DNA from: Liolophura sinensis
Taxonomy: Eukaryota; Mollusca; Polyplacophora; Chitonida; Chitonidae
Direction of reading: 5' to 3'
NCBI RefSeq assembly: GCF_032854445.1
Contig: NC_088301.1
Location: 4,203,703-4,267,702 of the forward strand
DNA length: 64,000 nt
Below are positions 1-64,000 of this stretch, in pieces; position 1 is the stretch's first letter; each line of letters opens with the position of its first letter. Made by a program: the position numbers and the translations under genes. The notes below the pieces were generated by a model, which had not been told where the DNA came from, did not search any database, and worked only from the letters and a program-made list of their open reading frames with translations.

Positions 1-123
1 AACGACTTCAATGAGGATAATTTAGATTTAAGATTTGAAAGCCAGCTGTTCCATAGCTGTTCCATAGCTTAGGGCCTCACCTGTGGATAGTTTATGGATA
101 AAAGAGATAAATCAGAACGACAA

Positions 124-347
124 TTTACTGCAATTCTTCAACCTTTTCGCTTGTTTGCAATGTGTTTATTCAAGCATATTCTTCAGGAATTCTTCTGTAT
201 TTAACTGATAAACCATACATTTTGTGAAGCCTTGAGTCTGGCCAATCTAAACAGTGTAATTCTGTCTCCAAAATCAAAATACAAATATGCATAAATTACA
301 TTCAAGTTTGCTCTTTCATGTGCGAAAAGGTTGGGGAATTTGGGTAT
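124..347. mobile_element. MITE-like element, copy 1
   Basis: About 220 bp bounded by imperfect terminal inverted repeats. The left end reads CAATTCTTCAACCTTTTCGC, and the right end, reverse-complemented, reads nearly the same (AAATTCCCCAACCTTTTCGC). A second, diverged copy in the same orientation lies at 24082-24293. No coding capacity. Non-autonomous DNA transposon is an inference from the inverted ends and the second copy; no target-site duplication is obvious. Confidence 0.55.
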
Positions 348-1059
348 ACGCTAAAGATTTAACATTGATTACCTTGTGGGATCTCAGTGAACTTTATGAA
401 GCAGGAGTGAAAAGTTATGGGAAGGAAAGTGGGGTTTAAATTCTACAGAGAGTGGTGACGTACACTGAAAAAGCAAATGTTTATCATAACACATTTCTGC
501 AAAAGAATTACAGTGATCAACAAATTAATGCCTTTCAGTAAATATCGGATTCATACATATACTATTTAGAACGTTAAAATGATTCCAAAGTTTCAAAAAG
601 TTATAATTTGATCCGTTTTATACATTTTAGGATATTCATAAACTATTTTGAACGGTTACACGTGCACACACTATAATAAATGTTTACTTTTATCATGTTC
701 ATTGTGTCTTTATTTTTCAAATAAACGTGTATGTGTCATAAATATATTGATTTATTTTATAAATACATGCAGTGTGTTACACATTTACATTCTCGCATTT
801 ATAGTCTAAATGCAATAACTTATGAAGTAAACTGAATGGGTTTATTGCTAAAACGGAGTGATATAAAGTTTTCAGTGAGTATGAGCAACATTAGGAAGTG
901 ATCTATCAGTTGATGGATAAACATGTTTAATTGTTGAAGTATTAAACATGTTACAATTAAACATTAAGCATGTTCATTATATGTTTCAAAGCGATGTTTA
1001 GATGTTAAATGTTTATTTTTTCAGTGTATGGTCGAGTTTTCAGCTAATCAGTCTAATTG

Positions 1060-1480
1060 TTTGTTTTTTTTGTAAGACTTGTAGTGGATACTACGCCTGG
1101 AACAATATGCGACTGCTTTTTAAAACAGGGATCAGAGCTCTGCTCTAACGTCAAAGTTGCGACACATTGTCACACATTTGTTGCCTAGTAATCGTTCGCC
1201 TCGAAGAGATTCAACGCTGATCAGATCATGCCAAAGACTCTTAAAGTGATACTTGCTGCTCCCTCGCTTGGCGCTCAGCACCGAGATGTTAGAGAAATGA
1301 AACAGAACTGGTTGGTTGGTATAAGTAATTCTATACCATTGAATGCAATAAGGGGATTTCTTTCCTTAACCACTGCACATGTGAGTCAATAGATCAGTTG
1401 TTTTAATGCATCTGCGCATATTAAATGCATATAAAACAATTTAAATCAATGAACGCTATCATTAAAGCCCATTTAAGTTT
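1060..1480 (+). repeat. dispersed repeat, copy 1, with SINE-like segment
   Basis: Diverged direct copy of 2660-3130. Shared blocks include 'gcgactgctt', the 'gcgacac...ttgt' segment, 'cgcttggcgctcagcac' and 'caatgaacgct'. Part of it (about 1225-1340) resembles the body of the SINE family seen near 61.7 kb. Non-coding. Confidence 0.5.
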
Positions 1481-2659
1481 CTTACCGTACACAGCGGAAT
1501 GACCTCCGAAGAAAACATTGTCTCTTTGTGCGATTAGGTACATTTCTTCCCAGTTTACATTTCCGAGGAGTGAAACATACGTCACCGGCTCGGCATCACA
1601 GATGCTACTGTCAACCCGTATGCTCTGAGATTTGTCAGTTTGTCATTTATCGGAGCTGTCATCCTTCGATTGGAGAGTGCCTCTTAACTGTGGACTCCAA
1701 ATTTACGTGGACTGACTCGCCTTGGGAAACCGAAATATTCTATCCCGATTTAGACGCTATGATCACTAAGAGACCATACATTTTTATAATTTTTTTTGTA
1801 ATGTTTTTTATTTTATTGTCAGTTTTAGTATTTGTTTGATTTTTGGGGGGTTAGAATATATGTATTGAGCTCATTCAAACGTCTTCTTGTTTCTTTGTTT
1901 GATCTTGTGTAAGGTCTATCGTTGATCTGAGAGATCAACAGGCCAAGTTGTCTCTCATCTTTATTCTCCAATAGTGGTTATCTTACACTGATACCATGGC
2001 AGCGCACTACACTATAGCAAATTTACGCTTACTTTGAACTACGATATCTCTTTAAACTTTCCCTTTTTCTTTTCTTTTAAATTATCCCCAATCTTTGTAG
2101 TCGTGCGTTTTTTTTAAAATACCCTATTATCCTGGGACCAGTATGTTCGAATAACTGAATTAATGTGCAACAGTACACAGTGCGTGAGTAAACTTTACAC
2201 GAATTTGTGCACATGTGAAAATATTTGTCGATGAATTTATTTGGTTGCAATTAATTCAATCAAATAACATAACAAATAGGATGAATTTATAATTTCAAAT
2301 TTGTTTTTTACTTATTGTGGAACAATTCCAAGAAGGGTACTGTTATATGTAGTCCTGATCTTAGAGCACTTCACATATCTGCAATATATCTATAATTGCC
2401 ACGGTAGCTAAGGGCTGTCTTGGCTAAGTGTGTCTCGATGATGAATAGGCGAGTCAGTCCACTTCTTGGATAGCAGCTGCTAGATAAAACAAACTATTCT
2501 GCAATCTCGTAGATTTTCAACGGGTAAGCGCCCTGAACTAAGTCACCAGACTGCGAAGCAACCGCATTGCAGGCTACCCTAATGGCTCGTCGCAATTGCG
2601 ACATTAGGAGACATTATGCGATTGTGACAAAAGGGGATAGCTGGAGATGTTGTTATTAG

Positions 2660-3130
2660 CAGTCTTTTTGTTTTCTGGTGTGGAAGCTACGTCAGGAGCA
2701 ATGTATGCGACTGCTTCGTAAAACGAGCCCAAGAGCTTCCCTCTAATGTCACAAATGCGACACCTTTGTTGCACATTTTCTGGGACTAATAGCGTATAGT
2801 CAGACAGTAACCGCTTCGGTTGCATAACGGTTATAGCGCTCTCCTCGAAGAGTGAGGCACTCGGGATCAAACCATGGTCAGGTCATACCAAAGACTGTTA
2901 AAGTGGTGTATGTGGTTGTCGCGCTTGGCGCTCAGCACTGATTGCTTGGTATTAGTAATTACTTCTATATCCATAACCTACTTCATTTGCCGAGTTTCTC
3001 CACTTGACTACTGCACGTGTGAGACAACAGACGTGATTTTTTTGTTGTTGTTGTATCCGCGTGCACTACACGAGCGTAATACAGTTTAAAACCAATGAAC
3101 GCTCTCATTAACAGCATGTAGAAAGTTGAG
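2660..3130 (+). repeat. dispersed repeat, copy 2, with SINE-like segment
   Basis: Diverged partner of 1060-1480 in direct orientation about 1.6 kb away. It includes 'ggtcataccaaagactgtta' and 'cgcttggcgctcagcac', which also occur in the SINE copy near 61.7 kb. The short open frames on either strand do not look like genes. Confidence 0.5.
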
Positions 3131-4880
3131 AAGGCGTTTTATTATTTTTTTCCTTTCTAAATTCTCCTCACCAGTGGATCTTTCTCTTTTCCTTCGAATA
3201 CATATACTACATAAAGTTATGGCGTGCATACGCCAGGACAATCTAACCCCACATTCTAGCTATGTCATTTCGAAGACTGAGACGGACGAACGAAGTGCCT
3301 AACACATACGAGGACGGAGCACTTGCAGAGATTGCACGGATCTTTGTTGTGCAGCTTGAGGACTGAGCATGCTGTGTTGAACACCCGGTATGTGGATTTG
3401 GAATAAGCCTGATCCTTCAACTTCGGACTATTCCAAGAGGCATACTTGGACCATTTAGTTGTATGTGCCTTAAAATATCTAAACCCACCCTATCTTCGAC
3501 CCTGTCCGTGGAATAAACGTTACTATTGTCCCACCTTTGTATCGCCAATTCGGTTTACAATCCTAAACAGTTAGAACTATGCCTTCTAAGAGCAGAAATA
3601 CAACAAAAATAATAGAAAATAAGAAATAAATGAGTTTTCAGCAATTAGTAGTCGAACCGTACACACATGCAAGCCATACTGAATTCTATTAAAAGTACTG
3701 TGACGAAAGTTACTTCGTCAGAATTATTATTAAATGATTGTAAAATTCAACCACACATAGGATAATTCCGCAGATATGAAAATATTTAAGTATATACTTT
3801 TCCATTATAGATAATATTGGCAAATTAGTACATGAGGTATAGGCCCCTATATTTCCGAGATATCTGAAATGTTACCTATTAGACACATTTGATGGCTGTA
3901 AAAGTAAACTGGATATGCGAATGAGAATTTCATCATTTATACATCAGTGAAATCCCAGTATTTCCTTTACTGATAAAAATAATATCTTCACTAGTTAGAT
4001 GTCACTTTTGTTATTACATTTTGCTATTACACGGCTGGAAACTTTGACCCATGACCCACGACCGTGCACTTCCGGGCAATATATAGTTCGCCAAAAAAAA
4101 AGAGGTAGAAATTCTTCATGTGTTTAATTTACGTAAATATCTATATTGCATTAGCATTAAGCACCTTTGTAGAATGTATAATTACTTACAGACAGCGTTT
4201 AAACCTGTAAAAAGGTTCTGTGAGCGCGGATGTGAACGAAATTGCAGCGCGTATGAATAGAATCCGAAATACCGATAGCACGTTGCTTATTTTTTCACGG
4301 ACGCAACAGATAAACTGATACGCATTTACATACATGTAGAGAAAATGTCAGGATATATAAATAATAAATAGAATTATATCCTGAGAAAACGCGTCTCGTG
4401 GGTTATCATTTCACCTCTCACTCGGACAATATTTATGGTATTCAACCTTCACTGTGCAATATCCTCTATTTTCCTACCTGAGGGCTAGATTCATGGAAAT
4501 TTATTTACCACCTAAAACCATGTGCATTGGAGGAGATCAGTGTATATTAAGGATATTGTATGTAATAGCGTAAGGTTAGATATAACTAAAGGCCTACTTC
4601 AGAATAACCTACCATATCAATATGGTAACATACCGGTATATCTTAGGCCTATATTTGAAGATATTTTATGTACCGGTACATGGGAAATGTTTCTTAGGAT
4701 ATGAAGTAAAAGCCATAATACAACACTAAATAAATAGCAATTTGTGGCCTGTCCCAGCTGAACTACGTACTTCAATGACAATGTTGAACATTTAAAGTAC
4801 TGGAAATGCTGGTAAATGTCAGTAATCACCACATATTAACAAGCATTCAACATACACATTAAATGCCAGTTTTCTTGTAG
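3131..4880. other. intergenic, no gene seen
   Basis: AT-rich sequence without a convincing exon, RNA gene or array. The only visible oddity is a pair of short palindromes (TACCGGTA) around 4631-4680. Confidence 0.6.
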
Positions 4881-5040
4881 TGCCGCTGGCTAAACGGGAA
4901 ATCGTTCGGCCGTTTCCGTAAAGCTCTTCCGTAGAGGACCGACTGTCATTGTTGGGGCCCGTCGTCAAGCTGCAACTTTGAACACGTGACGAAAACAACA
5001 TGGCGGCTAACTAGGCACGATGTTCGGAGTTCTCAGAAAT
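4880..5040 (+). promoter_or_regulatory. candidate TTLL7 promoter and first non-coding exon
   Basis: A locally GC-richer patch with two TTCCG (ETS-like) motifs, an E-box CACGTG at about 4983, and AACATGGCGGC at about 4998, which resembles the YY1 element often found at housekeeping start sites. The ATG in that motif opens a frame that stops after four codons. A usable donor (AAAT|gtgaga) follows at 5041. Assigning it to TTLL7, whose first coding exon is 1.1 kb downstream on the same strand, is inference. Confidence 0.4.
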
Positions 5041-6066
5041 GTGAGATTTATACCTGTCTACGCTATTTCTGTCTTTGTTAGATGCTAGGTGTTGTTACAA
5101 AGATATTGGAGAACATTTAGCAGGTACAGTGTTTGGGGGAATTTTATGACGTAAACTTAAAAAAATTGCTGTAAAGCCTTGTTATCGCCATTGACCTGAA
5201 ACCCAAACTGGGCCAAAGTCACACCGAAGTAAGCGACTGATCCAGCAGTAAACACTGGCAGAAGGGGCAATATGTACAAGTTTATTTTGACCAAATAAAG
5301 TCTTATACTGGACTTCCATTCCTCTTAAGTTTACAGTAAACGTGGAGTTTAAAGGTGAGCTCAGTGAGTGTGATTATTTTCTCTGCTAGTGTTCGTCATA
5401 TCCTAATCATTTGATTTCTGATAGGCTGTGATCCAAACTCCGCCATGGAGACGTACAAACTAGTAGTGCTATCAACACATTAGCAGCTTGTGTACATTTT
5501 TCACAGTTTTAAAGTTCCCTAGTTCAGAGGGGGTGCAAAAGGTATAGTATATCTTGCACAGGCCGATAAAATTACAATGTACAGACTGTACATAATTCTT
5601 AGCAGTAACAATCAAACCAGTGTTTTCATAGACTACTATTATTATGCCAACATCAGAGCTATGTCGTCTACAATGTATATGCTTATATTTGTCACTTGAA
5701 CTTTCAGATTAAAATATGCAGGCTTAATAACGTATAAATAAGACATAATTGATTGTTAATTGGTCATCACTCTTGGGATTGGGAAATTAAGAAGTTTCAT
5801 TCTCTTAAAAGAGGGAAATAATGAAGTAAACTGCAGTGCCATACCTACCCTGGTATTTATTTATTAATTTAATTGTTTGATTTAATAAGTCAATGTTTGC
5901 TGGTTTATATATGTCTTGATGTTTAACCAAGTCCTCACTGCCTAAATTTGTGAAACTTCAAGACTGATACTAAGTGCAAGACAAAACTGATAAGGAAGTA
6001 ATATTTGCTATATAAATCATTCAAGGGGTAGTCCTATATGTACGTTTTTGTATTTCTTTCTCAAAG

Positions 6067-6162
6067 AATGAGTGTGTTATGGCTAAGAAGTTGCCACAAA
6101 TCCTTGCTGCCCAGGGGAGATATTGCTACATGAATCTGTAAGAGACGAAGACTAACATCAAG
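6067..6162 (+). other. probable TTLL7 5' UTR segment with upstream ORFs
   Basis: A pyrimidine-rich acceptor (tttctttctcaaag) ends at 6066. Between it and the TTLL7 start are two short upstream frames, from ATG 6068 (21 codons) and ATG 6079 (20 codons), both closing before the main start. If this segment is in the mRNA, these could dampen translation. That is inference. Confidence 0.35.
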
Positions 6163-9112
6163 ATGTATAGTGCAACAGATCCTGTGAAGAACATGGCTGA
6201 TTATAGAGCAGGACGCCTCCATCCAAGCAGCTCTCTCTCATCAATTGCCTCAGTCGACAGGGGTAATTAATAAGTATTGTATAAGTATCAAATGTTCAGG
6301 TATGAAACATTAGGATTTTTCATCTTGAGACAATTGAGCGAATGGTAGATCTTGTTTTTTGACTGTAGCAGATGTACATTTCTGAACTACAATTCACAGA
6401 TAGCATACATGTTTAACAAAATGTAGAAGATCTACATGTATCAGAGCTCACATAGGAGGTGATGTTTTTAGAATTTGTTTCAGTGGTATTTTACGCCGTA
6501 ATCAAGAATATTTCAGTCATACCATACTAGCCAGCATTATGGTGAGTGGAAGTGGCACATGGTTGCTGAGGTTCCTTTTTAAATGAAGAACTATGAGATA
6601 CAATTTTGGCAGGAAACTTCCTTTAGAATTATTGTACCATAAATATTATGAGTGCTTGAAATGGCCTGAAAAAACAGCCTCGTTCTTTCACCAAATGGCA
6701 CCATATACATGCTTTGTGGAACATTGCACTACTGTATCAGATTCAGTCTGAGTTTAATTCAGTATTGTGAACACATACCAGCAAGCCATGATTCTTTCCT
6801 TATTCCTTTGTATTTGGAATATTCTGAATTCTAGCCTACATGCTGTATACCAATGATGAGTTAGTAGAAATGGTGGGAAAGCTACTTAAACTTGACAGAG
6901 GAGATCTTATATATAGAATCTTGATATATGTTTGAGAAGAGTATTGATTGTTATATGTAGGCTTCATGGATTGTTTTTTGTTTGTTTGTTTAGATTTAAT
7001 ACGGTATATTTGGTATGGTTAACATGCAATTCCATACAGTTACCATTATGAGCACAAGTACGTTGATCTCATGTGCTCAACAGATTATTTTCATATATTA
7101 GCTTTATGTACATGTGTTATGATGGTATGCTGTGTTTTGACAGATCGAGACTTAAAACCATTCAGCCGAGCCATACATCAGGCTAACTCCCCTCCTTATG
7201 ACCCGTACCCTGCCCTGAGATCCATGTACCGACCAGACGTGACAGACGACGGTGACGAGGATAATAAATCATTGTCTCTGAAGAAAAGGCGCAAGAAAAG
7301 AGGACAGATAACAGCCAATTTGAGTGGTACTCGATATGACATAAGTACGTCAAGCTTTTACGTTTCATCATCTTAGCCACGGAGAGTATTAATTAGAAGT
7401 GAAGCAAAGAAGATAGAGATATTCATGCGCTATATGAAAGTCTTTTAATGGTTTGGTTAACACGTGGTAGTTATACCATGTACACTGGGTTGCGGAGGAA
7501 ACCTGTTAAAACAGAATCCTTCTCAGAACTGTGATCTCTGCCTGTCATATTAGTTTTAGAGGAAATTTGTTGAAGCTGACCTGTTTCACAACTGTGCTTT
7601 CCGCTTGTCAGAGTCACAAGCAAATTACCACAAACTAAAAATGATCAAGTAATCAGTCTTGTCAGTATTGAGAAACTATTACGTGTAATAAAACAATTTA
7701 GAACCATCATATTTTCTGTTTATACTTGAGCACCATTTGTGTTTACACAGTATGGCAGCACATGTACTGCTTTTATAATAATTGTGGTTGTCAGCGAGCA
7801 CCTCCACTCCAGCTGACAGCCAACAAATGAATACAGTATCCATCACTTCAATAATTGACTTTTCTCATTGATGTATCAACACGATCTCATGGATTTTGTC
7901 ATTTGGATAATTGACTTTTCTCATCCATGTTCTCAACAAAAGTTAATGGATTTCGCCACTTAGATTATTACCATTGAAAAGCTGGTAGATTATTATTGAC
8001 TTTTCTCATTTGTGTTCTCAACAAAAGCTGATAGATTTTGTCACTTGGATTATTGACTTTTCTCATGGATGTTCTCAACAAAACTGATAGATTTCATCAC
8101 TTCTGTTATTGACTTTTCCCATCCATGTTCTTCACAAAAGTTGATAGATTTTGTCACTTGGATTATTGACTTTTCTCATCTGTGTTCTCAAGGAAAGCTG
8201 CTATATTTCTTCACTTGGATTATTGACTTTTCTCATCTGTGTTCTCAAGGAAAGCTGCTATATTTCTTCACTTGGATTATTGACTTTTCCCATCCATGTT
8301 CTCAACAAAAGCTGATAGATTTTGTCACTTGGATTATTGACTTTTCTCATCTGTGTTCTCAAGAAAAGCTGCTATATTTATTCACTTGGATTATTGAATT
8401 TTTCCCATTCATGTTGTCAAAAAAAGCTGATAGATTTTAACTGCAGAAATACTCACTTACTGTGTTTTTGGCTCTGATTTAGTCCGTCAGATGGTTGAAC
8501 ATCTTGGGTACACTGTAACTAAAGAAGATGATCCCTCCAGGTAAGACTAATTCCATCCTTAACGTGTCATGAAGACTAAAGTAAAAAAAAGTGAAAGATG
8601 TATTACAGAATATATAGTCGATGTTATTATTTAAGGTATGAAGGTATTATGCTGTTTTTGTGTGCTGTAAAATGAGCTTAAATTAAAGTCTTTTGAGATT
8701 GTTTCAGTTTATATTATGTAAATTACTGTTTGTCAAAAAATTATTCATGGGTACAACCTCAGGTATACATTATGCAGAGAAAATGATAAGTAGTGCACTG
8801 TTGAGTGAAAATGCTGACAAGAAGAGGATTTGTTTTCTGATTTGTTTTCATCTCTTTCTTTTTTCTCATTTTCTAATGAAATTTGATTTAGTTCGACATA
8901 CTATGCACCGTAAACCTTCAGAGCAAAACAAAGATTTCCACTTAATTGTGCTTAATATTGAACTGCTTTTGGTTTTGTAGCTTTCTTATTTGGAATGATG
9001 CATTTGTATCAACAGAGAAGATCTCTGAGCTAAAGCCTTTCCAGCATATCAATCATTTCCCTGGAATGGGTGAGGTCACGCGCAAAGACTGCCTGGCCAG
9101 AAATATGACTAA
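6163..9112 (+). CDS. TTLL7: TTLL7 exons 1-4: N-terminus and start of ligase fold
   Basis: Exon 1 (33 codons) is Ser-rich. Exon 2 carries a proline/aspartate stretch, then a basic run (KKRRKKRG) before ITANLSGTRYDI, the typical opening of the TTL fold. Exon 3 (58 bp) continues with IRQMVEHLGYTVTKEDDP. Exon 4 gives LIWNDAFV and then INHFPGMGE and LARNMTK, the conserved TTLL motif that fixes the family. Exon 1 ends phase 1, exon 2 phase 1, exon 3 phase 2 and exon 4 phase 2. Residues are about 1-164 of the model. The junction of exons 1 and 2 is the least certain, since exon 1 has no strongly conserved match; it is supported by phase and by the donor. Confidence 0.85.
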
Positions 9113-12100
9113 GTGAGTTTGTAGTCCATATGTGTTTGTCCATTTTTATTCAGTGTACTTCAATTTATAATGCCTGTTATCCAAGTTTTGGTTGCTTTCT
9201 GCTCTCAGAATATTACAGTAAGTTTATTAAAAGTGAAGTGTCTTGGAGTTGAATTATTAAAAGAAAAGCAGCGGCTGGTGTTTGTAACATCCAGCCAAGT
9301 GAGTCAGCTGTCATATATCAAAGGTTGCAAGTTTATACCCCACTTAATAATGACCCACGATGGATTGCACAATGACTACTGATGTATGCTCATTCGAGAT
9401 CACGTGCCTTTCTACGTGATCCTATGGTACCAGACAAGGCTCTTGTATATATGGGTGCCATCAGCGCAGTGATTTCCCCCAAATTTTGGAGATAATTGTT
9501 GATAGAGGAGTATCAGATATTTAAAGATATTTAAAGTATTTTCTCATTCCTTGTGTCTAAATCTGTATCAATGGTATAAAATCAAGCAACTACCTGCATG
9601 TGAATTAATCGAAAACATCCAAAATAAAAATGAACTATTTACTCACATATTAGCTAATGAGTATTAACTTATTCAACACGAAAGAAGGCATGAAAAGAGA
9701 GTTCTAAAAAGTAATCACGTATGCCAAGGCAAGCGGTGGTATTTCTGTAGATTTAAAGGCAAAGCAGGTCACCGCTCTTCATGCGGCATGTGAGAAAAGA
9801 GATGTCATTAGTCCAATCGACTGGGTATGGTAAAAGTCTTCCATGTCCGCTTATGCGTTGGGTCATCCAGCACACAGTGAAGAACTCACCATAACTATTG
9901 TTGTATCTCATGTGAATTCTGTTATGCAAAATCAAGTGGAAAGTGGGTAAATATATTTAAATTGCCATGGTTGGGCTTGAGGATGGACGGAGATGATAAT
10001 AATACCCAGGGACGCCTGTAAATAGTGCACTGCTCAACACTTCGGTACGTTCACCATCACGTGCAGTTGTTTACATAAAGTGAAAGTATTCATCTCAGAT
10101 CAGGTGACGTAATGCACGAGCCTCTCTTTCGACATCACTGTTGTGAAAAGAATGGCACCCAAGTCTATTAGAGATGTAATCTCAGCGCAGGCAGTAGGTA
10201 CATCTCTATTTTAGAATGGATGTATGGCGTGTCATGTATCAGTTGTGTATAAATCTAAGTTATCTCCCCTTCTAGGATACAGAAGGTGCTGAAAGAGGAG
10301 TATTCATTTTCACCTCTTACCTGGGTGTTACCAGGGGATACCACTGCTCTCATAAATTATGCCAAGGACCTGAAAGCCAAGAAAAAATACAGGACATTTA
10401 TAGTGAAGCCACCAAATGGATCCCAGGGACATGGGTATGCGTGACTTTCATATTTTCAATGGTACCATTTATATAGCACAGTGTAAAGATGATTTGTATT
10501 GATTTGGAAAGCTTTTGAAAAACAAAACAAAACCTGAAAAGTAAAAATAAATAGATCACCGTCTTTCTGAGTTTGCATGAGGAAAATAATGTACAAAATG
10601 TAGACTGTCTATAAGGAAATGTAAATGAATGAATGAATATAACACCACATGGGCAGTATTTCAGCCATATAGTGGCAAAAAAGTGTAAATAATAACTGTA
10701 ATATTTCTCTTCAAGTGAATTGTCCACCTAATGCTGGTCTTTTCAATTTCCTCATTCAGGATTGGTTTGTACAGAAATGTGGAAAAGATCCCTCCAAATG
10801 AACCATACATTGTACAAGAGTACATAGATAAACCCCTGCTGATAGAGGGCTACAAGTTTGATCTGAGGATCTATGTGCTTGTGACCTCATGTGACCCTCT
10901 GCGGATCTTCCTGTATAAGGATGGTTTGGTTCGGCTGAGCACAGAGAAATACCTACCCCCTCAGGAGAATAACCTGGTACGTAGTTACTGTATTCCAGTG
11001 TACCTCAAAGTCTTGACACAGTGAGAAATGGTTTATTCCTGTACACCATGTGGTTCAAATTAGTTTCCAGCTGACACTACTGAGCTTAATCTACACAGTG
11101 GGTCAAAGTAACAGCACAATAATACACACACATGGAACAGACAAAGGTTTCACTTGTTGGTGCCGCCTTAGGTGCTCAGCAAAGGTTTTGAGCAAGGAAA
11201 CATGACTGGTTGGCCCTGTGTTAGTATAATGTGACTGAGTGGGGTGTGATATCCGGTGTGTATGGAAAGATAGCTCAGTGGCGGCAGCAGACAAACTGGA
11301 AGAAGACACACTATATGTACATGTACTCACCTTGTGTCCTCGTTGTCATATGAAAATTGTAAAGTAACGTAAAACCCCAAGCACACATACATTCAAATGT
11401 TTCTGATGGAGGTGTGTAGAGTTATCCCCCTTTCATCTTAAACTAAAGGTCTACTCCAAGATGACAAGATATTGGAGATGAATTAAATTTTGGTGTTGTT
11501 TTTTCATTCGTTCAGAATCGGCTCTTTATGCATCTGACGAACTATTCCATCAACAAGCACAATGAATTTTATGAGAAGGGTTCGACCACCGAAACTGGCA
11601 GCAAGAGATCCATACAATTTTTCAACGATTACCTCAGGCGTAATGACTACGATGTAGTTTTGCTGTGGAAGAACATTTCTGATCTCATAATAAAGACAAT
11701 GGTGGTGTCAATGCCACATGTGCTGCATGCTTACCGCATGTGTCGGCCTGGTGCTACAGCCAACAGCGATAGTGTCTGCTTTGAGGTGCTCGGATTTGAT
11801 GTGATCATAGACCGCAAATTAAGGCCATGGCTGTTAGAGGTATGGCATCTTTTTTATTTAAATTATAAATCTTGTCATTTACAGTACTTGAGAGTTAATC
11901 ATTGCATTTTAACAAGGGCAGGTATATACAAGATTGACAATTATCCACGAAAGATCACTTTAATGTATTGATTTGCCTTTAAATTCACTGAACTAAATAT
12001 ACTAGGAAGTAAAGTTGTTTTTATTTGATGAAAAACAAACAAAAGTTGTGGTATGGATGTTAGTGGTTAATAAGCATACACCGAAAACTTTTATTCAGCA

Positions 12101-15100
12101 CAACTGAATGTTACATGTGTTTTACAGATCAATCGTTCTCCAAGTTTTGGTACTGATGAGAAGATAGATTTTGATATCAAATCTGGTGTAATCGAAGATG
12201 CTCTCAGACTGTTGAATATCAAGTAAGTGCTGTAATACGTGGTTTGAAATTTTGAAATCTACATTTTTATACATCAGTCATGATGATGAAGTCATTTGAA
12301 TGGGGTTTTTTTTTGTTTCTTTCACAAGTACATGTATATCCTTGAAGTTGAGATGAAATGTGACAGAAGAGTTATCTTGTTTTTACCGTCTGTTCAAGAA
12401 TTTGCAGCTTTTCCATCAGACTTTTCATAGTATGAATCAGTTTTCGATTTGCTTAACATTTCTTTTCTCATTCAAATGATTCTAAGAAATGTAAAGAAAT
12501 TCAAATTGTGGTAAAATGTATTTAAGTATAATTAGCTTTGTTTTCTTCCTTAGACCTACTGATAAGAAGCGAAATTTAGCTAGACAGAAAGCTGAGGCTC
12601 AGAAGAGGCTATTGCGACCCTCAAAAAGATCCGAGATGAGTGGCGACTTGTCTGAGGCTGAGAAAAAAAGGCTGAGTTTAGAGAAGAGGAAAGAAGAATT
12701 GGTGAGTTTAATAGTGGCTACAGTAGAAGAAGCTTGATAGCTGAATCACCATTCCCTGAGTCTTGTGGGCCCAAAACACTTTTTCTGATATAGAAAGATC
12801 CATTTAGTAACATATTCATAAAATCTTAGTTTTTGTTATTTGTAGAAAGACCTTCTTAGCCGAATCAGGAAAAATGCCGCTCGTGAAGAGTTTGAGAACA
12901 AACACAGTGGTGGTTTCCGGCGAATCTTTCCAACAGCAGATCGTCACTGCCAGGAGATGTACACCAGGCTTATTATGACTTCGTTTCAAACTTTCCTGTC
13001 AAGTCGCGCAGCTTCCATGCAGCGGGAGATTGAGCTGGTCTACAACAACAAACTACGGGTGAGCATAGACAGGTGACAGAGAGGGAATAATAGTGATGGT
13101 ATCGTCACCTGTAGCTACGGGAGAGTGTAGACAGGTGACAGAGAGGGAATGATAGCGATGGTATCATCACTTGTATCTACAGGAGAGCGTAGACAGGCGA
13201 CAGAGAGGGAATAATAGTGATGGTATCATCACCTGTAGCTACGGGTGAGTATAGACAGGTGACAGAGAGGGAATGATGGTGATGGTATCGTCACCTGTAG
13301 CTATGGGTGAGTATAGACAGGTGACAGAGAGGGAATGATGGTGATGGTATCGTCACCTGTAGCTATGGGAGAGTGTAGACAGGTGACACTGAGGGAATAA
13401 TAGTGATGGTATCATCACCTGTAGCTACGGGTGAGTACAGACAACCGACGGAGAGGGAATGATAGTGATGGTATCATCACCTGTAGCTACGGGTGAGTAT
13501 AGACAGGCGACAGAGAGGGAATGATAGTGATGGTATCATCACCTGTAGCTACGGGTGAGTACAGACAACCGACAGAGAGGGAATGATAGTGATGGTATCA
13601 TCACCTGTAGCTACGGGAGAGTGTAGACAGGCGACAGAGAGGGAATAATGGTGATGGTATCGTCACCTGTAGCTACGGGAGAGTGTAGACAGGCGACAGA
13701 GAGGGAATGATAGTGATGGTATCATCACCTGTAGCTATGGGTGAGTACAGACAACCGACAGAGAGGGAATGATAGTGATGGTATCGTCACCTGTAGCTAT
13801 GGGAGAGTGTAGACAGGTGACAGAGAGGGAATGATAGTGATGGTATCATCACCTGTAGCTACGGGTGAGTATAGACAGGCGACAGAGAGGGAAAGATGGT
13901 GATGGTATCGTCACCTGTAGCTATGGGAGAGTGTAGACAGGTGACAGAGAGGGAATGATAGTGATAGTATCATCACCTGTAGCTATGGGTGAGCGTAGAC
14001 AGGCGACAGAGAGGGAATAATAGTGATGGTATCGTCACCTGTAGCTACGGGAGAGTGTAGACAGGTGATAGAGAGGGAATGATAGCGATGGTATCATCAC
14101 CTGTAGCTACGGGTGAGTATAGACAGGTGACAGAGAGGGAATAATAGTGATGGTATCGTCACCTGTAGCTACGGAAGAGTGTAGACAGGTGACGGAGAGG
14201 GAATAATGGTGATGGTATCGTCACCTGTAGCTACGGGTGAGTGTAGACAGGTGACACTGAGGGAATGATAGCGATGGTATCATCACCTGTAGCTATGGGT
14301 GAGCGTAGACAGGCGACAGAGAGGGAATAATGGTGATGGTATCGTCACCTGTAGCTACGGGAGAGTGTAGACAGGCGACAGAGAGGAAATAATAGTGATG
14401 GTATCGTCACTTGTAGCTACGGGAGAGTGTAGACAGGTGACAGAGAGGGAATAATGGTGATGGTATCGTCACCTGTAGCTACGGGAGAGTGTAGACAGGT
14501 GACAGAGAGGGAATGATAGCGATGGTATCATCACCTGTAGCTACGGGTGAGTATAGACAGGTGACAGAGAGGGAATAATAGTGATGGTATCGTCACCTGT
14601 AGCTACGGAAGAGTGTAGACAGGTGACGGAGAGGGAATAATGGTGATGGTATCGTCACCTGTAGCTACGGGTGAGTGTAGACAGGTGACACTGAGGGAAT
14701 GATAGCGATGGTATCATCACCTGTAGCTATGGGTGAGCGTAGACAGGCGACAGAGAGGGAATAATGGTGATGGTATCGTCACCTGTAGCTACGGGAGAGT
14801 GTAGACAGGCGACAGAGAGGAAATAATAGTGATGGTATCGTCACTTGTAGCTACGGGAGAGTGTAGACAGGTGACAGAGAGGGAATAATGGTGATGGTAT
14901 CGTCACCTGTAGCTACGGGAGAGTGTAGACAGGTGACAGAGAGGGAATGATAGCGATGGTATCATCACCTGTAGCTATGGGTGAGTATAGACAGGTGACA
15001 GAGAGGGAATGATAGCGATGGTATCATCACCTGTAGCTATGGGTGAGCGTAGACAGGCGACAGAGAGGGAATAATGGTGATGGTATCGTCACCTGTAGCT

Positions 15101-18100
15101 ACGGGAGAGTGTAGACAGGCGACAGAGAGGAAATAATAGTGATGGTATCGTCACTTGTAGCTACGGGAGAGTGTAGACAGGTGACAGAGAGGGAATAATG
15201 GTGATGGTATCGTCACCTGTAGCTACGGGAGAGTGTAGACAGGTGACAGAGAGGGAATGATAGCGATGGTATCGTCACCTGTAGCTATGGGAGAGTGTAG
15301 ACAGGTGACAGAGAAGGAATGATAGTGATAGTATCATCACCTGTAGCTATGGGTGAGCGTAGACAGGCGACAGAGAGGGAATAATAGTGATGGTATCGTC
15401 ACCTGTAGCTACGGGAGAGTGTAGACAGGTGATAGAGAGGGAATGATAGCGATGGTATCATCACCTGTAGCTACGGGAGAGTGTAGACAGGTGACAGAGA
15501 GGGAATGATAGTGATGGTATCATCACCTGTAGCTATGGGTGAGTATAGACAGGTGACAGAGAGGGAATGATAGTGATGGTATCATCACCTGTAGCTGCGG
15601 GAGAGTGTAGACAGGTGATAGAGAGGGAATGATAGTGATGGTATCATCACCTGTAGCTGCGGGTGAGTATAGATAGGTGACGGAGAGAGAATGATAATGA
15701 TGGTATCATCACCTGTAGCTACGGTGAGTACAGACAGGCGACAGAGAGGGAATGATGGTGATGGTATCGTCACCTGTAGCTACGGGAGAGTGTAGACAGG
15801 TGACAGAGAGGGAATGATAGTGATGGTATCATCACCTGTAGCTACGGGTGAGCACAGACAGGCAACAGAGGGGGAATGATAGTGGTGGTATATCATCACC
15901 TGTAGCTACGGGAGAGTGTAGACAGGCGACAGAGAGGGAATGACAGTGATGGTATCATCACCTGTAGCTACGGGTGAGTATAGACAGGCGACAGAGAGGG
16001 AAAGATGGTGATGGTATCGTCACCTGTAGCTATGGGAGAGTGTAGACAGGTGACAGAGAGGGAATGATAGTGATAGTATCATCACCTGTAGCTATGGGTG
16101 AGCGTAGACAGGCGACAGAGAGGGAATAATAGTGATGGTATCGTCACCTGTAGCTACGGGAGAGTGTAGACAGGTGATAGAGAGGGAATGATAGCGATGG
16201 TATCATCACCTGTAGCTACGGGTGAGTATAGACAGGTGACAGAGAGGGAATAATAGTGATGGTATCGTCACCTGTAGCTACGGAAGAGTGTAGACAGGTG
16301 ACGGAGAGGGAATAATGGTGATGGTATCGTCACCTGTAGCTACGGGTGAGTGTAGACAGGTGACACTGAGGGAATGATAGCGATGGTATCATCACCTGTA
16401 GCTATGGGTGAGCGTAGACAGGCGACAGAGAGGGAATAATGGTGATGGTATCGTCACCTGTAGCTACGGGAGAGTGTAGACAGGCGACAGAGAGGAAATA
16501 ATAGTGATGGTATCGTCACTTGTAGCTACGGGAGAGTGTAGACAGGTGACAGAGAGGGAATAATGGTGATGGTATCGTCACCTGTAGCTACGGGAGAGTG
16601 TAGACAGGTGACAGAGAGGGAATGATAGCGATGGTATCATCACCTGTAGCTACGGGTGAGTATAGACAGGTGACAGAGAGGGAATAATAGTGATGGTATC
16701 GTCACCTGTAGCTACGGAAGAGTGTAGACAGGTGACGGAGAGGGAATAATGGTGATGGTATCGTCACCTGTAGCTACGGGTGAGTGTAGACAGGTGACAC
16801 TGAGGGAATGATAGCGATGGTATCATCACCTGTAGCTATGGGTGAGCGTAGACAGGCGACAGAGAGGGAATAATGGTGATGGTATCGTCACCTGTAGCTA
16901 CGGGAGAGTGTAGACAGGCGACAGAGAGGAAATAATAGTGATGGTATCGTCACTTGTAGCTACGGGAGAGTGTAGACAGGTGACAGAGAGGGAATAATGG
17001 TGATGGTATCGTCACCTGTAGCTACGGGAGAGTGTAGACAGGTGACAGAGAGGGAATGATAGCGATGGTATCATCACCTGTAGCTATGGGTGAGTATAGA
17101 CAGGTGACAGAGAGGGAATGATAGCGATGGTATCATCACCTGTAGCTATGGGTGAGCGTAGACAGGCGACAGAGAGGGAATAATGGTGATGGTATCGTCA
17201 CCTGTAGCTACGGGAGAGTGTAGACAGGCGACAGAGAGGAAATAATAGTGATGGTATCGTCACTTGTAGCTACGGGAGAGTGTAGACAGGTGACAGAGAG
17301 GGAATAATGGTGATGGTATCGTCACCTGTAGCTACGGGAGAGTGTAGACAGGTGACAGAGAGGGAATGATAGCGATGGTATCGTCACCTGTAGCTATGGG
17401 AGAGTGTAGACAGGTGACAGAGAGGGAATGATAGTGATAGTATCATCACCTGTAGCTATGGGTGAGCGTAGACAGGCGACAGAGAGGGAATAATAGTGAT
17501 GGTATCGTCACCTGTAGCTACGGGAGAGTGTAGACAGGTGATAGAGAGGGAATGATAGCGATGGTATCATCACCTGTAGCTACGGGAGAGTGTAGACAGG
17601 TGACAGAGAGGGAATGATAGTGATGGTATCATCACCTGTAGCTATGGGTGAGTATAGACAGGTGACAGAGAGGGAATGATAGTGATGGTATCATCACCTG
17701 TAGCTGCGGGTGAGTATAGATAGGTGACGGAGAGAGAATGATAATGATGGTATCATCACCTGTAGCTACGGTGAGTACAGACAGGCGACAGAGAGGGAAT
17801 GATGGTGATGGTATCGTCACCTGTAGCTACGGGAGAGTGTAGACAGGTGACAGAGAGGGAATGATAGTGATGGTATCATCACCTGTAGCTACGGGTGAGC
17901 ACAGACAGGCAACAGAGGGGGAATGATAGTGGTGGTATATCATCACCTGTAGCTACGGGAGAGTGTAGACAGGCGACAGAGAGGGAATGACAGTGATTGT
18001 ATCATCACCTGTAGCTACGGGTGAGTATAGACAGGTGACAGAGGGGGAATGATAGTGATGGTATCATCACCTGTAGCTACGGGTGAGTATAGACAGGTGA

Positions 18101-21100
18101 CAGAGAGGGAATGATAGTGAGTGAGTAAGTGAGTGCTTGGGGTTTAACGTCGTACTCAACAATTTTTCAGTCATATGACGACGAAGGAATCTTTAGGGTG
18201 CGTGTACGTGTAATGTGCCTCCTTGTAGCAGGACGGATTTCCACCGCTCTTTTATTTAGTGCTGCTTCACTGAGACGACTTACCGAAGGCAAGTAAGCCA
18301 CCCTGCTCGAGCCATTATACTGATACGGGTCAACCAGTCGTTGCACTATCCCCTTCATGCTGAACGCCAAGCGAGGAAGTTACAATTTCCTCTTTTAAAG
18401 TCTTAGGTGTTACTCGATCAAGGATTGATCCGGGATCTACCGGTCCCGAAGCGGACGCTCTACCGACTGTGCTATCCGGGCCAGTCTGGAATGATAGTGA
18501 TGGTAGCTACTGGTGAGTACAGACAGCCGACGGAGAGGGAATGATAGTGATGGTATCATCACCAGTAGCTACGGGTGAGTATAGACAGGTGACAGAGAGG
18601 GAATGAGACTGATTGTATCATCACCTGTAGCTACGGGTGAGTACAGACAACCGACGGAGAGGGAATGATATTGATGGTATCATCACCTGTAGCTACGAGT
18701 GAGTATAGACAGGTGACAGAGAGGGAATGAGACTGATTGTATCATCACCTGTAGCTACGGGTGAGTACAGACAACCGACAGAGAGGGAATGACAGTGATG
18801 GTATCATCACCTGTAGCTACGGGTGAGTATAGACAGGTGACAGAGAGGGAATGATGGTGATGGTATCGTCACCTGTAGCTATGGGAGAGTGTAGACAGGT
18901 GACAGAGAGGGAATGATAGTGATGGTATCATCACCTGTAGCTATGGGTGAGTATAGACAGGTGACAGAGAGGGAATGATGGTGATGGTATCGTCACCTGT
19001 AGCTATGGGAGAGTGTAGACAGGTGACAGAGAGGGAATGATAGTGATGGTATCATCACCTGTAGCTGCGGGTGAGTATAGACAGGTGACAGAGAGGGAAT
19101 GATAGTGATGGTATCGTCACCTGTAGCTACGGATGAGTACAGACAGGCGACAGAGAGGGAATGATGGTGATGGTATCGTCACCTGTAGCTACGGGAGAGT
19201 GTAGACAGGCGACAGAGAGGGAATGATAGTGATGGTATCACCACCTGTAGTTACGGGAGAGTGTAGACAGGCGACAGAGAGGAAATAATAGTGATGGTAT
19301 CGTCACTTGTAGCTACGGGAGAGTGTAGACAGGTGACAGAGAGGGAATAATGGTGATGGTATCGTCACCTGTAGCTACGGGAGAGTGTAGACAGGTGACA
19401 GAGAGGGAATGATAGCGATGGTATCATCACCTGTAGCTATGGGTGAGTATAGACAGGTGACAGAGAGGGAATGATAGCGATGGTATCATCACCTGTAGCT
19501 ATGGGTGAGCGTAGACAGGCGACAGAGAGGGAATAATGGTGATGGTATCATCACCTGTAGCTGCGGGAGAGTGTAGACAGGCGACAGAGAGGGAATGATA
19601 GTGATGGTATCACCACCTGTAGTTACGGGAGAGTGTATAGACAGGTGACAGAGAGGGAATAATATTGATAGTATCATCACCTGTAGCTACGGGTGGTATA
19701 TTAGTTATGGTTGATGCAGTTAGTAACGTGTGGTTAAGTTGGTCAAGGATGGCTGAAGTGCGGGGTGGTATGGTAAATGTAAGTATTGGATGGTACAGTT
19801 TGTAATGAATGGTAAAAGTTACAAGGGATGGTACAATATTTTGAGAACAGTATTGCCCAGGATAGTGGAATTTGTAATCATTGGTACAGGAAGTTATATA
19901 TTTAGAGGATGATATGGTAAGTATAAATGTATACATCAACTTGGTGATGGTACAAGAAGTTAGGCCCTGGCATGGATGATTCTGGTATGGGTGAGATGAG
20001 ACACAGATTGTTTGATATGGTTAGTAATAGATGGTTCAGAAGTACATATTGGTATGATTGATAGCGTACAGTTTTTGGCTGAGGTACTGTGTATCGTCTG
20101 CGTGCAGTGTTTCCAGTTGTTAAATGTTTTGGTATGTAATTATTCTGACAGGAGCAGCAGGTCCTAGACATGTTGGCAGAATGCCAGACGGACGATGAGA
20201 AATGCTCCCAGTCTTATCAAAGCAGAGACCCGAAGGTAAGTTCATTTAATTATTTATTTATTATATTATTTATGTTTAATACCATACTGAAGGCTATTTG
20301 ACTTATACGATTACAGTTCAAGAACCTTGATAATGGATGCATGTATACACATGTAAGACTGCAGATGAATGTGTGCTGGAAAGAAAGGTGTTTAGGGATA
20401 CAGTAACGGTCAGGGTGTTACTCGGCAGCATATTCATTAAAGCCATTTCTCACTTGAAATACATTCTGTAAACCTTATTTTTGCATGGGCTCTAGATATT
20501 AAAATTTTGGCTATTTAAAATGTGTTAATATTTCAACTTCCAGTACCAAAAACAGTATGTAAAGCATTGTGACAAGATTTTAACTTTGAGCAATTTCTCT
20601 GAATAACCTTAATTATTAATAAAACAAAAAGAGACTAAATCTCAGAAAATTTCAGTGCTATATTTTCTGCTGTGCACTAATCAAACATTTCATGGGAAAG
20701 GTTGATGCGCCACAGAGCCCTTTTTCCGAAGACCTGTTAGTAATCACACAGCCTGACTTGTATTGCAGCCTTTGTCCAGCATGCCCTCCATTGCGCCACA
20801 GCCTGAATATAATGAGGATGACGATGATGATTTTGATGAAGATGATGATGATGATGATGTGGCTCCACAGAAGCCTCGCAGGGGGCAGGCACATAAATAT
20901 GGCCTTTATCCTGGGTCAGCCCTCTCTGCCTCCAGACAGACACAGCAAAAGGCCACTGCCACTCGCTCCCGTCCTAACTCTGCCCAGCGGCCGTTGTCAG
21001 GGCGACCAGAGTCAAGGCCACTCAGTCAGGCATCACGATCAAGGTCTGTGGGCAGAGTATCAAAACCAGCACCTGTTATTCCCAATATGGTTTGTATTGC

Positions 21101-24100
21101 ACTTTCTACTTCTTAAATTTTGTTTTAACTTTATACCATATATCAAATTTGAACTGTTATTGTCAGATGTTTATTTTTAAATATGGTAATTATTCATTGT
21201 AGTGTTCACTAAAAAAAAAAAAAAATCAGTATTCTGAAGTGTACATTTTTGCGTACATGATCAAGAATACAACTCATCCCGACTTCTGCAAACAGAAGCC
21301 CATGCAATTGTAAACCTTTGGACAGCCTTATTTAGTGTGATTTTTTGTCTTCGTGCCAGCCAGATACATGTATTCTATGGAGTGTTGTTTTCAGAAGTAG
21401 CCAGATACACATACTATATAGAGTGTTCTTTTCGGCATCCATCCAGATATACATACTATATAGAGTGTTGTTTTCTGAAGCCAGCCAAATACACATACTA
21501 ATTACTATGCAGAGTGTTGTTTTCTGTAGCCAGCCAGATACATACATGGAGTATTGTTTTCTGTAGCCAGCTACATACACATACTATATAGAGTGTTGTT
21601 TCTGTAGCCAGCCATATAGATGTACTCTATGGAGTGTTGTTTTCTGTAGCCAGCCAGATACACATACTACATGGAGTGTTGTTTCCTGTAGCCAACCAGA
21701 TACACATACTGTATGGAGTGCTGTTTCCTGTAACCAGCCAGATACACATACTATATGGAGTGTTGTTTCCTGTAGCCAACCAGATACACATACTGTATGG
21801 AGTGCTGTTTCCTGTAACCAGTCAGATACACATACTATATAGAGTGTTGTTTTCTGTAACCAGGCAGATACACATACTCTATAGAGTGTTGTTTTCTGTA
21901 ACCAGCCAGATACACATATTAAACAGAGTGCTTTTTGTTGTAGCCAGCCAGATACATGTATTCTGTGGAGTGTTGTTTCTGTAGCCAGCCACATACACAT
22001 ACCATATAGGACTGTTGTTTTCTGTAGCCAGCCAGATACACGTACTGTATGGAGTGTTGTTTCTGTAGCCAGCCAGATACATATATTCTATGGAGTGTTG
22101 TTTTCTGTAGCCAGCCAGATACACATACTGTATGGAGTGTTGTTTTCTGTAGACAGCCAGATACACATACTCTGTAGAGTGTTGTTTTCTGTAGCCGGAC
22201 AGATACACATCCTAAACAGATTGTTGTTTTCTGTAGTCAGCGAGATACACATACTAAACAGAGTGTTATTTTCTGTAGCCATTCAGATACATTTGCTGTA
22301 TGGAGTGTTGTCTGTATGCAGGAGGACCCTCTGGCAGTGTTGAGAGAGGAAGAGCTCGCTGAGAAAACGCTTCTCGCTCTGAACGATATGCGCATCAAAT
22401 TCCCAGGGAAAAACGACAGTGAGGCAGAGTGGATACTGGATAAGGTAAACTGACCTCATGTATTTCTGCAGAGGAAGCCAGTATAAGCTGGACTTTAACT
22501 CACAGAGACCACATTGTGCCCATTGTGGTGAGAAGGTCTGTGCCCAAGTGGTTAGCTTGCTCAAGCGCAGCATGATGACTCACAAATGTATGGTGTCAAT
22601 GGATAGTTTGTTGATAACCGCAAGAGAATACTTCTTTAGATGCCCAAGTGAATATATTTATTTTAAACACTTTTGTCAACAATGAGTGTTAAGTGAATAG
22701 TTAGAGAGTGAATGGTGGAAATGGAGGAAGAGGGCTAGCACTGGTAATAGGAAGAATAGGGCTAGCACTGGTAATAGAAGGAATATGGTTAGCACAGGTA
22801 ATAGAAGGAATAGGGTCAGTGCTGGTAATAGAAGGAATAAGGCTAGCACTGGTAATAGGGAGAATAGGGTCAGTGCTGGTAATAGAAGTAATAGGGCTAG
22901 CACTGGTAATAGGAGGAATAGGGTTAGCACTGGTAATAGGAGGAATAGAGTCAGCGTTGGTAATAGAAGGAATAGGGCTAGCACAGGTAATAGAAGGAAT
23001 GGGGTCAGTGGGTAATTGGACGAATAGGGTCTTTGGGTATTAGCAGGGATAGGGTTAGCTGTGATAATAGAAGGAATAGGATCAGTGGGTAATTGGAGGA
23101 ATAGGGTCAGTGGGTAACAGAAGTAATAGGGCTAGCACTGGTAATAGGAGGAATAGGGTCAGTGGGTAACAGAAGGAATAGGGTTAGCACAGATAATAGG
23201 AGGAATAGGATCAGTGGGTAACAGGAGGAATAGGGTCAGTGGGTAACAGGAGGAATAGGGTCAGTGCTGGTAATAGGAGGAATAGGGTCAGTGGATAACA
23301 GGAGGAATAGGGTCAGTGGGTAACAGGAGGAATAGGGTCAGCAGGTAACAGGAGGAATAGAGGGTCAGTGCTGGTAATAGGAGTGAGTGAGTGAGTGCTT
23401 GGGGTTTAACGTCGTACTCAACAATTTTTCAGTCATATGACGACGAAGGAATCATTAGGGTGCATGTACGTGTAGTGTGCCTCCTTGGTGCAGGACGGAT
23501 TTCCACCGCTCTTTTATTTAGTGCTGCTTCACTGAGGCGCCTTACCGAAGGCAAGTAAGCCGCCCCGCCCGAGCCATTATACTGATACGGGTCAACCAGT
23601 TGTTGCACTATCCCCTTCATGCTGAACGCCAAGCGAGGAAGTTACAACTTCCTCTTTTAAAGTCTTAGGTGTGACTCGATCAAGGATTGATCCTGGATCT
23701 ACCAGTCCCGAAGCGGACGCTCTACCAACTGTGCTATCCGGGCCGGTTGCTGGTAATAGGAAGAATAGGGTCAGTGGGTAACAGGAGGAATAGGGTTTGT
23801 GGGTAACAGGAGGAATAGGGTCAGTGCTGGCAACAGGAGAAATTGGGTCAGTGGGTAACAGGAGGAATAGGGTTTATGGGTAATAGGAGGAATAGGGTCA
23901 GTAGCCAGTCAGATGTTGAATGGAGGAATCCAAATGGATGATTCTGCATAGACAGACTGTGTTATCATTAAGTGTACATGTATGTATCTGGTAATTTGAT
24001 TAAGTTTATAGAATGTTTGGTTGTGCATGTTTGGGGGCAGTGTATGGATAAATTGAACAGGATTCAGTTCGGAAAGTGACAGTTACCGTAATTCTTCATT

Positions 24101-27100
24101 CTTTTCGCATTTTGTAAGGCGTTTATTCAAGCATATTCTGAAAGTATCATTGTGCGTACACTGATAAAGTTACGCTTTTTGTGATGCCTTGAAGTTAACC
24201 AATCCCACTAAAGTAATTTTGTCTCCAAAGTCAACCTAATGTGCTGAAAGTAGCTCTTTCATATGGGAAAAGGCTTAGGAGTTAGGGTAACCTCTTTTTA
24301 ACATACTTAAGATATGCCTTCCAATTTAATGAGCTGATTTTATCTATTGATTTCAGCTACATGAAAACTGGAAGTTCCACAAGCCTCGGATAGCATCCTA
24401 TTGGCTGGTGAAGTTAGACTCCATTAAGAGAAGGAAGGTAAGTCTGTGTGTATGTTCTAATACGGGAGAAGGATTAACTGCCTTGCCTTCTCCACAAGTC
24501 ACTATGTGTATGTCTATAGCTGTGTGTATTATCTTTGAGTCTTTTGCTTCCCACAGTGTAGGATATATTCTGTTGCATAGCAGATTATCAGTTAATCAGC
24601 AAAAGCTATCGGCAGCAATATCCCTTTGTATGTGTACTCTCTTTTTTATTTCCTGTATCTCTGAAGTAAATAATAACAGGTTTTATTGTTATATGGCATT
24701 GTTCATTGATTTCTCAGTGTGTACGGGAACTTTTTTTGCGTTGAAAATCTACAAAATTAAATCCCTTCACTTTTAATAAAGTATTAAATCTCTTGACATC
24801 TCAACCACCAGAGCAGAGGCCTATTGAAAACATGTCATTTTGCTTCAAAAATTATGCATCTTTTTAGGATATTTAAATTTTGGGGTTTTCATGTCAACAA
24901 TATTTGAAGAAATAATTTTCTTAGGGTTTGATATAGGACAAACCTTTGTATTTTCATTCATTCACACCAAACCTGATGGCATTGTCTGTTATTCACTCTT
25001 CCATGGCGAAGGTATTTTCTGATTCAAAGACTATATTTGTGGTAATAAACAGTATGGCAGTATAAGTGTTATCCACCATTGTTGTATATATATGACAACA
25101 CATCATTATAAAAAGACGTTACCATGTTGTATTGCTTAGAAACTTGGTGTCTGGCATGGATTGAATTAATGTCAAACTAAACGGTAACGGTGTCATTTCT
25201 TTGGCCCCTTTGACAGGTGATTGATATTGTGCGGTCTAATGTCCGTGCTGTCATACAGAAAGTGTGGAAACTGGGTGATATTGACAACTTGCGACTGATG
25301 CGAGTGATCAATCGAGTGTTCAATAGATTGTTATGGAGCCATGGCCAGGGCCTCTGGAACTGTTTCTCACCTTCAGGGTAAGGTCAAATGTCTGACTGTT
25401 AATGAGGAAATCTCTTTATGTCTCTTCACATCCAAATAAGACATGGCAGTATTAAAACCATGAGCTTTGCTGTTAAATTAAAGTTCATAGTGCTTGAAAT
25501 GTGAAAGTTGATTTTTGAAGTGTGTGGGTCAAATGCTCAACTGTGGGACCTTGACGTCATTTAATTGACGTCAAATGTTTCTTTGTCAGCAGTTCACAAT
25601 GATGTCACATTAAAGACAGTACAATATAACATTTGAAACTGAAACCTTGTAACATTGTAGAATGTCTGAAGGTTCTGCCTTACACTAGCACTACCTCATG
25701 GGATTGAAAACTTTGCTGCCTTGCCATTAATACTGAATTCAAATAAAAATTTGCAGAACTTTTCTTAACCCATTTTTCTTCTGCCGTCAAACAGGAATTC
25801 GTGGGAGACAATCTTCAGCAAAAGCTCTGACACTATCTCAGCCACAGAGATGAACTGTTGTCGGCGTATAGTGCAGCTGTGTCGCGACTGTTTGCTGATT
25901 GTCTATCAGTTTGCCGCTGAGGCTAAGACAGGGGCCAGCGTACAGGGTGGGGAAGTTCACCAGTCAGGCACCAGCGTACAGAGAAAACTGTAAGATATCC
26001 CAGCATGTGTCACACATTCCCTGTAGAGAATGCTGCACTGCACTACCTGCTGCTGGTGAAGATGTGCTCATGTATTCATGTGTCTCATATCCGTAGTGTA
26101 GACTTCATGCCTTCACTCACTACATCTGTTTTCACTTGGAGTTTGCCCAGAATCCCCTGAAGACACTGATCCACACAATGCGTTAGGCTTTGAGAGTCAA
26201 GAATTCAGAGTTTTAAGAATTTTTAGTTGGATCCTGTAAAATTAACTGTGTGTTATTTTCATGTTCACACCACCGACACAAGCCTTTATCACTAGGTTTA
26301 TAAATCAGATGAATTGGCTGGCTATTTTATGTTCTATCATTTTAGAAAAACATGTGTTAATTTGTGTTGATTTTGGATGCCTTGTCGGAGATATTTACCT
26401 TGTTTACTTTCCATACACAATGTGTTTGAATCTGAAATATTTTTTTTACATCCTGGTATGACTGTTGCAGATCATCTTCAGATGTAAATGACATGTTTAA
26501 ACATGCACATTTTATCTAGAGGTGAAATATTAATGTCACAGCGTAAGTATTTCAGAGTGTATTGAGGCGTGAGTGATTCAAGGACACATGTACACATTTT
26601 ATTTGAGGTGAAGTATTCACATTCCAGGCTGAAAGTTCCACTTTGTGATTAGATACACATGGCACACACACATTGTGTCTAGATGTGAATCACATTGGTA
26701 CACATGCACTTTGTGTTTACATGTGAATCACACAGGTACATGTACACATTGTGTTTACATGTGAATCACATAGAGAGATGATAAAGTTAAGGAGTGTGTG
26801 TGTGTGAAGAGATGAAAGATTACACTGACCTAACAAAAGTATTCAAGTCCATTTAACACTGCAATGCATACTTTGTTTTATACCAAGCAACGAAACCTGT
26901 CCATGGGGAACAACATGCAATAGTGTGCCCAGCATTGTTCAAAAGGTTAGCCTGTGAATGACACCCGCCTGAGAATGATACAAAGCGTGGGTTGAAATGC
27001 ATTATTGACATGAACTATTGAGTATAGTGATGCAAGGTACGCTTTGAAGTGAATTAATGTAAGGTTGAGAATGAGGACAAGTACAAATGCATGATGGGAA

Positions 27101-27757
27101 GAAAAATGAATCAATGTAAGGCTGACAATGCCGCATAGTGCAGCTCTGAGCTATGTATGGTGTCACTGTGTTCTACAGTGATTCTGATGATTTTTGCCAG
27201 TTCAAGCATGTCCCGACAGTTAGCAGAGAATGGATGGAAGAGACAATAGTCCTTTTACAGCAAAAACAGGTCTTTCAAATTGGAACAAAATATGTTTTAC
27301 CTGTTCTAGCAGTTGAACAAGAGTTTGGCACAGTCATTTTGTCAGATAACCAGAAATTATAGAACCAGTGGAGCATCTAAAGTGAGTAATAATACCCACC
27401 TCCCCCGTCTCTTTCCCCGCCCCCCCCCCCCCCCCCCCCCCAACTCCCACCACACACAGAGATGTAGAGGCCATTCACATTCTTTCTTAATAAACAAGAG
27501 TGTACCATTTTTTCGTTTGTAAATATTGTCCATGTTTGCTTGGGAAGCTGTGTTGAATGAGTAAGGTTTTTGCACATGGCTGTAGGATGTAAATAAGAAT
27601 TCATCTTGTGTTCCTACTCTTCGACTGTTGTTTGCGGTGTTGTAGGTTAAGTGGTGATGGTGAGGGTGTGGGCTCAAACTGGAACAGGAATCGAGCTGTG
27701 GGGCAGAGGGTCGCTCAACTCTACCACACCCGGGCAGAGTCCTTAGGCACCTCCTGA
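6163..27757 (+). CDS. TTLL7: tubulin polyglutamylase TTLL7, 17 coding exons
   Basis: TTLL7 adds glutamate side chains to tubulin C-terminal tails, preferring beta-tubulin in vertebrates, and acts on microtubules. Coding exons: 6163-6262, 7144-7344, 8483-8540, 8981-9112, 10276-10434, 10760-10976, 11516-11839, 12128-12222, 12554-12701, 12846-13058, 20152-20235, 20769-21089, 22322-22444, 24357-24437, 25217-25377, 25795-25989 and 27646-27757. All junctions are GT-AG and phases match throughout, giving 2724 nt (907 residues), close to the ~890 residues of vertebrate TTLL7. The ligase core, basic microtubule-binding segment and TTLL7-type C-terminal domain occur in order. The first in-frame ATG after a stop is 6163; ATG 6193 has an equally good context and would remove ten residues. 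Introns are unusually rich in minisatellites. Choice of TTLL7 over TTLL6 or TTLL13 rests on the C-terminal region. Confidence 0.93.
6488..6580 (-). mobile_element. SINE family A fragment in TTLL7 intron 1
   Basis: Diverged match to the 3' part of the full SINE at 60967-61227, in the opposite orientation ('tattttacgccgtaatcaag', 'catactagccagcattatgg'). Lacks the tRNA-like head. Confidence 0.6.
7848..8440. repeat. 57 bp minisatellite, TTLL7 intron 2
   Basis: About ten copies of a 57 bp unit containing 'ttgacttttctcatctgtgt' and 'cacttggattat'. Late copies are spaced exactly 57 bp (8166, 8223, 8280). Because 57 is a multiple of three, the array holds a long but meaningless open frame. It ends about 40 bp before the exon 3 acceptor. 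Confidence 0.85.
10276..12222 (+). CDS. TTLL7: TTLL7 exons 5-8: ATP-grasp catalytic core
   Basis: Residues about 164-428. Exon 5 ends in the nucleotide-binding loop KPPNGSQGHG (208-217). Exon 6 has YIVQEYIDKP and KFDLRIYVLVTSCDP (Asp251, Arg253). Exon 7 has MHLTNYSINKHN (294-305), HVLHAYRMCRPG and EVLGFDVIIDRKLRPWLLE (379-397). Exon 8 starts with INRSPSFGTD. Glu397 and Asn399 match the metal-binding pair of TTLL enzymes, and Asp384 sits at the position of the other conserved acidic residue. No key residue is missing, so the enzyme should be active. Intron 6 contains a SINE-like copy (11101-11390). Confidence 0.95.
11101..11390 (+). mobile_element. SINE family B copy in TTLL7 intron 6
   Basis: Ends in the family B tail (cgttgtcatatga ... 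gtaaaaccccaagcac) and shares 'gtataatgtgactg' with the copy near 61.7 kb. Diverged; 5' head not recognisable. Confidence 0.6.
12554..20235 (+). CDS. TTLL7: TTLL7 exons 9-11: basic microtubule-binding region
   Basis: Exon 9 (12554-12701) begins with the basic PTDKKRNLARQKAEAQKRLL segment and continues as a Lys/Arg/Glu-rich helix ending EKRKEEL. This corresponds to the cationic microtubule-binding domain that distinguishes the autonomous polyglutamylases. Exon 10 (12846-13058) has FRRIFPTAD and TSFQTFLSSRAASMQREIE, matching the next conserved TTLL7 block. Exon 11 (20152-20235) is short and acidic (VLDMLAECQTDDEK). Between exons 10 and 11 lies a 7.1 kb intron that is almost wholly a 62 bp minisatellite, starting at the exon 10 donor. 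Confidence 0.9.
13059..18115. repeat. 62 bp minisatellite, TTLL7 intron 10, first block
   Basis: About 81 tandem copies of a 62 bp unit with core 'gacaggtgacagagagggaa' and 'tatcatcacctgtagctacg'. The array begins at the exon 10 donor. The exon ends CTACGG followed by gtgagc, and later units repeat CTACGG plus gtgagt, gtgagc or the variant gagagt. A block of about 33-34 units (2.05-2.1 kb) is itself duplicated: for example the rare variants at about 13891 and 15844 recur at about 16000 and 17891. A 7-unit (434 bp) sub-block also repeats (14171 and 14605). Confidence 0.95.
18120..18482 (-). mobile_element. SINE family B, near full-length, inside the 62 bp array
   Basis: Inserted on the minus strand. 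Read on that strand it starts with a tRNA-like head (ATAGCACAGTCGGTAGAGCG as box A, GGATCAATCC as box B), has a ~250 bp body, and ends in 'cgttaaaccccaagcactca' with a short CACT-rich tail. The array resumes on both sides with 'ggaatgatagtga', which could be a target duplication or simply the repeat unit. A close relative sits at 23386-23745. Confidence 0.85.
18483..19690. repeat. 62 bp minisatellite, TTLL7 intron 10, second block
   Basis: About 19 further copies of the same 62 bp unit after the SINE, more variable than the first block, ending about 460 bp before exon 11. The remaining intron to 20151 is unique and rich in 'tggta' motifs. Confidence 0.93.
20769..21089 (+). CDS. TTLL7: TTLL7 exon 12: acidic tract and Ser/Arg-rich linker
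   Basis: A 107-codon exon in phase 0 at both ends. Near its start is an almost pure Asp/Glu run (residues about 594-605 of the model), encoded by repeated GAT/GAC codons. It is followed by a Pro/Ser/Arg/Gln-rich, probably disordered stretch with SRSRSVGRVSK-like composition. Vertebrate TTLL7 has an acidic and serine-rich linker at the same place, so position and composition agree although the sequence does not align closely. The GAT trinucleotide run is a likely site of length polymorphism. Confidence 0.85.
21350..22320. repeat. ~42 bp minisatellite, TTLL7 intron 12
   Basis: About 22 copies of a 41-45 bp unit ('gtagccagccagatacacat' ... 'ggagtgttgttttct'). The last partial unit runs straight into the exon 13 acceptor: 'tggagtgttgtctgtatgcag' is followed by the coding GAGGAC. 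Each unit contains a pyrimidine run followed by TAG (gttttctgtag), so the array repeats an acceptor-like motif. Confidence 0.92.
22322..27757 (+). CDS. TTLL7: TTLL7 exons 13-17: conserved C-terminal domain
   Basis: Exon 13 (22322-22444) has LNDMRIKFPGKNDSEAEW. Exon 14 (24357-24437) has ENWKFHKPRIASYWLVKLDS. Exon 15 (25217-25377) contains INRVFNRLLWSHGQGLWNC. Exon 16 (25795-25989) contains SWETIFSKS and then a Cys-rich helix. These blocks are specific to TTLL7 among the family. Exon 16 can end at a donor at 25990 (CT|gtaaga), joining in phase to exon 17, which reads LSGDGEGVGSNWNRNRAVG and stops at 27755-27757, resembling the vertebrate LSGxGxxWGNSR tail. If the donor is skipped, the frame stops at once (TAA 25991-25993), giving a C-terminus about 36 residues shorter. 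Confidence 0.88.
22455..22560 (-). mobile_element. SINE family A fragment in TTLL7 intron 13
   Basis: 'gaggaagccagtataagctg' and 'actcacagagaccacattg' match the head-proximal part of the full family A element at 60967-61227, in antisense. Only the head side is present. Confidence 0.6.
22715..23380. repeat. 25-27 bp minisatellite, TTLL7 intron 13
   Basis: About 25 copies of a unit of the form 'ggtaatag(g/a)aggaataggg' plus 'tcagtgct' or 'ctagcact'. Spacing is 27 bp early and about 25 bp later. It is interrupted by the SINE at 23386-23745 and then continues. Long open frames here are products of the repeat. Confidence 0.9.
23386..23745 (-). mobile_element. SINE family B, near full-length, inside the 25-27 bp array
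   Basis: Very close to the copy at 18120-18482 and in the same orientation, with the same tRNA-like head (GATAGCACAGTTGGTAGAGC) and tail. Flanked by 'gctggtaatagga' on both sides, which fits a 13 bp target duplication but is also part of the array unit. Insertion of the same family, same orientation, into two arrays of one gene is notable. Confidence 0.87.
23746..23905. repeat. 25-27 bp minisatellite, continuation
   Basis: Six or so further units ('gtgggtaacaggaggaatag') after the SINE. Confidence 0.85.
24082..24293. mobile_element. MITE-like element, copy 2, in TTLL7 intron 13
   Basis: Ends in imperfect inverted repeats: left 'gttaccgtaattcttcattc', and right, reverse-complemented, 'ggttaccctaactcctaagc'. 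Internal sequence matches 124-347 ('tttattcaagcatattct', 'aattttgtctccaaagtcaa', 'tagctctttcat'). Lies 63 bp upstream of exon 14. Confidence 0.6.
26560..26775. repeat. short degenerate tandem repeat, TTLL7 intron 16
   Basis: Three to four imperfect copies of a ~43 bp unit with 'cacattgtgtttacatgtga' and 'atcacacaggtacatg'. Confidence 0.55.
27179..27362 (+). CDS. possible alternative TTLL7 terminal exon
   Basis: A pyrimidine-rich acceptor (tgtgttctacag) at 27178 precedes an open frame that joins exon 16 in the correct phase (phase 2). It codes for about 60 residues, including FKHVPTVSREWMEETIVLLQ, before a TAG at about 27360. It would replace the exon 17 tail. Composition looks protein-like, but I recognise no homologue, and a chance frame in an intron is quite possible. 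Confidence 0.22.
27420..27441. repeat. C22 homopolymer, TTLL7 intron 16
   Basis: Twenty-two consecutive C on the + strand, about 200 bp before exon 17. Length is probably approximate, since such runs are often misread. Confidence 0.85.
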
Positions 27758-28097
27758 CCTGTCTGCAGGGTCAAGTCCACAAGGTCATAGTCTCACCATC
27801 AAAGTCCAAGTCAAGGCTCAGCTATCAAGGTCATGATGCAACTTTCAGGGTCAAAGACTAGCTTTCAAATAACACGGCCACCTCTCACTGTCATAATTAG
27901 TTGCCACAGTCTCCTTCTTAGTTACTGCTAGACTAGAACATATGATACAGTCTGCACTGTCTGCAAAACTATGTTCTGCTATTGTGCTGTCCTCTCAGGC
28001 TGTTGTATAAAAACAGCACAGTGAGTTTGCTGTATTGGCTACATACATAGGTGGATATGAAATCCCATTTTCCTGTGCATGAAGTAATATGAAAATG

Positions 28098-28345
28098 TCA
28101 CATCCAGCTTGCATGTAGGAATGGACATCACATCCAGCTTGCATTTAGGAATGGACATCACATCCAGCTTGCATGTAGGAATGGACATCACATCCAGCTT
28201 GCATGTAGGAATGGACATCACATCCAGCTTGCATGTAGGAATGGACATCACATCCAGCTTGCATGTAGGAATGGACATCACATCCAGCTTACATGTAGGA
28301 ATGGACATCACATCCAGCTTGCATGTAGGAGTGGACACCCCATCA
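28098..28345. repeat. 30 bp minisatellite downstream of TTLL7
   Basis: Eight near-identical copies of a 30 bp unit, 'catcacatccagcttgcatg' plus 'taggaatgga', starting about 340 bp after the TTLL7 stop, probably within its 3' UTR or just beyond. Homogeneity suggests recent expansion. The 30 bp period opens frames on both strands, which I do not regard as genes. Confidence 0.92.
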
Positions 28346-28855
28346 GGCTTACGTGTAGTAATGCACTTGTCACGTCTAGCTTACATGTAGTAATGCACAT
28401 GTCACATCTAGCTTACATGTAGAAATGGACATGTCACATACAGCTTACATGTAGTAATGGACATGTCACACCAAACCTATATGTAGTAATGGACGTCACA
28501 ATCAGCATACATGTAATAATTGACATGTCATGCCCAGCCTATATGTAGTAATGGACATGTCACAAACAGCATACATGTAGTAATGGACATTTGACGACCA
28601 GCCTATATGTAGTAATGGACATGTCACACCCAGCCTACATGTAGAAATGGACAAGCCACACCCTGCCTATGTGTAGTAATGCACATCACTCCCTGCCTAC
28701 ATGTAGAAATGCACGTCACGCCCTGCCTACATGTAGAAATGCACGTCACGCCCTGCCTACATGTAGAAATGTACGTCACACCCTGTCTACATATAGTAAT
28801 GGACATGTCACACCCTGCCTACATGTAGAAATGGACAAGCCACACTCAGTGTTAC
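28346..28855. repeat. degenerate continuation of the 30 bp array
   Basis: About 15 diverged units of 30-33 bp ('agcttacatgtagtaatg', 'ccctgcctacatgtagaaat'). The variants cluster locally, so the array was extended in sub-blocks. Confidence 0.85.
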
Positions 28856-28859
28856 TATA

Positions 28860-30990
28860 TTAATGGGCATAGTTATTTATGATGCTCTTGAAGTCGAGCA
28901 CTAGGTTTGACTATTCATGTTATAAAGCACATGCCCTATAATGTAAACTGCTGCTGCAACTACCATTGTGTGAGAGTATTGATAGTTTTGGGGCAGAAAT
29001 CTGTTGATTAATTGATTTAAAGGTTACTTTGTTGATGAATTTTTTTCCTTTCATGAAAACAAAGTTCCAAAGACGATGTCAAAAAGCATTTCTAGTTGCT
29101 TTGTAACTGAGGTGAGCTGTTATGATTTGTAGTGAGCAGATGTCATAGTTGTTATCTTCATGAAGCACCTGATAGTCATCAAAGGTTAAAATTCTTTTAC
29201 CTTGTTGAAACTTTTGTAGGTGCTATAAGCAGTGGTAAGATTATTTTGTGGTTGTGTATTTTTTCTTTCGGATTTATTTATTATTTTTTTCCCCTGATTG
29301 ATGAGTTGTGAGACTATTCAATACTGTGTTAAAATGGATTGTCAGAAATCTGGAATTGTTCCATTTTGAGGACAATGGTTCATATTTATTATGTTAACTG
29401 GAGTCAGGCTGTTGTTTTTTTTTTTTTTTTTACTCATGCATGTATGTATGAATACTTAATGTTATTTTAAACTATTTTATAACTCCATAACTGTAATTTA
29501 TAGGAAGCTTGGCAATGACTCCATTTCTTAATACATATAGCTATATTTTCCACTGTTGAACTTGGTTTACTTCTTAAAATTTTAAAAGTTGTGTATATTT
29601 GTATACATGTAAGTTTTACTATATATATTCTTTACTATATGAAGTTATTCTTATTCAAATATTTATTTACATGACTGTGATATTAATTGATGACTATGTT
29701 ATTCTATTTATGTACATAGCCATGTATTGGTTACATTTGTATCATTTAGTACATACATTTTAAATTCCTCATTGACTTACTACATATTATGGCAAATTTT
29801 GGTAAATACACTTTCTGTGTAAATTTGACATCACTCATGTATCGAGTTACAAAGTAGCCTATATTTTTCATAGAAATTCCTGCAGATTGAGTGATATGTT
29901 CATAAAAGGGAACAGTTGTATCCGTAATGGACGTCAGTGATAGAGAACTACAGTATAATGTGGTCACCTTAAAACTCCAGGAATGACTGATTCATGTTGC
30001 CAAATATATAGATATTGTAATTCTCTCTGTTTAGAAATTACCTTTTCTCCGGTTTGAATTTATAAATCTCTTAATGACAAATCAAAAAAATCGTTTTTTT
30101 TTCAATGGCTCAATAGGACTACACTCAATAGATAGCAGGAGACAAAAACCTGTCATTAGAAACAAGTTGTATCATGTGGTTATAGACCCCATTTGGATGA
30201 CAACGATTCTCTACCACCCCTAACCATTCTTGACATGATTACTTCTTGATTCTCACTATCCTCCACCCCCACCCACCCACCCCCCATCCTTCCCGTTTAC
30301 ATTTACGTAAAATACAATTTCTCATGTAGGTCACAGAAGACATTTACGTACAGTAGGATATCTGATTTAGGTCACAATAAATATTTACATAAAATATAAT
30401 TTCTGATGCAGGTCGCCCTAGACATTTACATTAAATACGACTTCTTTTGCAGGCTACAATAAACTATTAGCTAAATTACAATAATGATATAGGTCACTGA
30501 AGGCCTTTGCGTAAAATACGATTTCTGATGTAGGTCACAGTAGATATTTTCTTGGGATATAGGCCTAGTAATTAGTTCAGTTATCCTACATCCCAGACAA
30601 GATTTACATCTGTAGGTTAAAAGTCTACATATGGGAGATCCGCCCAGAGGAACTGGTCCATGTTATCTGCTAGAAAGATCTGTGCTCCAGAACTAAGTTT
30701 GGACATAAATGGTTATACTGCTGTTTTCACCAAATAAAACCATTTTACTTTATAACCAAAGCTTCCGTATTTATATCTTGAGTTTGAGGATTTCCAATGC
30801 TTACAATTTATCTCTGTGGAGGCCAGGAGCGGCCTTAACCCCTCCAACATATATATCCCCAAGTTGGGAACAGCGAAACTCGAACGACACAGTAAGTAAA
30901 ACGCGACATACTGTTTATGTCGAGAATGGAACCAAAATGAGAGATTTCATCGAGGACGCTAGATTCAGACGTCTACCGAGATGCATGTAT
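28860..30990. other. AT-rich tract after TTLL7, no gene seen
   Basis: Probably 3' UTR at first, then intergenic. A run of T lies near 29417-29434. No clear AATAAA occurs close to the stop; the first obvious ones are near 30376 and 30734. Around 30310-30560 there are loose ~60 bp repeats with 'aaatacgatttctgatgtag'. Confidence 0.5.
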
Positions 30991-31010
30991 GACGAGATTC
31001 TCGGCTTAAT

Positions 31011-31165
31011 GTCGTGGGAATCACGTGAGAATGCCGCGTTGTTATTCAAATCTGCACTGAAAGTCGTTGGAATCTCGTCAATGTCACGTTGTTGTCCTTA
31101 TCTTGACTGAATGTCCTTGGGATCTCGTCAGAATGTCGCGTTGTTCTAATCTGGACGGAATGTCG
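31011..31165. repeat. ~51 bp tandem repeat, three copies
   Basis: Three diverged copies starting 31011, 31063 and 31113, sharing 'gtc(g/c)ttgg(a/g)atctcgtca' and 'cgcgttgtt'. Confidence 0.65.
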
Positions 31166-31698
31166 ATTAAATATAAATGTTCCTGGTTTGGGGCAAATGT
31201 GTGACAGTATCTGACCTCTGTAGATGAGAGTCTGAGAACTGCATAAATCAGCCTGATCATTGTCACACAATGGAAAGAGTGGCTTCCTTGTATAGGTATC
31301 GAATTGCGGAGTGGTTATAACATGTCCAAAGGGCCCTGCGCCTCATCCCCTCAGGCAGATGTCAGGTCTGCTCAATTAAGAAACCACGAGTCCGAATATG
31401 AAGAGCAGCTTATGTGCATGCTCTCATCCTCTACCAAATCCGCAGGGATTGCAAGCTCTCTTTGTATATAGTAAAGCCCTACACAAAATCCCCTTCTCCG
31501 AAACCGTTTCCAGGCTTTGTGCAAGGTTTTTTTTTGTTTTATTATTTATATTTTTTACTTGCTCAGAAGCTTGAATATGAAAATTTTCGTGACCGTAAAT
31601 TTACCCATAAAGACGCAAACATATCTTAATAATTTGGTACCAGTAATTACAGTTATCTTGGTTAAAAGAAACACAGAAGTGTCGCTGATGTGTCAAAG

Positions 31699-34535
31699 AC
31701 AGGTAACCCCAGTTACAGTTGTCGTATAACATCTGCTAACTACCAAAAAAGTTATTTTTTTGGTAAAATTATTAGGTGCGCATATATTAGTTACAGTTCT
31801 GGTATAACATCCCCTTAACAGCCACATCAGAGTAACTTTATAAGATGTACTCAGGGTAGTTACAGTTGTGGTATAACAATTTCCCTAGCGGCCAAGTCAG
31901 GGTATCATTATAAGATGTCCTCAGCAGAGCTGCAGCTGTGGTATAACATCCCCTTAACGACCACGTCAGGGTAACTTTATAAGATGTACTCAGGGTAGTT
32001 ACAGTTGTGGTATAACATCCCCTAACGACTACGTCAGGGTAATTTTATAAGATGTACTCATAGTAGTTACATTTGTGGTATAACATCCCCTTAAAGACAA
32101 CGTCAGGGTAACTTTATAAAATGTACTCAGCAGAGCTGCAGTTGTGGTATAACATCCCCTCAACGACCACGTCATGGTAACTTTATAAGATGTACTCAGT
32201 AGAGCTGCAGATGTGGTATATGATCCGCTTAACAACCAGGTCAGGGTAACTTTACAAGATGTACTCAGGGTAGTTGCAATTGTGGTATGACATCCCCTTA
32301 ACGACCACGTCAGGCTAACTTTATAAGATGTACTCAGTAGAGCTGCAATTGTGGTATATGATCCCCTTAACGACCACGTCAGGGTAACTTTATAAGATGC
32401 ACTCAGGGTAGTTACAGTTGTGGTATAACATCCCCTTAATGACGACGTCAGGGAAACTTTATAGGATGTAGTTACAGGGTAGTTACAGTTGTGGTATAAC
32501 ATCCCCTAAACGGCCACGTCAAGGTAACTTTATAAGATGTACTCAGGGTAGTTGCAGTTGTGGTATAACATTTCCCTTAACGACCACGTCAAGGTAACTT
32601 TATAAGATGTACTCAGGGTAGTTACAGCTGTGGTATAACATTTCCATTAACGACCACGTCAAGGTAACTTTATAAGAAGCACTCAGGGTAGATACAGTTG
32701 TGGTATAACATCCCCTCAACGACCACGTCAGGGTAACTTTATAAGATGGTCTCAGGGTAGTTACAGCTGTGGTATAACATTTCCATTAACGACCACGTCA
32801 AGGTAACTTTATAAGAAGCACTCAGGGTAGATACAGTTGTGGTATAACATCCCCTCAACGGCCACGTCAGAGTAACTTTATCAGATGTACTCAGGGTAGT
32901 TACAGTTGTGGTATAACATGCCCTTAACGACCACGTTAGGGTAACTTTATAAGATGTACTCAGGGTAGTTACAGTTGTGGTATAACATCCCCTAACGACC
33001 AGGTCAGGGTAACTTTATAAGATGTACTCAGTAGAGCTGCAGATGTGGTATATGATCCGCTTAACAACCAGGTCAGGGTAACTTTACAAGATGTACTCAG
33101 GGTAGTTGCAGTTGTGGTATGACATCCCCTTAACGACCACGCCAGGCTAACTTTATAAGATGTACTCAGTAGAGCTGCAATTGTGGTATATGATCCCCTT
33201 AACGACCACGTCAGGGTAACTTTATAAGATGCACTCAGGGTAGTTACAGTTGTGGTATAACATCCCCTTAATGACGACGTCAGGGAAACTTTATAGGATG
33301 TAGTTACAGGGTAGTTACAGTTGTGGTATAACATCCCCTAAACGACCACGTCTAGGTAACTTTATAAGATGTACTCAGGGTAGATACAGTTGTTGTATAA
33401 CATCCCCTCAACGACCACGTCAGGGTAACTTTATAAGATGTACTCAGGGTAGTTACAGTTGTGGTATAACATTTCCATTAACGACCACGTCAAGGTAACT
33501 TTATAAGATGTACTCAGGGTAGTTACAGCTGTGGTATAACATTTCCATTAACGACCACGTCAAGGTAACTTTATAAGAAGCACTCAGGGTAGATACAGTT
33601 GTGGTATAACATCCCCTCAACGACCACGTCAGGGTAACTTTATAAGATGGTCTCAGGATAGTTACAGCTGTGGTATAACATTTCCATTAACGACCACGTC
33701 AAGGTAACTTTATAAGATGTACTCAGGGTAGATACAGTTGTGGTATAACATCCCCTCAACGGCCACGTCAGAGTAACTTTATCAGATGTACTCAGGGTAG
33801 TTACAGTTGTGGTATAACATGCCCTTAACGACCACGTTAGGGTAACTTTATAAGATGTACTCAGGGTAGTTACAGTTGTGGTATAACATCCCCTAACGAC
33901 CAGGTCAGGGTAACTTTATAAGATGTACTCAGTAGAGCTGCAGATGTGGTATATGATCCGCTTAACAACCAGGTCAGGGTAACTTTACAAGATGTACTCA
34001 GGGTAGTTGCAGTTGTGGTATGACATCCCCTTAACGACCACGTCAGGCTAACTTTATAAGATGTACTCAGTAGAGCTGCAATTGTGGTATATGATCCCCT
34101 TAACGACCACGTCAGGGTAACTTTATAAGATGCACTCAGGGTAGTTACAGTTGTGGTATAACATCCCCTTAACGACTACATCAGAGTAACTTTATAAGGT
34201 ACAATCAGGGTAGTTGCGTGGTGGTATAACAGCCCCTTAACGGCTACGCCGGGTAACTTTAAAAGGTGCGCTCATAGTCGTTACAGGTGCGGTATAACAG
34301 CCCTCTTGCGGCCACGTCAGTGTAATTATAAGGTGCGTTTTTGGTATATTTACAGTTTCGATATAACATCCCCCTAACGATTTTAAGGGTGACTTTATAA
34401 GGTGCACCCATGGTAGATACAATTGTGGTATGAAATCCCCTTAAGGACCACGTCAGGGGTAACTTTATAAGGTGTACTCATAGTAGATACAACTGCTGTA
34501 TAACATCCCCCTAACGACCACGTCAGGGTACTAAG
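31699..34535. repeat. 69 bp minisatellite with higher-order repeats
   Basis: About 41 copies of a 68-69 bp unit: 'gtataacatccccttaacga', 'ccacgtcagggtaacttta', 'taagatgtactcagggtagt'. A marked variant (gtagagctgcagatg) recurs at 32199, 33031 and 33932, spaced 832 and 901 bp, that is 12 and 13 units, showing higher-order organisation. Read on the minus strand, most units carry TGACGTGG and a TTATAAAG motif. The array lies in the intergenic interval between TTLL7 and IP6K. Confidence 0.93.
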
Positions 34536-35297
34536 TGTTAAACGACTAACGGAGCGTACTGGGATCACCATGGCTGCCAGTGTTACACTGGGTAAACAGA
34601 TCATGGAAACTACGGCAGCGAACATCGTTACGATCACGTTACAGATTCAGAGGGCCTAATTGGCGGAAATGTCATTTTCCTGACTGACCAGTGTAATGGT
34701 GTGACTGGCCTACCGTAGTTGTTTTTTCATTGGCCTTGGAAAAAGAGTGGCGTATATGACAAAAACCACAGTTTATATCCTTAGAACCTCTAACTTGTTT
34801 AGGTCAAGGCCACGTAAGCATACTTATATATTTCCTGAATACGGCTAATCAATCCACCATGTAATTGATGTCTGCTAATTAGGTAGACATACAGCATATC
34901 ACGAAAAGTCAATACCCAGGAGACCTTGGCCAGCTAAATATACCTCTGGGTAACACACATTTGTTATCACTACTCTCAGAGAAGTAGTTTGTCAGTGGGT
35001 TGTCTGAAAATTTAAACAAACCTGTAAGCGATGTATAGTAGTCGAGAAGCGCCAGTGTGTTGTAAACGTTGTGTATTAACAAAGGCCGTCAACATGGCTA
35101 AACGTATTTGCTATTATAAATGCAGTTACCGGTATTAATTAAGAATTACTATTAACTGTTATCGTTCTACATTTCAATAAAGAATGTTTGGCCAATTTGA
35201 AAGAGAAAATTGGGTTTGAATAGAGCTCTTTGGATATCGATGGGAAATGGAAGGGAAATTGTCAAGGAGTTTATGCATTTTTTAAAAAATTTAATTG

Positions 35298-35355
35298 GTT
35301 GGTGTTTTACACCGTTTTCTTATACGGCGGTGCAAGGAAACCGGACAGAGACTAG
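35298..35355 (-). mobile_element. SINE family A fragment
   Basis: 'ttggttggtgttttacaccg' and 'ggaaaccggacagag' match the 3' portion of family A in antisense; heavily truncated. Confidence 0.5.
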
Positions 35356-35560
35356 GGGAAAATGGTATTGGGTCGGGGAGAGCCATGGATGCCGAAAGGG
35401 AGGTGGTATTGAGAGGCAGATGGTATTGCGTCAAGGAGAGCCAGGAATGTGGGAGAGAGGTGGTATTGAGGGGAAGATGGTATTGGGTCAGGGAGAGCCA
35501 TGGATGCCGGAAGGGAGGTGGTATTGAGAGGAAGATGGTATTGGGTCAGGGAGATGTTAT
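35356..35560. repeat. 57-58 bp tandem repeat, about 3.5 copies
   Basis: Units with 'gagagccatggatgccg' and 'ggtggtattgagaggaaga'; 'agcca' recurs at 35381, 35439 and 35496. It starts directly at the edge of the SINE fragment. Confidence 0.8.
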
Positions 35561-36515
35561 ATCGGTATTTGGAGGCAAGTTGCAATTGCAATGCAGTTAT
35601 TATGTTGTACAATGATTGAAGAAGCTTTTGGATTGATAGCGGTTGCAAGGTGTACTTCAATGGTCAATCAAATTAATAAATACATAAATAAATACATAAA
35701 TAAACAAATAAAATCGCATTTACGTGTATATGTGTGTTGTATAATCGATATACCAAGACCTCCTTTCCTAGCCATGCTGATGTGTGCCTATATACACCCT
35801 ACACGCCTTGCCTACACGACGTACGACTTGTTTGGGGTAAGGTCATACAGATATAGATCTGTAAGTGTTATAATCCGTACTAATGATCACAGATGCTGAC
35901 TGTGGGGCTTCTCGTGCCAGTCGATATTGACCCAAGCATATCGATTTTCACTTATTAGCCAGGCTTTGCCTACACTATGCAGAGAGAACGGTTTACGTAA
36001 AGAACCAGTCTCGTACATTGCTCATACACCTTCAAGCACTAACAACAGACCATATTTAAACAACATAGGGTGCGAGGGACAAATAAAATCGGAATCTCAA
36101 AATAACATCGTTACATCCAAAGAATAACCGTTTGGTGTATTTAAGTGTATCGGCATTTGTGGTTTCCTACATACAATATATAATGACTGCATTACAAATG
36201 GTGTCGTTACCGTTTGTTTTAACTTCCTCTTCTTATATTGAAAATACGTGGTTCGGCAGAAGTAGCTAAATTCGGCGGATACATCTATGGTAAAATGTAA
36301 TTCTCTGTATGGTTTGAAAAAAAAAAACACTGTAAATCAATGATGCTGAAAGCCTGCCATACATAAAATAATTGTCAAGTAATTCCGAGAGAAACAGACA
36401 ACTAAATATATAAAGATATACCGACATTTCATACTATGCCTGACTTATAACCAGAACGTTGCCTAATATTCGAAATGGCCGATGAAAGTCGCCCAGTAAG
36501 AACTAAACCAGTCAG

Positions 36516-36762
36516 AGCGGAGTGTATATAGAGCAGGAAGTGTACATAAAGCAGGAAGTTTATATTTAGCAGGGAGTGTACATAGAGCAAGAGGTGTATA
36601 CAGAGCAAGGAGTGTATATAGAGCAGGGTGTGTATATAGAGCAGGAAGTGTTTACAGAGCAGGAAGTGTACATACAGCAGGGTGTGTAATATAGAGCAGG
36701 AAGTGTACATACATCAGGAGGTGTATACAGAACACGGAGTGTACGCAAAGCAGGAGTGTATA
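36516..36762. repeat. 18 bp minisatellite, about 13 copies
   Basis: Unit 'agcaggaagtgtacatag' with point variants. The 18 bp period gives open frames on both strands with Leu/Tyr/His-rich repeats, which I do not call as genes. Confidence 0.85.
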
Positions 36763-36769
36763 AAGCGCA

Positions 36770-39700
36770 TGATGATGATGAATTTTCCCTAACTTTAAAC
36801 CTGAAGTGCGAACGTTGTTAACGCCCTACTCTTGTACCTTGTACTCTTTAATAAATAGCCTATCTCTAAGCTTTAACTTGAACACGTAGTGAAAAAAAAA
36901 AACGGTTAAGCTTTTGCCTGAGTGCAAGTTCTTTGGATGGGAATTTCTGAGGATTATCCCAAAATAGTCCACCCAGAGTCTACGCCAGAACCACGGAGAC
37001 ATGTTTAAGTGTAAAGAGTTCACCTTCTCCAGTAACTACATAATTATACATGCCATCGGTAATCTTGAGAATGTTTTCTGAAGACGTTTTCTCAGCGTTC
37101 GTCACGTATCGGATTGCTGATATTCTAAGGGGAAAAATGCTATCTAACAGGAATGGAAGAGAATTTAAGCATCCATATATGGTGTGGGCTTATGTTAGTC
37201 AATACTTAGTTTTGTTATTTAATAACGATTGTTTCCTTCGGAAGTGTTAAGCTTCTATATCATTATTATATATATACATGTATAAAGAGATTATTAATAA
37301 CACCTTATATCTGTAAAATTTTCTTGATCATTTAATTATAAACCACATAGCAGAGCCGTCGAGTGCATATAATTAATAAGGCCTGGAGAGCAACAGACAG
37401 GGGAATTCCAACTGGTCATGTATGACTATGGGACTGCGTCTGTACCTCGCCACCACGACCAATCACCTTCAAAGTACTGGAACCGGATACCCATTTCAGT
37501 GTTGTAGAATCGCTATGTGATCGTGCTGTCTTCCTTTCATAAAGCGATTTGCATTTTCTTTGCATTTTAGTCGTACTAAACTTTCATGGTTAATTTCGAC
37601 ATTTCCTGGTTAAATTCCTTGTAAATTTCCCCATGCCTTTCTTGGGGATTCATCGCAACCAAAATATCTGTTTGGCTCCACCATGTACACATGTACATCG
37701 TTAGATTCAGTTCAACCTCACTTCCACTCTACCATTCACCATTTTGTTTATTTCTTTGTGCTGGATTCGTTTTATGCAAAACTCCTACCGAATTGATTTA
37801 ATTATACCGTGAATGTTTTTGTTTACTTCTTAGTGTCGCATTCACTTCTAACAAACTTGGCTTTCGTAAAATCATTTTCTTCACTTCTTTGCACCGAATT
37901 TGCTCCCTCTGTCCACCTTTTTCAAACCAGATAAATTTTAACCAAAGCTTCTATTTGGTTAACACGAATCTTTTTGTCCACTTCTTTGTGCCCAGTTTAA
38001 TTTAATCAAAAGTTATGTTCGACTTTACCATGAATCATAGAACTCCCTTTTATTTGGATAACACAAATCTCCATGCCCACTTCATTGTACGGGGTTTGCT
38101 TGAAGCAAATCTATTATTGGCTTCTATAGCAAACAATTGTTCCGCATCTTCGTGTCGGATTCTCTTTAACGTAAATGTTCTTCATTTGGAGCATGCAGAC
38201 AACCTGAGCACAGACCAGCATCACCGATAAACACTCGTTCTTTATACTGATGTTATGTTTAGGTTGTCACATCCGAACGCTGTATGCCACATTAACAGAA
38301 AGGCTTCCTTGTTGACGTCGGGAAATCGTCATCCACTCAGCGTAACACAGATGTCGTTTGGTACCAAAACAAGTGATTTAACGCTAGTTTAACTGAGACA
38401 TTGCTCATTATGGCTTCAACAAAAAAACAAGTGGACAACCTTCTGTACTGTATGTGATCATCCATAGAACAACATTAAACAACTTTCTGCGGAACATTTC
38501 TCTTGGATTCGGGAAAAATAGGCCTCTACCGCAGAATTTGACGATGCTTCAGCAGCGTATAGCGACTTGGTAGCTGATTGATTATAACTACATTATTGTG
38601 CGAAAACTACAAACGATTTCGTTTGAAATCGCAAACACAACCTTAGGCCGTTTTTATACAATTTCGTACAACTCGTGCGCGTGTTGTGATTATTTTCTTG
38701 ATGTTACACTGAATCAGGTTACACAAGTGACGCCATATTAAACTGCAATCGCACTGTCTGATTGTCGAGTCGACCCTTCCCATTCGACTAGTCGGATGAA
38801 AACATGACATGCGCCATTCCATGCGATTTTAGCATTCGACAAATCTCATCGTCTTAAAGCAGCCTATGAAACAGAATTGTCCTATTTTCAATCCAATTGT
38901 CGAATAGATTATGGTAGCTTATGACAGCTTATGGCAAGTTTGTTGTAGGGGTGTCAAAATCCCGTCATTACAGCGTCAGTTGTAAGTAGGCCTATACTTC
39001 AGCCATTCGTGGCAAACTATGCAGTAATATAGACGGTAAATTGGTTTCATTTAAAGAAAATAATCCAGATTATCTGATCATTTAACCGTTGTGTACAGCG
39101 CCGATACTATGGAACTGGGGTATATGGCTTTATAGGGAGGCGGCGTATTTTTTAATCCATGAGATTGTGTTAGTGTGAAGCAGGACCTTGAGCCGTTGTT
39201 ACATCAACATGGCGACTCACCAACTACTGTGGCAGTTGTTTGCACGTACAAGTAGGCCTATATGATGACTATGTTAACAGAAAGTCATATCGTAAAATAC
39301 ACTCAATACCGTACTGGTCAGCATTCACAATGTAGAGCATACATGGTCATCATAATAGCAGGTGCCTCACCTTTGTGATTTGGCAGCAACCGTTCATATA
39401 CGAGTCGACCTTGAGCTGGACTGATTCGATGCAATGTTAAACGTGGGCATGAGGGATACATGTTACGGGGATCAGTTAGACAGCGTTAGGCCTACACATG
39501 CAGGGTCCTAAGGATGGCACGTGCTGACTTATTTGGAGAGGCAATGTACGCGTCACAGTTTCGGCAAACATCCAAATAAAAAAAGTAGAAAGAAACATTC
39601 AAACAAATGACTCATCGTGTGTAAACTTGTTTCAATGGGCTGAATGCATTTCGCCCACTTCACCACACCAACAGGTAAAACCACTGATCAGCCTTATATC

Positions 39701-40660
39701 CGGATTGTTGTGTTTTTCTCCTCAGTTAGCTCCATCCTGCATGCTATATCAGGTTGTCACTGCATTTTATGTTGGGAGCAGAGAAACTGGTTAGGCGAAC
39801 AACAGAGCGTGTTTCTGTCATTGCGTCCCGGATTTTACCACAACGAACGTGCTCATCTCACGGCGTTTTTAAAAGCCGCTTTCTGCATATGTTAAGTTTT
39901 AAATGTTCTAAAGGTATTTGTTCATGCTAGATATGACTGATATAGGCATCACGTATACAACGCCATTACACGAGGCAAGCGTATGAGTGGCAACAATGAA
40001 CAGAATGTTCGTTTATGTAGAATCGTTTTCTTTGACAATATATCAGTTTCTAACCTGACCTGAGAGGAAACACAACCATACAATAGGACATAGTGCACAA
40101 AACATGTACACGCGCTGTAATTGGATATAAACCAGCCAGTCAAGTTCGTGTACTCAACGTCACGCGATGACGTGCCATTTCATGCCCCAACACCGTAGAG
40201 TGAAAATTAATCTCGAGTGGGTCGTTAAACACCAGTCAGTCAATGACTTAATCAAACAATCAATCAAAACTGTAAATGACGTTCCTTTCCCAGAGACACA
40301 TCTAAGTTTCGCCATTTTAACACAACAGTTAAGAAATCAAATGCTAAATCAACCATTTCGGGCATAAAAGCCATATTTGAATCTTAAATTCGCATTGTCA
40401 TAATTTGCTATTTGAGATTTTCAGTTCCTGTATGAACTGGTCAAAATTAAGCTTTTTTTGTGGACGGTTCAACCTTAACGGTAACACAGAACAATCATCG
40501 TTACATGACTGGATTTGTTCATTATGTACAGATAGGAAAGTGTAAAACTGAGCTAACTTGTAACGGTTGACCAAAGGCAAGGTATACACACACGCTGGCT
40601 TATCAGATTTCTCTGTGTGTGGACGTGCCATTCTTTATCCAGGGACAAGATAAGCACGTC
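36770..40660. other. gene-poor interval, no gene supported
   Basis: No chain of exons found on either strand. 37700-38200 has loose, degenerate repetition ('cacttctttgtg(c/t)c...'). 38750-38950 shares motifs such as 'attcgacaaatc' with 42225-42520. 40190-40265 ends in 'gtcgttaaacaccagtcagt' with a CAAT-rich tail, resembling another SINE 3' end. Confidence 0.45.
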
Positions 40661-40684
40661 TATTGAGGTCTACTCCTCCAGGAA

Positions 40685-40847
40685 TTTATTTATTTATTTA
40701 GTTGATTGGTGTTTTACGCCGTACTCAAGAATATTTCACTTATACCATGGCGGCCAGCATTATGGTGGGTGGAAACCGGGCAGAGCTCGGGGGAACCCAC
40801 GACCATCCGCAGGTTGCTGACAGACCTTCCCACGTACGACCTGAGAG
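40685..40847 (-). mobile_element. SINE family A, 5'-truncated, with target duplication
   Basis: Minus-strand copy carrying the 3' two thirds of family A ('ggtgttttacgccgtactca', 'ggcggccagcattatggtgg', 'ccatccgcaggttgctgaca'). Flanked by a perfect 14 bp direct repeat, TACTCCTCCAGGAA, at 40671-40684 and 40848-40861. The tRNA-like head is missing, as expected for a 5'-truncated insertion. Confidence 0.88.
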
Positions 40848-42224
40848 TACTCCTCCAGGAAGTCCTGAGTAAAACTGACTGACAGCCTATTGTCACTGTG
40901 TCCTTACCTCAACAAAGACTCAATCAAACAAAGACTAGAGGAATTTATTGCACTACACTAAACTGGTAATCTTCAAAACCATTGAAGTAGAAGAAAACTT
41001 AAAACATGAGACTGAAAAGAGAACATTTTTTCTATCTGGTTGTGCCTGCTGCATAATTTTGCGATTTTTCCTTGCCATACAAGTAAAGCCTGAATACAGC
41101 AAAGCTGGCATAATTCACTGAGTCCATCGCGTCCTCCGTCTTTAACACCCTGTAATTTATGCTGGGGGTGTGTTGCCTCTCAGTCAGTGAGAGCCGCTAA
41201 AACTGCCGCCTTGTTCGTGTAAGCTCAGGCCTAGTTCTTAGGCAAAATGGAGTCGCCAACAGCGGATTTTGGCACGGACCTTACTTATTATTTATCAACT
41301 TGAGGTACATGTAAGAATTTTTTTACGGCATGCACCTGCGAGGAAATGCATACTCTTTTAAATAGTATTTGATTGATATTTAAATTTTCTTCTCCTTTAA
41401 TGAAAAAAAGTTATTTGTATTCATTTATTAATTTCTCGTCTTTGTTGACCAAGACCTGCAAGTATAACCTTGTCCAAAAAATGTAAGTTTTGAACAGGTA
41501 TACAGTGCTCCCTTAACTCTGCATGTGAATCAATGTCTGCGACAATAAATTTTTGTAGAGAAATCCATACTCTTTACAGCGCATGCGCCGCTCTCTACTC
41601 TTCGCTTTACATCACTACCACCAATAGACAAGCTTGACCTTGGAAGCCTAGGACACGCATGTAGGCTTACTTAGGCTTAGCCTCATAACGTGCGTCCTCC
41701 AGTGGAACTATTTAATCAGTACACATTAATAAAATTGTTTTAGGATTTGGTTGGAATCATGTTGTACACAGTCTAGATAAAAACAACGCTGAGGTCACTG
41801 TGGTTACGGTGATGTGGCCGGAAGTGTTGTCAGAAAACATTAACAGTCCGCTTCAACCTTTGTCTCTGATATTACATTATACACATGCATTATCTTTATC
41901 TAAAGTATGTACAGCGTGATTCTAACCAAAACCTGATATAAACCTGAAACAGGCTAAACTTGTCTGGTGGCGGCAGTGATGTAAAGCGAAAGGTAGAAAG
42001 AGATGCATGGGTGGTAATGAGCATGGGAGTGAAGTTCTCACCCACATTTTCGTGTCTCCATTTGACTTATTTTACACAGACCGCGAATTCGAGCTTCGTT
42101 TCATAATAAGACACTGACAACTGTTGGTAAAATGCATGCACATGTAAGTGTTTAATGTATGTGTAAACATCTGTGGCATGTGTAAAAGGCCTATATAACA
42201 GACAAGTTTTTTCACTTAACGCTA

Positions 42225-42520
42225 TTACGTCGAATCCCCTTAGTCGAATGAAAATAGGATAAGCCCTATTTCATACGATTGTAAAGCGCGTCTTGCAAGT
42301 AGACTTGCCCTATTTCATGCCACTGTAGTATTTGACAAATTGCCATGTCTGAACACGTCTTGCAAGTAGACTTGCACAATTTTCTTGGCACTGGTTGTAT
42401 TCAACGGGTCGCTACATCAATTCAGTTGTGTGAAGACGGCTTATAAGTCAGATTTGCATTCTCTGTTCTTTCAACTTGTCCAGTTCGACAAATCGTATGA
42501 TGTGAATGCGGCTTAACTAA
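42225..42520. repeat. degenerate repeat related to 38750-38950
   Basis: Two internal copies of 'cgtcttgcaagtagacttgc' (about 42289 and 42357). 'tcatacgatt' near the left side and 'aatcgtatgatgtgaatgc' near the right hint at inverted ends. Possibly an old DNA transposon remnant. Confidence 0.35.
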
Positions 42521-44065
42521 AGTTTGATACACAAATTTAAAAAGTATAACCAGAAGTCAGAGTTCATATCACCTGTAAATAATCTTTCTTTACATAATAT
42601 TTTACAATATTTACAACTGTCAACAGGTAAGAGAGTATAACCAGGGTAACAATGTTAACAATTAAATTATAGGCCGTTCAAATACAATACTTCACGTGAA
42701 AATAAAAAATGAAATAAACCATACAAACTGTGTAAGGGTTTCCATGTTACAAATTCAATAATAACTCAATAGTTAAAAAAAACCTTCAATATTGCCCTGG
42801 AAAGAACTTATATGTGGATGAGAGGGTTAGGAGTATGTGTGAGAGTGGGGGTAGGATGTGTGTTGGGGAGTGGGTTGGATGGGTTGGGGGTGGGGTCTGA
42901 TGGCGCTCCGTGAATCATACTGGAGGTAGTTTTGGCCATTACATGTTTACTCAGTGTTACAGCAAACAATGAACCTACATTTTTAAACACCATGTTTACA
43001 TTACATGCATATATCTTACCCAGTTTGACAATATGATTGGTTACATTTCAGTTTTGAAATGTATTCAGTTGGGGCAAAATCTTGCAACTTTTTCCTATAT
43101 GAATCAATCAGCTGATTTGATAGCCAGTGGTAAACCTCACGATTTTGTAAACCTCGGACCGCTACACCATTCTTCTATCAGCTGCCTTGATAAAAACGAT
43201 TCAACTTGCAGTACTGTCCGTCATACCTTTCTAAGGTATTGCAAGACTTTAACAATAAGCAGGTATCAAATTTACACAGTAAACGATAACAATAAATCTG
43301 AGATCATTGGAGCAATGCTTTCCTGTTATAAAGCTCGTTCTAGGCTATAGCCAATCCAGTCAATATAGTCCCAAGTCTAGACTCTAACCAATATGGTTAT
43401 AAATAAGTAATACTTCTCTAGGAAAAATCAGACCGAAACTTTCACCATATTCTGTCCATATTTACTTCTAAATAAAACCAGTCCTTTCACAATACAAAAC
43501 AAAATCACAATACAAAACAAAATCACAAAACAAACCCCTAACACCCTAACCCCTCGCAACAAACAAGAATTAACACTTTTCAATGCCCAAGGACTCGTAG
43601 AATGGCTTCATCCCTCATCTCTATCCTGGGATGAAATAGACAAATGAATAAATGTAAAATTGTAGTACTCATTGCTACATTTCTTACCTAAACTATCTTT
43701 CTGACGAAGTTCCATCTCTTGTACCCAATGTATTGCAAGAGTAATCAATTGACTTAGATTATACTCTCATGCAAAAGTGCATATAACAATCCATTATTCA
43801 TCAATATTTTTAAAAATAAAAACTATGCATAAATCACTCTAATTAAGCAAAATATGAATGAGCGATACATACAAATACTTTCTCCACTTAGAACTGGGCA
43901 CCAACAATGTGCTTCTTATCACTAGATCTCAAACCATTTCAACCTTGCTGGCACATCCACTGCTTACTACTGGGTTCCGCTTAAAGCTTTTCTCATAAAA
44001 TGGCTTGGGAGACTTGTTCTGCACAAGCCCAGGTTACCTAGTGTTCTCTCCTCTAAGAGGAAGAG

Positions 44066-44082
44066 GGGCCTCCGTGGCTCAG
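44066..44082 (+). mobile_element. minimal SINE family A head flanked by direct repeats
   Basis: Seventeen bases, GGGCCTCCGTGGCTCAG, match the first bases of family A at 60968. They lie between two copies of TCTAAGAGGAAGA (44052-44064 and 44083-44095). No body or tail is present. Confidence 0.5.
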
Positions 44083-44473
44083 TCTAAGAGGAAGAAGAGT
44101 TGTACTGATGAATAGGGCTTCAGATCAAACAAAACTGGAGGCAAAAAATAAAAATCAAAAAAGTAATAAAGCTCTACTTCTAACACTCTTCTAAAGGCTA
44201 CCACACATATCAGTTAATTTCAGGTGGAATGAGATTTGAAATTTGAGATCACTCTACACTACTTGATATTGCTTTTCCTACAGATTAGCACCCATGTGAG
44301 CCCCTGAGCCACTTATTCCCCAATGGCACCTCAACATGTAGCTGTTACTCATTCACCATTATTACACTGATACATCTAAAATCACAAGGTAATAAAAAAC
44401 AAATTAACAGTAATTGGTGCCAATAAAATATACACAAGTTACAGTAAAGTTATTATTATTTGTTTCAGTTGTG

Positions 44474-46437
44474 TTAGCTAGCCGTACTGTAACTGTGTTG
44501 AAATTCCCGGAGAAGCCTTGTCAAATTCTCCAGACCAAACAAGTAGCCACGATCTGGTCCATTGTGATCTGCTACATCTTGAAGGAAGTCCTTGTGCGTA
44601 GCATGGGCAAAGTCTATCATACGCACGTCCACGCTGGGTGTGCCCAATGTCCGATGCTTGTGGTTATCACATAGTGTGTCAGATGACAATGATGTGGATG
44701 TACTAGGTAATGATTCTAGAGACACTGAATTGTCCGTGTTAGGGTTCTGTGCGGGTGAGGGGTGTGGAGTGGAGGGGCCAGGATTACCCTGGGGAGAGGG
44801 GCTAGACGTATCTGTGAGCTCCGCCCCATCATACATCATCAGCAGAGAGCTGGAGTAAAAGCGGAAAGTCTCCTGTTTCTCTACTACTGTATAAAGTTGC
44901 TGAAGCTTTGCCACGAACAAGTGAATGACATCTGTCCGTAAGCGATGACCGTTGTGTAAAAACTGATGTAATGCCTGTTTGAACCCATCTACACTCAAGC
45001 TCCGCCCATAGTACTTGTTGTGACAGATGTACTTCCCACTACTTGCCTGGTACACCTGCAATTTGAAATAAAAAAGCTTTGAAGTTGATAAACAAGTAGC
45101 CTCCACTCCCACTCCATTATGTTTACTCATTACAATTGCAGGTCATTCAAACATATCGTTCTTTATAAGAATCTAGCCCCTTAATGTTCATGAGGGTTTG
45201 TTTTGTTTTCGTCTTTTTCTTTTTGGCCTTAATATATGCATTCACTTTTTTATATATATCCCCTGCTTTCCTTGTTTGCTAGAAATATATGACTTTTCCT
45301 TTGTTTTCCAGGAAAGTTTCCAGGCCCTGAATGTTCAATATTAAGATCATGCTCAGGTTTTCCAGGCTTATGAAGCCTTGCCCAAAAGAGGCGTTTATTT
45401 CTGCTACATTCTACGTATTAGCACTGAATCCACTTCACAGCTCTGACATATCTCACAGCCTAACAGTTGGCTTTCTGCAATCCTCAGTGGTTCAACGACC
45501 GAAACCCAGGTAAAGGTTTTTAACGCCTCAAAACCATGTACAGGCCACTGTGTAATCAACCACGCCATGCTTTCTGCATTGCTGATCATTCATGCCAGGC
45601 AAGGATATCATGGTTGAGTGGCTATTTTAGCCAGGCTATATTACAATCCACCGGTAGGAAAAATTTGTCAGTCCTCATGCTGTGAACACACTGTATGTGT
45701 TAACTGTAGAATGTGGCTGTATTGCCCTCTCTGACTAGGAGGCCAATTTTCTGCACTACCACTGCTGAGTACACTTGTCAGAGAGGATCACAAAAGCAAT
45801 GTTTAAGAGTTTCCCCAAAGCGTAAACACAATAACTATGAATAACTTCATATTAAGTGATCTGTAACTTACCCATGTCAATGGCATATGTTAATTTCATA
45901 AACTAAGCTATTAAAAAAAGAAAGTCTGCGGTCTTTCATTAACTTTCTTGTTATTGTCATTACTTATTTAGGGGGTTTTAACACCACTGTTAGGAATATT
46001 TCACTTGTATGACAAAGGTCAAGTTCATACACATATATGTTAGCTATTGGCATTCTATAAATGCACATATTGGGACTGTTTGACAAACTTCAGCGTGCTT
46101 CACAAATTCTATAGCTTAATCAGTCCAGGACCCCCTATGTATTAAAGTGAAATATTTTTGAGTACCATGTAAAATTCCTATCAAATCTCATGAAAACAGA
46201 GGTGATGTCAAAATATTCAGGTATCCAGGTAAGAAGTCGATGTACTACCACAAGGACATACCTGCATACCACAAATTCTTAGGCCTATTGTTGCTGATGT
46301 TGTTGTTTCACATTTCATCATCTGACTTTTTTTCTTAGACTCGGGCGCATCATCTCCGTGTTGCCGGGTGCCCATTTTGAGGTCAAGGACACATGGATAC
46401 CTGAACTGAGCAGCAACATTCTCCAGTAAGATAAACT
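44474..46437 (-). CDS. IP6K: IP6K exons 4-5: catalytic lobe
   Basis: Exon 4 (46437-46262) carries [20 protein letters not shown], then MGTRQHGDD (Lys207 and Gly209 of the PxxxDxKxG signature), and CGMQ. Exon 5 (45055-44474) opens with [18 protein letters not shown] and holds [10 protein letters not shown] (313-322) and [10 protein letters not shown] (387-396, with the metal-binding Asp393), ending at TAA 44474-44476. Between these two motifs is a Ser/Thr/Pro/Asn-rich insert of about 45 residues (329-372) where vertebrate IP6Ks also have a variable acidic/serine loop. Confidence 0.95.
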
Positions 46438-49400
46438 CTGCAGCTGGGTCAAGGACAATATGAATACCAATGTGTCTTACATGTAACCTGATTGGAGTTT
46501 AATTTTCAGTGCCTGGGAGCCATTGGGAGTTGCGTACCTTATTTAACAATATTTGCACCAGGTTACAACTGTCTCTATTTCACACCCTCACTCACAAGAC
46601 ACTTGGGGAAAATCACATCACCAAGACTCCAGCTTCAAGGCAAAAAAGCAAAACAAAAACGTCAATGGTGTCCAAACTGGCTTGAAGCAGGAGACTACTG
46701 ACAAACACAAGTGCAATAATGTTGTAATGTTGGGATTATCTGTTCCTGGAAATATAAACAGATCTGGTTGTAAGAGAGGAAAGCCAGGCTTCAAATATGC
46801 ACTGAATTTCAACAAAAGGATACTGGAGTCAGAGTCAGAGTCTGCCTTGGACTTCCTCATCTTGGCCATTTGTCGCTTATGACAGCTGATACTCCACGGG
46901 TTCAGACTGGCAGCTGTGCCTGACCCATCGAATTTGCTGTCTGAGAACTGCTTCCCTGTCTGGCTGACCATCTCTATACTGCCACTGCGCAGTAACCGCA
47001 TACTGCAAACACAATAACATGAGCACTACATTACACTGTTCACAGTCCCCAAACTGTAGTCATAATTCATACCATATCATGTACCTTTTAAACCATTCAG
47101 GAAGATGAAGTCCCATATACATGTAGCATGATGGAAATGCAGATGGGGCCTGGGGGTGGTTTCATTAAGCGTTCTTAGTTAAGTAAGCCCTTAACTACCA
47201 TGGCAACCTATGTTGTAGAGATATAAAGTGCACTTAGCTAAGGGATACTTAAGTATGCTTCATGAGACCAGCCCCTGGCCCTTGGCTATTTCAGGCAAAA
47301 GTTGGTCACAAGTACATGAAACACAGATAAGGAAAATACTGCAAATCTCAGCTGGGGCCTGGCTATTTTAGGTAGAATGTGGTCACAAGTACATGAAAAG
47401 TAGATGAAGAAAATACTGCAAATCTCAGCTGGGGCCTGGCTATTTTAGGTAGAATGTGGTCACAAGTACATGAAACACAGATAAGGAAAATACTGCAAAT
47501 CTCAGCTGGGGCCTGGCTATTTTAGGCAAAATGTGGTCACAAGTACATGAAACACAAATGAGGAAAATACTGCAAATCTCAGCTGGGGCCTGGCTATTTT
47601 AGGCAGAATGTGATCACAAGTACATGAAACACAGATATGGAAAATACTGCAAATCTCAGCTGGGGTCTGGCTATTTTAGGCAGAATGTGATCACAAGTAC
47701 ATGAAACACAGATATGGAAAATACTGCAAATCTCAGCTGGGGTCTGGCTATTTTACGCACAATGTGGTCACAAGTACATGAAACACAGATAAGGAAAATA
47801 CTGCAAATCTCAGCTGGGGTCTGGCTGTTTTAGGCAGAATGTGGTCACAAGTACATGAAACACAGATATGGAAAATACTGCAAATCTCAGCTGGGGTCTG
47901 GCTATTTTACGCACAATGTGGTCACAAGTACATGAAACACAGATAAGGAAAATACTGCAAATCTCAGCTGGGGTCTGGCTATTTTACGCACAATGTGGTC
48001 ACAAGTACATGAAACACAAACAAGGAAAATACTGCAAATCTCAGCTGGGATCTGGCTATTTCAGAATGTGGTCTCCATTAATACAAAGAAAATACTGTTA
48101 CATAGTATGATAATTCTGGATACTGTGTATCAGACTGGTTGATTGGTTGGATTATTTGATTGGTGTCGAACACCATACTCAAGACCTTGGCATGCATATG
48201 ACAGCTGCTAGGTTTAAGGGCGGAGGAAACTGGGATGCCCGTAGTATACCACTGTCCTGTGGCAGGTATCTCACAAACCTCATGATTTAAAGCCCCATCC
48301 AAAGCAGTGAGAGCTGGACTTGAGCACATGATCTCAGCAGTCCATAGCCATCTGAGCCAGTAAAGGCCCCTGTATCCCAGCTTGAGAATGACCTTAAAAC
48401 CCAGTCATAAACAATCAGGATATGGTCTTCATTAACAGACACTGAAAGGCCCAAATTACTGGGGTCACTATGGTATTTACTGGGGTCACTACAGTATTTA
48501 CTGGAGTCACTACAGTATTTACTGGGGTCACTATGGTATTTGCTGGGGTCACTACGATATTTACTGGGGTCACTGCGGTAATTACTGGGGTTACCACAGT
48601 ATTTACTGGTGTCACTACATATTTAGTCCAACAGTGTCAGTAGAAGACAGTGACCTTCCACCTAATTCTATGTCTGCTGGGTTTCACCTATTTCTAAAAT
48701 GTGGACCATAAACACATTGTAGCCAGTGTCAGTTACAGAGAGAGCCAGTAAGTAGGTCAAAAGATCACTTAAGTTCTATTTATATTTTGATCACATGATT
48801 CATAATGTTTACACGCTCTAAAAAGCAATGCTAATGTTTAGAGGACAACAACTTTTACCACATGTCCACAGTCTGCATTTTCCAATCTTTCTTTCTTACA
48901 CTGGAGAGCAAACTACACATCAAAATAGATCATTTAATTTTGGCAAGGACCAGTATGAGACGAGTGTAAAACATGAGAGATGTACTCCTAAATTTATCAA
49001 AATTATCTACGCTGAACACATCTACCTAAAATGTCAATTTCTCGCTAGCAGACTTGCTTTAATTAACCCTCTAATACAGTTATTATGACATAATTTAGTA
49101 GTTCCTATATTTTTACTAACGCACAAAACAGATGATGCGTAACAAACTCATGAAAGCCATCTGACTGAGTGAATGTTTTATCATTCATCTTACTCTCACT
49201 CACTTCAAGCATGTCAGGAGAGTAAAAAGAGGAGCTAGCCCAATGCATGGTGTCCGATTTTTGCTCCTCCATTTCAAGACAAACTTTATCTTCCAGTACA
49301 ATTGTTTGACAAATGAAGTTTCACATTGTGTATAATTTTCAAACAGTTCTTTTCAAGCCTCAGTGAGAAACATATGAGTTTTTGTTATGATTTCTTTGGC

Positions 49401-50044
49401 GTAAAGCCATTACCTATAACAGCCGTGTGTGGGACTCTTCCCTGCTCGAGATTGAGATGTCATATCTGGACTCCTCCTGCCTTTGTTCTCTGAAGGTCTT
49501 GATGAGCATGGCACGTCTTTAGAAGCATGGGACGGGTAACCCACAAATGTCACGTAACCCTCACTGTCTTCTATCAACTGGACCTCTATACTCCCTGCAC
49601 AAAAACACAACATGTGCCTGACAATTACAAGGAGCCAGTCTCTATAAACTTTAAAAATTATCATTTGACATGTCTTTAATTGATTCCGGGTTAGTACACT
49701 TTGGTCTCATTCAGGCCTATTTCAGTTCCATTATGTATACTGTTTATCTGTAATATTTTTGTTCAGACAAGCAGGTATTTTCATCATTCTTAAGTTAACA
49801 TAATTCTTGTTACTGTCCTAATGATTCTACCCGTGAAACACTCACCTTTGAATTCTGGGGTAAAAGGATGCAACTCTTGAGGCAGTGTTGAATAGAAATG
49901 GTATTCTCGTGAACAAAGGGGTTTACACACAGTGTTCTCATTAAATCGAAACATGCTAGTATGGCCCCCAACCTGGTGGATGAACGGCTGCAGTTCTACA
50001 GGCTGACACTCGGCACTTCCTGACTCCATGTTTTGTTCTGGCAT
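44474..50044 (-). CDS. IP6K: inositol hexakisphosphate kinase, 5 coding exons
   Basis: IP6K phosphorylates inositol hexakisphosphate to the pyrophosphate 5-InsP7, using ATP, in cytosol and nucleus. Coding exons, in order of translation: 50044-49846, 49594-49414, 47002-46824, 46437-46262 and 45055-44474. Phases agree at every junction (1, 2, 1, 0), giving 1317 nt (438 residues), close to human IP6K1 (441) and IP6K2 (426). The start ATG at 50044 has an A at -3 and begins the usual N-terminal QPFxHQVGGH block. The inositol-phosphate-kinase motif PCVLDLKMG and the C-terminal SSLL..YDG and IDF motifs are intact. It faces TTLL7 convergently across about 16.7 kb of repeats. Introns hold a 77 bp and a 21 bp array. 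Confidence 0.96.
45961..46030 (-). mobile_element. SINE family A-like fragment in IP6K intron 4
   Basis: 'gggttttaacaccactgtta' followed by 'aatatttcacttgtatgac' resembles the antisense 3' part of family A. Short and diverged. Confidence 0.4.
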
Positions 50045-50071
50045 TGTAATGTTGTGATCCTTTCGGATTTC
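46824..50071 (-). CDS. IP6K: IP6K exons 1-3: N-terminal lobe
   Basis: The first coding exon begins after an acceptor (gttttacag) at 50072 and has a 27 bp leader. It encodes [31 protein letters not shown] and [10 protein letters not shown], all diagnostic of the family. Exon 2 (49594-49414) continues [20 protein letters not shown]. Exon 3 (47002-46824) is Ser-rich and then reads [16 protein letters not shown], matching the conserved NPW block before the catalytic exons. Its donor (TCCA|gtatcc) is fixed by phase with exon 4. Confidence 0.93.
47275..48065. repeat. 77 bp minisatellite, IP6K intron 2
   Basis: About ten copies with constant 77 bp spacing (a marker 'gctggg' recurs at 47351, 47428, 47505, 47582, 47659, 47736, 47813, 47890, 47967 and 48044). 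Unit contains 'tggtcacaagtacatgaaac', 'aaaatactgcaaatctcagc' and 'ggcctggctattttaggc'. Units are very alike, so expansion is recent. Confidence 0.94.
48128..48375 (-). mobile_element. SINE-like element, third family, IP6K intron 2
   Basis: Opens on the + strand with 'ttgattggtgtcgaacaccatactcaaga' type sequence resembling the family A 3' end, but the body differs ('gacagctgctaggtttaagg', 'ccactgtcctgtggcaggta'). The far end (gagctggacttgagcac ... ctgagccag) looks like a decayed antisense tRNA-like head. Confidence 0.5.
48458..48625. repeat. 21 bp minisatellite, eight copies, IP6K intron 2
   Basis: Unit 'actggggtcactacagtatt' plus t, exactly 21 bp apart, with one or two changes per copy. Confidence 0.88.
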
Positions 50072-50149
50072 CTGTAAAACTTATTTAAGTCTGAAAAATA
50101 TAAGAAGAAAAAACATGTGTGCACAATGTATGTATGTATGCATGGGGTA

Positions 50150-50425
50150 TTACAGTGTACTTAATAATTTTTCGGTCATATAACAACAAGGTGTCATTAG
50201 GTGTGTGTACATGTACTCTGTCTTCTTGGGGAAGGACGAGTCCATGCTGCCAAAGTGCTGCCGTCACTGAAGTATCAAGTCGAAGATACGAGACAGGACA
50301 CCCCACCCAGTCACATTATACTGACACTAGGCCAACCAGTCCTGTTTCCTCACAGTGCTAAGCACGAAGCGAAGCAGCAAGAAGTAACATATTAAAAGTC
50401 TTTGGTATGACCGGGCTCCAAAGTG
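50150..50425 (-). mobile_element. SINE family B copy upstream of IP6K exon 1
   Basis: Antisense copy beginning 'taataatttttcggtcatat' and containing 'cacattatactgacactagg' and 'cagtgctaagcacgaagcga'. Diverged, ends near 'ttggtatgaccggg'. Confidence 0.65.
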
Positions 50426-50429
50426 GCCA

Positions 50430-53400
50430 CCGAAGTGGTAAATGTACAAAGTAAATATGACATACAGTATACATGTATAGGATTTATACATGTAACTTAC
50501 CAGACATGCCAGCTTGCATCTTCCAGTCATAAGTGAAAAGCCTCTAGGAAGGTAATTTAGTCACTAATATTCAGGGTTTAACTTAGTTTCTTTTTTTGGT
50601 GGTGGCTGCGTGGATTTTGCTACACATTTATAATATGTAGGTCATAGGTGAGAGGAATATGTCTGGATATAATATATAACGTGACAAGTGTATGAAACAA
50701 TGCACACAAAACACTTTAATTTATAGTGAAGTCAGATTAATGGTACAAGCAACCACAATCAAAGCGATTACACAGTTTCACATAGCATGTGGCGTTGTAA
50801 ATCTTGAAACATATTTGCTAACGTTTATGAGCCTGGTAATCTATGGTTTATTGCATACACATCCTGGTTTCTAAACTAGATGTGGGTCCAGCATTTATCT
50901 TACAAGTCACAAGTCAGCACCAAAACATATTATACCAGTTGAAGGGGAAGTTGCATTCTTTCTTCATGTACACATTTCTTTTAGATTTGAACATCTTTAT
51001 TTTATGTTTATAACACTCAGAATTGTTTGGCTTTGACTGGGACCAGTATAACACCAACATATATCTGTTATATTAGCCCAAGAATTGGATGAGGAATGAC
51101 AAACATTAAATTAATGGGATTTGACTTGTGGACTTTTGCGTACATGTGGACAGAAAACTCAAAACTACTTTCAGGCTTAGATGAAGAACATTTCTGGAGG
51201 TTTTAGATATTCATGTATCTATACAGAGCAGAGCATGACTTGTGGAATTGTTGAAATAAAGCAAGTTGAAGCTCTTCAACTGAAACTACATGTATGTACA
51301 TTTTTCTAGACCGTCCTGCTGCATGGTTGCCAGTCCAACACTTTCTAGCAGTCACCAATGTAACTTGTGAACATAGCCATGTCAGCATACTGATAATAAT
51401 TAAACTAGCAGAACACAAAGGTCAAGGTCTACATGTATCTAGTTTAACAGCTGACACCACCTCAATGACACTGACATACATGTGTAGGCAAGTGTGACAG
51501 CTTAGCTTAGAGAGCAGGCAAATGGTCAGCCCAGTGCCCCAGAGTAGCTTGTCAATGGAAATTTTCTAACAGGTGCATGTTAATGGGTGTAGCAATCTGA
51601 CATGCGTGGGCAGATCACACACTCCGCTGCCACATTTCCAGTTTTCTTGCCACTAATAGCCTGCATTTCTGCTTAAAGCCTTTTAAACTGTCATTATCTT
51701 ATACAAAAACTATACAAAAGATATGTTTATCTGTACATTAACCTAATAGTGAAAATAAACAGGATAATAGGTATATATGAAAGTTGAAACAACAATGTCT
51801 CCATTCAACAAGCCAGACCAGAATCCTGAATTACAGATGCTTAATCAACATGGACCAAATCTGAAAACTCTAAGAAATCTAATTGTCAGTAAAACTTAAG
51901 GGTCACAATGAGTATTTATAGCTCGCTGATGAAATACAATATACATGGTCATAATTTTCCACTGTGATTAATAAACAAAACCATGCACACTCTTAATTTA
52001 AAATTATTCACATCAACAATGGTTTCACGTCTTCAGCACAATTTTTACCTCATTCTATGGCATATACGAGTGATAAATCTATGATATCTTGCTTTTGTGC
52101 CCTACTCACAACCGCTACAACAGTGACATTTTTCACAGGACGCTATTGTTTTTGTTTGATACACATGCCCACCAGAGTTACCATTTATGTCACAGCACAT
52201 CAATCTCCTGTCAAAGTGTTCATTTCTCGTCAACTTAAAAAGCATATGGGACTTCTTCTTTATTCTAGAACAAGCTTAAAGACAGCATCTTTGTCCACCT
52301 TTGCCTGTTAAGCAGTTCTATAGCTTGGAATATTTAAGTAATCTTGTGAAATACTTTTCGATATTTTCACATTATGATTGACATATCAACGCGGGTTCAA
52401 TCATGTAAACTTGGCGTCAGATGTCAAATAGCAGATGACGTATTGACACATCAAGCAATACAGAGCCACACCCAAACCTGGAAGAAATCAGCTGAGACTA
52501 AGTAGCACACTCTCACAGTCATGTGACTTGGGGATTCCCACAAGAAATCATCTGTTGTCGGGATATACATAAATAGGTGGCTTATGTAGTAGCTCATACA
52601 TATTCAGGTCACCCAACATCCCACAAAAGAATCAACATCCCACACACACTCTCAGACTCTTTTTAAGAACACAGCAAACATGATAACATGTAGATACTAG
52701 ACGTAGTGACTCGAATAGAGCTGTCAGCAATACAACTCAACACACTCGGTAATTTGCAAACACATTTGTCCCTCAGTGAGTTCTGTGAGCAAAATTTGGC
52801 TGGGAAGACCTGCGAGCATGTCACTTGACATTACACAAGATTGCGCAGTTATATTGGATACAAACAAACCTTTTGTTCCAAGACGGAGATCCCGCAGTGA
52901 GAACACATAGATTTACCGTATATATTGACCGGAACCTACAAAACGAAGACGCCGGAATGTTCAAATATGTTTGATCCTGTTGTTAACAGATAAATATACC
53001 AGGTCAGTCCTTGTTATAATGCATTTCTGAAGTTTTCTGTCAGGAAGCAAGTTTTTCTGCTTCCAATACCAGCGATTTCATCTCAGGAGTGGGTGAAGCT
53101 GACATGCTTGGTACGTTCGTACTTAGTTAAATCAGGTGTCAGCTCACTCGTGGAGCTAAGTTTGACTGAGATTTCCTGAAGAATTATCCACGAAAGTTAT
53201 TATATTTTATCAGCACTAGACATGTTCGATAACAAAGACAATGAGTCTAAACCTTTGTTAAACCTTAACACTGTAAGCATCAAGACTTCTTACAACTATT
53301 CCACGCCAGTATAGGGAAAAGAGTTGGTGTCTTTCAGCAACTCATTTGTATTTTGCAAAAATACTGAAATTAAGTAATCCATAGTCCTGACTCGTAGGGT

Positions 53401-53730
53401 CTCGAGAGCGCTGTCATCCAGGCATTAAGTAGGCCTAATCCATAGGCCTTAACTACCCACCTCTGACCAGAGGGCTCAAGGGTTACAATCTTCCAATCCA
53501 GTTAATCCCTATCTTTGATCTTGAAGAGTAAAAGTGATCGAAACTCTGAAACAGACTATTGGTCTTACTGTGTGTTTCGAATGGCAAAAGAACGCTAAAC
53601 GAAAACTGCACCTCCGATGAAGTCGCTCTGAGGTAACACAGACAGATCAATCCAGCGTCAGTTTCGAAATCAAGAAATCTTCGATTACAAATTTCACAAC
53701 ATTTCGCAATCATTGCTACCTTACTTCGTA
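50430..53730. other. probable IP6K 5' intron, nothing else seen
   Basis: Lies between the first coding exon of IP6K and a candidate non-coding exon near 53.74 kb. No phase-consistent exons or arrays found on either strand. Confidence 0.4.
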
Positions 53731-53736
53731 CTCACC

Positions 53737-53960
53737 ACCGATCCTCACGATATGCCCATTCTTTGGCGCTTTGGAAAGACCGCCCCTTTACCAACTTAAG
53801 GTAAAAATTTGAAGAATATAACAAGATGCGCTGACTGAACTGTCAATCCAACAGTACTCGTCAGCCTACATCCACGAGGGGAACGGAAGTACATCCACCA
53901 GGAGAACGGACATCCATCAGGAGGACGGTGTAGTGCGCATGACCACACATATGGCGCGAA
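53737..53960 (-). promoter_or_regulatory. candidate IP6K promoter and non-coding first exon
   Basis: On the minus strand a strong donor, CGGTG|gtgagt, lies at 53736/53735, preceded by moderately GC-rich sequence, as expected for a 5' UTR exon that would splice to the acceptor at 50072. Within it, at about 53870-53925, are three short copies of 'acatccacgaggaggacggt', the core of the 53 bp array that starts 400 bp further on. Confidence 0.35.
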
Positions 53961-54075
53961 ATGTAAAGTAGTGGGATATAGTTACACATTTGTGTTCACT
54001 AAAAAGACATACGGATTATATCACTGTATATCTCATACTATTAACTTAAATTTTATTTACTACAGGGCTTCTCCA

Positions 54076-54183
54076 AATGATCGAACTATAGACAACAGAT
54101 GATGAATAAGACAAGGTACCTTATAAATTATCGGTATAAATTATCGAACTATCGAAGACAGATGATGAATAAGACAAGGTATT
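54076..54183. repeat. short direct duplication
   Basis: 'agatgatgaataagacaagg' preceded by 'atcgaactat' occurs twice, about 65 bp apart. Function unknown. Confidence 0.75.
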
Positions 54184-54324
54184 CTATATCATAATAACCC
54201 AAAAGACCACGGCCTCTCCAGACCCGTTGTCCCGACATGCGGTTCATAGGCCTGTAGGACTATACAATATACAGGGACTTGGCAAGACGGTTGTTTTCCC
54301 CCGGCATCTATATAAAATGTGCCT

Positions 54325-57300
54325 AATTTACCTTCATATAGATATAAAGTACAACATCCATACGGAGGACGGTGGCTATTTTAACTTCCTGCAGGTATAC
54401 AGTACAACATCCATGAGGAGGACGGTGGCTAATTTAACTTCCTGCAGGTATCAGGTACAACATCCACAAGGTGGACGGTGGCTAATTTACCTTCCTACTG
54501 TTATAAGGTAGAACATCCACGAGGAGGACGGTGACTAATTTACCTTTCTGCAGGTGTGATGTACAACATCCACGAGGAGGACGGTGGCTAATTTACCTTT
54601 CTGCAGGTGTGAAGTACAATATCCATGAGGAGGAAGGTGACTAATTTAACTTCCTGCAGGTGTAAAGTACAACATCCACGAGGAGGACGGTGACTAATTT
54701 ACCTTTCTGCAGGTGTAAAATACAACATCCACGAGAAGGACGGTGACTAATTTACCTTTCTGCAGGTGTAAAGTACAACATCCATGAGGAGGACGTTGGC
54801 TAGTTTACTTTCCTATAGGTATAAAGTACAACATCCACGAGGAGGACGGTGGCTAATTTACCTTCCTCCAGGTATCAGGAACAACATCCACGAGGAGGAC
54901 GGTGGGTGATTTACCTTCCTGCAGGTATAAAGTACAACATCCACGAGGAGGACGGGGACTAATTTACCTTCCTCCAGGTATCAAGAACAAAATCCACGAG
55001 GAGGACGGTGGATGCTTTACCTTCATATAGTTATAAAGTACAACATCCACGAGGAAAACGGTGGCTAATTTACCTGCCTATAGGTATAAAGTACAACATC
55101 CACATGGAAGACGGTGGCTAGTTTACATCCCTATATGTATAAAGTACAACATCCACGAGGAGGACGGTGGATAATTTACCTTCCTGCAGGTATAAAGTAC
55201 AATATCCACGAGGAGGACGGTGACTAATTTATGTTCCTATAGGCATAAAGTACAACAACCACGAAGCGGACGGTGACTAATTTAACTTCCTGCAGGTGTA
55301 AAGAACAACATCCACGAGGAGGACGGTGGCTAATTTACCTTTCTGCAGGTGTAAAGTACAACATCCACGAGAAGGACGGTGACTAATTTACCTTTCTGCA
55401 GGTGTAGAGTACAACATCCATGAGGAGGACGGTGGCTAGTTTACTTTCCTATAGGTATAAAGTACAACATCCATGAGGAGGACGGTGACTAAATTACCTT
55501 TCTGCAGGTGTAAAGTACAACATCCATGAGGAGGACAGTGACTAATTTACCTTTCTGCAGGTGTAGAGTACAATATCCACAAGGAGGACGGTGGCTAATT
55601 TACCTTCTGCAGGTGTGAAGTACAACATCTATGAGGAGGACGGTGGCTAACTTACCTTTCTGCAGGTGTGAAGTACAACATCCATGAGGAGGACGGTGGC
55701 TAATTTACCTTTCTGCAGGTGTGAAGTACAACATCCACGAGGAGGACGGTGGCTAATTTACCTTTCTGCAGGTGTAAAGTACATCATCCACGAGGAGGAC
55801 GGTGACTAATTTACCTTTCTGCAGGTGTAAAGTACAACATCCACGAGGAGGACGGTGGCTAATTTAACTTCCTGCAGGTGTAAAGTACAACATCCACGAG
55901 GATGACGGCGGCTAATTTACCTTCCTGCAGGTGTGAAGTACAACATCTATGAGGAGGACGGTGGCTAATTTACCTTTCTGCAGGTGTGAAGTACAACATC
56001 CACGAGGAGAACGGTGGCTAATTTACCTTTCTGCAGGTGTGAAGTACAACATCCATGAGGAGGACGGTGGCTAATTTACCTTTCTGCAGGTGTAAAATAC
56101 AACATCCACGAGGAGGACGGTGACTGATTTACCTTCCTGCAGGTGTAAAGTACAACATCCACGAGGAGGACGGTGACTAATTTACCTTTCTGCAGGTGTA
56201 AAGTACAACATCCACGAGGAGGACGGTGACTACCTTTCTGCAGGTGTAAAATACATCATCCACGAGGAGGACGGTGACTAATTTATGTTCATATAGTCAT
56301 AAGGTACAACAACCACAAAGCGGACGGTGACTAATTTATGTTCCTGTAGGTATAAAGTACAACATCCACGAGGCTATAGCTATAAAGTACAACATCCACG
56401 AGGAGGACGTTGGCTACTTTACCTTCCTATAGCTATAAAGTACAACATCCACGAGAAGGACGGTTGCTAATTTACCTTACTGCAGGTATCAGGTACAACA
56501 TCCACGCGGAGGACGGTGGCTACTTTACCTTACTGCAGGTATCAGGTACAACATCCGTGAGGAGGACGGTGGCTAATTTAACTTCCTGCCGGTATAAGGT
56601 ACAACGTCCATGAGGAGGATGGTAGCTAATTAACCTTCCTGCAGATATAAGGTACAGCATCCACGAAGAGGACGGTAGCTAATTTAACTTCCTGCAGGTG
56701 TAAAGTACAACATCCACGAGGAGGACGGCGGCTACTTTACCTTTCTGCAGGTGTAAAGAACAACATCAACAAGGAGGACGGTGACTAATTTACCTCCCTA
56801 TAGATATAAAGTACAACATCAACAAGGAGGAAGGTGGCTAATTTACCTTACTATAGGTATAAAATACAACATCCATGAGGAGGACGGTGGCTAATTTACC
56901 TTCCCCCAGGTGCCAGGCACATCATCCACGAAGAGGACGGTGGCTAATTTAACTTCCTAGAGGTAAAATGTACAACATCCCCTAGGAGGACGGTGCCTAA
57001 TTTACCTTCCTACAGGTATCAGGAACAACATCCACGAGGAGGACGGTGGGTAATTTACCTTCCTGCATGTATAAAGTACAACAACCACGAGGAGGAGGGT
57101 GGCTAATTTACCTTCCTCCAGGTATCAGGGACAACATCCACGAGGAGGACGGTGGATGCTTTACCTTCATATAGTTATAAAGTACAACATCCACGAGGAG
57201 GACGGTGGCTAATTTACCTTCCTGCAGGTATAAAGTACAAAATCCACGAGGAGGACGGTGGCTAATTTACCTTTCTCCAGGTATCAGGAACAACATCCAC

Positions 57301-58105
57301 GAGGAGGACGGTGGTTGCTTTACCTTCCTATAGGTATATAGTATAACATCCACGAGGAGGACGGTGACTAATTTATGTTCCTATAGGCCTAAGGTACAAC
57401 ACCACGAAGCGTACGGTGACTAATTTATGTTCCTGCAGGCATAATGTACAACATCCACGAGGCTATAGCTATATTGTACAACATCCACGAGGAGGACAGT
57501 GGCTAATTTATCTTCCTATTGGTATAAAGTACAACATCTATGAGGAGGACGGTGGCTAATTTACATCCATATAGGTATAAGGTACAACATCCACGAGGAG
57601 GACGGTGACTAATTTACATCCCTATAGGTTTAAAGTACAACATTCATGAGGAGGACGGTGGCTGATTTACCTCCCTGTAGGTATAAGGTACAACATCCAC
57701 AAGGAGGACGGTAGCTACCTTACCTTACTATAGGTTTAAGATACAACATCCACGAGGATGACGGTGACTAATTTATGTTCCTGCAGGTATAAAGTACAAC
57801 ATCCATTAGGAGGACGGTGGCTACTTTACCTTTCTATAGCCATAAAGTACAACATCCACGAGGAGGACAGTGGGTAATTTATCTTCCTATATAGGTATAA
57901 AGTACAACATCCACTAGGAGGACGGTGGCTAATTTACATCCCTATAGGTTTAAAGTACAAAATCCATGAGGAGGACGGTGGCTAATTTACATTCCTGCAG
58001 GAATAAAGTACAACATCCATAAGGAGGACAGTGGTTAATTGACGTTCCTATAGGTATCAGGTAAAAAATCCACGAGGAGGACGGTGACTAATTTACCATC
58101 CTTTT
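54325..58105. repeat. 53 bp minisatellite, about 71 copies
   Basis: Unit: 'ggtataaagtacaacatcca', 'cgaggaggacggtggctaat', 'ttaccttcctgca'. Copies vary by a few percent, and some units (e.g. near 56361 and 57450) are rearranged. Each unit contains a pyrimidine tract and CAG (ttaccttcctgcag), then 30 bp, then a GT (gacg|gtgact). The array ends at the pyrimidine tract and CAG acceptor of the candidate exon at 58115. Confidence 0.95.
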
Positions 58106-58114
58106 TCTCCGCAG

Positions 58115-58201
58115 ATAGGAAAAGCCCAACACGAACGAGGACAAACCGAGGGTGCCTTTCTCTACATGTACGTAGATGAGAAAGTTTTCACAGAGCCTTA
58201 G
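58115..58201 (+). CDS. candidate terminal exon of an unrecognised gene
   Basis: A strong acceptor (ctttttctccgcag) ends at 58114, immediately after the 53 bp array. The phase 0 frame runs 28 codons, starting IGKAQHERGQTEG and ending with LYMYVDEKVFTEP, then TAG at 58199-58201. AATAAA follows 61 bp later. The peptide composition looks coding, and acceptor, stop and poly(A) signal are correctly ordered. I could not find upstream exons on the + strand in this window, nor do I recognise the peptide. It may be the end of a gene nested with IP6K's 5' region, or a chance frame. Confidence 0.4.
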   Translation: MGKAQHERGQTEGAFLYMYVDEKVFTEP

Positions 58202-58261
58202 AATATAATCCTCGAATCATCCAATATGAGAATTCCAGTGACCACCAATTCCGGACAGTTG

Positions 58262-58267
58262 AATAAA
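58262..58267 (+). terminator. AATAAA poly(A) signal
   Basis: Perfect AATAAA 61 bp after the stop of the candidate terminal exon, in sense orientation. Confidence 0.45.
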
Positions 58268-58527
58268 AAAGTCAACAACCACATTCTAGTTTAAATATAT
58301 GTATTTTAATGAGCCCTGTCGCAGTGCCATAACCCACCGCATATGGAGAGTTTGCCAACAGAAACTCTAATTCAACAAGTTCCTTTCCCTAAAAATGGTT
58401 ACAGCATTGTATTCATCCGGTTTGCAAAAACCTTTACAGAAAAACTATTATAAACTGAAGAACGCTTTACTGGGATGTACGGATAAAAGTTGTATTTCAT
58501 TACATATGCTGCAGTACCCTAGGCAAG

Positions 58528-58533
58528 TTTATT
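58528..58533 (-). terminator. AATAAA poly(A) signal on the minus strand
   Basis: TTTATT on the + strand, 203 bp downstream of the stop of the minus-strand gene at 58736. A reasonable 3' end for that gene, which would place the two convergent transcript ends about 250 bp apart. Confidence 0.4.
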
Positions 58534-58735
58534 AGTGTATTAACTCTCTTGTACATTCTAAGATTCTATACATGTGTAAGTGAAGCAATGAATGGTATGG
58601 AGGTGGAATGGAAAATACATTATAGGTGTAGGCTATATGTACAAGGCATATAGCCATGATACAATGATAACAATGATATAAAATACACATTGTCAACTCA
58701 TCAGTCATCTATTATTTACACACACAGCATGCCAT

Positions 58736-61700
58736 TTACGACTCGGTACTGCTGATTAAGCGGTGTGCTCTTAATTGTTCACTTTTTTTAAGTGCCGTGT
58801 GTAACGATGAATGTTCAGTTTGACAGCATCTTCGTCTTGCTTCTGGTAAAGATATGTGCAGTTTGTTGGATACAAGCAGTGCGACTACATCCCGAACCAA
58901 AGCTTCCTTACATCTCCTACTCCTGACTGTCCCTTCGTACCTACAAAGAAAAAAATGTGAACAGAATGCAATCCTGTTAAAGGCTTCCTATTCATTTGTA
59001 AAAGACTGAAATCTGGAAATGTATATAGATTGCTACTAATTAAACATATATGCCTGCACACTTTTTAGCAAGTCATGCGCGGAACAAAATTATGAAATTA
59101 TAATGATAAATAATTAAACACACATCTACATGTAAATGACTACTTGATGACTGCAATATTCTTAGTTACTTTCCTTCTTTTTTATGGCTTTAGCCTTGTC
59201 AAATGTTTATACACATTTGAACTGTCTGTATATAGATAACTTGAAAGCTGGAAAGCCATTCCGATACTACTTCATGCATGACTGGAGCCAAAATAGCCAT
59301 ATCTAATTATACCAAAAAATAAAAACAGACAGATAAAATACAAGGTAAATACAAACCCATCCACATTTAAAATCTTCTGAATTCGCTCGGTTCCTGGTAG
59401 CTGGACTAGCTTGTGTACAAATCCAGATGTGACGGGGGGCCTGAAGCAATGTTTCACACAAGAATATAATCACACAGTGAAAGATAATCATGGCCTATTT
59501 CCCATGCACATATACAGACAAGGTATACAAAAGCATATGCAGACTGTTTCGCATAATTTAATCACGCTCCATGTAAGCAGCAATGAATCCGTCACTTTCT
59601 TCTTCACTCTTGGACCAAAATAAGTTGTGACAACAAACAAACAGAACATCCCAGATCTGTACTGTAACAAAAAAACCCTTATAGGCATGATTATTTGAAA
59701 CATGCATGGAGCAGACCGGGATTACTGGCAACCACCCTATCTGCATGTACCTATACGTACCGTTTGTCCCTAAGCTTCAATTTGAAGAACTTTTTTCCAC
59801 ATAGGCTTCGAGATATGTATAAGCCTAAAAGAGAAAATCTTATTAAGTACCATACGCATACCCATTCGAAATAACACCCAGAATGACCATAATTTACTCA
59901 CAAAACATTTACAAAATTCCAAAGTCCCGCAGCGTTGTTTTTGGTACGTAAAACATATATAAATATAGTAACAGGGCTTTTTCCATACAAAGGGTATTTT
60001 CAGTACATATAAATCAAGCTAAGCGAAAAATTCAATATCAATTTATACACGGAAATCACACTTTTACGTACCAAGTCCAAGACATAACCGAAACCAAAGC
60101 CCTTTAGAAAGTCCCTTCTCGGATTTGTCAAGAAAATCTCCAGCTCAGAGCTCTCGGACCTAGATAAACACGTAATCATGTATACAGTTGTACGAGGAAG
60201 GGGTTAGGAGAAGATATCAATATAACACAGTGAAACACACTAAAACACTCTTTTTAGATACATAATAATATATCCCGGGCGATGAAGTGCATGAGGATCT
60301 TTATGAAATCACATGCTACCATCAAGTGTGGCTGTATGATGTGAAACAATACATTAAACTATATGTCATGTAACAAATTAATTATTTGTATCGCAGCAAC
60401 TATTCTTCAAATAGCAGCGAAATCTTTCGAGTTTGTGTGATATGAATGTACAGTGGTGCTGCACGCCACTATAGAAGAATAGGGAAATACAGAAATGATC
60501 ATATGTTTAAAACTACTGTATATAGTCAAATACAAGAGTCAGTTAAATACACTGTGTCTGTAAATTCTAATTGCGCAGAAAAATGTGTAAGTATTCCTAA
60601 GCTAATTGTTGTTCACACCAGTCACTGTGCGAAACTCCAGAATGCGCCTACACATATGAGGAAATATAGAAAAACATGTAAAAGACAAAGAAAATAAATG
60701 CAGTGTACAGATTTAAGCTATACATACCACTTTGAGCCTCTGTCTGTCAACAAGCCTTCCACATACTGGTCTATCACATCAACCTGAAATATCAACATTA
60801 TGCGGCATATATATATATACAATCCAAACATTGTGTTTAAGTCAGTTAAAAATCCAAAAATTGTCAGACACAGTTTAATGGTATTTTTCTACTGATGCTG
60901 AATACTTGAGGCTCAGACCCACCTGTTATTTCTAAACATTTTCAGTATATGCCTCAATGTCATCTGTGGCCTCCGTGGCTCAGTCGGTTAGCGCGCTAGC
61001 GCAGCGTAATGACCTAGGAGTCTCTCACCAATGCGGTCGCTGTGAGTTCAAGTCCAGCTCATGCTGGCTTCCTCTCCGGCAGTACGTGGGAAGGTCTGCC
61101 AGCAACCTGCGGATGGTCTTGGGTTTCTCCCGGGCTCTGCCCGGTTTCCTCCCACCATAATGCTGGCCGCCGTCGTATAAGTGAAATATTCTTGAGTACG
61201 GCGTAAAACACCTATCAAATAAACAAATCAATGTCACCTGCATGACAACTGCTCCCTTATCCATACCTGTGAAATGACATCAGATAGACAAATAAACATG
61301 TTGGAATCCTGCTCCTCATTGTTGAGTTCCTCGTCCGCAAATGGAATAATCCTGGACACTTGTAAGTCTTCTGACGAAAACCTACAGAAATCAAGACATC
61401 ACAAAAGTTGTATCTTTCTTGAAAACATACGAGAAATGACTGCAACACTTATCAAAATCGACGCCCACATCGTTACACATTCTAAAGCATTCTAAACACG
61501 TATTGGAAAGAATGTGTTCAAGACAAAGACCTTAACCCTAAGACATGCAACAATGTTCAGTCATGCCCAGCATTTGTCGCCCCAAGCACCACAATGCAGA
61601 TATACACGAGTATAATATTCAATTCAGATTTGAAATGCATTTCCTTAATTAGTGTTATGAATTGAGGCACTCTAGGCTGACAGGCCCGTTTCCGCGTGAA

Positions 61701-63842
61701 GTACCTTGTCGGGTCATACCAACAGAACTTGATGCTGCCTCGCTTGGCGCTCAGCATTGAGAGGTTAGAGCAAAGAAACAGGACTGTTCCGCCCGATGTC
61801 AGTATAATGTGACTGGGTGGTGTGTCACGTTTGGTGTCTTCGGCATGACGTTCCAGTGGCGGCAAACCTTGGCGCCCCACCACAAGAAGACACATTTCAT
61901 ATGCACAACCTAGAAGAACTCCTCGTCGTCATATGACTGAAAAATTGTTCAGTACGACGTTAAACCCCAAGCACTCACTCATTCAATCCGCGTGTAGTAA
62001 TATTTATTTATTTATTTGGTTGATGTTTTACGCCGTATTCAATAATATTTCACTTACATGACAGCATTATGGGGGGAGGAAACCTGGCAAAGGCCGGGGG
62101 GGGGGGGGGGAACCCACGACCATCCGCACGTTGCTGGCAGACCTTCCCACATACGGCCGGAGAGGAAGCCAGCATGAGCTGGACTTAAACTCACAGCGAC
62201 ACCGCATTGGTGGGAGGCTTCTGGGTCATTGCGCTGCGCTACATGTCGTAATAAGGTTATCCTTACTGTGGGAGCTCTTCGTGTAGCTCAGGTGAGGCTA
62301 TTTTGTCATCTTCTGCTCTACAGGGCACCTGTGTAAGAAACAAAAAAACTGCCTAATTCAGATATCTTGAATTTATTTTAAGGTTTCTTGAATTAATTTT
62401 CAGATATCTGCAATTCATTTCTAGATTTCTTAAATAGCAGCCTTGTGTTAATATATAGATCATGAGCTTCACATATCTGAAAATCCTTTTCAGACATCAA
62501 AAATTCTTTTGAACATATCTCGGAATAAAAAACAAGGATGCACATAACCGTAAAAGAGCCACAGAAACTGCGCCAAAATGTACAAAATGCAATAACTGCT
62601 CCCTGAGCGGAAACAGAATTAGTACAGATCTGCTCATGCGTAGGGGGCCTACTGCAAGCCATCATGGATGATCGTGGTGATATAATTAAGGAGCATACAT
62701 TTTGTTCACATAAATAACCAGACAAATGTAGGGCACCTATCACAAAGAGACTTCCAGATCAAATTGACGTCTATTTAAGAGATCTTGAATTCATTTTGTT
62801 ATATCTGGAAATGCTTTTTGTGATATATGCAGCACGAAATTTATTTTAGATATCTTAAAATGAATTTCAGATGTCTGAAAATGATTTCCAGATATGTCCA
62901 AATGAACTCAAGATATCTGGAATGAATTCAAAATGTCTTAAATAAATGCTCTATGGCCGGAACGGCTTGCCATAGTAAGTTACAGCAAGATATGTCGGAA
63001 ATTTTGACTTTATACTTCCAGGATAAATAATTATTTAACATCATCAGAGTTTTAGAATTTATCAACAATCCAAATATGACCTAGTCCGATGGCTTATGAA
63101 ACTACTTTCAGTTTTATGCTTTTGGTATGAAAGTTGACATGTATGGGCAGGTAATCGAATATGTATTTATGGTTTTGCTGTTGGGGTGTTACTGTTAATA
63201 TTGCTGGATATCTAGAGCGCTTTTCAACCGCGTTTATACATGTCATTGTGTAACATTAAATCTAATCTTCTGATTCAGAATATTCAGAAATGTATATCAT
63301 CCAATTACATGTCTTGTCATATACGCTGCATGCCCAACTACCTGAATGGCGGAACGCTACTTTGCGACATGTGTCGAAGATAAGTATGGAAGGGTGATAC
63401 CCACAAAGGACACAATGGAAACTGTAATCGTGGTCAGTTCATGCCTCGAAATGTAGGTATGCTTGATGTAAAGTGTAGGTATCAACATTCTCTCCGATCA
63501 TTTCTTGAAACATGGCAACAGACCGCCCTATTGCAACGTGGTTCTGAAAACAATTAAACGTCAAAATTTTATCTTCAATATTGATAACTGAAGTTTTAGT
63601 AAGTATATCCTGACTTGAGATAACATTAAACTGGAAGGTTTGTTGATGTTAAATTTTCTGTTAAAATCTACATTCTGCATGCTCAATAGAGTGAAATAAA
63701 TAAAATAGAGTAAATCTGACCATTCCATGCTGAATCATTAATACACTACATCATATTTACGTATATCACTCTCGCCAAAAGCTTTTGTGTTTTTTATGAG
63801 AACATTTCCAACGTGGGTGTATATTTGACCAAATATCCACAT
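58736..63842 (-). CDS. unrecognised protein, nine-exon model
   Basis: Exons in order: 63842-63750 (uncertain), 63543-63487, 62328-62267, 61381-61267, 60783-60728, 60159-60068, 59824-59761, 59440-59357 and 58940-58736. All junctions are GT-AG and phases agree, with a stop at 58736-58738; the model has 275 residues. Visible peptides include acidic IIPFADEELNNEEQDS, then VDVIDQYVEGLLTDRG, SELEIFLTNPRRDFLKGFGF, a basic LCGKKFFKLKLRDKR, KLVQLPGTERIQKILNVDG, and a basic C-terminus (EALVRDVVALLVSNK, EARRRCC). No membrane segment or signal peptide is evident. I do not recognise the family. Start ATG 63842 and the first two donors (gtagtg, gttgat) are weak; the gene may extend past the window. Exons from 62328 down are well supported. 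Confidence 0.7.
60967..61227 (+). mobile_element. SINE family A, full-length
   Basis: Complete tRNA-derived SINE. The head starts GGCCTCCGTGGCTCAGTCGG (box A) and has TGAGTTCAAGTCC (box B). The body includes 'cctgcggatggtcttgggtt' and 'ggtttcctcccaccataatg', and it ends 'acggcgtaaaacacctatca' with an AATAAACAAAT tail. Flanked by 13 bp direct repeats, TCAATGTCATCTG (60954-60966) and TCAATGTCACCTG (61228-61240), differing at one base. It lies antisense in an intron of the minus-strand gene. Confidence 0.93.
61690..61985 (+). mobile_element. SINE family B copy
   Basis: Contains 'gcctcgcttggcgctcagca', 'cagtataatgtgactgggtg' and the tail 'cgacgttaaaccccaagcac' followed by TCACTCATTCA. Head partly lost. 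It serves as the reference for the family's 3' end. Confidence 0.8.
62003..62245 (-). mobile_element. SINE family A copy with G-run
   Basis: Antisense copy ('tgatgttttacgccgtattc', 'gaggaagccagcatgagctg', 'cattggtgggaggcttctgg') that starts in a TTTATTTATTT tail. An internal run of about 14 G replaces the usual 'cccggg' segment. It stops about 20 bp downstream of the exon at 62267-62328. Confidence 0.87.
62341..62955. mobile_element. foldback-like element with repeated arms
   Basis: Two inverted arms (about 62341-62520 and 62755-62955) made of imperfect ~20 bp repeats built from 'agatatct' and 'gaattcatttt', reading as reverse complements of each other around a ~230 bp unique centre. It resembles a foldback transposon. 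It lies in an intron of the minus-strand gene. Confidence 0.55.
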
Positions 63843-64000
63843 AATCTTTTCAATTATCGGACAGCTTTGCTCGCGATGCCGTGAGCGTATGATATATAGG
63901 ATCAGACATAAAGGCTTAATATAATTATTTAACAGTGAATATATTACAATGTCATGTTTAATATTAAGCCAAGCTGGTTTTTTCATTGTTCAGTTCTGCT

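What the first reader, a model, noticed from the sequence alone, without database searches (positions are those of the whole stretch)
13053..19690. TTLL7 intron 10 minisatellite begins at the exon 10 donor and repeats that donor about 100 times
Exon 10 ends CTACGG and the intron starts gtgagc. The 62 bp unit contains CTACGG followed by gtgagt/gtgagc, or by the inactivated variant gagagt, so the array appears to have been seeded at the splice junction itself. Many units therefore offer a decoy donor. Each unit also has cacctgtag just before CTACGG. How the true donor is chosen, and whether the decoys cause variable inclusion of intron sequence, is open. The mix of GT and GA variants could reflect selection against decoys.
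Basis: partly seen in the sequence, partly recalled or inferred. Interest (0 to 1): 0.8.

Follow-up and report, generated by a model that had tools for sequence, protein, structure and literature searches.

The report
Intron repeat born at splice junction
In a mollusc gene, a short stretch straddling the end of one exon was copied about a hundred times into the following intron, leaving about 47 look-alike splice sites behind the real one; similar repeats turn up at splice junctions of other genes sampled from this genome, a thing that the papers I could find describe from a few lancelet genes.

Summary
A 62-bp array (TRF 13053-19693) fills most of TTLL7 intron 10 and starts 6 nt inside exon 10; 100 full units can be read, and a two-unit query found matches only here in the 609-Mb genome. 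Of 99 intronic donor copies 47 keep GT, 27 of them scoring at least as high as the real donor; 52 are dead. The GT/GA split gives no sign of selection: other unit positions vary as much, the A allele is linked to one neighbouring variant in 50 of 51 units, and copies spread in blocks up to an exact 1,479 bp.

Outside the window, junction-spanning arrays appear in 10 of 29 other loci sampled in the same genome (TTL 4/10, kinesin 4/15, myosin 2/4), at donors and acceptors; nine rest on exons with some homology support, one (L008) on an open frame alone. They match the 'mirage' minisatellites of lancelets. The species is a mollusc. Strictly, 4 of 22 bounded intronic arrays span a junction: 0.83 expected if finished arrays fall at random, 2.40 if founding duplications do. 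Random duplication plus splicing tolerance largely suffices. Decoy use is untested.

The parts
12846..13058 (+). TTLL7 exon 10; last 6 nt (CTACGG) are the first 6 nt of the repeat array
   Evidence: Open 16-exon reading frame with GT-AG introns; TTLL7 identity
13059..13064 (+). true donor gtgagc (CGG|GTGAGC), PWM score 8.46
13053..19693 (+). 62-bp splice-junction minisatellite, 100 full units; typical unit CTACGG + G(T/A)GAG ... CACCTGTAG; ends with a partial copy CTACGGGTG
13074..13076 (+). in-frame TGA met after five intronic codons if exon 10 were extended to a downstream decoy donor
13245..13250 (+). nearest decoy donor that keeps GT (gtgagt, unit 4, 186 nt downstream); units 2 and 3 are dead (GA)
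13836..15314 (+). block repeated exactly (1,479 bp) 2,109 bp further on (15945-17423): recent block duplication inside the array
18128..18486 (+). SINE-like insertion in the array (ends set by me), flanked by a 13-bp direct repeat GGAATGATAGTGA
   Evidence: direct repeat read from the sequence
20152..20235 (+). TTLL7 exon 11 (alternative start 20155 also in frame)
21355..22311 (+). 42-bp array in intron 12 that runs to 10 nt before the exon 13 acceptor; typical unit carries TTTTCTGTAG, a decoy acceptor: probable acceptor-side counterpart, not counted

Best explanation
This is a junction-spanning ('mirage') minisatellite. A local tandem duplication took in the last 6 nt of exon 10, its donor and about 56 bp of intron, and then expanded by repeated block duplication to about 100 units. 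The extra copies lie downstream of the real donor, so they are intronic and the mature mRNA need not change. The founding mutation could persist because splicing can remove it. The first donor probably wins through exon definition: exon 10 has its own acceptor 213 nt upstream, the nearest live decoy would make a 399-nt exon, and the unit's own acceptor-like site is weak. Extension to a decoy would meet a stop after five codons. The GT/GA mix is drift of one mutation carried along by block copying. The process is not peculiar to TTLL7: the gene regions of this mollusc that I sampled are dense in minisatellites, and those whose founding duplication crossed a donor or an acceptor leave arrays of this kind. 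Shown: array, exon overlap, decoy scores, stop codon, block duplication, other genes. Inferred: the order of events, use of the first donor, neutrality.
For: Array and gene structure; locus-private unit. A test on 122 junctions asked for at least 3 further copies within 3 kb of a 24-mer made of 6 exonic and 18 intronic nt, at 18 of 24 identities: 5 junctions pass, shuffled 24-mers give 0.0; leaving TTLL7 out, 4 of 92. Further junction arrays read by eye: L005, L008, L013, L017 and L026 donors, L003 and L006 acceptors. Ten of the 11 other junction arrays hold about 7 to 38 nt of exon. Exons backed by a domain hit or tblastn: L003, L005, L014, L023, L026, L028. Checked afterwards: L006 exon is TTL (Pfam E 6.5e-6), L013 exon matches KIF3A (E 8.5e-18), L017 only weakly a kinesin (E 0.0016, E 0.01), L008 no match. 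Decoy donors: 47 of 99 with GT, 27 of them at or above the true score. Decoy acceptor 3.7 against 5.3-11.8 for the 15 true acceptors of the gene. Neutral GT/GA pattern. Lancelet precedent, where RT-PCR results suggest undisturbed splicing (PMC3087553, passages).
Against: No RNA, no second haplotype and no related species were available. The exonic part here is only 6 nt and the last G of it is expected at most donors. With a stricter first setting (12 exonic nt, 19 of 24) 3 of 122 junctions pass and TTLL7 does not; windows 45 and 150 nt inside the introns recur more often than junctions (6 and 17 of 122) and exon-internal windows 1 of 122. An older array with a unit donor adopted by a deletion that fused exon and array would look the same in this intron. 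In vitro work on duplicated donors (recalled, not looked up) shows that the donor nearer the acceptor can win, which would favour the far decoys. The two CTACGGGTG copies that bound the array are not explained by a plain duplication.
Confidence: 0.82

Rival explanations
1. Donor capture: the array arose elsewhere in the intron and happened to carry a donor-like motif; a deletion then joined exon 10 to the array and a unit's motif became the working donor, so exon 10's last 6 nt come from the array.
For: Only 6 exonic nt are shared and nothing further upstream is homologous. A donor-like site is not rare in arrays: for the TRF consensus (which is of the GA type, so the score is for another site on either strand) 25 of 100 dinucleotide shuffles do as well.
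Against: In 10 of 11 other junction arrays the units hold about 7 to 38 nt of exon, mostly from recognised TTL, kinesin or myosin exons, which is hard to derive from the array. Finished arrays placed at random would touch a junction 0.83 times among 22 strictly bounded arrays, against 4 seen (summed).
Confidence: 0.08
2. The decoy array has a function: it tunes TTLL7 output through decoy donors or poison pseudo-exons, or gathers U1 snRNP on a 7-kb intron, and the GT/GA mix is kept by selection.
For: 47 GT decoys, 27 at least as strong as the true donor. Extensions would add a stop and all three frames of the unit are closed, a possible switch. The unit carries an AG six nt before the donor motif.
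Against: 6 of 9 donor columns and 36 of 62 columns are variable (counted). GA looks like one origin. Decoy acceptors are weak. Copies spread in recent blocks. Junction arrays occur in unrelated genes with unrelated units, as expected of mutation rather than of a TTLL7 control.
Confidence: 0.05
3. Splice junctions are preferred birthplaces of minisatellites in this genome (targeted seeding), not random places that splicing tolerates.
For: 4 of 22 strictly bounded arrays span a junction against 2.40 expected from random founding positions; 6 of 25 against 2.60 with three hand-bounded rows added. Among 72 arrays 14 carry a donor score of 8 or more against 7.3 in shuffles, some of them pieces of one array.
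Against: The strict excess is within chance, and the wider count includes introns added because they held an array. Acceptor enrichment is slight: 27 against 22.7. Intron-internal windows recur more often than junction windows.
Confidence: 0.12
4. Assembly artefact: copy number and block structure are inflated by misassembly.
For: An exact 1,479-bp internal repeat; reads were not available.
Against: The 100 units fall into 48 distinct haplotypes and the array holds a SINE with a direct repeat at its ends. Copy number does not bear on the junction overlap.
Confidence: 0.04

Closest known systems
'Mirages': minisatellite-like tandem duplications of exon-intron boundaries in lancelets (globin genes BflGb6 and BflGb9, Adh3; also TnC and PGBD5) - PMC3087553 and PMC3902484, passages seen
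   Same: Tandem arrays span a splice junction at the donor or acceptor side, carry AG/GT signals in many but not all units, show concerted evolution with outlying edge copies. The authors' results suggest that regular splicing is not disturbed.
   Different: Mollusc, not cephalochordate. About 100 units of 62 bp against 6 and 3 units of 150-160 bp in the two BflGb6 haplotypes; half the donors dead, nearly all through one allele. Here 10 of 29 other sampled loci of one genome show it; the passages seen name a handful of lancelet genes and suggest it may be general there.
[quoted passage not shown] only the title seen, in the reference list of PMC2572611; paper not held)
   Same: A minisatellite whose units are splice donors.
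   Different: By its title the extra donors are provided to the transcript; here use of decoys is unknown and extension to them would hit a stop after five codons. Unit length and copy number of IFI6 were not checked.
Intron gain by tandem genomic duplication of AGGT-bearing segments (PMC4974935, PMC3443670; titles and abstract starts only)
   Same: Tandem duplication of a segment with splice signals, tolerated because splicing removes the copy.
   Different: There (as recalled) the duplication makes a new intron inside an exon; here it lengthens an existing intron.

Membership tests
Mirage minisatellites (exon-intron boundary tandem repeats) | Tandem array physically spans or abuts an exon-intron boundary | tested here: met
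   Array starts at 13053, exon 10 ends at 13058
Mirage minisatellites (exon-intron boundary tandem repeats) | Unit contains exon-terminal sequence joined to the splice signal | tested here: met
   24-mer with 6 exonic nt recurs 47 times near 13059, shuffles 0.0; with 12 exonic nt it recurs 19 times at 17 of 24 identities but fails the setting; beyond 6 nt homology is not significant
Mirage minisatellites (exon-intron boundary tandem repeats) | Many but not all units keep the splice signal | tested here: met
   47 of 99 decoys keep GT
Mirage minisatellites (exon-intron boundary tandem repeats) | Regular splicing is not disturbed | not testable with these tools
   No RNA data; only the predicted consequence of decoy use is known
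Mirage minisatellites (exon-intron boundary tandem repeats) | Length instability between alleles or tissues | not tested
   One haplotype only; recent block duplication is indirect support
IFI6-type minisatellite donors | Extra donors are used in transcripts | not testable with these tools
   No RNA
Intron gain by tandem duplication | A new intron arose at this position | not tested
   Needs orthologous gene structures from related animals; none found among the collections offered

The most novel reading that the evidence does not exclude
In this mollusc, tandem expansion of splice junctions is a major, continuing way in which introns grow, favoured at the junctions themselves, and the resulting banks of tens of donors or acceptors per intron are partly used, so that array length tunes gene output through stop-containing isoforms.
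Probability: 0.1. Interest if true: 0.8.

Novelty: new member of a known kind. Interest (0 to 1): 0.5.

Why it matters
Each such intron is a natural competition experiment: up to tens of donors of predictable strength behind one real donor, in several genes of one genome. That lets rules for splice-site choice (order, exon definition, strength) be tested with ordinary long-read RNA. It also shows that junction minisatellites, known to me in print from a few lancelet genes, are frequent in a sample of mollusc genes, and gives a simple account of intron growth: tandem duplications that cross a junction can persist because the spliceosome can remove them.

Tried and rejected
Selection against decoys: rejected on position-wise variation, linkage and largely intact decoys in two other arrays. 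Gradient of dead decoys near the exon: the first two are dead, probability about 0.28. Longer exon-unit homology: not significant. Dispersed repeat family: no match outside the locus. SINE preference for arrays: 4 of 14 BLAST rows touch an array against 66,371 of 354,000 bp in arrays, not pursued. An earthworm metallothionein paper (PMC12783039, passages) has intronic minisatellites, but the passages do not place them at junctions. A Conus intron paper (PMC3862624, two passages) speaks of di- to tetranucleotide repeats, not junction arrays.

Weak points of my own counts. The L014 acceptor was re-set by hand to the last unit (automatic choice lay 106 bp upstream, in the array). Four myosin donors, L028:1275 among them, were added by hand. 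In one search the L026 intron and the first L028 intron (two arrays) were bounded by hand; the strict figure drops these three rows (22 arrays, 4 spanning, 2.40 expected from random founding, 0.83 from random placement; my sums). Arrays outside the 35 well-supported kinesin introns and in myosin introns that could not be bounded were left out of that test. L009 (donor) and TTLL7 intron 12 (acceptor) are probable and not counted. Junction arrays at L003, L005, L006, L008, L013, L017 and L026 were recognised by eye. L008's exon has no match in Pfam or PDB and L017's only weak ones. Loci: 10 of the 11 TTL loci outside the window, 15 kinesin loci and 4 myosin loci with many domain hits, out of more places (a tied myosin locus on C8 was not taken).
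Full report
WHAT IS THERE. The window lies in a 609,464,459-bp genome (contig C7:4203703-4267702). The genome belongs to a mollusc: the molluscan haemocyanin beta-sandwich family (PF14830) matches eight times in tandem on C8 (that the family is mollusc-specific is recalled). The gene is TTLL7: a translation from exons 6-7 matches TTLL7 of PDB 4YLR at E 2.3e-80, and 16 exons give an open frame of 871 codons with GT-AG introns, with 3-nt acceptor alternatives at exons 11 and 13. Intron 10 is 13059-20151. A 62-bp minisatellite runs from 13053 to 19693, starts 6 nt inside exon 10, and is interrupted by a SINE of about 359 bp. One hundred full units can be aligned. A two-unit query lists 47 matches, none outside 13053-19686 (that search skips very common words, so this is a strong hint, not proof).

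DECOYS. Of 99 full intronic units 47 keep GT and 52 do not. With a weight matrix (recalled frequencies) the true donor CGG|GTGAGC scores 8.46; 27 of the 47 decoys score at least that, and 35 at least the median (7.6) of 50 reference donors (15 of this gene, 35 of the kinesin loci). Duplex energies with the recalled U1 5' end agree: -10.4 for the true donor, -13.4 for CGG|GTGAGTAT. The acceptor-like site before CTACGG scores 3.7; the 15 true acceptors of TTLL7 score 5.3 to 11.8. Extending exon 10 into the intron reads V-S-I-D-R-stop, and all three frames of the unit are closed. So the array offers strong donors without good acceptors, and use of a decoy would truncate the protein and probably trigger decay of the RNA (inference).

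GT AGAINST GA. GT 48, GA 47, AA 4, AT 1 over 100 units with the true donor; over 48 distinct unit haplotypes GT 25, GA 21, AA 1, AT 1. Position +2 has entropy 1.00; so has +46, and +16, +31 and +7 have 0.96, 0.96 and 0.93. Six of nine donor columns vary, 36 of 62 overall (counted). A at +2 goes with G at +7 in 50 of 51 units; the exception, the unit at 19623, holds a 2-bp insertion that makes its alignment ambiguous. That looks like one mutation. It spread with blocks: the array holds an exact 1,479-bp repeat at offset 2,109 and exact 474-bp repeats at offsets 434, 1,675 and 2,543. No selection need be assumed. In two other arrays the decoys are largely intact (L005: 35 of 37 pattern matches GTAAGT; L008: 12 of 12, or 12 of 13 with a looser pattern).

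THE SAME THING IN OTHER GENES. To test whether the junction overlap is chance I fetched 29 loci of 10 kb: ten other TTL loci, then 15 kinesin and four myosin loci picked by number of domain hits before looking for arrays. Donor arrays: L005 (TTL exon ..VEESI|GTAAGT, 43 bp x 39, starts at the donor), L008 (..SFKDYQ|GTGAGT, 100 bp x 12, 14 exonic nt; open frame only, no homology match), L013 (..VIDNFIPPEYQ|GTAAGC, KIF3A-like exon, E 8.5e-18; about 32 nt, not all identical), L017 (..RRKLHNSIQELK|GTGAAC, weak kinesin matches; about 28), L026 (myosin..SNAIPAVVG|GTAAGT, about 11), L028 twice (16 nt each). Acceptor arrays: L003 (about 38 exonic nt), L006 (about 30; TTL exon, E 6.5e-6), L014 (about 7), L023 (15). 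That is 4 of 10 TTL, 4 of 15 kinesin and 2 of 4 myosin loci. I counted none in L001, L002, L004, L007, L009 (probable only), L010, L011, L012, L015, L016, L018-L022, L024, L025, L027, L029; these loci hold exons that I did not map, so cases may be missed.

MECHANICAL TEST. Over 122 inferred junctions (30 of TTLL7, 92 others) 5 have a 24-mer (6 exonic, 18 intronic nt) that recurs at least three more times within 3 kb at 18 of 24 identities: TTLL7 donor 10, L014, L023 and two in L028; shuffled 24-mers give 0.0; other settings give 4 or 5. At the strictest setting tried (12 exonic nt, 19 of 24, two copies) 3 of 122 pass and TTLL7 does not. Windows 45 nt inside exons recur in 1 of 122, 45 nt inside introns in 6 and 150 nt inside introns in 17: arrays are commoner inside introns than at their ends.

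TARGETED OR RANDOM? Arrays take up 66,371 of 354,000 bp looked at. If finished arrays fell anywhere in their introns, 0.89 of 25 should reach within 10 bp of a junction; if founding units fell at random, also across junctions, 2.60 should span one; 6 do. Without three rows bounded by hand the figures are 4 of 22, 0.83 and 2.40; for kinesins alone 2 of 16, 0.40 and 1.32. Random placement of finished arrays is a poor fit; random founding is not rejected. Splice motif content of 72 array consensuses is mildly raised: donor score of 8 or more in 14 against 7.3 in shuffles, acceptor score of 6 or more in 27 against 22.7, with some arrays counted in pieces.

HOW IT PROBABLY WORKS. A tandem duplication that crosses a donor leaves the old donor in place and puts the copy downstream; one that crosses an acceptor puts the copy upstream. 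In both cases the extra copies can be treated as intron, so the mutation can drift and grow by unequal exchange. The real TTLL7 donor is probably picked by exon definition with the acceptor 213 nt upstream and by being first transcribed; the nearest live decoy (13245) would make a 399-nt exon. This is inference. Published competition experiments with duplicated donors (recalled) can favour the donor nearer the acceptor, so the question is real and testable.

WHAT IS KNOWN. Lancelet genes have such arrays, called mirages; the globin paper reports donor- and acceptor-side cases, RT-PCR results that suggest undisturbed splicing, length differences between haplotypes, and a proposal for intron gain (PMC3087553, abstract and section 16 passages). 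The PGBD5 paper adds TnC and PGBD5 (PMC3902484, one passage). A human case is known by title only. My searches for minisatellites with splice donors, exon-intron boundaries, mirages or molluscs showed no mollusc case of this kind; they cover open-licence papers only, two lists were capped (10 of 2,945, 20 of 26), and most listed papers were not opened. The one mollusc paper listed, on Conus introns, mentions short simple repeats in the two passages seen. So this is a new member of a known kind, with far more units than the lancelet globin examples in the passages seen, and part of a pattern that recurs across three gene families of this genome.

Noticed in passing
window 21355-22311 and 22322: A 42-bp array in TTLL7 intron 12 runs to 10 nt before the exon 13 acceptor; its typical unit carries a decoy acceptor TTTTCTGTAG. 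Probable acceptor-side mirage in the same gene.
   Followed up: partly
window 13053-13061 and 19687-19695: The array is bounded on both sides by CTACGGGTG, 9 bp. A plain duplication does not explain why the single-copy ancestor would have had this 9-mer twice, 62 bp apart.
   Followed up: no
L008 1981-2683 against 519-1729: Next to the donor array of this locus lies a second array whose reverse complement carries much the same exon-end and donor sequence (CTGGTGGCT..CAAGG..TTACCAGTAA): an inverted junction array.
   Followed up: partly
window 54319-58102: A 53-bp array of about 70 units with TTTACCTTCCTGCAG|GTGTAAAGTACAACATCCACGAGGAGGACG; the acceptor score is high (0, 0 and 4 of 100 shuffles reach it in its three pieces). 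It may be another junction array; no exon was identified.
   Followed up: partly
L011 7973-8953, 9297-9581, 9708-9972 (minus strand): A 51-bp array with a very strong donor in its consensus unit (GAG|GTGAGTAT, score 11.2) but no exon found beside it in the stretches read.
   Followed up: partly
window 18128-18486 and 23390-23744: Two copies (95% alike) of one SINE family sit inside or between pieces of two different arrays of the same gene; the first has a 13-bp direct repeat at its ends.
   Followed up: partly
window 20152/20155 and 22322/22325: Exons 11 and 13 each have two acceptors 3 nt apart that both keep the frame (NAGNAG type).
   Followed up: no
G000 C1:26642195-26642299 and 26643291-26643386: Two neighbouring myosin hits match the same profile stretch (118-152 and 121-152): perhaps alternative exons of a muscle myosin.
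   Followed up: no
G000 C8:37880506-37891931: One haemocyanin region with eight functional-unit beta-sandwich domains in 11.4 kb.
   Followed up: no
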